Of a stretch of DNA of 40,279 nucleotides, positions 1 through 40,279 are shown piece after piece. Origin of the DNA: an uncultured Oscillospiraceae bacterium (GTDB lineage: Bacteria > Bacillota > Clostridia > Oscillospirales > Oscillospiraceae). The notes under the pieces were generated by a model. The model ran no database searches, was not told where the DNA came from, and saw only the letters and a program-made list of their open reading frames with translations. Position 1 is the stretch's first letter; each line of letters begins with the position of its first letter. Made by a program: the position numbers and the translations under genes. The stretch spans positions 1 through 40,279 of the forward strand of contig CATNCS010000016.1 in NCBI GenBank assembly GCA_950097245.1, read 5' to 3'.

Positions 1-3
1 TTT

Positions 4-85
4 ATGTAGGGGCGGCTATCAGCCGCCCGCTTCTGGAAAAGCCGGAACTTCTGGAGCAGCGGGCGGATAATATCCGCCCCTACAT
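4..85. repeat. Dispersed double-hairpin repeat, copy 1
   Basis: The ends form a 12-bp inverted repeat (ATGTAGGGGCGG at 4-15, its complement at 74-85). Each end is also a small hairpin: GGCGGCT/AGCCGCC on the left and GGCGGAT/ATCCGCC on the right. The whole can fold as a two-armed structure. Related copies lie at 31442, 31794, 34221, 36460, 37234, 38265 and, in frame, inside ftsK at 39289. It sits upstream of the promoter of the first gene. Confidence 0.8.
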
Positions 86-143
86 GGCCTCAAGCAGAAT
101 TGATAAAATGCGCATTAGGACACTCCCGGCCGGCCGATGAGAC

Positions 144-173
144 TTGACGGGGCCCTTTCTGTTCATGTATAAT
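144..173 (+). promoter_or_regulatory. Sigma-A promoter of the ThrE-type exporter pair
   Basis: TTGACG at 144-149, an 18-bp spacer and TATAAT at 168-173. It lies about 30 bp before the start codon at 206, which has an AGGAG ribosome binding site at about 193-197. The promoter is placed by consensus match only. Confidence 0.65.
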
Positions 174-205
174 GAAAAAACTGTTTTCTGTCAGGAGAAT
201 GTGCC

Positions 206-964
206 ATGGATTATGACAAGCTGCTGAATGCCGCTGTAGAGCTGGGCTGCCGGCTGATGTCCAGCGGAGCGGAGATCTACCGGGTGGAGGAGTCGGTGCG
301 GCGGCTGCTCCAGGCCTACGGTCTGGAGTCTCCGGAGGTGTTTGCCATCCCAAACTGCGTCATTGTCAGCATCACCACGCCGGAGGGTCACCCTGTCACG
401 CGCATGCGCCGGATTGGAGCCCACGGCACTGACATTGAGCTGCTGGAGCGGTGCAATGACCTGTGCCGGCATCTCTGTGTTCAGACACCGCCTGTGGAGG
501 AGGCCCAGGCGCGGCTGACAGAGCTGCTTCATACGCCGCGGTACGCCCTATGGAAGGTGCTTTTCGGATATGGAATTGCTCCGGCCTGCTTTGCCCCCAT
601 CTTTGGAGGTGGGGCGTCAGACGCCCTGTGTGCCCTGCTGGGCGGGCTGGCGGTGGGAGCATGCCTGCTGTACGGAGGACGGCTGATTGGCTCCAACGGC
701 TTTTTCCGAACCGCCATATGCAGCGCCGTGGGCTCGCTGCTGTCCCTGCTGCTGGTGCGGCTGGGCTGGGGACAGAGCGTGGACACCGTAACCATCAGCG
801 TGCTGATGGTACTGGTCCCCGGAGTGGCGCTGACCAACGCCATGCGGGAGATCATGGCGGGAGATATCATCTCCGGTCTGAGCCGGGCTGCGGAATCCAT
901 CCTGACAGCGACGGCTATTGCCATCGGCTCAGCGGTGGGGGTGGCCATCGGCGGAATATTTTGA
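206..964 (+). CDS. Threonine/serine exporter family protein, ThrE N-terminal type (DUF1212)
   Basis: A 252-residue membrane protein matching the larger half of split ThrE exporters. The N-terminal soluble part (about residues 1-110) carries the family signature region: LGCRLMSSGAEIYRVEE near the start, then a VSITTPEG stretch. About five hydrophobic segments follow between residues 115 and 250, including LVPGVALTNAMREIMAGD, a typical ThrE loop. In the family this protein exports small hydroxy amino acids and works with a second short membrane subunit, which is the next gene 14 bp downstream. The ATG at 206 has a good Shine-Dalgarno sequence. Substrate is inferred from the family only. Confidence 0.88.
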   Translation: MDYDKLLNAAVELGCRLMSSGAEIYRVEESVRRLLQAYGLESPEVFAIPNCVIVSITTPEGHPVTRMRRIGAHGTDIELLERCNDLCRHLCVQTPPVEEAQARLTELLHTPRYALWKVLFGYGIAPACFAPIFGGGASDALCALLGGLAVGACLLYGGRLIGSNGFFRTAICSAVGSLLSLLLVRLGWGQSVDTVTISVLMVLVPGVALTNAMREIMAGDIISGLSRAAESILTATAIAIGSAVGVAIGGIF

Positions 965-978
965 CGGGAGGTTCCGAA

Positions 979-1419
979 ATGAGCGGACTTTGGATGGATT
1001 ATTTTTTGCCCTGCCTGTGTTCGTTTGCGGCCTGTATGGCCTTCACGCTGGTGTTCAATATCCATGGTATGGGAAAGCTGATCTGCGGTGTGGGCGGGGC
1101 GCTGGGCTGGCTGGTCTACCTGGTGGCCGGCAGTACGATTTTTGCCGCCTTTCTGGCCTCGGCGGTGATCGGGCTGTTTTCAGAGATTATGGCGCGGCTG
1201 CGCCGCTGTCCGGTGACAGGCTATCTGCTGGTAGCACTGCTGCCCCTGGTACCGGGAGGGGGAATTTATTTTGCCATGAGCTACTGTATGGAAGGGGATA
1301 TCCAGCTCTTTCTGGACACCCTGCTCCACACCTTTGGCATGGCGGCGGCGCTGGCGGTGGGAGCGATGATGACCTCGTCCATCTTTCGGGCGGTCTATCC
1401 CTACCTGCACCGTACTTAG
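979..1419 (+). CDS. Threonine/serine exporter family protein, ThrE_2 type (DUF3815)
   Basis: A 146-residue, almost wholly hydrophobic protein with about four membrane helices and the motif LLPLVPGGGIYFAM (about residues 87-100), typical of the short ThrE_2 partner of DUF1212 exporters. It starts at the ATG at 979, preceded by GGGAGG (966-971), and is co-transcribed with the gene before it. The two together equal one full-length ThrE. It converges on the MATE gene, with only 25 bp between the stop codons. A longer overlapping ORF from 463 in this frame is out of frame with the first ThrE gene and is not credible as an extension. Confidence 0.85.
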   Translation: MSGLWMDYFLPCLCSFAACMAFTLVFNIHGMGKLICGVGGALGWLVYLVAGSTIFAAFLASAVIGLFSEIMARLRRCPVTGYLLVALLPLVPGGGIYFAMSYCMEGDIQLFLDTLLHTFGMAAALAVGAMMTSSIFRAVYPYLHRT

Positions 1420-1444
1420 AGCGGGCGAGAAGGACCACCGGCAT

Positions 1445-2809
1445 TCAGGCGGGGGAGGCCTGCTCCTCCTTTCGCATAATGCTCCGGTAGAAGGCGGCGG
1501 CGACCACCAGAGAGATGGCATCCACTATGGGCTGCACCCACATGCAGCCGTATAGGGGGATCAGCGCGTCCATCAGGAACAGCAGGGGGATATCCAGAAT
1601 GCCCTTGCGCAGGATGGAGCAGACCAGAGAGGCCTTGACCTGGCCCATAGCCTGGAACTGGATCAGCATGGGGTAGCACATGGACATAAGGGGCATACAG
1701 GTGACCATGCGGCGCAGGAAGGCGGCGCTGTAGGTGATGGTGACGGGGTCCTTGATGAGCAGGGAGGCCAGCTGTACGGCAAAGATCTCATATACAACCA
1801 CGCAGGTCAGGGAGAAGCCCACGGTCAGTGTACAGCCGAAGCGGAACACCGCCTTCCGGCGCTCCCGGTTGCCCGAGGAGTGGTTGTAGGCCAGCAGGGG
1901 GAGCAGTCCGTTGGACACGCCGGTGGAGAAGTAGAGGGGCAGCATGTCAATCTTTTTGATGATGCCCAGGGCAGCCACGGCCTCAGTGGGGTATTTGGAG
2001 ACAAATTTGCTCTGGGCGGACACAGCCACCACTGTTAAGGCGTACTGCAGGGCGGAGGGCAAGCCGATGGACAGGATGGTTTTCAGGTAGAGGTGGGTGT
2101 AGCGCAGATTGGCGGGGGAGGGGCTCAGGATCGTGGTGCTCCGCTTGACGGCCAGGTAGCCCACAAAGTAGACGGTGGCGGCCACGTTGGACAGCGCGGT
2201 GGCGATGCCCGCCCCCACTGCGCCCAGCCCCAGAAACTGGGGGAGGATGAACAGCGGGTCCAGAAAGATGTTCATCACACCGCCCAGAGATACGCCGATG
2301 GAGGCGTGGTTGGCGCCCCCCTCGGACCGGACCAGGTTGGCAAAGAGGGTGTTCATCACCGTGAAGGGCCCGCCCAGAGCTACCACCCACCGGGCGTAGC
2401 CGCTGGCCAGGGCATAGGTGTCCTGAGTGGCGCCGCACAGGTGGAGGATGGGATCCATCAGAAGGGTGAAGGCCAGGGAAAAGCTGCAGGCGGCCAGCAG
2501 GCCGAACCACATGGAGATTGTGGAGATGCGGCGGGCCCCCTGCTCGTCCTTTTTCCCCAAGGCCCGGGCGATGGCGCTGGCGCCGCCGATGCCGAACAGG
2601 TTGGAGATGGCGGTGAGCATCAGGAAGGAGGGGAAGGCCACCGTAATGGCCGCCGTCTGATTGGGATCGTTGAGCAGACCTACAAAATAGGTGTCGGCCA
2701 GGTTATAGATCAGCGTAACCATCTGGCTGGCCACGGCGGGCATGGCCTGAAGGAGCACCGCCTTTTTCACCGGCAAGCTTTCAAAGATAGCCTGTTTTTT
2801 TTCATTCAT
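1445..2809 (-). CDS. MATE family efflux transporter
   Basis: 454 residues, the usual length for MATE (multi-antimicrobial extrusion) cation-coupled drug or metabolite antiporters, with about twelve membrane segments. The N-terminal stretch AMPAVASQMVTLIYNLADTYFVG and the following GIGGASAIARALGKKD are hallmark MATE sequences. The second half repeats the fold. The ATG overlaps the stop of the MarR gene by four bases (ATGA), so the two are translationally coupled and share the marR promoter. The likely role is export of a toxic compound sensed by the MarR protein. The substrate cannot be read from sequence. Confidence 0.92.
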   Translation of the reverse strand: MNEKKQAIFESLPVKKAVLLQAMPAVASQMVTLIYNLADTYFVGLLNDPNQTAAITVAFPSFLMLTAISNLFGIGGASAIARALGKKDEQGARRISTISMWFGLLAACSFSLAFTLLMDPILHLCGATQDTYALASGYARWVVALGGPFTVMNTLFANLVRSEGGANHASIGVSLGGVMNIFLDPLFILPQFLGLGAVGAGIATALSNVAATVYFVGYLAVKRSTTILSPSPANLRYTHLYLKTILSIGLPSALQYALTVVAVSAQSKFVSKYPTEAVAALGIIKKIDMLPLYFSTGVSNGLLPLLAYNHSSGNRERRKAVFRFGCTLTVGFSLTCVVVYEIFAVQLASLLIKDPVTITYSAAFLRRMVTCMPLMSMCYPMLIQFQAMGQVKASLVCSILRKGILDIPLLFLMDALIPLYGCMWVQPIVDAISLVVAAAFYRSIMRKEEQASPA

Positions 2810-3258
2810 CCTGATTCCTCCTCTTCATATGTACTCCGGGCGCTGCGGTAAACCAGCTCCAGCAGGCGGAGCAGCTCCTCCTCCTCCCGGGGGGAGATGT
2901 CCCACAGAAGCTGGCCCACGGTGTGCTCCCGGCTGTGGGTCAGCTGTTCGGTCAGGGCGCGCCCCTGGGCGGACAGGGAAAGCAGCACCACCCGGGAGTC
3001 CTGGGGGGAGCGGCGGGAGGTCAGCAGACCCTTGGCCGTCATGCGCTGGACCAGGCCCTGGGCGGTCTGATGGGTAACCCCCAGGTAGTCCTTCAGCTGG
3101 GTGACAGAGGCCTCGTCCCTGGAGGAGAAGAACAGCATGCAGTCGGCCTGGCTGGCGGTCAGCCCGGCGGCCAGGGCGTGCCGGCCCCGATTTTTGACAA
3201 TCTGGTGGGACAGCTTCAGGATCAGCCGGCCCAATTCGTCCTCCCGGCGGTTCAGCAC
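2806..3258 (-). CDS. MarR family transcriptional regulator
   Basis: A 150-residue winged-helix regulator. The recognition region is VTQLKDYLGVTHQTAQGLVQRMTAKGLL, followed by the wing RRSPQDSRVVLLSLSAQGR, both characteristic of MarR. I choose the GTG at 3258 because it has an AAGGAGG ribosome binding site 9 bases upstream. The open frame extends to 3333, but that would run the coding sequence through the promoter and operator palindrome. The next gene overlaps by four bases and encodes a MATE pump, so this is most likely the autoregulated local repressor of efflux. The ligand is unknown. Confidence 0.9.
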   Translation of the reverse strand: MLNRREDELGRLILKLSHQIVKNRGRHALAAGLTASQADCMLFFSSRDEASVTQLKDYLGVTHQTAQGLVQRMTAKGLLTSRRSPQDSRVVLLSLSAQGRALTEQLTHSREHTVGQLLWDISPREEEELLRLLELVYRSARSTYEEEESG

Positions 3259-3293
3259 AGCGGCCGCCTCCTTCCCTGTGATTTCGACAGAAT

Positions 3294-3324
3294 AAATTAT
3301 ACAGCATGCTGTATAATTTGTCAA
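3294..3324 (-). promoter_or_regulatory. Consensus promoter with embedded 26-bp palindrome, MarR operator
   Basis: Reading the minus strand: TTGACA (3324-3319), a 17-bp spacer and TATAAT (3301-3296), a perfect consensus sigma-A promoter. A perfect 26-bp palindrome centred between 3306 and 3307 (3294-3319) fills the spacer and covers the -10 box; its core is TACAGCATGCTGTA. A dimeric MarR protein bound there would block RNA polymerase. Promoter and palindrome are seen directly; the binding protein is inferred from adjacency. Confidence 0.85.
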
Positions 3325-3347
3325 CAGATTCAAGGGGGCCCGGCTAT

Positions 3348-3389
3348 GCGAAACGCGCCGCAGGCTAGCTGGCCAACGGCGCGTTTCGC
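3348..3389. terminator. Long perfect hairpin downstream of the Gate-domain gene
   Basis: A 13-bp perfect stem (3348-3360 with 3377-3389; arm GCGAAACGCGCCG) with a 16-nt loop. It lies just past the 3' end of the minus-strand gene ending at 3424 and before the marR promoter. Neither strand has a proper U-run after the stem, so it may act as a weak terminator or an mRNA 3'-end stabiliser. Confidence 0.45.
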
Positions 3390-3423
3390 GTTATAGGGAG
3401 AGAGGAAGGAAAGCAGATTAAAA

Positions 3424-4593
3424 TCAGGCCACAGCCGCGAAGTACAGGCCGAACAGCTGAGCGCAGATGGCGGCGTAGACCAGGCGGATGAAGCAGCCAA
3501 TGAGGGCGGAGGTCATGATCTCCCGGGTCTTCAGATCTACCACGCCACTCCACACGGCGGGAATCTGGCCCAGAGGAATCTGGATGGGCCAGGAGGAGTT
3601 GGCCAGGATGAAGGAGCCGACAATCATTTTCTTCACATTGGGGTCGGCCAGGGTGGCATAGAGGGCGCCGGCGGCGGCATCGGCGGTGGGGCCGGATACC
3701 ATGGTGCCCAGGGTCTTGGTGGCCAGGGTGCCGGCCACGGTGATGGTCTGGATGCCGGTCTCGGGCTCAATGCCGATGGCGGACAGCAGGCCGCCCAGGC
3801 CGCTGACGATGGCGCCCCAGATGCCGAAGTACTCCAGCAGGCCGACAATGGTGAACACGGCGCAGCCGGCGGGCAGGATGACGGTGAGTACGATGCTCAC
3901 GCCCTCACGGGCGGAGCCGAAGATCAGGTCCATGGCGCCGGTGTCGGGAGTGAAGCGGGGCAGGTCGTGGATGTCGGCGGCATGGGTGTCGCGCCAGAAC
4001 AGCCGCAGGAAGGCGGGCACGATGAAGATGGGCAGGAAGATGCCCACGATCATCACGGGGAAGGGGTTGATGCCGGAGGCGGACAGGGCGATGATGCCCA
4101 GCACGATGATGGAGAAGGAGCAGGGGGCGTTGGTCAGGGTGGCGATGGCGATCTTCTGTTCGTCTTTGGTACAGCCGGACTTCATGACCACGGGGCCGGC
4201 GATGCGGCCGGCGGCGTTCACGTCGCCCAGGATGTTGTAGATGATGCCCACACACACGGCGGCATTGATCTTCAGATACTTCATGATGGGCAGGAAGATA
4301 CGCATCAGGGCGTCGGTAAAGCCCAGCCGCTCCAAGATACGGCCGGTCATGATGGACACAACGATGGTAGCGCCCAGCATGGAGGTGCCAAAGAGGTAGA
4401 AGTCGAACATCTTGTAGGCCCTGGCGAACATGGCGTTGAAGGCGCCGGAGAACTGCTCATGGGCGAAGAAGATGCAGGCGAGGAAGGCGATAAAGAGAAT
4501 CAGTCCAATCCATTCGATGGGCTGCCATTTGGTGCGGTCGTCGCCGCCCTTTGGGGTGCCGGCCTTCCCGGGGTTTTCTTTCTTGTTTTCCAT
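3424..4593 (-). CDS. Gate (nucleoside-recognition) domain membrane protein
   Basis: 389 residues with a charged N terminus (about 25 residues) and roughly nine membrane segments. Two blocks look like Gate-domain repeats: one around ILGDVNAAGRIAGPVVMKSGCTKDEQKIAIATLTNAPCS (about residues 120-160) and one near the C terminus (TLATKTLGTMVSGPTADAAAGAL, then ILANSSWPIQIPLGQIPAVW). Such proteins, including the YjiH and SpmA/B relatives, are putative transporters; their substrates are mostly unknown. The start at 4593 has GGGAGG upstream. It lies 115 bp downstream of the NIF3-like gene on the same strand, so the two may be co-transcribed. The family call is moderately sure; the substrate is not predicted. 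Confidence 0.65.
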   Translation of the reverse strand: MENKKENPGKAGTPKGGDDRTKWQPIEWIGLILFIAFLACIFFAHEQFSGAFNAMFARAYKMFDFYLFGTSMLGATIVVSIMTGRILERLGFTDALMRIFLPIMKYLKINAAVCVGIIYNILGDVNAAGRIAGPVVMKSGCTKDEQKIAIATLTNAPCSFSIIVLGIIALSASGINPFPVMIVGIFLPIFIVPAFLRLFWRDTHAADIHDLPRFTPDTGAMDLIFGSAREGVSIVLTVILPAGCAVFTIVGLLEYFGIWGAIVSGLGGLLSAIGIEPETGIQTITVAGTLATKTLGTMVSGPTADAAAGALYATLADPNVKKMIVGSFILANSSWPIQIPLGQIPAVWSGVVDLKTREIMTSALIGCFIRLVYAAICAQLFGLYFAAVA

Positions 4594-4708
4594 AGTTTAC
4601 CTCCCATTTAAAATATTTTGGCAGACAGCCTCCGGTGATGTCCCCGTCTCTCCCCGGACGGGGCAGCAAGCTCCGGAAGTGCCAGTTTGCCCGTTGTGAA
4701 AGGGACGC

Positions 4709-5713
4709 TTACTTACGGTGCAGGTACTCCTTGGCGATGTTCACACCGTAGTCCCGAATCTCGGGGGAGCCGAAGCAGTCCAGGGGAACGCTGGTCTGGC
4801 GTTCGCGGAAGATGACGACGTCGCAGTCGGGCAGGTGGTTTTTCAGGGCCCGGGCCATAGGAACGCCGTTTTCAAAAATTTCCAGAGCGTGGGAGTTGCC
4901 GCACACAAAGTTGAGGCCCAGCTCCTCCGCCTTGGCCACCAGGGGATGGCCCGGATACACCCGGCTGATGGTGGCCATCAGGGTGTCCACGTCGGGGTAC
5001 TCCTTCACCAGCTGCTCCAGGTGGGCGGGGGTGAAGCCGCAGTGGGGGAACATGTGGATGACCTTCTTCATGGGGTTCTCCGCCTTGCCCACCAGAATCT
5101 TGGCCCGGGCGGCCACCGCGGTCTCCTCAATGGCGTCGCAGCCCCGGGTCTTCCGCTCCAGAACCAGCATATCCTCGTCCATCTGGGCGTTCATCAGGGT
5201 GTCCAGCCGGGAGATCATGTCGCCCACGGTCTTAATCTCAGGGATCACATCGCCCACATAGACGATGTTGCCCGGGATGCCGTCGTAGCAGACGCTGGAG
5301 AAGAAGGGCTTGTGCCCGTGGAGCCAGGGGATGCCGGGGTGGGTGCCGTGGAAGGCCTCGTGAAGCTCGAAGCAGGCCAGGTTGTAGATGCCCAGGTAGT
5401 ACTTGATGAGCACACCGCCGGAGTTGGAGGCGTCGGCGATGGGGTGGTGGGCCACGATGGCGTTGACCCCGGTGGCGGCGGCCAACTCAATGACGCTCTC
5501 CGTCATGGTCATGCAGACGGCGATTTTTTTGACCTCCATCTCCGGATCTCCCCATACCAGACCAGGCATCTCCACCACAGCCTTGCCGGGGATGCTGGAG
5601 GATTTGGTGACCACCCAGGGGTTCTTTCCCCCGGCCCAGTCGCCCGGCCCCTTCAGACAGCGGCCATTGGTCAGGTCGTCCAGGGCGGCCAATACGTCTT
5701 TTACCTTTGCCAT
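4709..5713 (-). CDS. NIF3-like dinuclear metal-centre protein (GTP cyclohydrolase I type 2/YbgI family)
   Basis: The ATG at 5713 follows GAGGAGAGG and gives a 334-residue protein beginning MAKVKDVLAALDDL. Family marks: KKIAVCMTMTESVIELAAATGVNAIVAHHPI (about residues 60-90), containing the metal-binding HHP pair of NIF3 proteins, and GNSHALEIF near residue 280, which resembles the C-terminal metal-ligand His/Glu segment. NIF3 proteins are hexameric rings with two metals per subunit; their biochemical role is unsettled. This copy is longer than minimal YbgI (about 250) and lacks an obvious PII-like insert. The open frame extends upstream to 5764, into a terminator, so that extension is rejected. 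Confidence 0.75.
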   Translation of the reverse strand: MAKVKDVLAALDDLTNGRCLKGPGDWAGGKNPWVVTKSSSIPGKAVVEMPGLVWGDPEMEVKKIAVCMTMTESVIELAAATGVNAIVAHHPIADASNSGGVLIKYYLGIYNLACFELHEAFHGTHPGIPWLHGHKPFFSSVCYDGIPGNIVYVGDVIPEIKTVGDMISRLDTLMNAQMDEDMLVLERKTRGCDAIEETAVAARAKILVGKAENPMKKVIHMFPHCGFTPAHLEQLVKEYPDVDTLMATISRVYPGHPLVAKAEELGLNFVCGNSHALEIFENGVPMARALKNHLPDCDVVIFRERQTSVPLDCFGSPEIRDYGVNIAKEYLHRK

Positions 5714-5747
5714 AGTCCTCTCCTCTTTTCTGAAAAAATTTCGCTGG

Positions 5748-5803
5748 AATAAAAAAGACCGCAAAACATACAGGAAGCGTACGCTTCTCTATGTTCTGCG
5801 GTC
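5748..5803 (-). terminator. Strong intrinsic terminator between the MpsC-like and NIF3-like genes
   Basis: The hairpin 5757-5803 has outer arms GACCGCA/TGCGGTC, a one-base mismatch, then AACATA/TATGTT, and an inner perfect palindrome GAAGCGTACGCTTC. On the minus strand it is followed at once by six Ts (5756-5751). It separates the gene at 5864-6298 from the NIF3-like gene 34 bp beyond. An attenuator or riboswitch expression platform for the NIF3 gene is possible, but no aptamer is evident in the 58 bp available. Confidence 0.8.
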
Positions 5804-5863
5804 AATTACAGCTTTCGTTGCCATGAGCTTTGGCGCTGGCCCCGGCCGGCGCTTTCGCCGCCC

Positions 5864-6298
5864 TCAGCCCTCACCGTCAGGTTGTGAACTCTGTGCCTGC
5901 CCGGCTCTATTCGGTTTGCTGGCCTGCCGCTGAGGGGACTTCAACTGCGGAAGGAATTCCTCCACCGGCTTTTCAAAGAAGGAGACACTGGCGGCGATCT
6001 CGTGGTCGGGGTCGTAGTCCTTCAGGTGGGCGACAACGGTTACCCCCAGCTCCTCCTGCATCAACTGAATAAAACGCTGTTTGAAAATATTGATCAGGGT
6101 CCGGTCCATGATCTCGGTGGAGGCCCTGTCCATCTCGTAGGGGAGGGACAGCAGGCTGACGCGGCGGTTTTTGGCCACAATGACGGCCCGGTTGTGCATA
6201 ACGTCCACCCGCTGGGTCAGTAAGCCCTGCTTGAAGACCTCCATGTTGACCTTATTATTGATGCGCAAAATTTCCTGTTTGAATTCTCCCATCAACAC
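5864..6298 (-). CDS. DUF2294/MpsC-like small protein
   Basis: 144 residues from the GTG at 6298 (an ATG at 6292 is the alternative); GAGAGGGGG upstream serves as ribosome binding site. The sequence has the alternating layout of the DUF2294 (MpsC) family. An N-terminal helix leads to a strand pair (VDVMHNRAVIVAKNRRVSLLSL), then a long helix (IMDRTLINIFKQRFIQLMQEELG) and a final strand (VTVVAHLKDYDPDHEIAASVSFFE). The last 30 residues are polar and low-complexity. Family members are associated with a sodium-linked membrane-potential system in bacilli, but no partner genes are present here. It has its own promoter at 6362-6391 and a terminator downstream, so it is probably monocistronic. Family call tentative. 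Confidence 0.5.
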   Translation of the reverse strand: MLMGEFKQEILRINNKVNMEVFKQGLLTQRVDVMHNRAVIVAKNRRVSLLSLPYEMDRASTEIMDRTLINIFKQRFIQLMQEELGVTVVAHLKDYDPDHEIAASVSFFEKPVEEFLPQLKSPQRQASKPNRAGQAQSSQPDGEG

Positions 6299-6361
6299 AA
6301 CGGCTTGCGCCCCCTCTCTTTAACTGGGACTGGGAAATGGGGCGAGCTTTAGCTCACTGAT

Positions 6362-6391
6362 AGTATAACACAGCACTGGTGAAAAAATCAA
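6362..6391 (-). promoter_or_regulatory. Promoter of the MpsC-like gene
   Basis: On the minus strand: TTGATT (6391-6386), an 18-bp spacer and TATACT (6367-6362), about 65 bp before the start codon at 6298. Assigned by consensus and position. Confidence 0.55.
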
Positions 6392-6423
6392 GAAAAATGT
6401 TGAAGTTTGTCGAAAAAATTTCT

Positions 6424-6494
6424 CACCGTTTTGGCTGAGCACCGTTTTGGCTGACAGGATATCTCTTGCGAAAAGGCGGCGGGCGTGGTATGAT
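6424..6494 (+). promoter_or_regulatory. Promoter of the pyrophosphatase gene with upstream tandem 15-bp repeat
   Basis: TTGCGA at 6466-6471, a 17-bp spacer and TATGAT at 6489-6494. Directly upstream, the 15-mer CACCGTTTTGGCTGA occurs twice (6424-6438 and 6440-6454) with a 16-bp period, ending 11 bp before the -35 box. This could be a tandem activator site or a simple duplication. Confidence 0.55.
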
Positions 6495-6550
6495 AGACAA
6501 AACAGAGCCGCCAGCCCGGCCGGCTCTCCGGCAGAAAAGTGAGGGAAATT

Positions 6551-8221
6551 ATGAACAGTAAAAAAATCAATCCCCGGGCCATCAAGGTGATCGGGCATCG
6601 CAACCCGGACACCGACTCCATCTGTGCCGCCATTACCTACAGCAACCTGAAAAATATCCTGGATCCGGAGCACCCCTGCAAGCCCTGCCGGGCGGGCCTG
6701 CTCAACCGGGAGACGGAATTTGTACTGAATTATTTTAAGGTGCCGCTGCCTCAGCTGTATACCGACGTGAGCCCCCACATCCGGGACGTGGACATCCGCC
6801 CCGCCAAAGGGGTGGACGGGGAGACCAGCCTGCGCCGGGCCTGGATGACCATGCGGGACCAGGAGCTGGACACCCTGTGTGTGGTGGACGAGGAGCAGTA
6901 TCTGAGGGGAGTTATCACCGTCAAGGACGTGGCCACCGCCAATATGAACGGCATTGATCCCTACACCCTGAAGAACGCCCGGACCAGCTACCAGAACATT
7001 GTGGACATTCTGGACGGCACTGTTCTGGTGGGGGATATCACCGGCAAGACGGTGGAGGGCCGTATCGTCATCGGGGCGGGCAGCGCCGAGCAGATCGAGC
7101 GGGCCATCTCCCCGGGGGACGTGGCCGTTGTGAGCAACCGGGTGGAGAGCCAGCTGGCCGCCCTGGAGATGGGGGCGGGCTGCATCATCGTCTGCGCCAG
7201 CGACAAACTCTCCAACACCATGAAGATGCTGGCCGAGGAGCGGGGCTGCATTGTCATCAGCACCCCCAACGGCACCTATGTGGCCGGCCAGATGCTCAGC
7301 CAGGCCGCCCCCATCCGCCACTACATGACCTCCGGCAAGCTGCTCACCTTCACCCTCCACACCCCTGTGGAGGAGGCCACCCGGGTGATGGCCTCTGTTC
7401 GCTTCCGCTATTTTCCCGTGCTGGACGACGACGGCAAGTACATCGGCGTGGTCTCCCGCCGGAATATGCTGAATCTGCACAAAAAGCAGCTGATTCTGGT
7501 GGACCACAACGAGAAGAGCCAGGCCGCCGAGGGCATCGACGAGGCCGAGGTGCTGGAGATCATCGACCACCACCGCATTGGCACCCTGGAGACGGACGGG
7601 CCGGTCTATTTCCGCAATGTGCCTGTGGGCTGCACCTGTACCATTATCTATCAGATGTACCGGGAAAATGAGGTGGAGATCAGCCCCACAATGGCGGGAC
7701 TGATGCTGTCCGCCATTTTGTCTGACACGCTGATGTTCCGCAGCCCCACCTGCACCCCGGTGGACGAGCGGGCCGCCCATGAGCTGGCGGCGCTGGCCCA
7801 GGTGGACCTGGAGGGGTACGCCGACGACATGTTTACCCACGGGGGCGATGTGACCGGCAAGACGGCGGCGGAGGTCTTCAACGGCGACTATAAGATTTTT
7901 ACCAGCGGCGACGTCCGCTTTGGGGTGGGCCAGGGCAGCTACATGATGGAGAAAAACCGGAAGGCCGCCCAGGCACTTGTGGGGCCCTACCTGCCCCAGG
8001 CCCTGGAGAAGCAGGGGCTGGACTACATCTTTTATATGTTCACCGATGTGCGCAACTCCAGCACCGAGCTGCTGATGGCGGGCGCGGGGGCAGAGGAGCT
8101 GGTTGCCAAGACCTTCCATACCGCCGTTGAGGATGGAATCGCTGTCCTTCCCGGTGTGGTCAGCCGGAAAAAGCAGATGATCCCGTCCCTGATTAAGGCA
8201 ATCAAATCGGAACAGGAGTAA
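6551..8221 (+). CDS. Manganese-dependent (family II) inorganic pyrophosphatase with CBS-DRTGG-CBS regulatory insert
   Basis: 556 residues from the ATG at 6551, with GAGGGA 5-6 bases upstream; an in-frame GTG at 6539 has none. Hydrolyses pyrophosphate to phosphate in the cytosol. DHH-family motifs: HRNPDTDS at residues 16-23, then after the insert VDHN and EIIDHHRIG. The C-terminal DHHA2 domain ends with the substrate-binding RKKQM stretch. Between residues about 65 and 310 lie a CBS motif (DTLCVVDEEQYLRGVITVKD), a DRTGG-type domain (about 140-250) and a second CBS motif (FPVLDDDGKYIGVVSRRNML). This makes it the long, adenine-nucleotide-regulated form; simple family II enzymes are about 310 residues. 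It stands just upstream of the ATP synthase operon but has its own promoter and a hairpin after it. Confidence 0.93.
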   Translation: MNSKKINPRAIKVIGHRNPDTDSICAAITYSNLKNILDPEHPCKPCRAGLLNRETEFVLNYFKVPLPQLYTDVSPHIRDVDIRPAKGVDGETSLRRAWMTMRDQELDTLCVVDEEQYLRGVITVKDVATANMNGIDPYTLKNARTSYQNIVDILDGTVLVGDITGKTVEGRIVIGAGSAEQIERAISPGDVAVVSNRVESQLAALEMGAGCIIVCASDKLSNTMKMLAEERGCIVISTPNGTYVAGQMLSQAAPIRHYMTSGKLLTFTLHTPVEEATRVMASVRFRYFPVLDDDGKYIGVVSRRNMLNLHKKQLILVDHNEKSQAAEGIDEAEVLEIIDHHRIGTLETDGPVYFRNVPVGCTCTIIYQMYRENEVEISPTMAGLMLSAILSDTLMFRSPTCTPVDERAAHELAALAQVDLEGYADDMFTHGGDVTGKTAAEVFNGDYKIFTSGDVRFGVGQGSYMMEKNRKAAQALVGPYLPQALEKQGLDYIFYMFTDVRNSSTELLMAGAGAEELVAKTFHTAVEDGIAVLPGVVSRKKQMIPSLIKAIKSEQE

Positions 8222-8226
8222 CGCCG

Positions 8227-8254
8227 GGGCCCTCCGCGTCAGGTCGGGGGGCCC
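8227..8254 (+). terminator. Terminator-like hairpin after the pyrophosphatase gene
   Basis: A 9-bp stem with one G-U pair (GGGCCCTCC at 8227-8235 with GGGGGGCCC at 8246-8254) and a 10-nt loop. It starts a few bases after the stop codon. There is no U-run, so termination efficiency is uncertain. Confidence 0.45.
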
Positions 8255-8348
8255 TTCGCCGTTGTGAATCAGGAAAACCCTTGCGGGGCAGCATGTTAAG
8301 AAAGTGTATAAAATAGAGCGTTTCCTCTTTAGTCGGAGGCACACGCCC

Positions 8349-8376
8349 TTGACTTTGCCGCCAATGTTGTTATAAT
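8349..8376 (+). promoter_or_regulatory. Promoter of the ATP synthase operon
   Basis: TTGACT at 8349-8354, a 16-bp spacer and TATAAT at 8371-8376, 61 bp before the atpB start codon. No other gene, in particular no atpI, lies between the pyrophosphatase and atpB. Confidence 0.75.
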
Positions 8377-8437
8377 GTGGGAGGATTGAGGTCCCGCGTC
8401 GGCGGGCCGCCAACAAGTGTGCAAAAGAAGGGATGTT

Positions 8438-9244
8438 ATGAAGCAACACAAAAAAGCTCTGGCAGTATGGATCGGGGCGACGCTGGTCCTGTTGGCCGGG
8501 GCGCTGCTGGCCGGATCGCCAGGGCGGTCAGAGAGTGTTCAGGAGGCCATGCGGGACGCGGTTCTGCACAACGTCAACCAGATTGACCTCCTGGGGTTGA
8601 AGGCGGTAAATCCCGGCTTGATTTCCGCCTTTCTGGTGACGGCGGCGCTGCTGCTGGCCGCTGCTGTCATACGGGTTCTGGTAATTCCGCGTTTCCGGTA
8701 TAAGCCGGGAAAATTTCAGCTGGTGCTGGAGGAGGCTGTCAGCCTGTTCAGCGGCATGGCCAGGGAGGGGAGCCCCCACCGCTGCGGCTTTTTAGGGGCG
8801 TATATTTTTGCCGCCGGCGCCTTTATCTTTGTGGGGACCCTCTTTGAGCTGCTGGGGATCCAGGCCATTACGGTGCACGGCCACCCCATCACCCTGCCCG
8901 CCCCCCTGTCTGACGTGAACGCCGCCATCGCCATGGGCACCCTGTCCTACCTGGTCATCCTCTCGGGCGGCATTGCCGGCAACGGCGTGAAGGGAATCGG
9001 CAAAACGCTGAAGGAGTTCTCACTGCCCATCTCCATGAGCTTCCGTCTGTTCGGCGCGCTGCTCAGCGGCCTTCTGGTGACGGAGCTGGTGTATTACTAC
9101 ATCACGTTAAGTTTTATTCTTCCGGTGATTGTCGGGGTGCTGTTTACGCTGCTCCATGCCCTGATTCAGACCTACGTGCTTACCATGCTGGTTTCTATGT
9201 ATTACGGCGAGGTGTCTGAGCCGTCACATAAAAAGAAGCATTGA
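8438..9244 (+). CDS. atpB: F0F1 ATP synthase subunit a
   Basis: 268 residues from the ATG at 8438, with an AGAAGGGA ribosome binding site. The membrane stator subunit forms the two ion half-channels against the c-ring. The essential arginine is present as R203 in SMSFRLFGALLSG, and Q244 in the last helix (ALIQTYVLTMLVSMYY) matches the conserved Gln of the family. PLSDVNAAIAMGTLSYL (about residues 156-172) is the standard helix-4 motif. The first 25 residues form an extra N-terminal hydrophobic helix. First gene of atpB-E-F-(delta'-alpha)-G-D-C. Confidence 0.95.
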   Translation: MKQHKKALAVWIGATLVLLAGALLAGSPGRSESVQEAMRDAVLHNVNQIDLLGLKAVNPGLISAFLVTAALLLAAAVIRVLVIPRFRYKPGKFQLVLEEAVSLFSGMAREGSPHRCGFLGAYIFAAGAFIFVGTLFELLGIQAITVHGHPITLPAPLSDVNAAIAMGTLSYLVILSGGIAGNGVKGIGKTLKEFSLPISMSFRLFGALLSGLLVTELVYYYITLSFILPVIVGVLFTLLHALIQTYVLTMLVSMYYGEVSEPSHKKKH

Positions 9245-9283
9245 GATTCCATAAAACAACTAATCAATTTGGAGGGTTCACCT

Positions 9284-9646
9284 ATGAACAGGCTGTTGAA
9301 AAGAACATTTTTCTTTGGATTGGTACTGATGCTGTCTCTGGCCCTGGCGGTTCCCGCCTTTGCCGACGAGGCGTCCGCCTCAGAGGGGGAGACCGCCGTT
9401 TCTGAGGCGGGGGAGGACAACACCGTGGGCCTGAAGGCCATCGCTGTGGCTCTGGCCATCGGCATCGCCGCCGGCGGCGGCGGAATTGGCATGGGACTGG
9501 CCACCGCCAAGTCGGCGGAGGGCATCTCCCGCCAGCCCGAGGCGGAGGGCAAGATCCGGACTATGATGATGCTGGGTCTGGTCTTCATTGAAACGGCCAT
9601 CATCTACGCGCTGCTGGTGGTCATTCTGATTATCTTCGTGTTGTAA
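9284..9646 (+). CDS. atpE: F0F1 ATP synthase subunit c, with N-terminal signal-like extension
   Basis: 120 residues from the ATG at 9284, with GGAGGG eight bases upstream; typical c subunits are 70-90. The first 27 residues (positive start, hydrophobic core, VPAFA then D28) look like a cleavable signal peptide. A short acidic segment and the two-helix hairpin (about 48-120) follow, with the polar loop RQPEAEGK. The ion-carrying carboxylate is E103 in FIETAIIYAL. The position of the Na+-coordinating Gln of Ilyobacter-type rings is M70 here, while the Glu-Thr and downstream Tyr are kept. I therefore favour proton coupling, with caution. The in-frame extension to 9269 lacks ribosome binding site support. 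Confidence 0.93.
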   Translation: MNRLLKRTFFFGLVLMLSLALAVPAFADEASASEGETAVSEAGEDNTVGLKAIAVALAIGIAAGGGGIGMGLATAKSAEGISRQPEAEGKIRTMMMLGLVFIETAIIYALLVVILIIFVL

Positions 9647-9661
9647 GGCAGGTGGTACACA

Positions 9662-10144
9662 ATGCCTTTGAATATTGATTTGCAGCAGATTTTACTGCAC
9701 TGGATGAATCTGGCTATCCTCACCGGCGGACTGTACTTTCTGCTGTACAAGCCGGTGAAGGCGTTTATGGTCAAGCGGGAGGAGTATTACCGCAAGCTGG
9801 ACGAGGAGGCTGCCGCCAGGCTGGCGGAGGCGGAGCGGATCAAGGCGGAGTGCCAGGCCAAGCTGGACGAGGCCGATGAGGAGATCCGCCAGGAGCGGGT
9901 TCGCGCCCAGCAGTCCATTCAGCAGTCCACCGAGGACCAGCTGGCTCAGGCGAAGGAGCAGGCCCGGCAGATTGTGGCCCACGCCCAGACCGAGGCGGAG
10001 CACAGCCGGGAGAGAGCGCTCCGGGAGTCTCAGCGGGAGTTGCGGAAGCTGGCCGCCCAGGCTACCCGGAAGCTGGCCTTCCATGCTGATCCCTTCGACC
10101 AGTTCTTAGACCTGGCGGAGGAGGGGGAAGAGTATGAGGAGTGA
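9662..10144 (+). CDS. atpF: F0F1 ATP synthase subunit b
   Basis: 160 residues, a normal length for a bacterial b subunit. One N-terminal membrane helix (LHWMNLAILTGGLYFLLYKPV, residues about 12-32) is followed by a long charged amphipathic helix for the dimeric peripheral stalk (residues about 35-140, rich in E, A, R, Q). The C-terminal tail is short and acidic, without a delta domain, so this is not the b-delta fusion known from mycobacteria. It starts 15 bp after atpE. Its end overlaps the start of the delta'-alpha gene by 11 bases, indicating coupled translation. Confidence 0.93.
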   Translation: MPLNIDLQQILLHWMNLAILTGGLYFLLYKPVKAFMVKREEYYRKLDEEAAARLAEAERIKAECQAKLDEADEEIRQERVRAQQSIQQSTEDQLAQAKEQARQIVAHAQTEAEHSRERALRESQRELRKLAAQATRKLAFHADPFDQFLDLAEEGEEYEE

Positions 10145-11894
10145 CAGAAGCCGCCTGACTGCGGAGCTGCGCAGCGCCAAAGAGCCCTCTACAGAGCAGA
10201 AGCAGCGCTTTGCCGACTTCCTGTCCAAGAAATACAGGCGCAAGGTTCCCCTGCGCTGGGAGCAGGATGACTCTCTGAAGTCCGGCTTCCGCCTTCAGGT
10301 GGGCTCCGACGTCTACGACTGGAGTCTGGACGGACGAATCCGCCAGTTCCAGGACTATCTCCGCCAGCTTCAGCCGGGACAGCAGGACCTGATGCCCCTG
10401 ATGCGCCAGGCCGTGGAGGACTGGTCCCTGGCTGTGGTGCCTGAGGAGATCGGAACAGTGCTCACTGTGGACAGCGAGATTGCCACGGTGGGGGGGCTGG
10501 AGCACGCCCAGTACGGCGAGATTCTGCTGTTTACCGGCGGAATCCGGGGCATGGTCCAGGACCTGCGCCGGGGGGAGCTGAGCTGTGTCGTCTTTGGCGA
10601 CGCGGAGGAAATCAGTGCGGGCAGCATTGTCCGCCGTACCAAGAAGACCGCAGGCGTGCCGGTGGGCGAGGGCTTTCTGGGCCGGGTGGTGGATGCCCTG
10701 GGCGTCCCCATCGACGGCAAGGGCCGCATCCAGGCGGAGGGCCGCCGGCCCATTGAGGCCCCGGCCCCCGGTATTCTGGACCGCCAGCCCGTCAATACCC
10801 CTATGGAGACCGGCCTGCTGGCCATCGACTCCATGTTTCCCATCGGCCGGGGCCAGCGTGAGCTGATTATCGGCGACCGTCAGACGGGCAAAACCGCCAT
10901 CGCGCTGGACACCATCCTGAACCAGAAGGGGAAGGACGTGGTGTGCATCTATGTGGCTATCGGCCAGAAGACCAGCTCCATCGCTCAGATGGTGGAAAAT
11001 CTGTCCCGGCGGGGAGCTATGGATTATACAACGGTCATCAGCGCTCCGGCGGGAGCGTCGGCCGCTCTGCAGTACATCGCCCCCTACGCCGGCTGCGCCC
11101 TGGGGGAGTACTTTATGTACCAGGGCCGGGATGTGCTTATCATCTACGACGACCTCAGCAAGCACGCGGTGGCCTACCGGGCGCTGTCTCTGCTCATGGG
11201 CCGGTCTCCCGGCCGCGAGGCCTACCCCGGCGACGTGTTCTACCTCCACTCCCGGCTGCTGGAGCGGGCCGCCCACCTCAGCGACGAGCTGGGGGGCGGC
11301 AGCATGACCGCCCTGCCCATCGCCGAGACCCAGGCGGGGGACGTGTCCGCCTATATTCCCACCAACATCATCTCCATCACCGACGGGCAGATCTTTCTGG
11401 AGAGCGATCTGTTCTTCTCCGGCCAGCGGCCCGCCGTCAATGTGGGCCTGTCCGTCTCCCGTGTGGGGGGCGACGCCCAGACCAAGGCCATGAAGAAGGC
11501 GGCGGGCACCCTCCGCCTGGAGCTGGCCCAGTACCGGGAGATGGAGGTCTTTACCCAGTTCTCCAGCGACCTGGACGAGGCCACCAAACGCCAGCTGGTC
11601 TACGGCCAGGGCCTGATGCGGCTGCTGCGCCAGCCCCAGTACCATCCCCTGGCTCAGCACCAGCAGGTGATCCTGCTGGTCAGCGCCCTGGGCCATGTGA
11701 TGCAGGATGTTCCCCTGGACGATATCGACCGCTTTGAGGACGGCCTGCTGGCCGCTATTGAGGAGCAGGTCCCGGACCTGTGCCGGCGGATCGACATGAC
11801 CGGCCAGCTGGAGCCGGAGGACCGGGAGGAGATTGTGGAGCTGGCGAAGGAGTTCCTGGAGGACTTCCAGTCCGGCGGAAAGCGCGGTGGCTGA
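10134..11894 (+). CDS. atpA: ATP synthase alpha subunit fused at its N terminus to the C-terminal domain of subunit delta
   Basis: 586 residues; normal alpha is about 500. Residues about 1-78 match the C-terminal domain of delta (OSCP). LSKKYRRKVPLRWEQDDSL, then GFRLQVGSDVYDWSLDGRI and a final helix, align with the delta pattern of a KKV-L strand, a conserved D-S, G-hydrophobic-G, and D-S-GR. The roughly 100-residue N-terminal helical domain of delta is missing, and no separate atpH lies in the operon. Alpha proper begins near residue 85 and is intact: Walker A GDRQTGKT (247-254), a VGLSVSRVGG arginine-finger segment and a full C-terminal domain. The start overlaps atpF by 11 bases; no frameshift is involved. 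An in-frame ATG at 10392 (codon 87) would give a 500-residue normal alpha. Confidence 0.93.
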   Translation: MRSDRSRLTAELRSAKEPSTEQKQRFADFLSKKYRRKVPLRWEQDDSLKSGFRLQVGSDVYDWSLDGRIRQFQDYLRQLQPGQQDLMPLMRQAVEDWSLAVVPEEIGTVLTVDSEIATVGGLEHAQYGEILLFTGGIRGMVQDLRRGELSCVVFGDAEEISAGSIVRRTKKTAGVPVGEGFLGRVVDALGVPIDGKGRIQAEGRRPIEAPAPGILDRQPVNTPMETGLLAIDSMFPIGRGQRELIIGDRQTGKTAIALDTILNQKGKDVVCIYVAIGQKTSSIAQMVENLSRRGAMDYTTVISAPAGASAALQYIAPYAGCALGEYFMYQGRDVLIIYDDLSKHAVAYRALSLLMGRSPGREAYPGDVFYLHSRLLERAAHLSDELGGGSMTALPIAETQAGDVSAYIPTNIISITDGQIFLESDLFFSGQRPAVNVGLSVSRVGGDAQTKAMKKAAGTLRLELAQYREMEVFTQFSSDLDEATKRQLVYGQGLMRLLRQPQYHPLAQHQQVILLVSALGHVMQDVPLDDIDRFEDGLLAAIEEQVPDLCRRIDMTGQLEPEDREEIVELAKEFLEDFQSGGKRGG

Positions 11895-11895
11895 G

Positions 11896-14196
<2,301 letters not shown>

Positions 14197-14197
<1 letters not shown>

Positions 14198-14610
14198 TGG
14201 ATACCTTTCAGGTGCATATCCTTGCCGCGGACAAGACCTTTTATGAGGGCCCCTGCGTCAGCCTGACCATCCCCACCAGCGACGGGGAGCAGGGCATTCT
14301 GGCCCACCACAGCAGCATGATCGCCGCTGTCCAGCCCGGCACCCTGCGCTACCAGGCGCCGGGGGAGGAGACCAGGCTGGCCGCCGTCTCGCCGGGGATG
14401 GTGAAGGTGGAGGACGACGACGTGCTGGTGCTGGTGGACTCCGCCGAGCGGCCGGAGGAGATCGACGTGGTTCGGGCCCAGCGGGAGATTGAGGAGGCCC
14501 GGGAGGCGCTGCTGCAGAAGCGGAGCCGCCAGGAGCACCAGATCGCCCAGGCCACCATGGCCCGGGCCCTGAACCGCCTGCGGGTGAAAAACATGGGCAT
14601 CGGACGGTAA
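14197..14610 (+). CDS. atpC: F0F1 ATP synthase epsilon subunit
   Basis: 137 residues. N-terminal beta-sandwich (about 1-85) with the family motifs DGEQGILAHHSSMIAAVQPG and VSPGMVKVEDDDVLVLVDSAE, then a two-helix C-terminal domain (about 88-137) rich in E, R and Q. Binds gamma and the c-ring and, in the family, can inhibit ATP hydrolysis. The ATG overlaps the last base of the atpD stop codon. Last ATP synthase gene of the operon; a DUF2971 gene follows 15 bp later. Confidence 0.94.
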
Positions 14611-14625
14611 CGGAAGGGGGGCCCT

Positions 14626-15447
14626 ATGAACTGCCAAGATATCCTCTATCACTATACTGATTTTAAGGCAGTGGACGGCATTCTGCGCCAGGCCCAGCTC
14701 CGGGTGAACAACGTGCTGCGCATGAATGACTCGGCGGAGATGCGCCACTTCATGAACGGACTGTCTACCGCGGTGGCCCAGCGGCTGGAGGAGAACGGAG
14801 ACAGAGAGCGGGCCGGACAGATCCACGCCCTGTTCCGGGAGGAGATGAAAAAGGAGTACTCCGCCTTTGCCGCCTGCTTCTCCTTCCACCGGGACGACGC
14901 CGCCCAGTGGGAGCGGTACGGCAACCGGGGCCGGGGCGTGTGCATCGCCTTCCGGCGGGAGTATCTGGAGGAGATGGCAGTGGGCGCCCTGTCCCTGCAG
15001 ATGGTGTTCTATCAGAACGACATGACCGGGCACCCTATGGTAGAGGTCTTTTACAACCTGATGAGACAGGGGGCGGACCTGTCCGGGGAGGAGATCAGGC
15101 GGGCCATGCACGACGCCTGGGCTTGCTCGGTGTCCTTCAAGCACCCATCCTTCCGCTCAGAGTATGAGATGCGGCTGGTGGTCTCCCCCTTCGGCAAGGA
15201 GGAGCTGGACATCCAGCCCTGCTACCACGTGTCCAAGGAGAGGATTAAGAAATACTACCCTCTGGACCTGCGGTCCATGTGTGAGACGGCCGGGATTGGG
15301 ATGGAGGACTTGGTTACCGAGCTGATTATCGGTCCGGATTCCACCCAGTCTGTGGCTATTTTTCAGGACTACCTGCGGGACAACGGCCTGAACCGCCTGG
15401 CGGAGAGAGTGTCTCTGTCGGACTGTCCTCTGCGGGTGCCTATTTGA
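14626..15447 (+). CDS. DUF2971 family protein of unknown function
   Basis: 273 residues, soluble, no membrane segment. It has the DUF2971 layout. LYHYTDFKAVDGILRQAQLRVNNVLRMNDSAEM at the N terminus corresponds to the family's strand-helix-strand start with the ND-E motif. A central SFHRDDAAQWERYGNRGRGVCIAF (about residues 84-107) and a later HPSFRSEYEMRLV (about 167-179) follow. The spaced His-Tyr, W-RYG and E-R motifs resemble an enzyme active site, but no activity is established for this family as far as I know. It starts at an ATG with GGAAGGGGGG upstream, 15 bp after atpC and before a terminator-like hairpin, so it probably shares the ATP synthase transcript. A functional link is not implied by position alone. 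Confidence 0.7.
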   Translation: MNCQDILYHYTDFKAVDGILRQAQLRVNNVLRMNDSAEMRHFMNGLSTAVAQRLEENGDRERAGQIHALFREEMKKEYSAFAACFSFHRDDAAQWERYGNRGRGVCIAFRREYLEEMAVGALSLQMVFYQNDMTGHPMVEVFYNLMRQGADLSGEEIRRAMHDAWACSVSFKHPSFRSEYEMRLVVSPFGKEELDIQPCYHVSKERIKKYYPLDLRSMCETAGIGMEDLVTELIIGPDSTQSVAIFQDYLRDNGLNRLAERVSLSDCPLRVPI

Positions 15448-15459
15448 CGGCGAAGAGAC

Positions 15460-15492
15460 AGCGTCCCACCGGGCGCTGCCTTTCGTTTTTTC
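15460..15492 (+). terminator. Putative terminator of the ATP synthase/DUF2971 transcript
   Basis: A 7-bp stem (AGCGTCC 15460-15466 with GGGCGCT 15471-15477, one G-U pair), a 4-nt loop, and a U-rich tail with six Ts at 15486-15491. The tail runs straight into the rpoN -35 box. Confidence 0.55.
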
Positions 15493-15521
15493 TTGACAAT
15501 TTTACGCTGCCGCCCTAAAAT
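15493..15521 (+). promoter_or_regulatory. rpoN promoter
   Basis: TTGACA at 15493-15498, a 17-bp spacer and TAAAAT at 15516-15521, 31 bp before the rpoN start codon. Confidence 0.75.
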
Positions 15522-15552
15522 ATTGACAGAGAAAATAAGGGAGGGCGCGCCC

Positions 15553-16899
15553 ATGGAACTCCAGCAGACACAGACACAGAAATTAAGCCAGCGGCAGCTG
15601 TACAGCGTGGAGCTGCTGCGGCTGAGCACCCTGGAGCTGGAGGCCTATGTCCGGGATCTGGCCCAGGAAAATCCCCTGGTAGAGCTGGAGGAGACCAGTC
15701 CCGCCCCCCAGGCGGAGGACCGGGGCGACCTGCTGGGCCGCCTGCGCTGGCTGGAGGACAACGACCGCCAGAATTGGTTTTACCAGCGGTTCAGCGATGA
15801 GGAGCTGGATCCTCTGGCCCGCATCGGCACCGGCGGGGGACTGGAGGAGACCCTGGTCAGCTTTTTGTCCCGCCAGCTGGACCGGCTGAAGCCGGAGGAG
15901 GAGACCGCCCGGCTGGTGCGCTACCTGATCTACTGCCTGGATGACGACGGTTATCTCCGCACGCCTCTGGAGGAGCTCTCCCGCCATGGAGCGATCCCTC
16001 TGCCCGGATTGGAGAGGGCGCTGTCTGTTCTGAAGACCCTGGAGCCGGCGGGGGTTGGGGCGGCGGAGCTGTCTGAGTGCCTGGAGCTCCAGCTGGAGCG
16101 CATCGGCGAGACAGGGCCCGCCCTGACCATTGTCCGGGAGCACCTGGAGGCTCTGGCCAGACGCCACGACAGGGTTATCGCGGCTAAGCTGGGTATCACG
16201 CCCGCCCAGGTGGAGGAGGCCCGGAAGACCATCCGGGAGCTGGACCCCCGGCCCGGCGCGGTGTTCCAGCGGACCGAGCAGGTGTGCTATACCCAGCCCG
16301 ACCTGGTGGTGGAGGAGCAGGAGGGCAGGCTGGTGGTGAAGTCTGCCCGGGGAGAGCGACCGCCCTTCCAGGTGAGCCGCTACTATCAGAAGCTGCTGGG
16401 GCAGACAGAGGACAGGGAGGTGCGGGAGTACCTCTCAGAGAAGCTGCGCCAGGCCGAAAACGTGCTGTGGGCGTCCCGGCAGCGGGGGAGCACCCTCCTG
16501 CGGTGCGCCCAGGTGATTGTGGAGCGGCAGAGCGGCTTTTTCCGCTCCGGACCTGAGGCGCTGCTCCCCCTGCGGATGGGGGAGGTGGCCCAGGAGCTGG
16601 GACTCCACGAGTCCACAGTGAGCCGGGCGGTGCGGGAGAAGTATCTCCAGTGTTCCCGGGGCCTCTACCCGCTGAGCTGGTTCTTTACCCGCTCCGCCGG
16701 GACAGGGGAGAGCCTGAGCGGCACGGCAGCCCGGAAGCTTCTGCTGCGGCTTATTGACGGGGAGGACAAGGGAAAGCCGCTGTCCGACCAGCAGCTGTCG
16801 GAGGAGATGGCCCGGGAGGGCTGTCCCATCTCCCGCAGGACTGTGGCAAAGTACCGGGAGGAGCTGGGAATTCCCAGCGCGGCGGGACGAAAGAGCTGA
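15553..16899 (+). CDS. rpoN: RNA polymerase sigma-54 factor
   Basis: 448 residues from the ATG at 15553, with a GGAGGG ribosome binding site. The N-terminal activator-interacting region I is rich in Q and L (KLSQRQLYSVELLRLSTLELEAYV, then LAQENPLVELEE). The core-binding domain follows, then a helix-turn-helix (MGEVAQELGLHESTVSRAVREKYLQ, about residues 340-365). At the C terminus is the RpoN box, SRRTVAKYREELGIP (about 427-441), which reads the -24 element. A sigma-54 regulon needs AAA+ activators; none is in the window. The in-frame extension to 15493 crosses the promoter and is rejected. Confidence 0.95.
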   Translation: MELQQTQTQKLSQRQLYSVELLRLSTLELEAYVRDLAQENPLVELEETSPAPQAEDRGDLLGRLRWLEDNDRQNWFYQRFSDEELDPLARIGTGGGLEETLVSFLSRQLDRLKPEEETARLVRYLIYCLDDDGYLRTPLEELSRHGAIPLPGLERALSVLKTLEPAGVGAAELSECLELQLERIGETGPALTIVREHLEALARRHDRVIAAKLGITPAQVEEARKTIRELDPRPGAVFQRTEQVCYTQPDLVVEEQEGRLVVKSARGERPPFQVSRYYQKLLGQTEDREVREYLSEKLRQAENVLWASRQRGSTLLRCAQVIVERQSGFFRSGPEALLPLRMGEVAQELGLHESTVSRAVREKYLQCSRGLYPLSWFFTRSAGTGESLSGTAARKLLLRLIDGEDKGKPLSDQQLSEEMAREGCPISRRTVAKYREELGIPSAAGRKS

Positions 16900-16904
16900 G
16901 AGAG

Positions 16905-16942
16905 CAGCGGCGCGGGGCCACCCCTGCGCCGCCGCTGTTTTC
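16905..16942 (+). terminator. rpoN terminator
   Basis: Stem CAGCGGCG (16905-16912)/CGCCGCTG (16930-16937) with an inner GGGG/CCCC pair, followed by TTTTC. It begins 6 bp after the rpoN stop. Confidence 0.7.
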
Positions 16943-16966
16943 TTGCCGGAAGTTTGCCGCTGCCTC

Positions 16967-16995
16967 TTGAATTTCGGCCGGGTTTGTGCTACTCT
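16967..16995 (+). promoter_or_regulatory. Possible promoter of the ROK regulator gene
   Basis: TTGAAT at 16967-16972, a 17-bp spacer and TACTCT at 16990-16995. The -10 box is weak. Confidence 0.4.
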
Positions 16996-17033
16996 AAACA
17001 ATAGCAGAGACTTTTGTAAAAGAGGCGAAAAAT

Positions 17034-18164
17034 ATGGAGCAGACGATGAATACCACCGTCATGCGGCAGACCAACCGCCGGCGGGTCTGCCAGTACATTT
17101 ACGAGAGTGTCAGGCCGGTGACCAAGCAGGAGATTGCCGGGGAGCTGTCCCTCAGCCTGCCCACAGTGACAGGCAATTTGGCTGAGCTGCTGGAGGAGGG
17201 GCTGGTGTCCTGTTCCGGGACCCAGGAGTCCACCGGGGGCAGAAAGCCGCAGACCTATGTCTTGAATCCCAGGGCCCGGGTGGCGGTGGGAATGTGCCTG
17301 CTGGACGACGGCGCCCAGCTGCTGGCCATCGACATGTGGGGAGAGGAGCTGGGCTGCCGGGAGCTGCCCATTCCCTTCGCCCACACCCCGGAGTACTATC
17401 AGGAAATCGCCCGGCATCTGGAGGAGTTTATTGACAGCTGCGGCCTGGACCGAAAGCGGCTGCTGGGGGTGGGGATCGCCATTCCCGGCATCATCGACCA
17501 GGCGGAGGGGCGGCTGGTGATGTCCCCCACGCTGGAGCTGTGGGACATCCCGCTGGAGGAAATTTACCAGCATTTCTCCCACTATCCGGCCTTTATTGAA
17601 AATACCCCCAATGCAAGCGGCTACGCCGAGCGCTGGGCCAACAGCGGGCAGACCAATGTGGTCTATCTCTCTCTGGACCGGGGAGTTGGGGGCGCCATCA
17701 TACAGGGAGACAAGCAGTATATGGGCGACCATGGCCGGGGCGGCGAGTTTGGCCACATGAGGCTGGTCCCCAACGGGCGGCAGTGCAACTGCGGACGGCG
17801 GGGCTGTGTGGAGGCCTACTGCTCCACCTCCCGGCTCAGTGTGGATCTGGGGCTGACGCTGAAGGAGTTTTTTGCTCAGCTTCAGGCGGGAGATAAGCAG
17901 GCGGCCGCCGTCTGGGAGGAGTACCGGGCCCACCTCACCGACGCTCTGGTTAATCTGCGCACCTGCTTCGACTGCGACATCATTCTGGGTGGCGCCCTGT
18001 CCCCCTACCTGGAGGGACTGCTCCCGGAGATTTGCTGGGAGCTGGGAGAGAAGACCCTTTTTGACGGGGACAGCTTTTTCCTCCATCTGGACCACTTCGG
18101 CTCCCACGGTGCCAGCGCCGGCACCGCCCTGCGGTTTATCGACGATTTTTTGCTTACATATTAA
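17034..18164 (+). CDS. ROK family transcriptional regulator (NagC/XylR type)
   Basis: 376 residues. The N-terminal winged helix-turn-helix (about 8-70; VTKQEIAGELSLSLPTVTGNLAELLEEGLV) is followed by a ROK sugar-kinase-like domain. Seen there: a GVGIAIPGIID phosphate loop, LDRGVGGAIIQ, GDHGRGGEFGHM and the ROK zinc motif CNCGRRGCVEAY (about 250-262). The segment usually reading N-D-A-N, whose Asp is the catalytic base of ROK kinases, reads ENTPNASGYAE here, so kinase activity is unlikely. This supports a repressor that senses a sugar or sugar phosphate. No sugar catabolic genes are adjacent, so the ligand is unknown. It is transcribed alone, between two terminators. Confidence 0.9.
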   Translation: MEQTMNTTVMRQTNRRRVCQYIYESVRPVTKQEIAGELSLSLPTVTGNLAELLEEGLVSCSGTQESTGGRKPQTYVLNPRARVAVGMCLLDDGAQLLAIDMWGEELGCRELPIPFAHTPEYYQEIARHLEEFIDSCGLDRKRLLGVGIAIPGIIDQAEGRLVMSPTLELWDIPLEEIYQHFSHYPAFIENTPNASGYAERWANSGQTNVVYLSLDRGVGGAIIQGDKQYMGDHGRGGEFGHMRLVPNGRQCNCGRRGCVEAYCSTSRLSVDLGLTLKEFFAQLQAGDKQAAAVWEEYRAHLTDALVNLRTCFDCDIILGGALSPYLEGLLPEICWELGEKTLFDGDSFFLHLDHFGSHGASAGTALRFIDDFLLTY

Positions 18165-18169
18165 AAGAG

Positions 18170-18198
18170 GAGGCCGGGTACTTTACGTACCCGGCCTC
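18170..18198. terminator. Bidirectional terminator between the ROK and aldo/keto reductase genes
   Basis: A perfect 12-bp stem (GAGGCCGGGTAC at 18170-18181 with 18187-18198) and a 5-nt loop, between convergent genes. The minus-strand read-out has CTCTTTTAATA after the stem; the plus side is only moderately T-rich. Confidence 0.75.
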
Positions 18199-18217
18199 TC
18201 TCCTGTGCCGGGGGAAA

Positions 18218-19351
18218 TCAGCCGCCCAACCTGGCGGCAAAATCGGCCAGAGCCTCAGAAATCTTGATCTGCTGGGGACACACCGCCTCACAGCTGCGGC
18301 AGCCCACACAGGCGGAGGGCCGTTTTTCAGCGGGCAGCTGGGCAATGCGCATGGGGGCGATAAAGCCGCCGCCGGTGAAGGAGTGTTCATTGTACAGCTC
18401 CAGCAGCATGGGGATGTCCAGCCCCTGGGGGCAGTGAGTGGTGCAGTACCGGCAGGCGGTGCAGGGGACGGAAGTGCGGCCCGTCATGCTGTCGGCAACG
18501 GCCAGCAGGGTCCTCCGCTCCTCCTCAGACAGGGGCTTTTCCTCCGAGAAGGTATTCAGGTTGCCCTCCACCTGGTCCATAGTGGACATGCCGGACAGGA
18601 CCATGGTCACCGTAGGCACGGATTGGACAAACCGGAAGGCCCAGGCGGGGATATTTTCGTTGGGACGCAGCTCTTGAAGCTTGGCGGCGTACTCATCGGA
18701 CAGCTTTGCCAGCTTGCCGCCCCGGAGGGGCTCCATCACCCACACGGGGATGTTCCACTCGTTCAGCAGCTCCACCTTGCCCCTGGCATCCTGAAAACCC
18801 CAGTCCAGCCAGTTGAGCTGAATCTGACAGAACTCCATGTCCCTGCCGTAGGCCTCCAGAAAACGCCGCATGGTGTCCAGATTGCCGTGGGCGGAGAAGC
18901 CCAGGTGGCGTATCTGTCCCGCCTTTTTCCGGGCCATGAGGGAGTCATAGATGTGGTTTTTGGGGTCTAAGTAGGCGTCGATGTTCATCTCGCATACGTT
19001 GTGGAAGAGATAGAAGTCGAAGTAGTCCACCTGGAGTTTCTCCAGCTGCATGTCGAAAATTTCCTCCACCTTATTCATATTGGACAGGTCGTAGCCGGGG
19101 AATTTTGTAGCCAGAAAGAAGCTGTCCCGGGGGTATGCCTTCAAAATCCGGCCCATCACCAGCTCGGAGTTGCCGCCGTGGTAGCCCCAGGCGGTATCGT
19201 AGTAGTTGACGCCTCCCTCCATGGCCCGGGCGATGAGCCGGGCGGCCTCCGTCTCGTCGACGTTGGAGTCGTTGCCGTCCACTGTGGGCAGGCGCATGCA
19301 GCCAAAGCCCAGGGCGGAGAGCCGCACATCCTGAAACTGCTTGTAAATCAT
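18218..19351 (-). CDS. Aldo/keto reductase with C-terminal 4Fe-4S ferredoxin domain
   Basis: 377 residues. An NADPH-type TIM-barrel reductase (about 1-280) retains the catalytic tetrad: Asp and Tyr in NYYDTAWGYHGG, Lys in FLATKFPGY, His in DFYLFHNV. The C-terminal part (about 290-377) carries two cysteine clusters, CTACRYCTTHCPQG and CVGCRSCEAVCPQ, typical of two 4Fe-4S clusters. This architecture is common in anaerobes and suggests electron transfer with ferredoxin or a flavin partner. The substrate is unknown. It is divergently transcribed from a MerR gene through a MerR-type promoter, so expression is probably switched on by that regulator. Confidence 0.92.
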   Translation of the reverse strand: MIYKQFQDVRLSALGFGCMRLPTVDGNDSNVDETEAARLIARAMEGGVNYYDTAWGYHGGNSELVMGRILKAYPRDSFFLATKFPGYDLSNMNKVEEIFDMQLEKLQVDYFDFYLFHNVCEMNIDAYLDPKNHIYDSLMARKKAGQIRHLGFSAHGNLDTMRRFLEAYGRDMEFCQIQLNWLDWGFQDARGKVELLNEWNIPVWVMEPLRGGKLAKLSDEYAAKLQELRPNENIPAWAFRFVQSVPTVTMVLSGMSTMDQVEGNLNTFSEEKPLSEEERRTLLAVADSMTGRTSVPCTACRYCTTHCPQGLDIPMLLELYNEHSFTGGGFIAPMRIAQLPAEKRPSACVGCRSCEAVCPQQIKISEALADFAARLGG

Positions 19352-19367
19352 AAAATCTTCCTTTCCA

Positions 19368-19396
19368 TTGACGGGTGAGATGAAGAGCGCTATAAT
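19368..19396 (+). promoter_or_regulatory. merR-side promoter
   Basis: TTGACG at 19368-19373, a 17-bp spacer and TATAAT at 19391-19396. It faces the MerR gene 70 bp downstream and lies just outside the reductase promoter, so the two transcription units overlap head to head. Confidence 0.6.
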
Positions 19397-19416
19397 AGCC
19401 CTGTAAGTATGGAATG

Positions 19417-19447
19417 ATTATACAACTTGAAGTCAACTTTAAGTCAA
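19417..19447 (-). promoter_or_regulatory. MerR-type 19-bp-spacer promoter/operator of the aldo/keto reductase
   Basis: On the minus strand TTGACT (19447-19442) and TATAAT (19422-19417) are separated by 19 bp, the elongated spacing that MerR regulators correct by untwisting DNA. The spacer region holds two 11-bp tandem units on the plus strand (AACTTGAAGTC and AACTTTAAGTC), each centred on a CTTNAAG dyad, giving an overall imperfect palindrome. The activator is presumably the adjacent MerR protein. Confidence 0.8.
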
Positions 19448-19466
19448 GCCTTTTGGGGGAGATTTT

Positions 19467-19913
19467 ATGTTTTATACCATTGGCGAGATGGCCCAGAAGC
19501 TGAATGTGGCCCCGTCCACCCTGCGGTACTACGACAAGGAGGGGCTGCTGCCCTTTGTGGAGCGGTCCAGCGGGGGCATCCGCATGTTTAAGGACGAGGA
19601 TATGGAGTGGCTGCGGCTGCTGGGCTGCCTGAAAAAGGCTGGAATGCCGCTGAAGGAGATCCGCAGCTTCCTGGACTGGTCCCGCCAGGGGGACGCCACC
19701 ATCAGCCATCGGCTGGAGCTGCTGGAAAAGCAGCGCCAGTCGGTGCTGGAGCAGCAGAAGCAGCTGGAGGATACCCTCCTCATGCTGGACTACAAGCGCT
19801 GGTACTACCAGACCGCCCAGGAGGCGGGCACCTGCGCTGTCCATGACAGCCTCACTCCGGAGCAGGTCCCGGAGCAGTTCCGGGCACTGACGGCGGAGTG
19901 GGAGAAGGGATGA
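19467..19913 (+). CDS. MerR family transcriptional regulator
   Basis: 148 residues. N-terminal MerR winged helix: YTIGEMAQKLNVAPSTLRYYDKEGLLPFVERSSGGIRMFKDEDMEWLRLLGCLKKAGMPL is textbook. A long dimerisation helix (about 80-120; MSHRLELLEKQRQSVLEQQKQLEDTL-like) and a short C-terminal tail follow. There is no cysteine cluster for metals or redox centres, so an organic ligand or stress signal is likelier, as in the AdhR/YyaN type. It starts at the ATG at 19467 after GGGGGA. It is divergent to the aldo/keto reductase, whose promoter has the 19-bp spacer this family acts on, and is followed directly by the DUF6194 gene. Confidence 0.93.
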   Translation: MFYTIGEMAQKLNVAPSTLRYYDKEGLLPFVERSSGGIRMFKDEDMEWLRLLGCLKKAGMPLKEIRSFLDWSRQGDATISHRLELLEKQRQSVLEQQKQLEDTLLMLDYKRWYYQTAQEAGTCAVHDSLTPEQVPEQFRALTAEWEKG

Positions 19914-19915
19914 CG

Positions 19916-20377
19916 ATGGAACCAAAACAAATTCTGGACTGGTGTCTGGCTGATCTGGAGGGCACTGTTCTGGTGAACAGCTGGGGAGAGACAGGCGTCT
20001 TTTATAACCCGGGAAAGGTTTTGAAACGGGGCGTCTATGTCCTCACGGTCAAGGAGAAGGACGGGGACAACGACCGGGCGTCCCAGTTGGACCGCCCTGG
20101 TGTGTACCGGGTGAACCTGGGACCGAGAAAGCAAACTTATGTCAACCTGTTTGGCCCGGCTCCCAAGCGTCCGCCGAAAGGCGGCGCAGTGGAGGGGGAT
20201 ATGGACTTTACCCAGACGGATACCCTGCTGCCTCATCCGGTTTACGCCTGGATGGGCTGGGTGTGCGTTCTGAACCCTTCTGTACAAACCTTTGAAAGCA
20301 TGAAACCTCTCATTCTGGAGAGTTATATGTTTGCAAAAGAAAAATTTGAGAAACGAGTGAAAAAAACAGGAGTTTGA
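19916..20377 (+). CDS. DUF6194 family protein
   Basis: 153 residues, soluble. Recognisable DUF6194 features: QILDWCLADLEGTVLVNSWGETGVFYNPG at the N terminus, SQLDRPGVYRVNLGPRKQTYVNLFG in the middle, and the strongly conserved LLPHPVYAWMGWVCVLNPS (about residues 103-121). Function unknown; the fold is often annotated near MmcQ/YjbR-like DNA-binding proteins, which I cannot confirm from sequence. The start at 19916 is chosen because GGAGAAGGG lies 7-8 bases upstream; an ATG at 19910 is too close to it. The gene is 2 bp after merR and 2 bp before mutS2, so it is within a run of coupled genes. Confidence 0.75.
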   Translation: MEPKQILDWCLADLEGTVLVNSWGETGVFYNPGKVLKRGVYVLTVKEKDGDNDRASQLDRPGVYRVNLGPRKQTYVNLFGPAPKRPPKGGAVEGDMDFTQTDTLLPHPVYAWMGWVCVLNPSVQTFESMKPLILESYMFAKEKFEKRVKKTGV

Positions 20378-20379
20378 AT

Positions 20380-22746
20380 ATGAGCGACTTATTTGAAAAA
20401 TCCATGGCCACTCTGGAGCTGCCCCGTGTGCTGGAGCTGCTGTCCGGGTGCGCCGTCACTGACGAGGGCCGGGAGCGGGCCCGGGCGCTGCGTCCCATGG
20501 ACGATATAGACGACGTAAAACGGGCCCAGGCGGAGACCACCGCGGCGGTAAAGCTGCTGGTCCTCCGGGGGACCCCCGGCTTCGCGGGAATCAAGCCGGT
20601 GGCCGCCAGCCTCCAGCGGGCGGACATGGGGGGCAGCCTGAACACCCGGGAGCTGCTGGAGATCGCCGCCGTTCTGAGAGCGGCCCGGACCGCCTCCGAC
20701 TACGGGGCGGGGGAGGAGAAGACCCCCATATCCCACCTGTTTCGCGCCCTCACCACCAACCGCTTTCTGGAGGACACCATCACCAACTCCATTGTGGGGG
20801 AGGACGAGCTGGCCGACTCCGCCAGTCCGGAGCTGGCCTCCATCCGCCGGCACATGCGGGCCACCGAGTCCAAGGTGCGGGACATTCTGCAAAAGCTGAT
20901 CTCCTCCAACCAGTCCAAATATTTGCAGGAGTCCATCATCACCATCCGCTCCGACCGGTATGTGGTGCCGGTGAAGTCGGAGCACAAAAACGCCATCCCC
21001 GGCCTGGTCCACGATGTGTCCTCCTCGGGGTCCACCTTCTTTATCGAGCCTATGGGGGTGGTGAAGGCTAACAACGAGCTGCGGGAGCTTCTGGCCAAGG
21101 AGAAGAAGGAGATCGACCGCATTCTGGCTGAGCTGTCCGCCCAGTGCGCCGCCCACAAGGAGGACATCGCCGAGGACTACCAGCTGCTCATCTGGCTGGA
21201 CGCCATCTTCGCCCGGGCCAAGCTGTCGTTGAAGCTGGAGTGTACCGAGCCGAAACTGTCTGACAAGTACCTCCACCTCCGGGGGGCGCGGCACCCCCTG
21301 CTGGACCAGAAAAAGGCTGTCGCCAACGACCTGGAGCTGGGGGAGCGGTTCGACACCCTGGTCATCACCGGGCCCAACACCGGCGGCAAGACAGTCACCC
21401 TGAAAACCCTGGGGCTTATCACCCTCATGGCCCAGTGCGGGCTGCACATCCCGGCCCGGGACGACTCCACCGTTCGGGTGTTCTCCCGTGTGCTGGCCGA
21501 CATCGGCGACGAGCAGTCCATCGCCCAGTCCCTGTCCACCTTCTCCTCCCACATGACCAACATTGTGGGCATCCTGGGGGAGGCGGACGACAATACCCTC
21601 ATCCTCTTCGACGAGCTGGGGGCGGGCACCGACCCGGTGGAGGGGGCGGCGCTGGCCGCTGCTATTATTGAGAGCGCCCGGGGCATCGGCGCCCAGGTGG
21701 CCGCTACCACCCATTACGCTGAGCTGAAAGTCTATGCCATGACCACCCCCGGGGTGGAAAACGCCTCCTGTGAGTTCAACGTGGAGACCCTGGCCCCCAC
21801 CTACCGGCTGGTGCTGGGCATCCCCGGCAAGTCCAACGCCTTTGCCATCTCCCGGCGGCTGGGCCTGCCCGAGTATATTATCGAAAAGGCCGCCGCCCGG
21901 CTGGACGCGGAGAACGTCCGGTTTGAGGACGTGCTCACCCGTCTGGACCAGCAGCGGCAGGAGATGGAGAAGGAGCGGGCGGAGGCCCGGCGGCTCAAGC
22001 TGGACATGGAGCAGAGTGCGGAGAAGGCCCGGGAGTACCGGGAGAAGCTGGAGGCGGAGCGGGCCAAGGTGGTGGAAAAGGCCAACGCCGAGGCCAGGGC
22101 CATTATCGAGGAGGCCCGCACCGCCAGCGACCTGGCGATTTCCGAGCTGAAGGAGCTGAAAAAGCGCCAGGACCTGGACTGGCAGCAGGTGAACGACGGC
22201 CGGGCCGAGGCCCGGCGGCTGCTCAACGAGGCGGAGCGGAACATCGGCGGCTCCGCCCCGGAGGTGGAGGCCCCGCCCCCCACCCGTCCGGCGGTGAAGG
22301 GGGACACGGTGGAGCTGCTGTCCATGGGGACAAGGGCCACCGTGCTGTCCGTCAACAAGGACGGCACCCTCCAGCTCCAGGCGGGTATCTTGAAGGTCTC
22401 CGCCAAACAGGAGGAGGTCCGGGTGGTGGAGGGGGAGACCCAGTCCCAGAAGGAGACCCGGAAAATCATCGCCCGGGCGGAGCACACCCTGCGCACCGCC
22501 GCCGTCCCCTCTCAGGTGGACCTGCGGGGCATGATGACCGACGAGGCCCTCATCGTTCTGGAACGGTTTTTGGACACCGCCATGATGGGCAAGCTGGAGA
22601 CCGTCACCATCGTCCACGGCAAGGGCACCGGCGCGGTGCGCTCCGCTGTGCGGACCTATCTGAAGCGCAGCCGCTACGTGAAGTCCTTCCGCCCCGGGCG
22701 CTACGGCGAGGGGGAGGACGGGGTCACTGTGGCGGAGCTGAAATAA
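20380..22746 (+). CDS. mutS2: Endonuclease MutS2 / ribosome-rescue ATPase
   Basis: 788 residues, normal for MutS2. Core/clamp region 1-300, then the ABC-type ATPase with Walker A GPNTGGKT (331-338) and Walker B/signature ILFDELGAGTDPVEGAAL. A long coiled coil (about 510-640), a KOW-like segment and a C-terminal Smr nuclease domain follow; the last carries VDLRGMMTDEAL and the catalytic-type HGKGTG. MutS2 lacks the mismatch-recognition domain. In Firmicutes it suppresses recombination and splits collided ribosomes. The start at 20380 has ACAGGAG upstream; the open frame begins six bases earlier without support. Confidence 0.95.
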   Translation: MSDLFEKSMATLELPRVLELLSGCAVTDEGRERARALRPMDDIDDVKRAQAETTAAVKLLVLRGTPGFAGIKPVAASLQRADMGGSLNTRELLEIAAVLRAARTASDYGAGEEKTPISHLFRALTTNRFLEDTITNSIVGEDELADSASPELASIRRHMRATESKVRDILQKLISSNQSKYLQESIITIRSDRYVVPVKSEHKNAIPGLVHDVSSSGSTFFIEPMGVVKANNELRELLAKEKKEIDRILAELSAQCAAHKEDIAEDYQLLIWLDAIFARAKLSLKLECTEPKLSDKYLHLRGARHPLLDQKKAVANDLELGERFDTLVITGPNTGGKTVTLKTLGLITLMAQCGLHIPARDDSTVRVFSRVLADIGDEQSIAQSLSTFSSHMTNIVGILGEADDNTLILFDELGAGTDPVEGAALAAAIIESARGIGAQVAATTHYAELKVYAMTTPGVENASCEFNVETLAPTYRLVLGIPGKSNAFAISRRLGLPEYIIEKAAARLDAENVRFEDVLTRLDQQRQEMEKERAEARRLKLDMEQSAEKAREYREKLEAERAKVVEKANAEARAIIEEARTASDLAISELKELKKRQDLDWQQVNDGRAEARRLLNEAERNIGGSAPEVEAPPPTRPAVKGDTVELLSMGTRATVLSVNKDGTLQLQAGILKVSAKQEEVRVVEGETQSQKETRKIIARAEHTLRTAAVPSQVDLRGMMTDEALIVLERFLDTAMMGKLETVTIVHGKGTGAVRSAVRTYLKRSRYVKSFRPGRYGEGEDGVTVAELK

Positions 22747-22826
22747 AATTGTTGGAAAGATTCTGTTATTTCTGCCCGGGTTTTGGTCGATATTGTTATA
22801 TCAGATTTATTTGAGGGGGGAGCGCT

Positions 22827-23588
22827 ATGAGCGGTATGGGGATATCAGGGGTTGGCGGAAGCACCTACTATCAGAGTCCGGCTGTCCCTCAGCAGTCAGT
22901 CCCCGCCCAGCAGGAGCAGGAGAGCCTGGCTGAGGCCCTGAAGAGGGAGCAGGACGGCCAGCCCGATCTGGCAGAGATGATGAAGGAGGCCCAGGAGAAG
23001 GCCGCAGAGGTGGCGAAGCAGCGGGACGACCTGCTGAAAAAGACCAAAAGCAGCCGCCGCTACGGCGACGCCGCCATAATAGCCTACTCCAAGCTGGCCC
23101 GGGCCAGAAGCCTGGGGGACGTGGACGCCGCATCGGGCTACGCCCGGCGGCAGATCGCCCAGCTCCGGGCCGCCAAGGGCAGCGACAGCGACAACGCCGA
23201 CCGCATTCAGGCGGCCATCAACCAGCTGCAGAAGGCGGTGAATCGGGCGGGACGGAAGAAGCGGGAAATTTCTCAGGAGAAGCTCACCGCCAGGCGCCAG
23301 GCCAAGCTGGAGAAGGAGAAGCGCACCCGGGAGGCCAAGCGCCTGCGCCAGCAGCTGAAAAATAAACAGACCATGCGGATGATCCGGGAGTCCGGCTACC
23401 TGCGGGAGGCGGACATCGACAACCAGATGCAGGACCACATCGCCGCCACAAAGCAGGAGATGCGCCAGCAGATGGAGCAGCTGACGGAGAGCACCCAGTC
23501 CGCCGTGGACGCCGCCGTCCAGCAGTATGCCGCCGCCGCGGCCAGCACAGAGCCCGCTCCCGCCCCGGAAATCAGCGTGGAGGCGTGA
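22827..23588 (+). CDS. Unrecognised coiled-coil protein
   Basis: 253 residues; I recognise no family. The N terminus is Gly/Ser/Gln-rich and low-complexity (about 1-35). The rest is almost entirely charged helix: 35-75 acidic/basic mixed, 130-200 strongly basic (KKREISQEKLTARRQAKLEKE, then KRLRQQLKNKQ), and 205-240 a Gln/Met-rich helix. The tail is Ala/Pro. No signal peptide, membrane segment or cysteine. A GAGGGGGG ribosome binding site precedes the ATG. Its stop overlaps the GTG start of the leucine-rich-repeat fragment. It could be a structural or nucleic-acid-associated protein; this is inference from composition only. Confidence 0.75.
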   Translation: MSGMGISGVGGSTYYQSPAVPQQSVPAQQEQESLAEALKREQDGQPDLAEMMKEAQEKAAEVAKQRDDLLKKTKSSRRYGDAAIIAYSKLARARSLGDVDAASGYARRQIAQLRAAKGSDSDNADRIQAAINQLQKAVNRAGRKKREISQEKLTARRQAKLEKEKRTREAKRLRQQLKNKQTMRMIRESGYLREADIDNQMQDHIAATKQEMRQQMEQLTESTQSAVDAAVQQYAAAAASTEPAPAPEISVEA

Positions 23589-24019
23589 CCCTATCAAAAA
23601 ATCTTACTGTAATTCCTGAAGAAACGTTTCGGGGCTGTGCCAGCCTGACCAGCATCCAGATTCCCGAGAGCGTGACCAGAATCGAAGATGATGCGTTTAG
23701 AGAAAGCGGGCTGACTTCAATTACCATCCCCGATGGAGTGACTTCCATAGAAGAATGTCCGTTTGTTGATTGTCCTATCACCCAGCTCACCATCCCCGCC
23801 AGCGTGACGGACTTGTGGGACAATTCGCTGTTTACCGGTGGGCCTCTGACAGACGTGACCTTCCTGGGGGATACAGACATGGACCATGTGAAGAACTGGG
23901 TTGGGTCTTTCCTGGGCCGGTCTGTGACCATCCACGCCCCCGCCGGGTCGGTGATTGAGGGTTATGTCAACCGCCAGATTTCCCAAGGCGCGAAATGCAC
24001 CTTCGCCCCCATCAGCTGA
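23585..24019 (+). CDS. Leucine-rich-repeat (BspA/LRR_5) fragment
   Basis: 144 residues from a GTG that overlaps the previous stop. It is made of BspA-type repeats: VIPEETFRGCASLTSIQIPESVTRIEDDAFRESGLTSITIP, then further SVT-type units. It ends with the usual terminal cap VTIHAPAGSVIEGYVN. Full-length BspA proteins are secreted and hundreds of residues long with a signal peptide; this has only about four repeats and no export signal. It is most likely the 3' remnant of a larger gene, or a short cytosolic LRR protein translated by coupling. A terminator follows immediately. Composition is lower in GC than its neighbours, which suggests acquisition. Confidence 0.6.
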   Translation: MTLSKNLTVIPEETFRGCASLTSIQIPESVTRIEDDAFRESGLTSITIPDGVTSIEECPFVDCPITQLTIPASVTDLWDNSLFTGGPLTDVTFLGDTDMDHVKNWVGSFLGRSVTIHAPAGSVIEGYVNRQISQGAKCTFAPIS

Positions 24020-24025
24020 ACAGAC

Positions 24026-24059
24026 AAAAACCGCCGTCCCGAAATGGGACGGCGGTTTT
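24026..24059. terminator. Bidirectional terminator between the LRR fragment and rnpB
   Basis: Perfect 10-bp stem CCGCCGTCCC (24031-24040)/GGGACGGCGG (24046-24055) with loop GAAAT, flanked by AAAAA on the left and TTTT on the right. It serves both the plus-strand gene and the minus-strand rnpB. Confidence 0.9.
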
Positions 24060-24063
24060 CTGG

Positions 24064-24415
24064 TGCAGTAAGCCTGTAAGCCGGGTTCTGTCTTTTAAGA
24101 CAGCCATCTATCTCGACGCGCCATTGCTGACGCGCTCAAGCCGCCTCCCCGGGACGGCCGGGCCGGCCTGTGTGTCCCTCCACGGCGTTGCTCCGGATAG
24201 AGTTTACAGCGATGGGCGCTTCCACGCCATCGGGTGAGCTTTTACCTCGCCTTTCCACCTGTGCCCGTCTGAGATTAGGCGGGCAGTCTATTTCTGTTGC
24301 ACTTTTCCTGGGGTCGCCCCCGGCGGGTGTTACCCGTTATCCTTGCCCTGCGGAGCCCGGACTTTCCTCACAGGCGGGCCTTTCGCCCCGCCCGCGCGGC
24401 TGTCCAGCTTACTGC
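24064..24415 (-). ncRNA. rnpB: RNase P RNA, bacterial class A
   Basis: About 352 nt. On the minus strand the 5' end GCAGTAAGC (24415-24407) pairs with GCTTACTGC at the 3' end (24072-24064) to form helix P1. The universal core GAGGAAAGTCCGGGCT, the P4-proximal GGGCAAGGATAACGGG-type stretch and the 3' core ACAGAACCCGGCTTA are all present. It cuts 5' leaders from pre-tRNA with the RnpA protein. Any small ORFs inside are spurious. Ends are set by P1 and by the promoter at 24422-24450. Confidence 0.95.
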
Positions 24416-24421
24416 CTGACT

Positions 24422-24450
24422 ATTTTACCGGAAAATGGGGCAGATGTCAA
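24422..24450 (-). promoter_or_regulatory. rnpB promoter
   Basis: Minus strand TTGACA (24450-24445), a 17-bp spacer and TAAAAT (24427-24422). The predicted start, about 7 bases on, falls at the first base of P1. Confidence 0.85.
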
Positions 24451-24477
24451 ATGTCCGGAAAAAATTTCTTCTCCGGG

Positions 24478-24506
24478 TTGAGTATTATCCGGGAATGTGT
24501 TAGAAT
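24478..24506 (+). promoter_or_regulatory. ddl-murF operon promoter
   Basis: TTGAGT at 24478-24483, a 17-bp spacer and TAGAAT at 24501-24506, about 80 bp before ddl and back to back with the rnpB promoter. Confidence 0.65.
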
Positions 24507-24586
24507 ATCTTATTAATGATAAAATGTGGTTGTTATGCCCATGGTGAGGGAAGCCGGCTTCCCATATTCTGAAATGAGGTATTAGA

Positions 24587-25636
24587 ATGAAAGTTTTAGT
24601 TTTAGCGGGCGGCCTGAGCCCGGAGCGCAACGTCTCTCTGTCCTCCGGGGCCATGGTGTGCGAGGCGCTGCGGAAACAGGGCCACCAGGCGGCGCTGATG
24701 GACCTGTACTTCGGCCTGGACGGGGCGCTCAACGGGGAGAACCTGTATGTAGCCCCCATCCCGGAGTCCTTTAAGCGGGTGGCCCGGGAGGCCCCTGACC
24801 TGGAGCAGGTAAAGGTGAAGCGGGGCGGAAATGACCCCTCCGCCATCGGCCCTGGGGTGCTTGAGACCTGCGCCCGGGCGGACATAGTCTTTTTGGCTCT
24901 CCACGGCGCCTGCGGCGAGGACGGCCGAATCCAGGCCGCCCTGGACCTGCTGGGGGTGCCCTACACCGGCGCGGGCTATCTGGGCTCCGCCATCGCCATG
25001 GACAAGGACCTGACCAAGCGGCTGGTGTCCCACATGGTAAAGACGCCCCGGTGGGAGACGGTCACTGTCACGGAAGAGAATATCCAGGAGATCCTCCAGC
25101 GGACCCGGCTCCCGGCGGTGGTGAAGCCCATTGCCAGCGGCTCCTCCATCGGAGTGTACATCGCCAGGACCCGCACGGAGCTGGAGAATGCCCTAGCCGA
25201 GAGCGTCAAGCTGGGGGGGCGTACGGTTATTGAGGAGTACATCAGGGGCCGGGAGATCCAGGTGGCGGTGCTGGGGGACCGGGCTCTGCCCTCCATTGAG
25301 ATTATCCCCAAGGAGGGGTTTTACAACTACGCCAACAAATACCAGCCGGGGGCGGCCAACGAGGTGTGCCCCTCCCGTATCCCCAGGGAGTGGGAGAGGG
25401 CCATCGGAGACGCGGCTCTGACCGTCTTCCGGGCCATTGGCCTGTCGGTCTACGCCCGGGCCGACTTTATTGTCACCCCGGAGGGAACCCCTTACTTTCT
25501 GGAAATCAACACCCTGCCCGGCATGACGCCCACCAGCCTGGTACCCCAGGAGGCGGCGGCGGCGGGGCTGGACTACGGCAAGCTCTGTGAGGCTATCATC
25601 CAAAAATCCCTGGAGGCCCGGAAGGAAGGACTGTAA
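24587..25636 (+). CDS. ddl: D-alanine--D-alanine ligase
   Basis: 349 residues, ATP-grasp. The N-terminal motif GGLSPERNVSLSSG holds the conserved Glu of Ddl. LALHGACGEDGRIQAALDLLGVPYTGAG, AMDKDLTKRLV, VVKPIASGSSIG and the C-terminal metal-binding FLEINTLPGMTPTSLVPQ complete the family set. It makes the D-Ala-D-Ala dipeptide of peptidoglycan. The omega-loop reads YNYANKYQPG, with the Lys-Tyr pair of D-Ala-D-Ala enzymes rather than the Lys/His of D-lactate-adding, vancomycin-resistance ligases. The stop codon touches the murF ATG directly (TAAATG), so the product's producer and user are coupled. Confidence 0.95.
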   Translation: MKVLVLAGGLSPERNVSLSSGAMVCEALRKQGHQAALMDLYFGLDGALNGENLYVAPIPESFKRVAREAPDLEQVKVKRGGNDPSAIGPGVLETCARADIVFLALHGACGEDGRIQAALDLLGVPYTGAGYLGSAIAMDKDLTKRLVSHMVKTPRWETVTVTEENIQEILQRTRLPAVVKPIASGSSIGVYIARTRTELENALAESVKLGGRTVIEEYIRGREIQVAVLGDRALPSIEIIPKEGFYNYANKYQPGAANEVCPSRIPREWERAIGDAALTVFRAIGLSVYARADFIVTPEGTPYFLEINTLPGMTPTSLVPQEAAAAGLDYGKLCEAIIQKSLEARKEGL

Positions 25637-27019
25637 ATGGAAACAATTACCCTGGAGCAGCTGCTGAATGCGGTCCATGGCCGCCTTTTAGGGGACTTTG
25701 ACCGCCTGGATACCCCCATCTCTCAGGTGGAGACAGACAGCCGGTCCATCCATCCCGGAACCCTGTTTCTCCCTCTGGTGGGGGAGCGCTTTGACGGCCA
25801 CACCTATATTAACGCCGCCCTGGACGGGGGAGCCATCGGCTGCATCACTGCCCGGGAACGGGACGACTGCCGGCCCGGCAAATTATATGTGAAGGTGGAC
25901 GACACCGAGAAGGCCCTGGGAGACCTGGCCGCCTGGTATAAAAGCCGGTTTGCCATCCCGCTGATCGGCGTAACAGGCAGTGTGGGCAAAACCACCACCA
26001 AGGATATGCTGGCCGCCGTGCTGGGCGTGAAATACAAGGTACTCAAAACGGAGGGCAACCACAACAACAACGTGGGCCTGCCCCTCACCCTGCTGGAGCT
26101 GAACTCCAGCCACCAGATTGCTGTGCTGGAGATGGGCATGGACAAGTTTGGAGAGATCGACTACCTGGCGGGCATCGTCCGGCCCGACGTGGGGGTCATT
26201 ACCAACATCGGCGACGCCCACATTGAGCGGCTGGGCAGCCGGGAGAATATCTTCAGGGCCAAGTGCGAGCTGCTGCCCCACGTCAGGCCGGGGGGGCTGC
26301 TGGTGCTCAACGGAGATGACCCCCTGCTGTCTACCCTGAGGGGAAATACCCCTGTCTCCACCGTTTTCTGCGGCCAGGAGGAGGGGTGTGATTACCGGGC
26401 TCAGGTCACCGGCGGCGACGGGGTCAGCTATATCCACTGCCGCTTGACTACCCCCAATATGGACCGGGAGGTAAAAATTCCCGCTCTGGGGGAACATCCC
26501 ACCCTCATCGCCGCGGCGGTGGGGGAGCGGTTTGGCCTTACCCCCGATCAGATCGAGGAGGGGCTGAGTCAGTTTGTCCCCACCCGGATGCGGATGAATG
26601 TGCTGCGCCGTGGGGAGGGCATTACAATTCTGGACGACACCTATAACGCCAACCCCCAGTCCATGCGGGCGGCGATCAGTGTATTGGCCGACAGCCGCGG
26701 GAGCCGTAAGACGGCCATTTTGGGCGACATGCTGGAGCTGGGGCCCTTTGCTCCCGCCCTCCACAGCGGTGTGGGAGAGTATCTGGGCACAGTGGGAATC
26801 CACTGCCTGGTGGCCGTGGGCGACCTGGCCGGCTATATCGCTGAGGGCGCCCGGGAGGGGGGAGTGCCCCAGGTGATCCATTGCCGGAGCCGGGAGGAGG
26901 CCAAAGCCGTTCTGTCCCAAGTGGTTTGCCCGGACAGTACGATTCTGGTGAAGGCCTCCCGGGGGATGAAGCTGGAGGAGCTCACCGCCCAGCTGCTGGA
27001 GCTGACGGCGGAGGCGTAA
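25637..27019 (+). CDS. murF: UDP-N-acetylmuramoyl-tripeptide--D-alanyl-D-alanine ligase
   Basis: 460 residues. A Mur ligase with an N-terminal UDP-binding domain (about 1-100), P-loop VTGSVGKTTTKDML (about 113-126), the MurF-typical EGNHNNNVGLPLTLL, EMGMDKFGEIDYL, TNIGDAHIERLGSRENI, and a C-terminal domain with LDDTYNANPQSMRAA. It adds the Ddl product to the UDP-MurNAc tripeptide, the last cytoplasmic step in building the pentapeptide precursor. No intergenic space from ddl; the ABC-F gene follows after 28 bp. Confidence 0.96.
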   Translation: METITLEQLLNAVHGRLLGDFDRLDTPISQVETDSRSIHPGTLFLPLVGERFDGHTYINAALDGGAIGCITARERDDCRPGKLYVKVDDTEKALGDLAAWYKSRFAIPLIGVTGSVGKTTTKDMLAAVLGVKYKVLKTEGNHNNNVGLPLTLLELNSSHQIAVLEMGMDKFGEIDYLAGIVRPDVGVITNIGDAHIERLGSRENIFRAKCELLPHVRPGGLLVLNGDDPLLSTLRGNTPVSTVFCGQEEGCDYRAQVTGGDGVSYIHCRLTTPNMDREVKIPALGEHPTLIAAAVGERFGLTPDQIEEGLSQFVPTRMRMNVLRRGEGITILDDTYNANPQSMRAAISVLADSRGSRKTAILGDMLELGPFAPALHSGVGEYLGTVGIHCLVAVGDLAGYIAEGAREGGVPQVIHCRSREEAKAVLSQVVCPDSTILVKASRGMKLEELTAQLLELTAEA

Positions 27020-27047
27020 ATACAAAAGCAAGCGAGGAACCCAAACC

Positions 27048-28985
27048 ATGATCGATATATCAGTATCCGGCCTTGTGAAGGAGTTCGAGGTCGGCAAAAA
27101 AATACTGGACGGGCTGACCTTCCAGGTGGACGCAGGGGAGCGGGTGGGCCTGCTGGGCCCCAACGGCTGCGGCAAGACCACCTTCCTGCGCATCCTCACC
27201 GGCGAGGTCCACCCCGACGAGGGGGATATCGTGGTAGCCCCCAACAAGCGGATGGGGTTGATCTCTCAGATCCCCGTCTACCCGGCGGGCTACACCGTGG
27301 AGGATGTGCTGGACACCGCCTTCACCCCCCTCCGCGAGATGGAGGAGGAGATGTCCGCTATCTCCCAGCGGATGGCGGAGGGGGAAAGTGATTCCGCTTT
27401 ACTGTCCCGCTACGACAAGCTGTCCGCCGCCTTCCAGGCCGGAGGCGGCTATGAGACGGACACCAGCAAGAACAAGGTGTGCAGCGGCCTGTCCATTCCC
27501 CAGGACATGCGGGAGCGGCCCTTCGACATGCTGTCCGGCGGGGAGAAGACCCGGGTGAACCTGGCCCGACTCATCCTGGAGGACACCGACATCCTGCTGC
27601 TGGACGAGCCCACCAACCACCTGGACCTGCGGGCCACCGAGTGGCTGGAGGAGTATCTGGACAAGTTCAAGGGCACCGTTCTGGCCGTCTCCCACGACCG
27701 CTACTTCCTGGACAAGGTGGTCCGCCGGGTGGTGGAGATTCAGGAGGGGAAGGCGGAGTTTTATTCCGGCAATTACAGCTTCTATGCCGTGGAGAAGGAG
27801 CGGCGGTACGAGGAGAAGCTGCGGCAGTATGAGAAGGAGCAGGCCAAGATTCAGCAGCTGGAGAAGGCGGCGGAGCAGCTGCGCATCTGGGCCTACTCGG
27901 GCAACGACAAGATTTTCAAGCGGGCCCAGTCCATGGAGAAGCGCATCGAGCGCATCCGCCAGACGGACAAGCCCAAAAAGGACCGGAAGATGGCCGTCCG
28001 CTTCCGCGAACGGGAGTTCCGGGGGGACGAGGTGCTGTCCATCAAGCACCTGTCCAAGGCCTTCGGGGAGCGGACCCTGTTCGGGGACGTGAACCTGGAG
28101 GTGGAGGGGGGCGAGCGCATCGCCCTGCTGGGGGACAACGGCGCCGGCAAGTCCACCCTCATCAAAATCATCATGGGGGAGGAGGAGCCGGACAGCGGAA
28201 AGCTCAGAAAGGGACCGACTGTAAAGGTAGGTTACCTGCCACAGATTATCCACTTTGACCACCCGGAGCGCACCCTGGTGGACACCATGCTCTATGACCT
28301 GGACTGTACCGCCCAGACCGCCCGGAACCGGCTGGCCTCCTTTAAATTCCGGGGGGAGGACGTGTTCAAGCCGGTGTCCGCTCTGTCCGGCGGGGAGCAG
28401 TCCCGGCTGCGGCTGTGTATGCTCATGGACAGCAAAATCAATCTTCTCATTTTGGACGAGCCCACCAACCATCTGGACATCCAGAGCCGGGAGTGGATTG
28501 AGGAGGCGGTGGAGGAGTATGAGGGCAACCTGCTCTTCGTCTCCCACGACCGCTACTTCATCGACCGCTTCGCCACCCGGATCTGGATGCTGGAGGACGG
28601 GAAAATCACCGACTTCAAGGGCACCTATCAGGAGTATCTGTCCGCCAAGGAGAAAGGACGGCTGAACGGAGAGATTGTGGGGCCCGACCACCTGGGCGGG
28701 CCATCGGCCAAAGGGAAGTCTGTAGGGCGGGACGACCCCGGCCCGCCGAAAAAGCGCCCCGGCGGCACCAAGAACCTGGAGAAGGAGGTCAACGCCGCTG
28801 AGCGGGCGGTGGCCTCCGCTGAGGAGAAGATGTACGATCTGGAGCAGGCCATTCAGGAGGCGTCGGCGGACTATTTGAAGCTCCAGGAGCTCTATCAGCA
28901 GCGGGAGGCCCTGGAGGACGAGCTGGCCCACCTGTACGCTGTTTGGGAGCGGCTGGCGGCAGACCTGGAGGAGGCGCGGGGATGA
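27048..28985 (+). CDS. ABC-F family ATPase (Uup/YdiF-like)
   Basis: 645 residues, two fused ABC ATPase domains and no membrane part. Walker A GPNGCGKTT and GDNGAGKST; signatures LSGGEKTRVNLARL and LSGGEQSRLRLCML; Walker B LLLDEPTNHLDL and LILDEPTNHLDI. Between them lies a charged linker (about 240-330) like the P-site tRNA interaction motif. The C terminus (about 560-645) is a coiled coil, as in Uup and YdiF. ABC-F proteins act on the ribosome; antibiotic-protection members usually have a longer linker, so a housekeeping translation factor is more likely. Its end overlaps the next gene by four bases (ATGA). Confidence 0.93.
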   Translation: MIDISVSGLVKEFEVGKKILDGLTFQVDAGERVGLLGPNGCGKTTFLRILTGEVHPDEGDIVVAPNKRMGLISQIPVYPAGYTVEDVLDTAFTPLREMEEEMSAISQRMAEGESDSALLSRYDKLSAAFQAGGGYETDTSKNKVCSGLSIPQDMRERPFDMLSGGEKTRVNLARLILEDTDILLLDEPTNHLDLRATEWLEEYLDKFKGTVLAVSHDRYFLDKVVRRVVEIQEGKAEFYSGNYSFYAVEKERRYEEKLRQYEKEQAKIQQLEKAAEQLRIWAYSGNDKIFKRAQSMEKRIERIRQTDKPKKDRKMAVRFREREFRGDEVLSIKHLSKAFGERTLFGDVNLEVEGGERIALLGDNGAGKSTLIKIIMGEEEPDSGKLRKGPTVKVGYLPQIIHFDHPERTLVDTMLYDLDCTAQTARNRLASFKFRGEDVFKPVSALSGGEQSRLRLCMLMDSKINLLILDEPTNHLDIQSREWIEEAVEEYEGNLLFVSHDRYFIDRFATRIWMLEDGKITDFKGTYQEYLSAKEKGRLNGEIVGPDHLGGPSAKGKSVGRDDPGPPKKRPGGTKNLEKEVNAAERAVASAEEKMYDLEQAIQEASADYLKLQELYQQREALEDELAHLYAVWERLAADLEEARG

Positions 28986-29629
28986 TACAGAAGGCGCATA
29001 AGCGGTCCAAAATTGAGGTGAGCAGCTACAAGGGAAAACGGCTGGGGTTGTGGCTCAGGATATTTCTGGCCCTGGTTCTGGCGGGAATGGCAATTTTTGG
29101 GACTCTGCTGGGGCAGGTGCTCGGCGGCGCCCACGACGACGTGGACGGCGACCCGCAGGTGATGGTAATTCTGGGCTGTCAGCTCCACGACTGGGGGCCG
29201 TCCATTATGCTCCAGGACCGGCTGGACAAGGCGCTGGAGTACCTGGAGGAACACCCGGATATCACGGTAGTGGTGTCCGGAGGCCAGGGCCCGGAGGAGC
29301 CCACCTCCGAGGCCCAGGGGATGGCCGATTACCTGGCAGACCACGGCGTCAACCGGGAAAATATCATTCTGGAGACTTATTCCCACAATACCTGGCAGAA
29401 TCTCACCTACTCCGCCAAACACCTGGAGGAGGCGGGCATCGATATCAAGGACGGGGTGATTATCGTCTCCAACGGCTTCCACCTCAGCCGGGCCAAGATG
29501 CTGGCCGGGCGGATCGGCTATGAGAATGTGTCCGTCCTGGCTGCCCCCTCAAGCCACACCCCCACCCGGCTGAAAATGTATGTCCGGGAGCCTCTGGCCC
29601 TGGTGAAGTCCTTTGTATTTGACCGCTAG
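28982..29629 (+). CDS. YdcF/SanA-like DUF218 membrane protein
   Basis: 215 residues. A basic N terminus and one membrane helix (LWLRIFLALVLAGMAIFGTLLG, about 22-43) precede an external DUF218 domain: VILGCQLHDWGPSIMLQDRLDKALEYLEEH, VVVSGGQGPEEPTSEAQGMADYL, ILETYSHNTWQNL, and VSNGFHLSRAKMLA. Relatives (SanA, ElyC) affect envelope integrity or lipid-carrier use, which suits its place after ddl and murF. Start ATG at 28982 overlaps the ABC-F stop. Its TAG stop shares the bases CTAG with the stop of the convergent gene on the other strand. Confidence 0.88.
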   Translation: MIQKAHKRSKIEVSSYKGKRLGLWLRIFLALVLAGMAIFGTLLGQVLGGAHDDVDGDPQVMVILGCQLHDWGPSIMLQDRLDKALEYLEEHPDITVVVSGGQGPEEPTSEAQGMADYLADHGVNRENIILETYSHNTWQNLTYSAKHLEEAGIDIKDGVIIVSNGFHLSRAKMLAGRIGYENVSVLAAPSSHTPTRLKMYVREPLALVKSFVFDR

Positions 29630-29871
29630 AGACGGTTCAGCTCCAGGCCAATGGACAGCCCAGCCCGGAAGAAGCTGCGCTGGCAGAACCAGCACATGGT
29701 CTCCAGCCCTTCCTCCACCCGCTGGGCCTGGCTGCCGCAGCCTTTGGCGGTGAGCTCCTCCATGGCAAGGCGCGCCATTTCTTCGCATTGCTCCTGTTCT
29801 TCCAGCTCCTCCGGGGGAAGATACAGGTTTTCTGAAGCGTAGGTGTAGAGAGCTTCAAATAGGGATTCCAT
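29626..29871 (-). CDS. Small DUF6809-like protein
   Basis: 81 residues from the ATG at 29871, with GGAGGT upstream. Helical and acidic; the end CQRSFFRAGLSIGLELNRL resembles the F-x-x-G-F-x-x-G-x-x-L-x-x-E tail of DUF6809 proteins, which are frequent in mobile or conjugative regions of clostridia. Function unknown. It is divergent from an XRE regulator with overlapping promoters, so it is probably that regulator's target. The open frame continues upstream to 30090 through the promoter and part of the XRE gene, which is rejected. Confidence 0.65.
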   Translation of the reverse strand: MESLFEALYTYASENLYLPPEELEEQEQCEEMARLAMEELTAKGCGSQAQRVEEGLETMCWFCQRSFFRAGLSIGLELNRL

Positions 29872-29892
29872 AGCGTTACCTCCAAAACAGTA

Positions 29893-29945
29893 TTGCGTGA
29901 ATTTTAACGTAATGCTATTATAACACGTGAATATCAGCGTGTCAA
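29893..29945. promoter_or_regulatory. Overlapping divergent promoters with operator-like dyad
   Basis: Minus strand: TTGACA (29945-29940), a 17-bp spacer and TATAAT (29922-29917), driving the small protein. Plus strand: TTGCGT (29893-29898), a 17-bp spacer and TATTAT (29916-29921), driving the XRE gene. The two -10 boxes nearly coincide. The minus spacer is an imperfect dyad (ACACG at 29923-29927, CGTGT at 29938-29942) around TGAATATCA. A single bound XRE dimer could control both. Confidence 0.75.
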
Positions 29946-29960
29946 GCGGGTGGTGAAAAA

Positions 29961-30170
29961 ATGTCTGTATTTTCTGATCGGCTGCGCGAGCTTCGCAAAG
30001 ACAAAAAAATATCTCAGGCAGCTCTTGCAAGAGAGGTGGGTGTTTCGTCCCGCGTTTATCAGGATTACGAATATGGAAAACGGGAAGCACAGATGACTAC
30101 ATTGGTTAGAATGGCCGATTTCTTTGGTGTAAGCCTGGACTACTTGACAGGGCGGACAGACACGCCCTAG
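29961..30170 (+). CDS. XRE family helix-turn-helix regulator
   Basis: 69 residues, a single Cro/C1 domain. FSDRLRELRKDKKISQAALAREVGVSSRVYQDYEYGKREAQMTTLVRMADFFGVSLDYLTGR contains all five helices and the usual terminal LDYLTGR. There is no sensing domain. Lower GC than its surroundings. It forms a divergent pair with the DUF6809-like gene, and the 89 bp between them hold both promoters and a dyad. A MITE-like element lies 9 bp after the stop. It is likely a small transferred regulatory module. Confidence 0.88.
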   Translation: MSVFSDRLRELRKDKKISQAALAREVGVSSRVYQDYEYGKREAQMTTLVRMADFFGVSLDYLTGRTDTP

Positions 30171-30178
30171 AGGGCACC

Positions 30179-30329
30179 AAAAGCCTTCCCCTTTAGGGGA
30201 AGGTGGCACGGCGAAGCCGTGACGGATGAGGTCGTCCCCGCAGGACCTCATTTACTTCGTATGTTTCGCTCCGCGAAACGCCTCATCCGCCCCCTTCGGG
30301 GGCACCTTCCCCTAAAGGGGAAGGCTTTT
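30179..30329. repeat. MITE-like element with perfect 27-bp terminal inverted repeats
   Basis: 151 bp. The left end (30179-30205, AAAAGCCTTCCCCTTTAGGG...) and right end (30303-30329) are exact 27-bp inverted copies, each itself a hairpin (CCTTCCCC/GGGGAAGG). Inside are further hairpins: CACGGC-GAA-GCCGTG, GAGGTC/GACCTC-type, GTTTCGC/GCGAAAC and CCCCC-TTC-GGGGG. It encodes no protein; an open frame runs through it only because prfA's frame extends upstream. I recall similar hairpin units as abundant in Oscillospiraceae genomes, but could not check this. Confidence 0.85.
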
Positions 30330-30368
30330 CCCTGCGGGGGACGTAAGTTTTCACAAGGAGGGCTGTCC

Positions 30369-31433
30369 ATGGTGGACAAGCTGAACGCCATCGAGGCGAA
30401 ATATTCTCAGATTGAGGCCCGGCTGGGGGCGTCGGAGACGTACGCCGACCCCGAGCTGGTGGCAAAGCTGAACAAGGAGCAGGCGGAGCTCCAGCCCCTG
30501 GTGGACGCTTTCCGGGCCTACCGGCGGACCCTGGACGCCAAGGCCCAGGCGGAGGAGATGATGTCCGACCCGGAGCTGAAGGAGCTGGCCCAGGAGGAGT
30601 ACCAGGCGGCGCTGGACGACCTGCCCCGGCTGGAGAAGGAGCTGCAAATTCTGCTGCTCCCCAGGGACCCCAACGATGGCAAGAACGTCATCGTAGAGAT
30701 TCGGGCCGGAGTGGGGGGGGAGGAGGCCGCCCTGTTCGCACATTCCCTGTTTCGGATGTACTCCATGTATGCCGAGTCCAGGGGGTGGCAAACTGTAGTG
30801 GACTCGGCCAGCGAGACCGAGCTGGGCGGTGTGAAGGAGATCGTCTTTACGGTAGAGGGGGACGGCGCCTGGTCCCGGTTCAAGTTTGAGAGCGGCGTCC
30901 ACCGGGTCCAGCGTGTGCCTGAGACGGAGTCCGGCGGGCGGGTCCACACCTCCACGGTGACGGTGGCCGTCCTGCCTGAGATGGAGACGGCGGATGTCCA
31001 GCTCAACCCGGCGGACATCGAGATGCAGGTGTTCCGCTCCTCCGGGGCGGGGGGCCAGCATGTCAACAAGACCTCCTCCGCCGTCCGGCTGATTCACAAG
31101 CCCACCGGCACGGTGGTGGAGTGCCAGCAGGAGCGCAGCCAGTTCCAGAACCGGGACAAGGCTATGCGGCTGCTGGCCTCCCGGCTGTATGAGGCGGAGC
31201 AGGAGAAGATCTCCAGCGAGTACACCGAGAAGCGCCGCAGCCAGGTGGGCTCCGGCATGCGCAACGAGCGCATCCGCACCTACAACTTCCCCCAGGGGCG
31301 GGTGACCGATCACCGGATTGGACTGACGCTGTATAAAATAGATCAGGTGATGGACGGGGCGCTGGACGAGATCATCGACGCCCTGGCCGCCGACCACCAG
31401 GCAGAGCTGCTGAAGGAGCAGGGGCCGGCCTGA
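30369..31433 (+). CDS. prfA: Peptide chain release factor 1
   Basis: 354 residues from the ATG at 30369, with AAGGAGGG upstream. Contains the GGQ peptidyl-hydrolysis motif (RSSGAGGQHVNKTSSAVRL) and the RF1-type P-x-T codon-recognition tripeptide as PET in HRVQRVPETESGGR, so it reads UAA and UAG. N-terminal helical domain about 1-100; the C terminus has NFPQGRVTDHRIG. Released peptides depend on its methylation by PrmC, which is not seen next to it. The in-frame extension back to 30219 runs through the MITE-like repeat and is rejected. Confidence 0.96.
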   Translation: MVDKLNAIEAKYSQIEARLGASETYADPELVAKLNKEQAELQPLVDAFRAYRRTLDAKAQAEEMMSDPELKELAQEEYQAALDDLPRLEKELQILLLPRDPNDGKNVIVEIRAGVGGEEAALFAHSLFRMYSMYAESRGWQTVVDSASETELGGVKEIVFTVEGDGAWSRFKFESGVHRVQRVPETESGGRVHTSTVTVAVLPEMETADVQLNPADIEMQVFRSSGAGGQHVNKTSSAVRLIHKPTGTVVECQQERSQFQNRDKAMRLLASRLYEAEQEKISSEYTEKRRSQVGSGMRNERIRTYNFPQGRVTDHRIGLTLYKIDQVMDGALDEIIDALAADHQAELLKEQGPA

Positions 31434-31441
31434 AATGATGT

Positions 31442-31513
31442 GCGGGCCGCCGAGGGCGGCGGCCCCTACAACACGATACAAAAAACGTAGGGGCCGGCGC
31501 CCACACCGGCCCG
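31442..31513. repeat. Dispersed double-hairpin repeat, copy 2 (arms inverted)
   Basis: Two repeat arms, but with the GTAGGGG ends facing inwards: the first arm ends ...GGCCCCTAC at 31469 and the second begins GTAGGGGCCGG at 31487, 17 bp apart. Other copies have these ends outwards. It fills the gap between prfA and the 85-residue gene. Confidence 0.7.
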
Positions 31514-31539
31514 TTTAAAACGAAAAGGAGAACATCGAC

Positions 31540-31797
31540 ATGGAAATGTATATTCACTACAAAGCCCTTCCCGAGGGGAAGGACCTCCACGACGTGATTG
31601 GAGAGCTGAACGAGGTGCTGGAGGATGTAGGTACTGTCTGCGGCGGCGAGGCCGGCCGCATCGACCTGGACCTGGAGGACGAGCGGGTCAACCCCAAGCA
31701 CGCCCAGGTGGCGGTGAAGGCCTACCTCCAGCGGGCCCAGTTCCCCCGGGACACCACCGTGGAGATCGGCTGCATGGAGATTGGGGTATACGAGTAG
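31540..31797 (+). CDS. Small unrecognised protein, 85 residues
   Basis: 85 residues, acidic, soluble, no signal or membrane segment. The predicted pattern is strand (MEMYIHYKAL), helix (DLHDVIGELNEVLEDVG), strand (GRIDLDLEDE), helix (NPKHAQVAVKAYLQRAQF) and strand (TTVEIGCMEIGVYE), a ferredoxin-like alternation. AAAGGAG lies 9 bases before the ATG, so it is well translated. I do not recognise the family. It is bracketed by two dispersed repeats; its TAG stop is part of the GTAGGGG end of the second. Confidence 0.75.
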   Translation: MEMYIHYKALPEGKDLHDVIGELNEVLEDVGTVCGGEAGRIDLDLEDERVNPKHAQVAVKAYLQRAQFPRDTTVEIGCMEIGVYE

Positions 31798-31868
31798 GGG
31801 CGCACACTGTGCGCCCGCCGGCGGGCATGTCCAAATTCCCGCGGGCGGACAATGTCCGCCCGCTACAT
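31794..31868. repeat. Dispersed double-hairpin repeat, copy 3
   Basis: GTAGGGGCGCACACTGTGCG at the left, CCGCCCGCTAC at the right; internal hairpins GCGCACA/TGTGCGC and GGCGGACA/TGTCCGCC. The TAG at 31795-31797 is the stop codon of the preceding gene. Confidence 0.75.
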
Positions 31869-31881
31869 AGGGAGGATTCCA

Positions 31882-32538
31882 ATGTATAAGCATGTGATTT
31901 TTGACCTGGACGGCACCATTTTGAACACCCTGGATGACCTGGCCGCCGCTACCAACTGGGTGTGCGCCCGGCACGGCTGGCCCGCCCATCAGGTGGAGGA
32001 GTACAAGCAGTTTGTGGGCAACGGCGCCCCCAAGCTGCTGGAGCGGGTGGTCCCGGCGGGGGTGCCCGTTACCGACGAGCTGCGCCGGATGACCCTGGCG
32101 GAGTTCACAGAGCGGTACAACGCCCACAAGGAGGACAGGACCACCGCCTACCCCGGCGTGCCGGAGCTGGTGGGACGGCTGCGGGAGGCCGGGTTGACCC
32201 TGGCCGTGCTGTCCAACAAGCCCCACGAGGCCGCCTGGCCGGTGGTGGAGCGGTACTACCCCGGCCTGTTCCACCGGGTCCAGGGGGCGCTGCCCGAGGT
32301 GCCCGTCAAGCCAGATCCCACCCTGCTCCGCCGGCTGATGGCGGACTTGGGGGCAACACAGGAAGACACCCTCTTCGTGGGGGACAGCAATGTGGACATC
32401 CGCACCGCCAAAAACGGCGGCCTCACCGGCTGCGGGGTGCTCTGGGGCTTCCGCACCCGGCAGGAGCTGGAGGAGGAGGGGGCGGACTACATCGTGGAGA
32501 CCCCGGAGGAGCTGGGGACCTTGATTTTGAGGGCGTAG
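31882..32538 (+). CDS. HAD-superfamily phosphatase, phosphoglycolate-phosphatase-like
   Basis: 218 residues from the ATG at 31882, with GGGAGGA upstream. Motif I is FDLDGTILNT with the nucleophile Asp and acid/base Asp; motif II Ser is in LAVLSNKPHE; motif III Lys is in VKPDPTLL; motif IV is FVGDSNVDIRTAKNGG. The helical cap (about 16-85) is of the Gph/PpaX type. It hydrolyses a small phosphomonoester or pyrophosphate; the exact substrate cannot be read. It precedes the tsaC-like gene by four bases, so the two are co-translated. The open frame extends to 31852 inside a repeat, which is rejected. Confidence 0.9.
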   Translation: MYKHVIFDLDGTILNTLDDLAAATNWVCARHGWPAHQVEEYKQFVGNGAPKLLERVVPAGVPVTDELRRMTLAEFTERYNAHKEDRTTAYPGVPELVGRLREAGLTLAVLSNKPHEAAWPVVERYYPGLFHRVQGALPEVPVKPDPTLLRRLMADLGATQEDTLFVGDSNVDIRTAKNGGLTGCGVLWGFRTRQELEEEGADYIVETPEELGTLILRA

Positions 32539-32542
32539 AACC

Positions 32543-33631
32543 ATGAAAACTCAACTTTTGACCCCAAATGAGATCGAAACGGCTGCCGGGATGATTCGAT
32601 CCGGCAGGCTGGTGGGCATCCCCACCGAGACGGTGTACGGCCTGGGGGCCAATGGACTGAATCCTATGGCGGTCCGGGCCATCTTTCAGGCCAAGGGCCG
32701 GCCCCAGGACAACCCGCTGATTCTCCACATCCCGGACCCCTCCTGGCTGGAGACCTACTGTGAGGACATCCCGGAGGCGGCCTGGCGGCTGGCCAAGCGC
32801 TTCTGGCCAGGGCCGCTGACCATGATCCTCAAGTGCAAAAGGAGGACGCCGTCGGAGCTGGAGGAGCTGAAAAACGGCCCTGTCTGTTCCCAGACCCATT
32901 TGGGCCCGCACATCATTCCCGATGTGGTCACCGCCGGGCTGGACACGGTGGGGATGCGGTGCCCGGCCCACTCGGTCTGCCGGGCGGTTATCCAGGCGGC
33001 GGGGGTGCCCATCGCCGCCCCCTCGGGGAACACCTCGGGCAGACCCAGTCCCACCACCGCACAGCATATGCTGGACGACATGGAGGGGAAGATCGACGCC
33101 ATTCTGGACGGCGGCGACTGCCAGGTGGGGGTGGAGTCCACCATTATCGACCTGACCTGCGTGCCGCCCCGCCTGCTCCGTCCTGGCGGGATTCCTCTGG
33201 AACAGCTGAGGGATGTGCTGGAGGAGGTGGAGGTGGATCCCGCCGTCACCCGGCCCCTGGAGGATGGGGAGCATCCCCGGGCTCCGGGCATGAAGTACCG
33301 CCACTATGCCCCTAAGGCCCCGGTTACCGTGGTCCGGGGAGACCCCCTGCGCAGCGCTCAGTATATCCTGGACCACGCCGGTAACAGCTACTGGGAGGGA
33401 ATCATCTGCTTTGACGAGTTTGCCCACTGGTTCCAGGACCATCCGGTAGAGCGGCTGGGGGGCTCACTGGACAGCTTTGAGCACGCGCGGCGGCTGTTTC
33501 GGGCCCTGCGGGCCATGGATGACAGCAGTGTGAAGCATATCTGGGCCCAGTGTCCCGGCACAGAAGGCATGGGGCTGGCGGTGGTCAACCGGCTGAGCAA
33601 GGCGGCGGGATTCCATATTGTGGAGGCGTAG
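32543..33631 (+). CDS. L-threonylcarbamoyladenylate synthase (Sua5/YwlC type)
   Basis: 362 residues. YrdC/TsaC domain (about 1-210) with GRLVGIPTETVYGLGANG, KGRPQDNPLILHI and the SGNTSGRPSP nucleotide segment, then the proline-linked C-terminal Sua5 domain (about 245-362) introduced by APGMKYRHYAPKAPV. It makes threonylcarbamoyl-AMP from Thr, bicarbonate and ATP for the t6A37 tRNA modification. The two-domain form is the Sua5 type, also found in Bacillus as YwlC. Overlap-free run HAD, tsaC/sua5, coaE with spacings of 3-4 bp. Confidence 0.94.
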   Translation: MKTQLLTPNEIETAAGMIRSGRLVGIPTETVYGLGANGLNPMAVRAIFQAKGRPQDNPLILHIPDPSWLETYCEDIPEAAWRLAKRFWPGPLTMILKCKRRTPSELEELKNGPVCSQTHLGPHIIPDVVTAGLDTVGMRCPAHSVCRAVIQAAGVPIAAPSGNTSGRPSPTTAQHMLDDMEGKIDAILDGGDCQVGVESTIIDLTCVPPRLLRPGGIPLEQLRDVLEEVEVDPAVTRPLEDGEHPRAPGMKYRHYAPKAPVTVVRGDPLRSAQYILDHAGNSYWEGIICFDEFAHWFQDHPVERLGGSLDSFEHARRLFRALRAMDDSSVKHIWAQCPGTEGMGLAVVNRLSKAAGFHIVEA

Positions 33632-33634
33632 GCT

Positions 33635-34225
33635 ATGGTTGTGCTGGGCATTACCGGCCCCACCGGGGCGGGAAAGACCACGCTGCTCCAAGAGGTGGAG
33701 CGGCTGGGGGGAGCGGTGATCGACTGCGACGCCGTCTACCACGGGCTTCTGGAAAGGGATACCGCCTTACAGAGTGCTCTGGAGAGGGAGTTCGGCCCCC
33801 TGCGGGATGAAAAAGGCCGCATCGACCGGAAGAAGCTGGGGCGCATCGTCTTCGACGACCCGGACAAGCTGGAGCGGCTCAACGCCATCGCCTGGGAGGC
33901 GGTGGTGGGCCGCGTCCAGGCGCTCATTGAGATGTGCCGGGGGGAGGGAAAGCAGTTTGCGGCGGTGGATGCCATCGCTCTGCTGGAGAGCCCCCTGAAA
34001 GAATTATGTCAACTTACAGTGGCCGTCCTGGCCCCGTCTCAGGTGCGGGTGCGCCGCATCATGGCCCGGGAGGGCATCTCGGAGGACTACGCCTGGGCCC
34101 GGGTGAAGGCCCAGAAGCCGGACGAGTATTTTTCCCAAAACTGTGACTATACTTTATATAATGACTGCCCCACGGCGGAAGAGTTTGCTCAAAGGGCACA
34201 GGAGTTTTTGTTGAAAAATCTGTAG
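33635..34225 (+). CDS. coaE: Dephospho-CoA kinase
   Basis: 196 residues. P-loop LGITGPTGAGKTTLLQEV near the N terminus, the CoaE Asp pair in GGAVIDCDAVYHGLLERD, and a lid region with RRIMAREGISEDYAWARVKAQKPDEYF. It phosphorylates dephospho-CoA in the last step of coenzyme A synthesis. The P-loop is a slight variant of the usual G-x-I-G-S-G-K. Its TAG stop (34223-34225) belongs to the end of a dispersed repeat, so the natural C terminus may have been changed by repeat insertion; the last residues are EEFAQRAQEFLLKNL. Confidence 0.9.
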   Translation: MVVLGITGPTGAGKTTLLQEVERLGGAVIDCDAVYHGLLERDTALQSALEREFGPLRDEKGRIDRKKLGRIVFDDPDKLERLNAIAWEAVVGRVQALIEMCRGEGKQFAAVDAIALLESPLKELCQLTVAVLAPSQVRVRRIMAREGISEDYAWARVKAQKPDEYFSQNCDYTLYNDCPTAEEFAQRAQEFLLKNL

Positions 34226-34290
34226 GGGCCGGCCCCCTGGCCGGCCCGCTACCTGGTACACCCGGGCCGCCGAGGGCGGCGGCCCCTACA
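34221..34290. repeat. Dispersed double-hairpin repeat, copy 4
   Basis: TGTAGGGGCCGG at the left and CGGCCCCTACA at the right, with internal hairpins GGCCGGC/GCCGGCC and GGGCCGCC/GGCGGCCC. It provides the coaE stop and ends 7 bp before the ribosome binding site region of the aminopeptidase gene. Confidence 0.8.
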
Positions 34291-34308
34291 AAAAGGAGGA
34301 AAACCACA

Positions 34309-35724
34309 ATGAGCGAGGAAAAAAAGGAACAGACAAGAGGCGAACAGCTGCGCAAGGCGCTGCTGTATGACAAGAAAAACGGCTACGACCGGCTGATCCC
34401 CGGCGAACTGGAGGCGGTAGACGCCTACTGCACCGGCTACAAGCAGTTCCTGGACGCGGGCAAGACCGAGCGGGAGTGCGTGGAACGGGCGGTGGCTCTG
34501 GCGGAGAAGGCGGGGTTTGTGCCCTACGTCCGGGGCGGCGAGCTGAAGCCGGGGGACAAGGTGTACCGGGTGAACCGGGGCAAGGCGGTTACGCTGGCCG
34601 TCATCGGCAAGCGCCCCCTGTCTGAGGGGGCCAACATCGGCGCGGCCCATATCGACTCCCCCCGGCTGGACCTGAAGCAGAACCCCCTCTACGAGGCGGA
34701 GGAGCTGGCCTACCTGAAGACCCACTACTACGGCGGCATCCGCAAATACCAGTGGGTGACCATCCCTCTGGAGCTCCACGGGGTCATTGCCCTGAAGAGC
34801 GGCCAGACCGTCCGGGTGTCCATCGGTAATGGGGAGGACGACCCCCTGTTTACCATCGACGACCTGCTGCCCCACCTGGGGGTGGAGCAGTCCAAAAAGC
34901 CTCTGGGGGAGGCCATCCCCGCCGAGAACCTGAACATTCTGGTGGGCAGCCGTCCCCTGGCCGACGACGAGGGCAAGGACCGGGTGAAGCTGGCCGCTCT
35001 GGAGCTGCTCAACCGAAAGTACGGCATCACGGAGGAGGACTTTATCTCCGCTGAGCTGTGTGCCGTCCCCGCCTTCAACGCCCGGGACATCGGCTTTGTC
35101 CGCTCCCTCATCGGCGCCTACGGCCACGACGACCGGGTGTGCGCCTACGCCGCCCTGGCCGCCCTCCTCCAGCTGGAGGCCCCGGAGTACACCGCCGTGT
35201 GTATGCTGGCTGACAAGGAGGAGATCGGCTCCGAGGGAGTCACCGGTATGAAGTCCGCCGCCTTCGATACCTTTATGGAGGACCTGTGTCAGGCCCAGGG
35301 GGTGCCGCTGCGGGTGTGCTTCGAGAAGTCCTTCTGCCTGTCCGCCGATGTCACCGCCGCCTACGACCCCAATTTTGCCGACGTCTACGAGAAGCGCAAC
35401 AGCGCCTTCGTCAACTACGGCATGGGCCTGTGCAAGTACACCGGAGCCCGGGGCAAGTCCGGGGCCTCCGACGCCTCCGCCGAGTTGGTGGCCAAGGTCC
35501 GCCGCATTCTGGACAGCGCCAATGTGGTCTGGCAGATGGCTGAGCTGGGCAAGGTAGACGCTGGCGGCGGCGGCACTGTGGCCGCCTATATGGCCGAGCG
35601 GAACATCGACACCCTGGATGCCGGAGTGCCTGTCCTGTCTATGCACGCCCCCTTCGAGACGGTGGGCAAGCTGGACTGCTATATGACCTTCAAGGGTATG
35701 AAGGCGATTTTTGAGGAAGTGTAA
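34309..35724 (+). CDS. M18 family aminopeptidase (aspartyl aminopeptidase type)
   Basis: 471 residues with AAAAGGAGG before the ATG. Metal ligands and catalytic residues of M18: His in IGAAHIDSPRLDLKQNPLYE, the Asp in SIGNGEDDPLF region, Glu-Glu in LADKEEIGSEGVTGMKS, Asp in CLSADVTAAYDPN, and the final His in LSMHAPFETVGKLD. A cytosolic dinuclear-zinc exopeptidase that removes acidic or other N-terminal residues. Preceded by a repeat and followed by a bidirectional terminator, so probably monocistronic. Confidence 0.93.
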   Translation: MSEEKKEQTRGEQLRKALLYDKKNGYDRLIPGELEAVDAYCTGYKQFLDAGKTERECVERAVALAEKAGFVPYVRGGELKPGDKVYRVNRGKAVTLAVIGKRPLSEGANIGAAHIDSPRLDLKQNPLYEAEELAYLKTHYYGGIRKYQWVTIPLELHGVIALKSGQTVRVSIGNGEDDPLFTIDDLLPHLGVEQSKKPLGEAIPAENLNILVGSRPLADDEGKDRVKLAALELLNRKYGITEEDFISAELCAVPAFNARDIGFVRSLIGAYGHDDRVCAYAALAALLQLEAPEYTAVCMLADKEEIGSEGVTGMKSAAFDTFMEDLCQAQGVPLRVCFEKSFCLSADVTAAYDPNFADVYEKRNSAFVNYGMGLCKYTGARGKSGASDASAELVAKVRRILDSANVVWQMAELGKVDAGGGGTVAAYMAERNIDTLDAGVPVLSMHAPFETVGKLDCYMTFKGMKAIFEEV

Positions 35725-35731
35725 AGGGAAA

Positions 35732-35753
35732 GGGCCTGCCAGATGGCAGGCCC
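35732..35753. terminator. Bidirectional terminator between aminopeptidase and XRE membrane gene
   Basis: Perfect 10-bp stem GGGCCTGCCA/TGGCAGGCCC with a 2-nt loop between convergent genes, followed on the plus strand by a T-rich stretch (TGAATTTTATTT). Confidence 0.8.
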
Positions 35754-35759
35754 TGAATT

Positions 35760-36350
35760 TTATTTCAGCTTCTTCTCCAGCCGCCAGACCTTGACGGCCA
35801 TAACGATACAGACGATCAATAGCAGCAGAGGTATGGTAACCAGCAGAAACATATCCAGTGGCGTGTTGGTTGGTGCAGAAGCGGTAATAATTGCGGTCGG
35901 TCCGTCTGCACCGCCGATGACACCCAGGTCTTTCGTTGAGATAACAGATATAACAGAACCTTTCAGCACCAGAACCGCATAAGTAATCAGGGGCCAGCCA
36001 AACAGCAAGCACAGTCCGCATACCGCCGTCAGACACCACCGGAACAGGCGCAGATACCGCCGGGCGGTGGTCTTTTCCGACTGCCCCATGGCCTGAGACA
36101 CCGCCGCGTCCGCCTCGGCGACAGTGAGGGTGTCCGCCTCCTGGCGCTTCCCCTGGATCAGCTCCACCAGCGATATCCCCAGCGCCTGAGCCAGGGGCTC
36201 CAGCAGCTTCACGTCGGGAAACCCTTTGCCCGTCTCCCACTTTGAGACGGCCTTGTCGGTGACATTCAGCTTGTCGGCCAGCTCCTTCTGGGTCAGGCCC
36301 AGATCCTTTCTCAGCTGGGCAATAAATGCCCCAAAGCGTTCGTTGTCCAT
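35760..36350 (-). CDS. Membrane-anchored XRE regulator with a GGADGPT motif
   Basis: 196 residues from the ATG at 36350, with AAAGGAG upstream. Residues 5-65 are a Cro/C1 helix-turn-helix (LRKDLGLTQKELADKLNVTDKAVSKWETGKGFPDVKLL). A linker and two membrane segments (about 102-131 and 166-188) follow. The loop between them contains IGGADGPTAI (145-154), a motif best known from the beta subunit of sodium-translocating decarboxylases, here without the rest of that protein. It could be a membrane-tethered sensor-repressor; the target and signal are unknown. Convergent with the aminopeptidase gene. Confidence 0.85.
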   Translation of the reverse strand: MDNERFGAFIAQLRKDLGLTQKELADKLNVTDKAVSKWETGKGFPDVKLLEPLAQALGISLVELIQGKRQEADTLTVAEADAAVSQAMGQSEKTTARRYLRLFRWCLTAVCGLCLLFGWPLITYAVLVLKGSVISVISTKDLGVIGGADGPTAIITASAPTNTPLDMFLLVTIPLLLLIVCIVMAVKVWRLEKKLK

Positions 36351-36459
36351 GTAGTTCGCTCCTTTCATAGTCCCAAGTTTAACGCAGGGCCGCAAGAAAA
36401 GCAACCTACGAAAAGTAGAGTGGCTAAAATCCGCCGTTCTGCGTATCCTAATAGGGCTA

Positions 36460-36537
36460 TGCAGGGGCGGATACCATCCGCCCGGGCGGTCATGCGGAGT
36501 ATTCTGTCAGAGTGGGCGGGTAATATCCGCCCCTGCA
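36460..36537. repeat. Dispersed double-hairpin repeat, copy 5
   Basis: TGCAGGGGCGG (36460-36470) and CCGCCCCTGCA (36527-36537) form the outer ends; internal hairpins GGCGGAT/ATCCGCC and GGCGGGTA/TATCCGCC. It lies between the divergent XRE membrane gene and tepA and probably contributes to or replaces the upstream region of tepA. Confidence 0.8.
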
Positions 36538-36555
36538 CAAAAGGAGGGAACATCC

Positions 36556-37239
36556 ATGGATGAGGAACAAAACCAGCTGCCTCAGGAGGGGGACATCCAG
36601 CCCATTGTAGACCTGGGGTCGTCTCTGATCCGTACAGATCGGGGAACCATCTATGTGCTGACCATTGTAGGCCAGATCGAGGGCCACCAGCTGCTGCCCC
36701 CCACCAGCAAAAGCACCAAGTACGAGCATGTACTGCCCCTGCTGGCCACCATCGAGGGCAGCAGAGAAATTGACGGCCTGCTCATCCTGCTGAACAACGG
36801 CGGAGGAGATGTGGAGGCGGGACTGGCTATCTCGGAAGTGATCGCCTCCATGTCCAAGCCCACCGTCTCCCTGGTGCTGGGGGGGAGCCACTCCATCGGG
36901 GTGCCGCTGGCGGTGTCGGCAAAAAAATCCTTTATTGCCCCCTCGGCGGCCATGACCATCCACCCGGTGCGGCTCAACGGCTTAGTGATTGGCGTGCCCC
37001 AGACCTTCTACTACTTTGAACGCATCCAGGAGCGGATTTTGCAGTTTGTAACCGCCAACAGCCATGTGAAGCGGGAGGCCTTTACCAAGCTTATGCTCCA
37101 GACGGGGGAGCTGGCCGCCGACGTGGGCAGCGTCATCTACGGCGAGGAGGCGGTGGAGCTGGGCCTCATCGACCGCATCGGCGGACTGTCCGACGCCCTG
37201 GAGTGCCTGTATGGGATGATTGAGGAGAAGAAAATGTAG
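36556..37239 (+). CDS. tepA: ClpP-like serine protease, TepA family
   Basis: 227 residues after AAAGGAGGG. A ClpP/crotonase-fold protein: TIYVLTIVGQIEGH start strand, LLILLNNGGGDVEAGLAISEVIAS, a GGSHSIGVPLAVSAKKSFIAPSAAMTIHP block holding the nucleophile Ser (SHSIG) and the His region, and a final VIYGEEAVELGLIDRIGG typical of ClpP relatives. TepA (translocation-enhancing protein) of Bacillus lies next to spoIIIE; here ftsK/spoIIIE follows after uppP, which supports the call. Its stop TAG is in the next repeat. Confidence 0.88.
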   Translation: MDEEQNQLPQEGDIQPIVDLGSSLIRTDRGTIYVLTIVGQIEGHQLLPPTSKSTKYEHVLPLLATIEGSREIDGLLILLNNGGGDVEAGLAISEVIASMSKPTVSLVLGGSHSIGVPLAVSAKKSFIAPSAAMTIHPVRLNGLVIGVPQTFYYFERIQERILQFVTANSHVKREAFTKLMLQTGELAADVGSVIYGEEAVELGLIDRIGGLSDALECLYGMIEEKKM

Positions 37240-37304
37240 GGGCCGCCGCCTTCAGCGGCCCGTTTTAATACCGGGCGGGGCGGCGAGGGCGCCGTCCCCC
37301 ACAT
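37234..37304. repeat. Dispersed double-hairpin repeat, copy 6
   Basis: ATGTAGGGGCCGCC at the left and CCCCCACAT at the right, more diverged than other copies. The TAG at 37237-37239 ends tepA and the ATG just before it encodes its last residue. Confidence 0.7.
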
Positions 37305-37399
37305 AACATGATAAAAACACTGGAATTTTTCCCCGACTTGTGCTAATATAGTAATTAGTGATTTTATGGGCATCTGCCCGTTATAGGGGGTACATACCT

Positions 37400-38257
37400 T
37401 TGACCTATTTCATGTCCGCTGTTCTGGGCTTTGTGCAGGGCGTAGCCGAATTTCTGCCCATCTCCAGCTCAGGCCACCTGACCCTGTTCCAGCATTTTTT
37501 CGGCATGCCGGAGCCCGACCAGCTCTTCAACGTTTTGCTCCACTTTGCCACCCTGCTGGCGGTGTGCGTGGTCTACTGGCGGGACATCTGGGAGATGATT
37601 GTGGAGTTTTTTTCCTTCTTTGCCGATCTGTTCTCCCACCGCTCCTACCGGGGAAATCCCCCGGAGGCCAGGCGGCTGGTGCTGCTCATCATTGTGGGTA
37701 CACTGCCTCTGTTTCTGGTGCTGCCCATCAAGGACAAGGTGGAGTCCTTCGGCAATAATCCCTTCTTTGTCTGCGGGGCACTGCTGGTCACCGGCTGTAT
37801 CCTGTTTCTCTCCGACCAGATGGCCAGGGGGCACAAGACTGCCCGGAGCGCCACTCTGCTGGACGTGCTGCTGGTGGGGGTGGCTCAGGGAGCAGCTACC
37901 ATCCCGGGACTGTCCCGGTCGGGCTGCACCATCTCCGCCGGTATGGCCCGGGGGTTTGACCGGAAGTTTGCCGTGCGCTACTCCTTCCTCATGTCCCTGC
38001 CCGCCGTGCTGGGAGCCACTCTGCTGGAGGTGCTGGACGTGATGGAGGTGGAGGGCGGCTTCCCGGCGGAAAATATCCCCAGGTATCTGTTGGGGATGGC
38101 TGTGGCCGCTGTGGTTGGCTATTTTTCCATCCAGCTGGTGAAGCTGCTGGCTGACAAGGGCCGCTTTGGGGCCTTCGCCTTCTACTGCTGGGGGGCGGGC
38201 GCACTGTTTATCCTGCTGAATATCATGGGCTGGACCTTTGTGCCCCCGGCGGCATAA
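37400..38257 (+). CDS. uppP: Undecaprenyl-diphosphate phosphatase
   Basis: 285 residues from a TTG at 37400, with AGGGGG nine bases upstream; it then reads MTYFMSAVLGFVQG, the expected family start. An ATG at 37412 is the alternative. Both catalytic regions are clear: QGVAEFLPISSSGHL near residue 15 and TIPGLSRSGCTIS near 175. About eight membrane segments. It recycles undecaprenyl diphosphate to the monophosphate carrier for cell-wall synthesis; overexpression gives bacitracin resistance. Functionally linked to ddl and murF in the same window. Confidence 0.94.
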   Translation: MTYFMSAVLGFVQGVAEFLPISSSGHLTLFQHFFGMPEPDQLFNVLLHFATLLAVCVVYWRDIWEMIVEFFSFFADLFSHRSYRGNPPEARRLVLLIIVGTLPLFLVLPIKDKVESFGNNPFFVCGALLVTGCILFLSDQMARGHKTARSATLLDVLLVGVAQGAATIPGLSRSGCTISAGMARGFDRKFAVRYSFLMSLPAVLGATLLEVLDVMEVEGGFPAENIPRYLLGMAVAAVVGYFSIQLVKLLADKGRFGAFAFYCWGAGALFILLNIMGWTFVPPAA

Positions 38258-38264
38258 TACGAAA

Positions 38265-38339
38265 GTAGGGGGCGGCCTCTGTGCCGCCCTATCCCAAGAT
38301 ATCTGGTGCAGCGGGGCGGCGCTGAGGCCGCCCCCTACA
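38265..38339. repeat. Dispersed double-hairpin repeat, copy 7
   Basis: GTAGGGGGCGGCC at the left and GGCCGCCCCCTAC at the right are perfect 13-bp inverted ends; the centre holds a second pair (CTGTGCCGCCC, CGGGGCGGCGC). It fills the gap between uppP and ftsK; the ribosome binding site (AAAGGAAG) follows it. Confidence 0.8.
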
Positions 38340-38361
38340 GTGTTGAAAGGAAGTTTACATA

Positions 38362-40279
38362 ATGGCGACACAAAAGAAAACAGGGGGGAGCCGGGCTGCC
38401 TCCGGCAGCAGCCGGACCAAGTCCAGGAGCCGGCAGTCCGCTTCCCAGCGGCCTGTCCGCCGGGAGGTTGGGGCAATGGTATGCCTGCTGCTGGCTGTCT
38501 TCTCCGCCCTGGGCTATTTCAACATGCAGGCCATTTTTATTACCTGGTTCTGCTCCCTGCTCAAGGGACTGCTGGGTTACGGTTTTTTGCTTGTACCTCC
38601 GGCCCTGCTGCTGGGCTCCTTCATCCTGGCTTTTCACCGGGGCCGTCCGGTGCGGCTCCGGCTCACCTGCGCTCTGCTGCTGCCTCTGATTTTTTCCTGT
38701 CTGATCCATGGCATGCTTATTGATCCCATGGAGTGGAACGCCGGGCTCTGGGGAGGGCTGATGGAGAGCGGACGGGCACTGCGGTCCGGAGGAGCGCTGG
38801 GAGGGGTTATCGCCCAGAGCTTTGTCTCCCTGTTCACCGCTCTGGGGGCCACCATCGTCTTTGTCATCGCCGGGGTTTTTGTCGGGCTGGCTGCCTTTGA
38901 TCGCTCCATTGTAGACGTGGCCGATTGGGTTTTCAACCGTCCCCGCTATGAGTATGAGCCAGAACCCGCTCCCCGCCGGGACCGCCGCCAGTCCCAGAGC
39001 CGGGAGCGGTATGAGGAGCCCGCACCATCCCGTGCCGGAACCCGCTCCGCCATTGACATTCCTGTAGAGGACGGCCCGCTGGTGGGCAGGGAGCCCCCAA
39101 AAAAGAGAGGTTTTTTCAACCGCAGCCCCCGGGTGCCCACTCCGGACCAGATGCTCCGGCCCAGAGAGGAGACGGCGGAGCCCGTTTCGGTGGAGGAAGA
39201 GGATGAGCCTGAGGCTGTGGAGGTGGAGTTCCCCACAATCTCCAAGCCGGAGCCCATCACCAAGCCCGGCCAGGGACAGGCTCTGCCTGTAGAGACGGAC
39301 GTTGTCCGTCCGCAGAATGTTGAGGAGCCTCCGGAGAAAGGGGCGGATGATATCCGCTCCTACAGTCCTCCGGAGGAGGAGACAGCGCCTCCCGCGCCCC
39401 CGGTCCCGCCCGCCGCCCCCAAGCCCGCGCCAGCTGCCCCGGCGGAGCCGGTTCTGACCAAGGTGACAGCGCAGGATGCCGCCAGCGAGGCCGCCCAGCT
39501 GGAGGCGGAAATCCAGCAGACCATGGAGCAGGGGACAGCTCCCTACCAGTATCCGCCCCTGTCCCTTCTGCGGGAGAGTGCCGGCAGTCTGGGCGGCGAG
39601 GCCCTCAGCGAGCTCAACGCCAACCGCCAGCGGCTGGGGGACACCATCCACTCCTTCGGGATCGACGCCAACATCATCAATGTGGTTCGGGGCCCCTCGG
39701 TCACCCGGTATGAGCTGGCCCTGGAGCAGGGGGTCAAGCTGAACAAGCTGACCAATCTGGCTGATGACATTGCCCTGGCTCTGGGGGCCACTGGTGTGCG
39801 GATTGCCCCTATCCCCGATAAAATTTCGGTGGTGGGCATCGAGGTGCCCAACAAGGTGGTCTCCCCGGTGAGCATCCATGAGGTCATCGGCTCCCGGAAT
39901 TTTACCGACAGCCGGTCGAAGACCTCCTTCGCCGTGGGCAAGGACATCAGCGGACAGGCCATCATTGGCGATATCGGCAGACTGCCCCATCTGCTTATCG
40001 CCGGCACCACCGGCTCGGGCAAGTCGGTGTGTACCAACACCATCATTACCTCCCTGCTGTACAAGGCTACCCCGGAGGAGGTCCGCCTCATCATGGTGGA
40101 CCCCAAAATGGTGGAGCTGGGCATCTACAACGGCATCCCCCACCTGCTCATCCCCGTAGTGACAGACCCAAAGAAGGCTGCCGGGGCCCTCCAGTGGGCG
40201 GTTACCGAGATGATGAAGCGCTACCGTACCTTCTCCGAGGTGGGGGTGCGCAAGCTGGAGGAGTATAACGCCTACGCAG
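38362..40279 (+). CDS. DNA translocase FtsK/SpoIIIE, 3' end beyond the window
   Basis: At least 639 residues, open at the right edge. A basic N terminus and about four membrane segments (about 35-195) precede a long acidic, proline-rich linker (about 200-375). Then come the alpha domain (NVVRGPSVTRYELALEQGVKLNKLTNLADDIALAL) and the beta motor with Walker A GTTGSGKS at about 548-555 and LIMVDPKMVELGIYNGIPHLL (Walker B). The gamma domain is off the window. It pumps chromosomal DNA through the division or sporulation septum. The linker contains a repeat-like segment (39289-39364) read in frame. Near tepA, as in Bacillus, where the homologue is spoIIIE. Confidence 0.95.
   Translation, partial: MATQKKTGGSRAASGSSRTKSRSRQSASQRPVRREVGAMVCLLLAVFSALGYFNMQAIFITWFCSLLKGLLGYGFLLVPPALLLGSFILAFHRGRPVRLRLTCALLLPLIFSCLIHGMLIDPMEWNAGLWGGLMESGRALRSGGALGGVIAQSFVSLFTALGATIVFVIAGVFVGLAAFDRSIVDVADWVFNRPRYEYEPEPAPRRDRRQSQSRERYEEPAPSRAGTRSAIDIPVEDGPLVGREPPKKRGFFNRSPRVPTPDQMLRPREETAEPVSVEEEDEPEAVEVEFPTISKPEPITKPGQGQALPVETDVVRPQNVEEPPEKGADDIRSYSPPEEETAPPAPPVPPAAPKPAPAAPAEPVLTKVTAQDAASEAAQLEAEIQQTMEQGTAPYQYPPLSLLRESAGSLGGEALSELNANRQRLGDTIHSFGIDANIINVVRGPSVTRYELALEQGVKLNKLTNLADDIALALGATGVRIAPIPDKISVVGIEVPNKVVSPVSIHEVIGSRNFTDSRSKTSFAVGKDISGQAIIGDIGRLPHLLIAGTTGSGKSVCTNTIITSLLYKATPEEVRLIMVDPKMVELGIYNGIPHLLIPVVTDPKKAAGALQWAVTEMMKRYRTFSEVGVRKLEEYNAYA
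39289..39364 (+). repeat. Dispersed repeat inside the ftsK coding sequence, copy 8
   Basis: TGTAGAGACGGACGTTGTCC at the left and a GGGGCGGATGATATCCGCTC stretch ending CTACA at the right. This is the same pattern of inverted ends plus two hairpins (GGACG/CGTCC-type and GGCGGAT/ATCCGCT-type) seen in the intergenic copies. It encodes linker residues about 310-335 (VETDVVRPQNVEEPPEKGAD and onwards) with no stop. Somewhat diverged, as expected for an old insertion under selection. Confidence 0.65.

Follow-up and report, generated by a model that had tools for sequence, protein, structure and literature searches.

A predicted natural fusion of the ATP synthase delta C-terminal domain to subunit alpha in an uncultured Oscillospiraceae bacterium and its relatives

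The window, a stretch of 40,279 nucleotides from the genome of an uncultured Oscillospiraceae bacterium, includes an F-type ATP synthase operon in which the C-terminal domain (CTD) of subunit delta is encoded at the 5' end of the alpha gene and the N-terminal domain of delta is missing. As judged by sequence comparisons, this gene is a natural delta-deltaN-alpha fusion in an operon that is otherwise complete. The initial annotation of the DNA had proposed the same interpretation and was right in its core. It was wrong on the novelty of the arrangement, which it took to be undescribed: Ueno et al. (Nat Commun 2025, PMC12229609) engineered it and, in the main text, briefly name natural examples, hence the kind is already in print.

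The fusion gene (10134 to 11894, forward strand) has an ATG start in the list of open reading frames and encodes 586 amino acids. In a Pfam search with the full protein, positions 97–171 of the 172-position OSCP model matched residues 2–75 (E 1.4e-10; 41.9 bits against a cut-off of 22.3), which bears out the assignment of residues 1–78 to the delta CTD. Alpha is complete behind the delta part, with the domains ATP-synt_ab_N at residues 104–169, ATP-synt_ab at 227–442 and ATP-synt_ab_C at 449–574. In the DNA, the delta CTD occupies 10134 to 10361 (OSCP positions 96–172 in the genome search, E 1.7e-11), alpha occupies 10392 to 11894, and the junction between the CTD and the N-terminal helix of alpha, at 10362 to 10391, is about 10 residues long, which is also the median of 89 delta CTD-alpha loci.

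The other genes of the operon lie on the same strand. Upstream are atpB for subunit a (8417 to 9244; Pfam ATP-synt_A, E 3.5e-16), with an N-terminal hydrophobic extension and a possible start at ATG 8438; atpE for subunit c (9269 to 9646; ATP-synt_C at residues 58–121), with a signal-peptide-like N-terminus of about 55 residues that includes a hydrophobic segment; and atpF for subunit b (9662 to 10144; ATP-synt_B, E 1.2e-13). Downstream are atpG for gamma (11896 to 12786; ATP-synt, E 1.3e-85), whose ATG at 11896 lies within a listed frame of 11833 to 12786, atpD for beta (12794 to 14197; ATP-synt_ab, E 2e-72), and atpC for epsilon with its C-terminal helical domain (14197 to 14610; ATP-synt_DE_N and ATP-synt_DE). 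The order is a-c-b-[delta CTD-alpha]-gamma-beta-epsilon, and the remaining F-type subunits are all present in this one operon. As atpF ends at 10144, inside the fusion gene (an overlap of 11 bases), there is no space for atpH or a delta N-terminal domain between atpF and atpA. Subunit b, of 160 amino acids, has its own gene, and the fusion protein includes no b match.

The genome is a draft of 108 contigs that is 95.6% complete. A search of the whole draft found no OSCP match other than the fusion at E <= 0.001 or at E <= 10, and the same search detected the family at E <= 0.001 in 9 of 14 control genomes, including E. coli and B. subtilis. Thus, the earlier claim that the delta N-terminal domain is gone stood at the genome level, no other delta being detectable. 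The fused CTD was likewise the only good OSCP match in eight genomes reached through related loci, for which completeness is not given, and in three single-contig genomes (G358, G311 and G451), all of the same layout; next-best matches were present in 4 of these 11 genomes at E 0.075 or worse, and another delta match was absent from the three single-contig genomes.

The delta domain appears functional from its sequence. In an alignment of 33 fusion proteins, comprising that of the window and those of 32 of 36 related loci (L040, L046, L047 and L055 were left out), invariant positions of the delta part include G51, F52, Y61, D62, W63, G67, R70 and Q71. In comparisons with 13 of the 36 loci, dN/dS was 0.05–0.36 for the delta part and 0.08–0.27 for alpha, with the delta part above alpha in 6 of the 13 pairs. 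The values for the delta part indicate that the domain is maintained by selection.

The search of related genomes for the same fused gene, which had been proposed as a check, gave these 36 loci in other genomes. All of them have the fusion, three being broken inside alpha by contig ends. Records without a MAG label include those of Flintibacter muris DSM 110149 (a culture-collection strain; locus L034), Colidextribacter sp. OB.20, Acutalibacter sp. 1XD8-33 and Neglectibacter sp. X58. In overlapping samples of genomes from the family, order, class and phylum, OSCP matches were found in 85 of 150, 65 of 147, 95 of 148 and 130 of 149, respectively. In the family sample, alpha was above the TIGR00962 cut-off in 82 of the 150 genomes; 79 of these and four with weaker matches were classified with local profiles, giving 83 genomes. 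Three further genomes, G069, G118 and G146, lie outside the 83; in each of them a full-length delta of the ordinary kind has a gene of its own.

Delta without a detectable N-terminal domain was present in 44 of the 83 classified genomes. It is fused to alpha in 38 of these, including 10 in which a b-type segment (b') precedes it in a b'-delta CTD-alpha chain, and is not fused to alpha in six; in five of the 44 an ordinary operon is present as well. Only full-length delta was found in 38 of the 83, in 28 of them as a separate gene only, and in one genome the locus ends at a contig edge. Over the order, class and family together, delta CTD-alpha occurs in 18 family codes, a separate delta CTD in 10 and b'-delta CTD-alpha in four, and the order and class loci, mostly chosen for an odd layout, give no proportions. 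Full delta-alpha fusions that retain the N-terminal domain were labelled at 14 loci, one of which (L138) is really b'-delta CTD-alpha. A delta CTD as a separate gene beside a separate alpha was found at 15 loci, with open frames of 74–161 amino acids (12 of 15 below 100). Labels were corrected by hand for L138 and for L025 and L188 (to separate full delta), and that of L160 is doubtful. An OSCP match (positions 116–170) in G001 was dropped, as an ATP synthase is absent around it (L122, classified as 'none').

Several further layouts were observed. L082 (G015) has a tandem pair of delta CTDs fused to alpha. In L131 (G276), a single frame of 261 amino acids encodes a full delta and, behind it, another delta CTD, with alpha separate. 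The single-contig genome G098 has two operon copies (L106 and L115), each with a 76-aa delta CTD gene; alpha is split into two frames in one copy, and the next OSCP match in this genome has E 0.16. The signal-peptide-like N-terminus of subunit c was seen in 39 of 61 delta CTD-alpha operons, 2 of 13 with a separate delta CTD, and none of 35 with a separate full delta, 13 with a full delta-alpha fusion and 14 with b' fusions. An N-terminal extension of subunit a accompanies it in 37 of the 39 operons, which form one clade and are therefore not independent cases.

In the lineage of the window, whole delta was most likely fused to alpha first and the N-terminal domain lost later, more than once, because the CTD fusions nest among full fusions in the sequence tree and a one-clade origin was rejected. 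The tree of this lineage has 55 rows and was built under a mixture model, with three ordinary rows as the root. In it, the delta CTD-alpha rows are nested in a grade of full delta-alpha fusions; one unfused row (L185) lies in that clade, and several forks have support below 80. A single clade for the 31 CTD rows, a group defined before this tree and after the larger tree was known, was rejected with p-AU 0.018.

The larger tree, of alpha plus beta, has 145 rows (129 with beta). The window's own locus (L001), 26 of the 36 loci L032–L067, one-operon duplicates and alpha fragments of less than 300 residues were dropped beforehand, and the deepest part is unsure owing to the long rows L182, L169, L170 and L173. 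This tree requires at least 7 changes in the state of the N-terminal domain and at least 12 in fusion to alpha, counts that cannot separate gain from loss. Outside the lineage of the window, the N-terminal domain is absent also where there is no fusion to alpha. An analysis of independent pairs for association between loss and fusion yielded too small a number of informative pairs (median p 0.5); in pairs whose members differed, loss accompanied fusion. The proposal that the fusion replaces precisely the part that was lost thus stood in so far as fusion preceded loss in the lineage of the window, but replacement is not the whole reason, since at 15 loci the domain is undetectable without fusion.

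Gradual N-terminal erosion in full delta-alpha fusions was considered because the model match starts at positions 28–34 in several of them; it is not claimed, as most keep these residues in diverged form. One single-contig genome with the genus code of the window (G128) has a full delta-alpha fusion (L075) on a distant branch, and the position of this branch suggests exchange of operons between lineages.

The main text of Ueno et al. (PMC12229609) states that every ATP synthase so far contains a single a subunit, and argues that the delta N-terminal domain allows just one stalk because it occupies the threefold axis of the head. In FoF1 of Bacillus PS3, those authors deleted this domain and fused the delta CTD to alpha. 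The engineered enzyme has at most three stalks and three a subunits, with an SDS-PAGE average of about two stalks, and cryo-EM revealed 0, 1, 2 and 3 stalks in 15, 51, 26 and 8% of particles, respectively. Its H+/ATP ratio is 5.8, as compared with 3.0, and the equilibrium pmf is approximately halved. As described there, exactly the same layout was built; hence the idea that the covalent link takes over the delta-alpha contact agrees with the published enzyme, and the stoichiometry problem foreseen for three stalk-binding domains is real, with up to three stalks as the answer given in that paper.

PDB entry 9jc1 was taken to be the engineered delta-deltaN-alpha enzyme from the name of chain I (delta plus alpha) and its length. 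Residues 14–569 of the window protein are collinear with residues 10–570 of this chain. The alignment has three gaps: a single residue within the domain, 3 residues at the junction and a single residue close to the C-terminus. This alignment is the strongest single piece of sequence evidence on how the natural protein is likely to be built.

By analogy with the engineered enzyme, each delta CTD would dock a b2 dimer, and alpha would thus be tied covalently to the stalk, so that the N-terminal domain on top of the head would not be needed. With the threefold axis vacant, more than one of the three sites may be occupied, every such site having a b2 and an a subunit to itself, and several a/b2 sets would raise the ion/ATP ratio and permit function at a low ion-motive force. 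Docking to b2 through the delta CTD is considered very likely, and the chances that the enzyme carries more than one stalk appear about even. The explanation as a whole, that is a natural delta-deltaN-alpha enzyme with CTD docking, more than one stalk and a raised ion/ATP ratio, is judged on this analogy to be somewhat probable.

The strongest competing explanation, possible but rather doubtful, is that the enzyme has a single stalk: one CTD could bind b2 with the other two idle, the N-terminal domain having been lost once it was redundant. The existence of full delta-alpha fusions makes idle copies plausible, as these tolerate three copies of a domain for which there is one place, and the loss came after the fusion in the lineage of the window. 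The engineered enzyme as reported also counts against several stalks, having mostly one (51% of particles) or none (15%). Codon usage, taken as a proxy for added synthesis of a and b over that of gamma, revealed no difference (p 0.34 and 0.49), which fits a single stalk as well; in the b'-delta CTD-alpha group (13 operons), the a-minus-gamma score was +0.015 against about –0.07, a difference noticed post hoc and not counted. On the other side, the 15 unfused loci that also have no detectable N-terminal domain indicate that redundancy through fusion is not the whole story, and the extra sites do fill in the engineered enzyme, to about two stalks on average by the biochemical measure given by Ueno et al.

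An enzyme of mixed subunits, in which an internal start or proteolysis yields ordinary alpha too (for example, one fused and two plain copies), is improbable. Start codons with a Shine-Dalgarno-like (SD) stretch around the alpha junction were scored at an energy of <= –4 in sets that include close relatives and some double loci. Such starts occur in 36% of 89 delta CTD-alpha fusions, 36% of 14 full fusions and 25% of 16 b' fusions, as compared with 42% of 1080 interior alpha windows and 98.6% of 72 separate alphas. A lineage-wide internal start at the alpha junction was therefore not found in the 89 fusions, which are not above the interior control and far below true starts, and for this reason all three alphas probably carry the delta CTD, as far as the gene sequences tell.

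Near the window, the signals are less one-sided, and some plain alpha might be made there. The junction of the window has in-frame ATGs at 10392 and 10401, each with an SD energy of –4.0. Met90 is conserved in 30 of the 33 aligned proteins and its ATG has an energy of <= –4 in 18 of 34 cases, against 43% of 494 interior ATGs; the energy is –6.6 to –8.0 in L033–L038, near relatives of the window. Against this, the energy is –2.8 or weaker in the other 16 of the 34 (above 0 in 15 of them), and Met occupies position 87 in no more than 6 of the 33 proteins. The fused gamma-beta frames offer a contrast, as they retain clear internal beta start signals. These frames, at L100, L104, L149, L152 and L179, encode gamma and beta in 767–797 amino acids with the gamma stop absent, and L081 has the same layout with a frame break in beta. 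In each, the internal beta start codon has a Shine-Dalgarno-like stretch, the signals being judged by eye. A rotor-stator fusion is possible in these operons, and one gamma-beta plus two beta subunits per enzyme is conceivable.

An assembly or sequencing error that joined or cut genes, for which only the draft state of the genome (108 contigs) speaks, is refuted by independent assemblies, namely the 36 loci of other genomes, including non-MAG records such as that of Flintibacter muris DSM 110149, and single-contig G358, G311 and G451 with the layout and no other delta match, and can be dismissed.

The b'-delta CTD-alpha single chain was found at 17 loci (L068–L070, L072, L086, L091, L112, L116–L118, L133, L134, L136–L138, L140 and L147), each beside a separate b gene, and is 737–815 amino acids long where uncut by contig ends. 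A b-profile match lies within the chain at 9 of the 17 loci; the others were assigned from length and a b-type N-terminal membrane anchor. A start with an energy of <= –5 lies shortly 5' of the delta CTD in 8 of the 17, a count without a matched control, and a shorter product may also be made from these genes. If translated in full, this chain would give each alpha a stalk half of its own, with three stalks as the expected result.

A broader proposal is made tentatively, its chances being put somewhat short of even: many anaerobic Clostridia and relatives may possess natural ATP synthases with several stalks. The delta N-terminal domain, which restricts the enzyme to one stalk, would have been lost repeatedly along separate routes, leading to delta CTD-alpha, to b'-delta CTD-alpha or to a free delta CTD. 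Such enzymes could have as many as three stalks and three a subunits and could make ATP when the ion-motive force is about half or a third of its usual value; in the b' enzymes, three stalks would be built in. Taken as a series, the full and the truncated fusions, the free CTDs and the b' fusions are a natural record of losing a symmetry-breaking stator part. The layout is frequent among the sampled genomes of the family and present in a named strain from a culture collection, and the structure of an engineered counterpart has been solved.

The ion/ATP ratio of ATP synthases is set by the c-ring. If the natural enzyme has two or three a subunits, these would be a second, independent way to set it. 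Two RnfC genes are above the family cut-off in the genome of the window, G000 (the search for Rnf covered RnfC only). This genome further encodes a V/A-type ATPase, with genes for subunits A, B and D in an operon, and an ATPase of the flagellar/type III type; the loci recorded for these are on contigs C2 (60000–72000; L129) and C36 (19000–24432; L128). For a fermenter that depends on a small gradient driven by Rnf, a high ion/ATP ratio would be well suited. By analogy with the engineered enzyme, gut bacteria with the fusion may make ATP at a weaker membrane voltage than ordinary enzymes need; if true, this could explain ATP synthesis at low voltage by Rnf-bearing gut fermenters.

A search of the open-access literature found no work on natural cases beyond Ueno et al. 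(PMC12229609), who give Acidaminococcus fermentans as a natural fusion without the N-terminal domain, report similar features for UniProt G4Q3K6 and A0A1I2C5T3, and regard a multi-stalk structure in these cases as 'highly likely'. By that description, delta and alpha are fused and the N-terminal domain is missing as in the window. The organisms are different, and phylogeny, intermediates and b' fusions are absent from the main text. Measured against that text and the literature search, the spread over many families and the order of fusion before loss are apparently new, as are the free delta CTD genes and the b'-delta CTD-alpha single chain.

The window protein is like that of the engineered PS3 enzyme in having the delta CTD at the N-terminus of alpha, the N-terminal domain removed and a separate b gene. 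It differs in that it is natural, its junction is 3 residues shorter, epsilon retains the C-terminal domain that was removed in the engineered enzyme, and subunits a and c have N-terminal extensions. The initial annotation had also set the gene apart from N-type ATPases and from mycobacterial b-delta fusions, and both distinctions stand. In published descriptions, the N-type ATPase is without a delta gene and its operon begins with beta-epsilon, followed by a-c-b-alpha-gamma; the operon of the window has another order and keeps a delta domain. The b-delta fusion of Gordonia and some Mycobacterium, as described in PMC5709465, is similar to that of the window in that delta is fused to a neighbouring stator subunit. 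There the partner is b, and in the window b and delta are not one chain. In the fusion of Gordonia and some Mycobacterium, delta retains its N-terminal domain. The b'-delta CTD-alpha chain in relatives of the window combines the b-delta and delta-alpha types of fusion.
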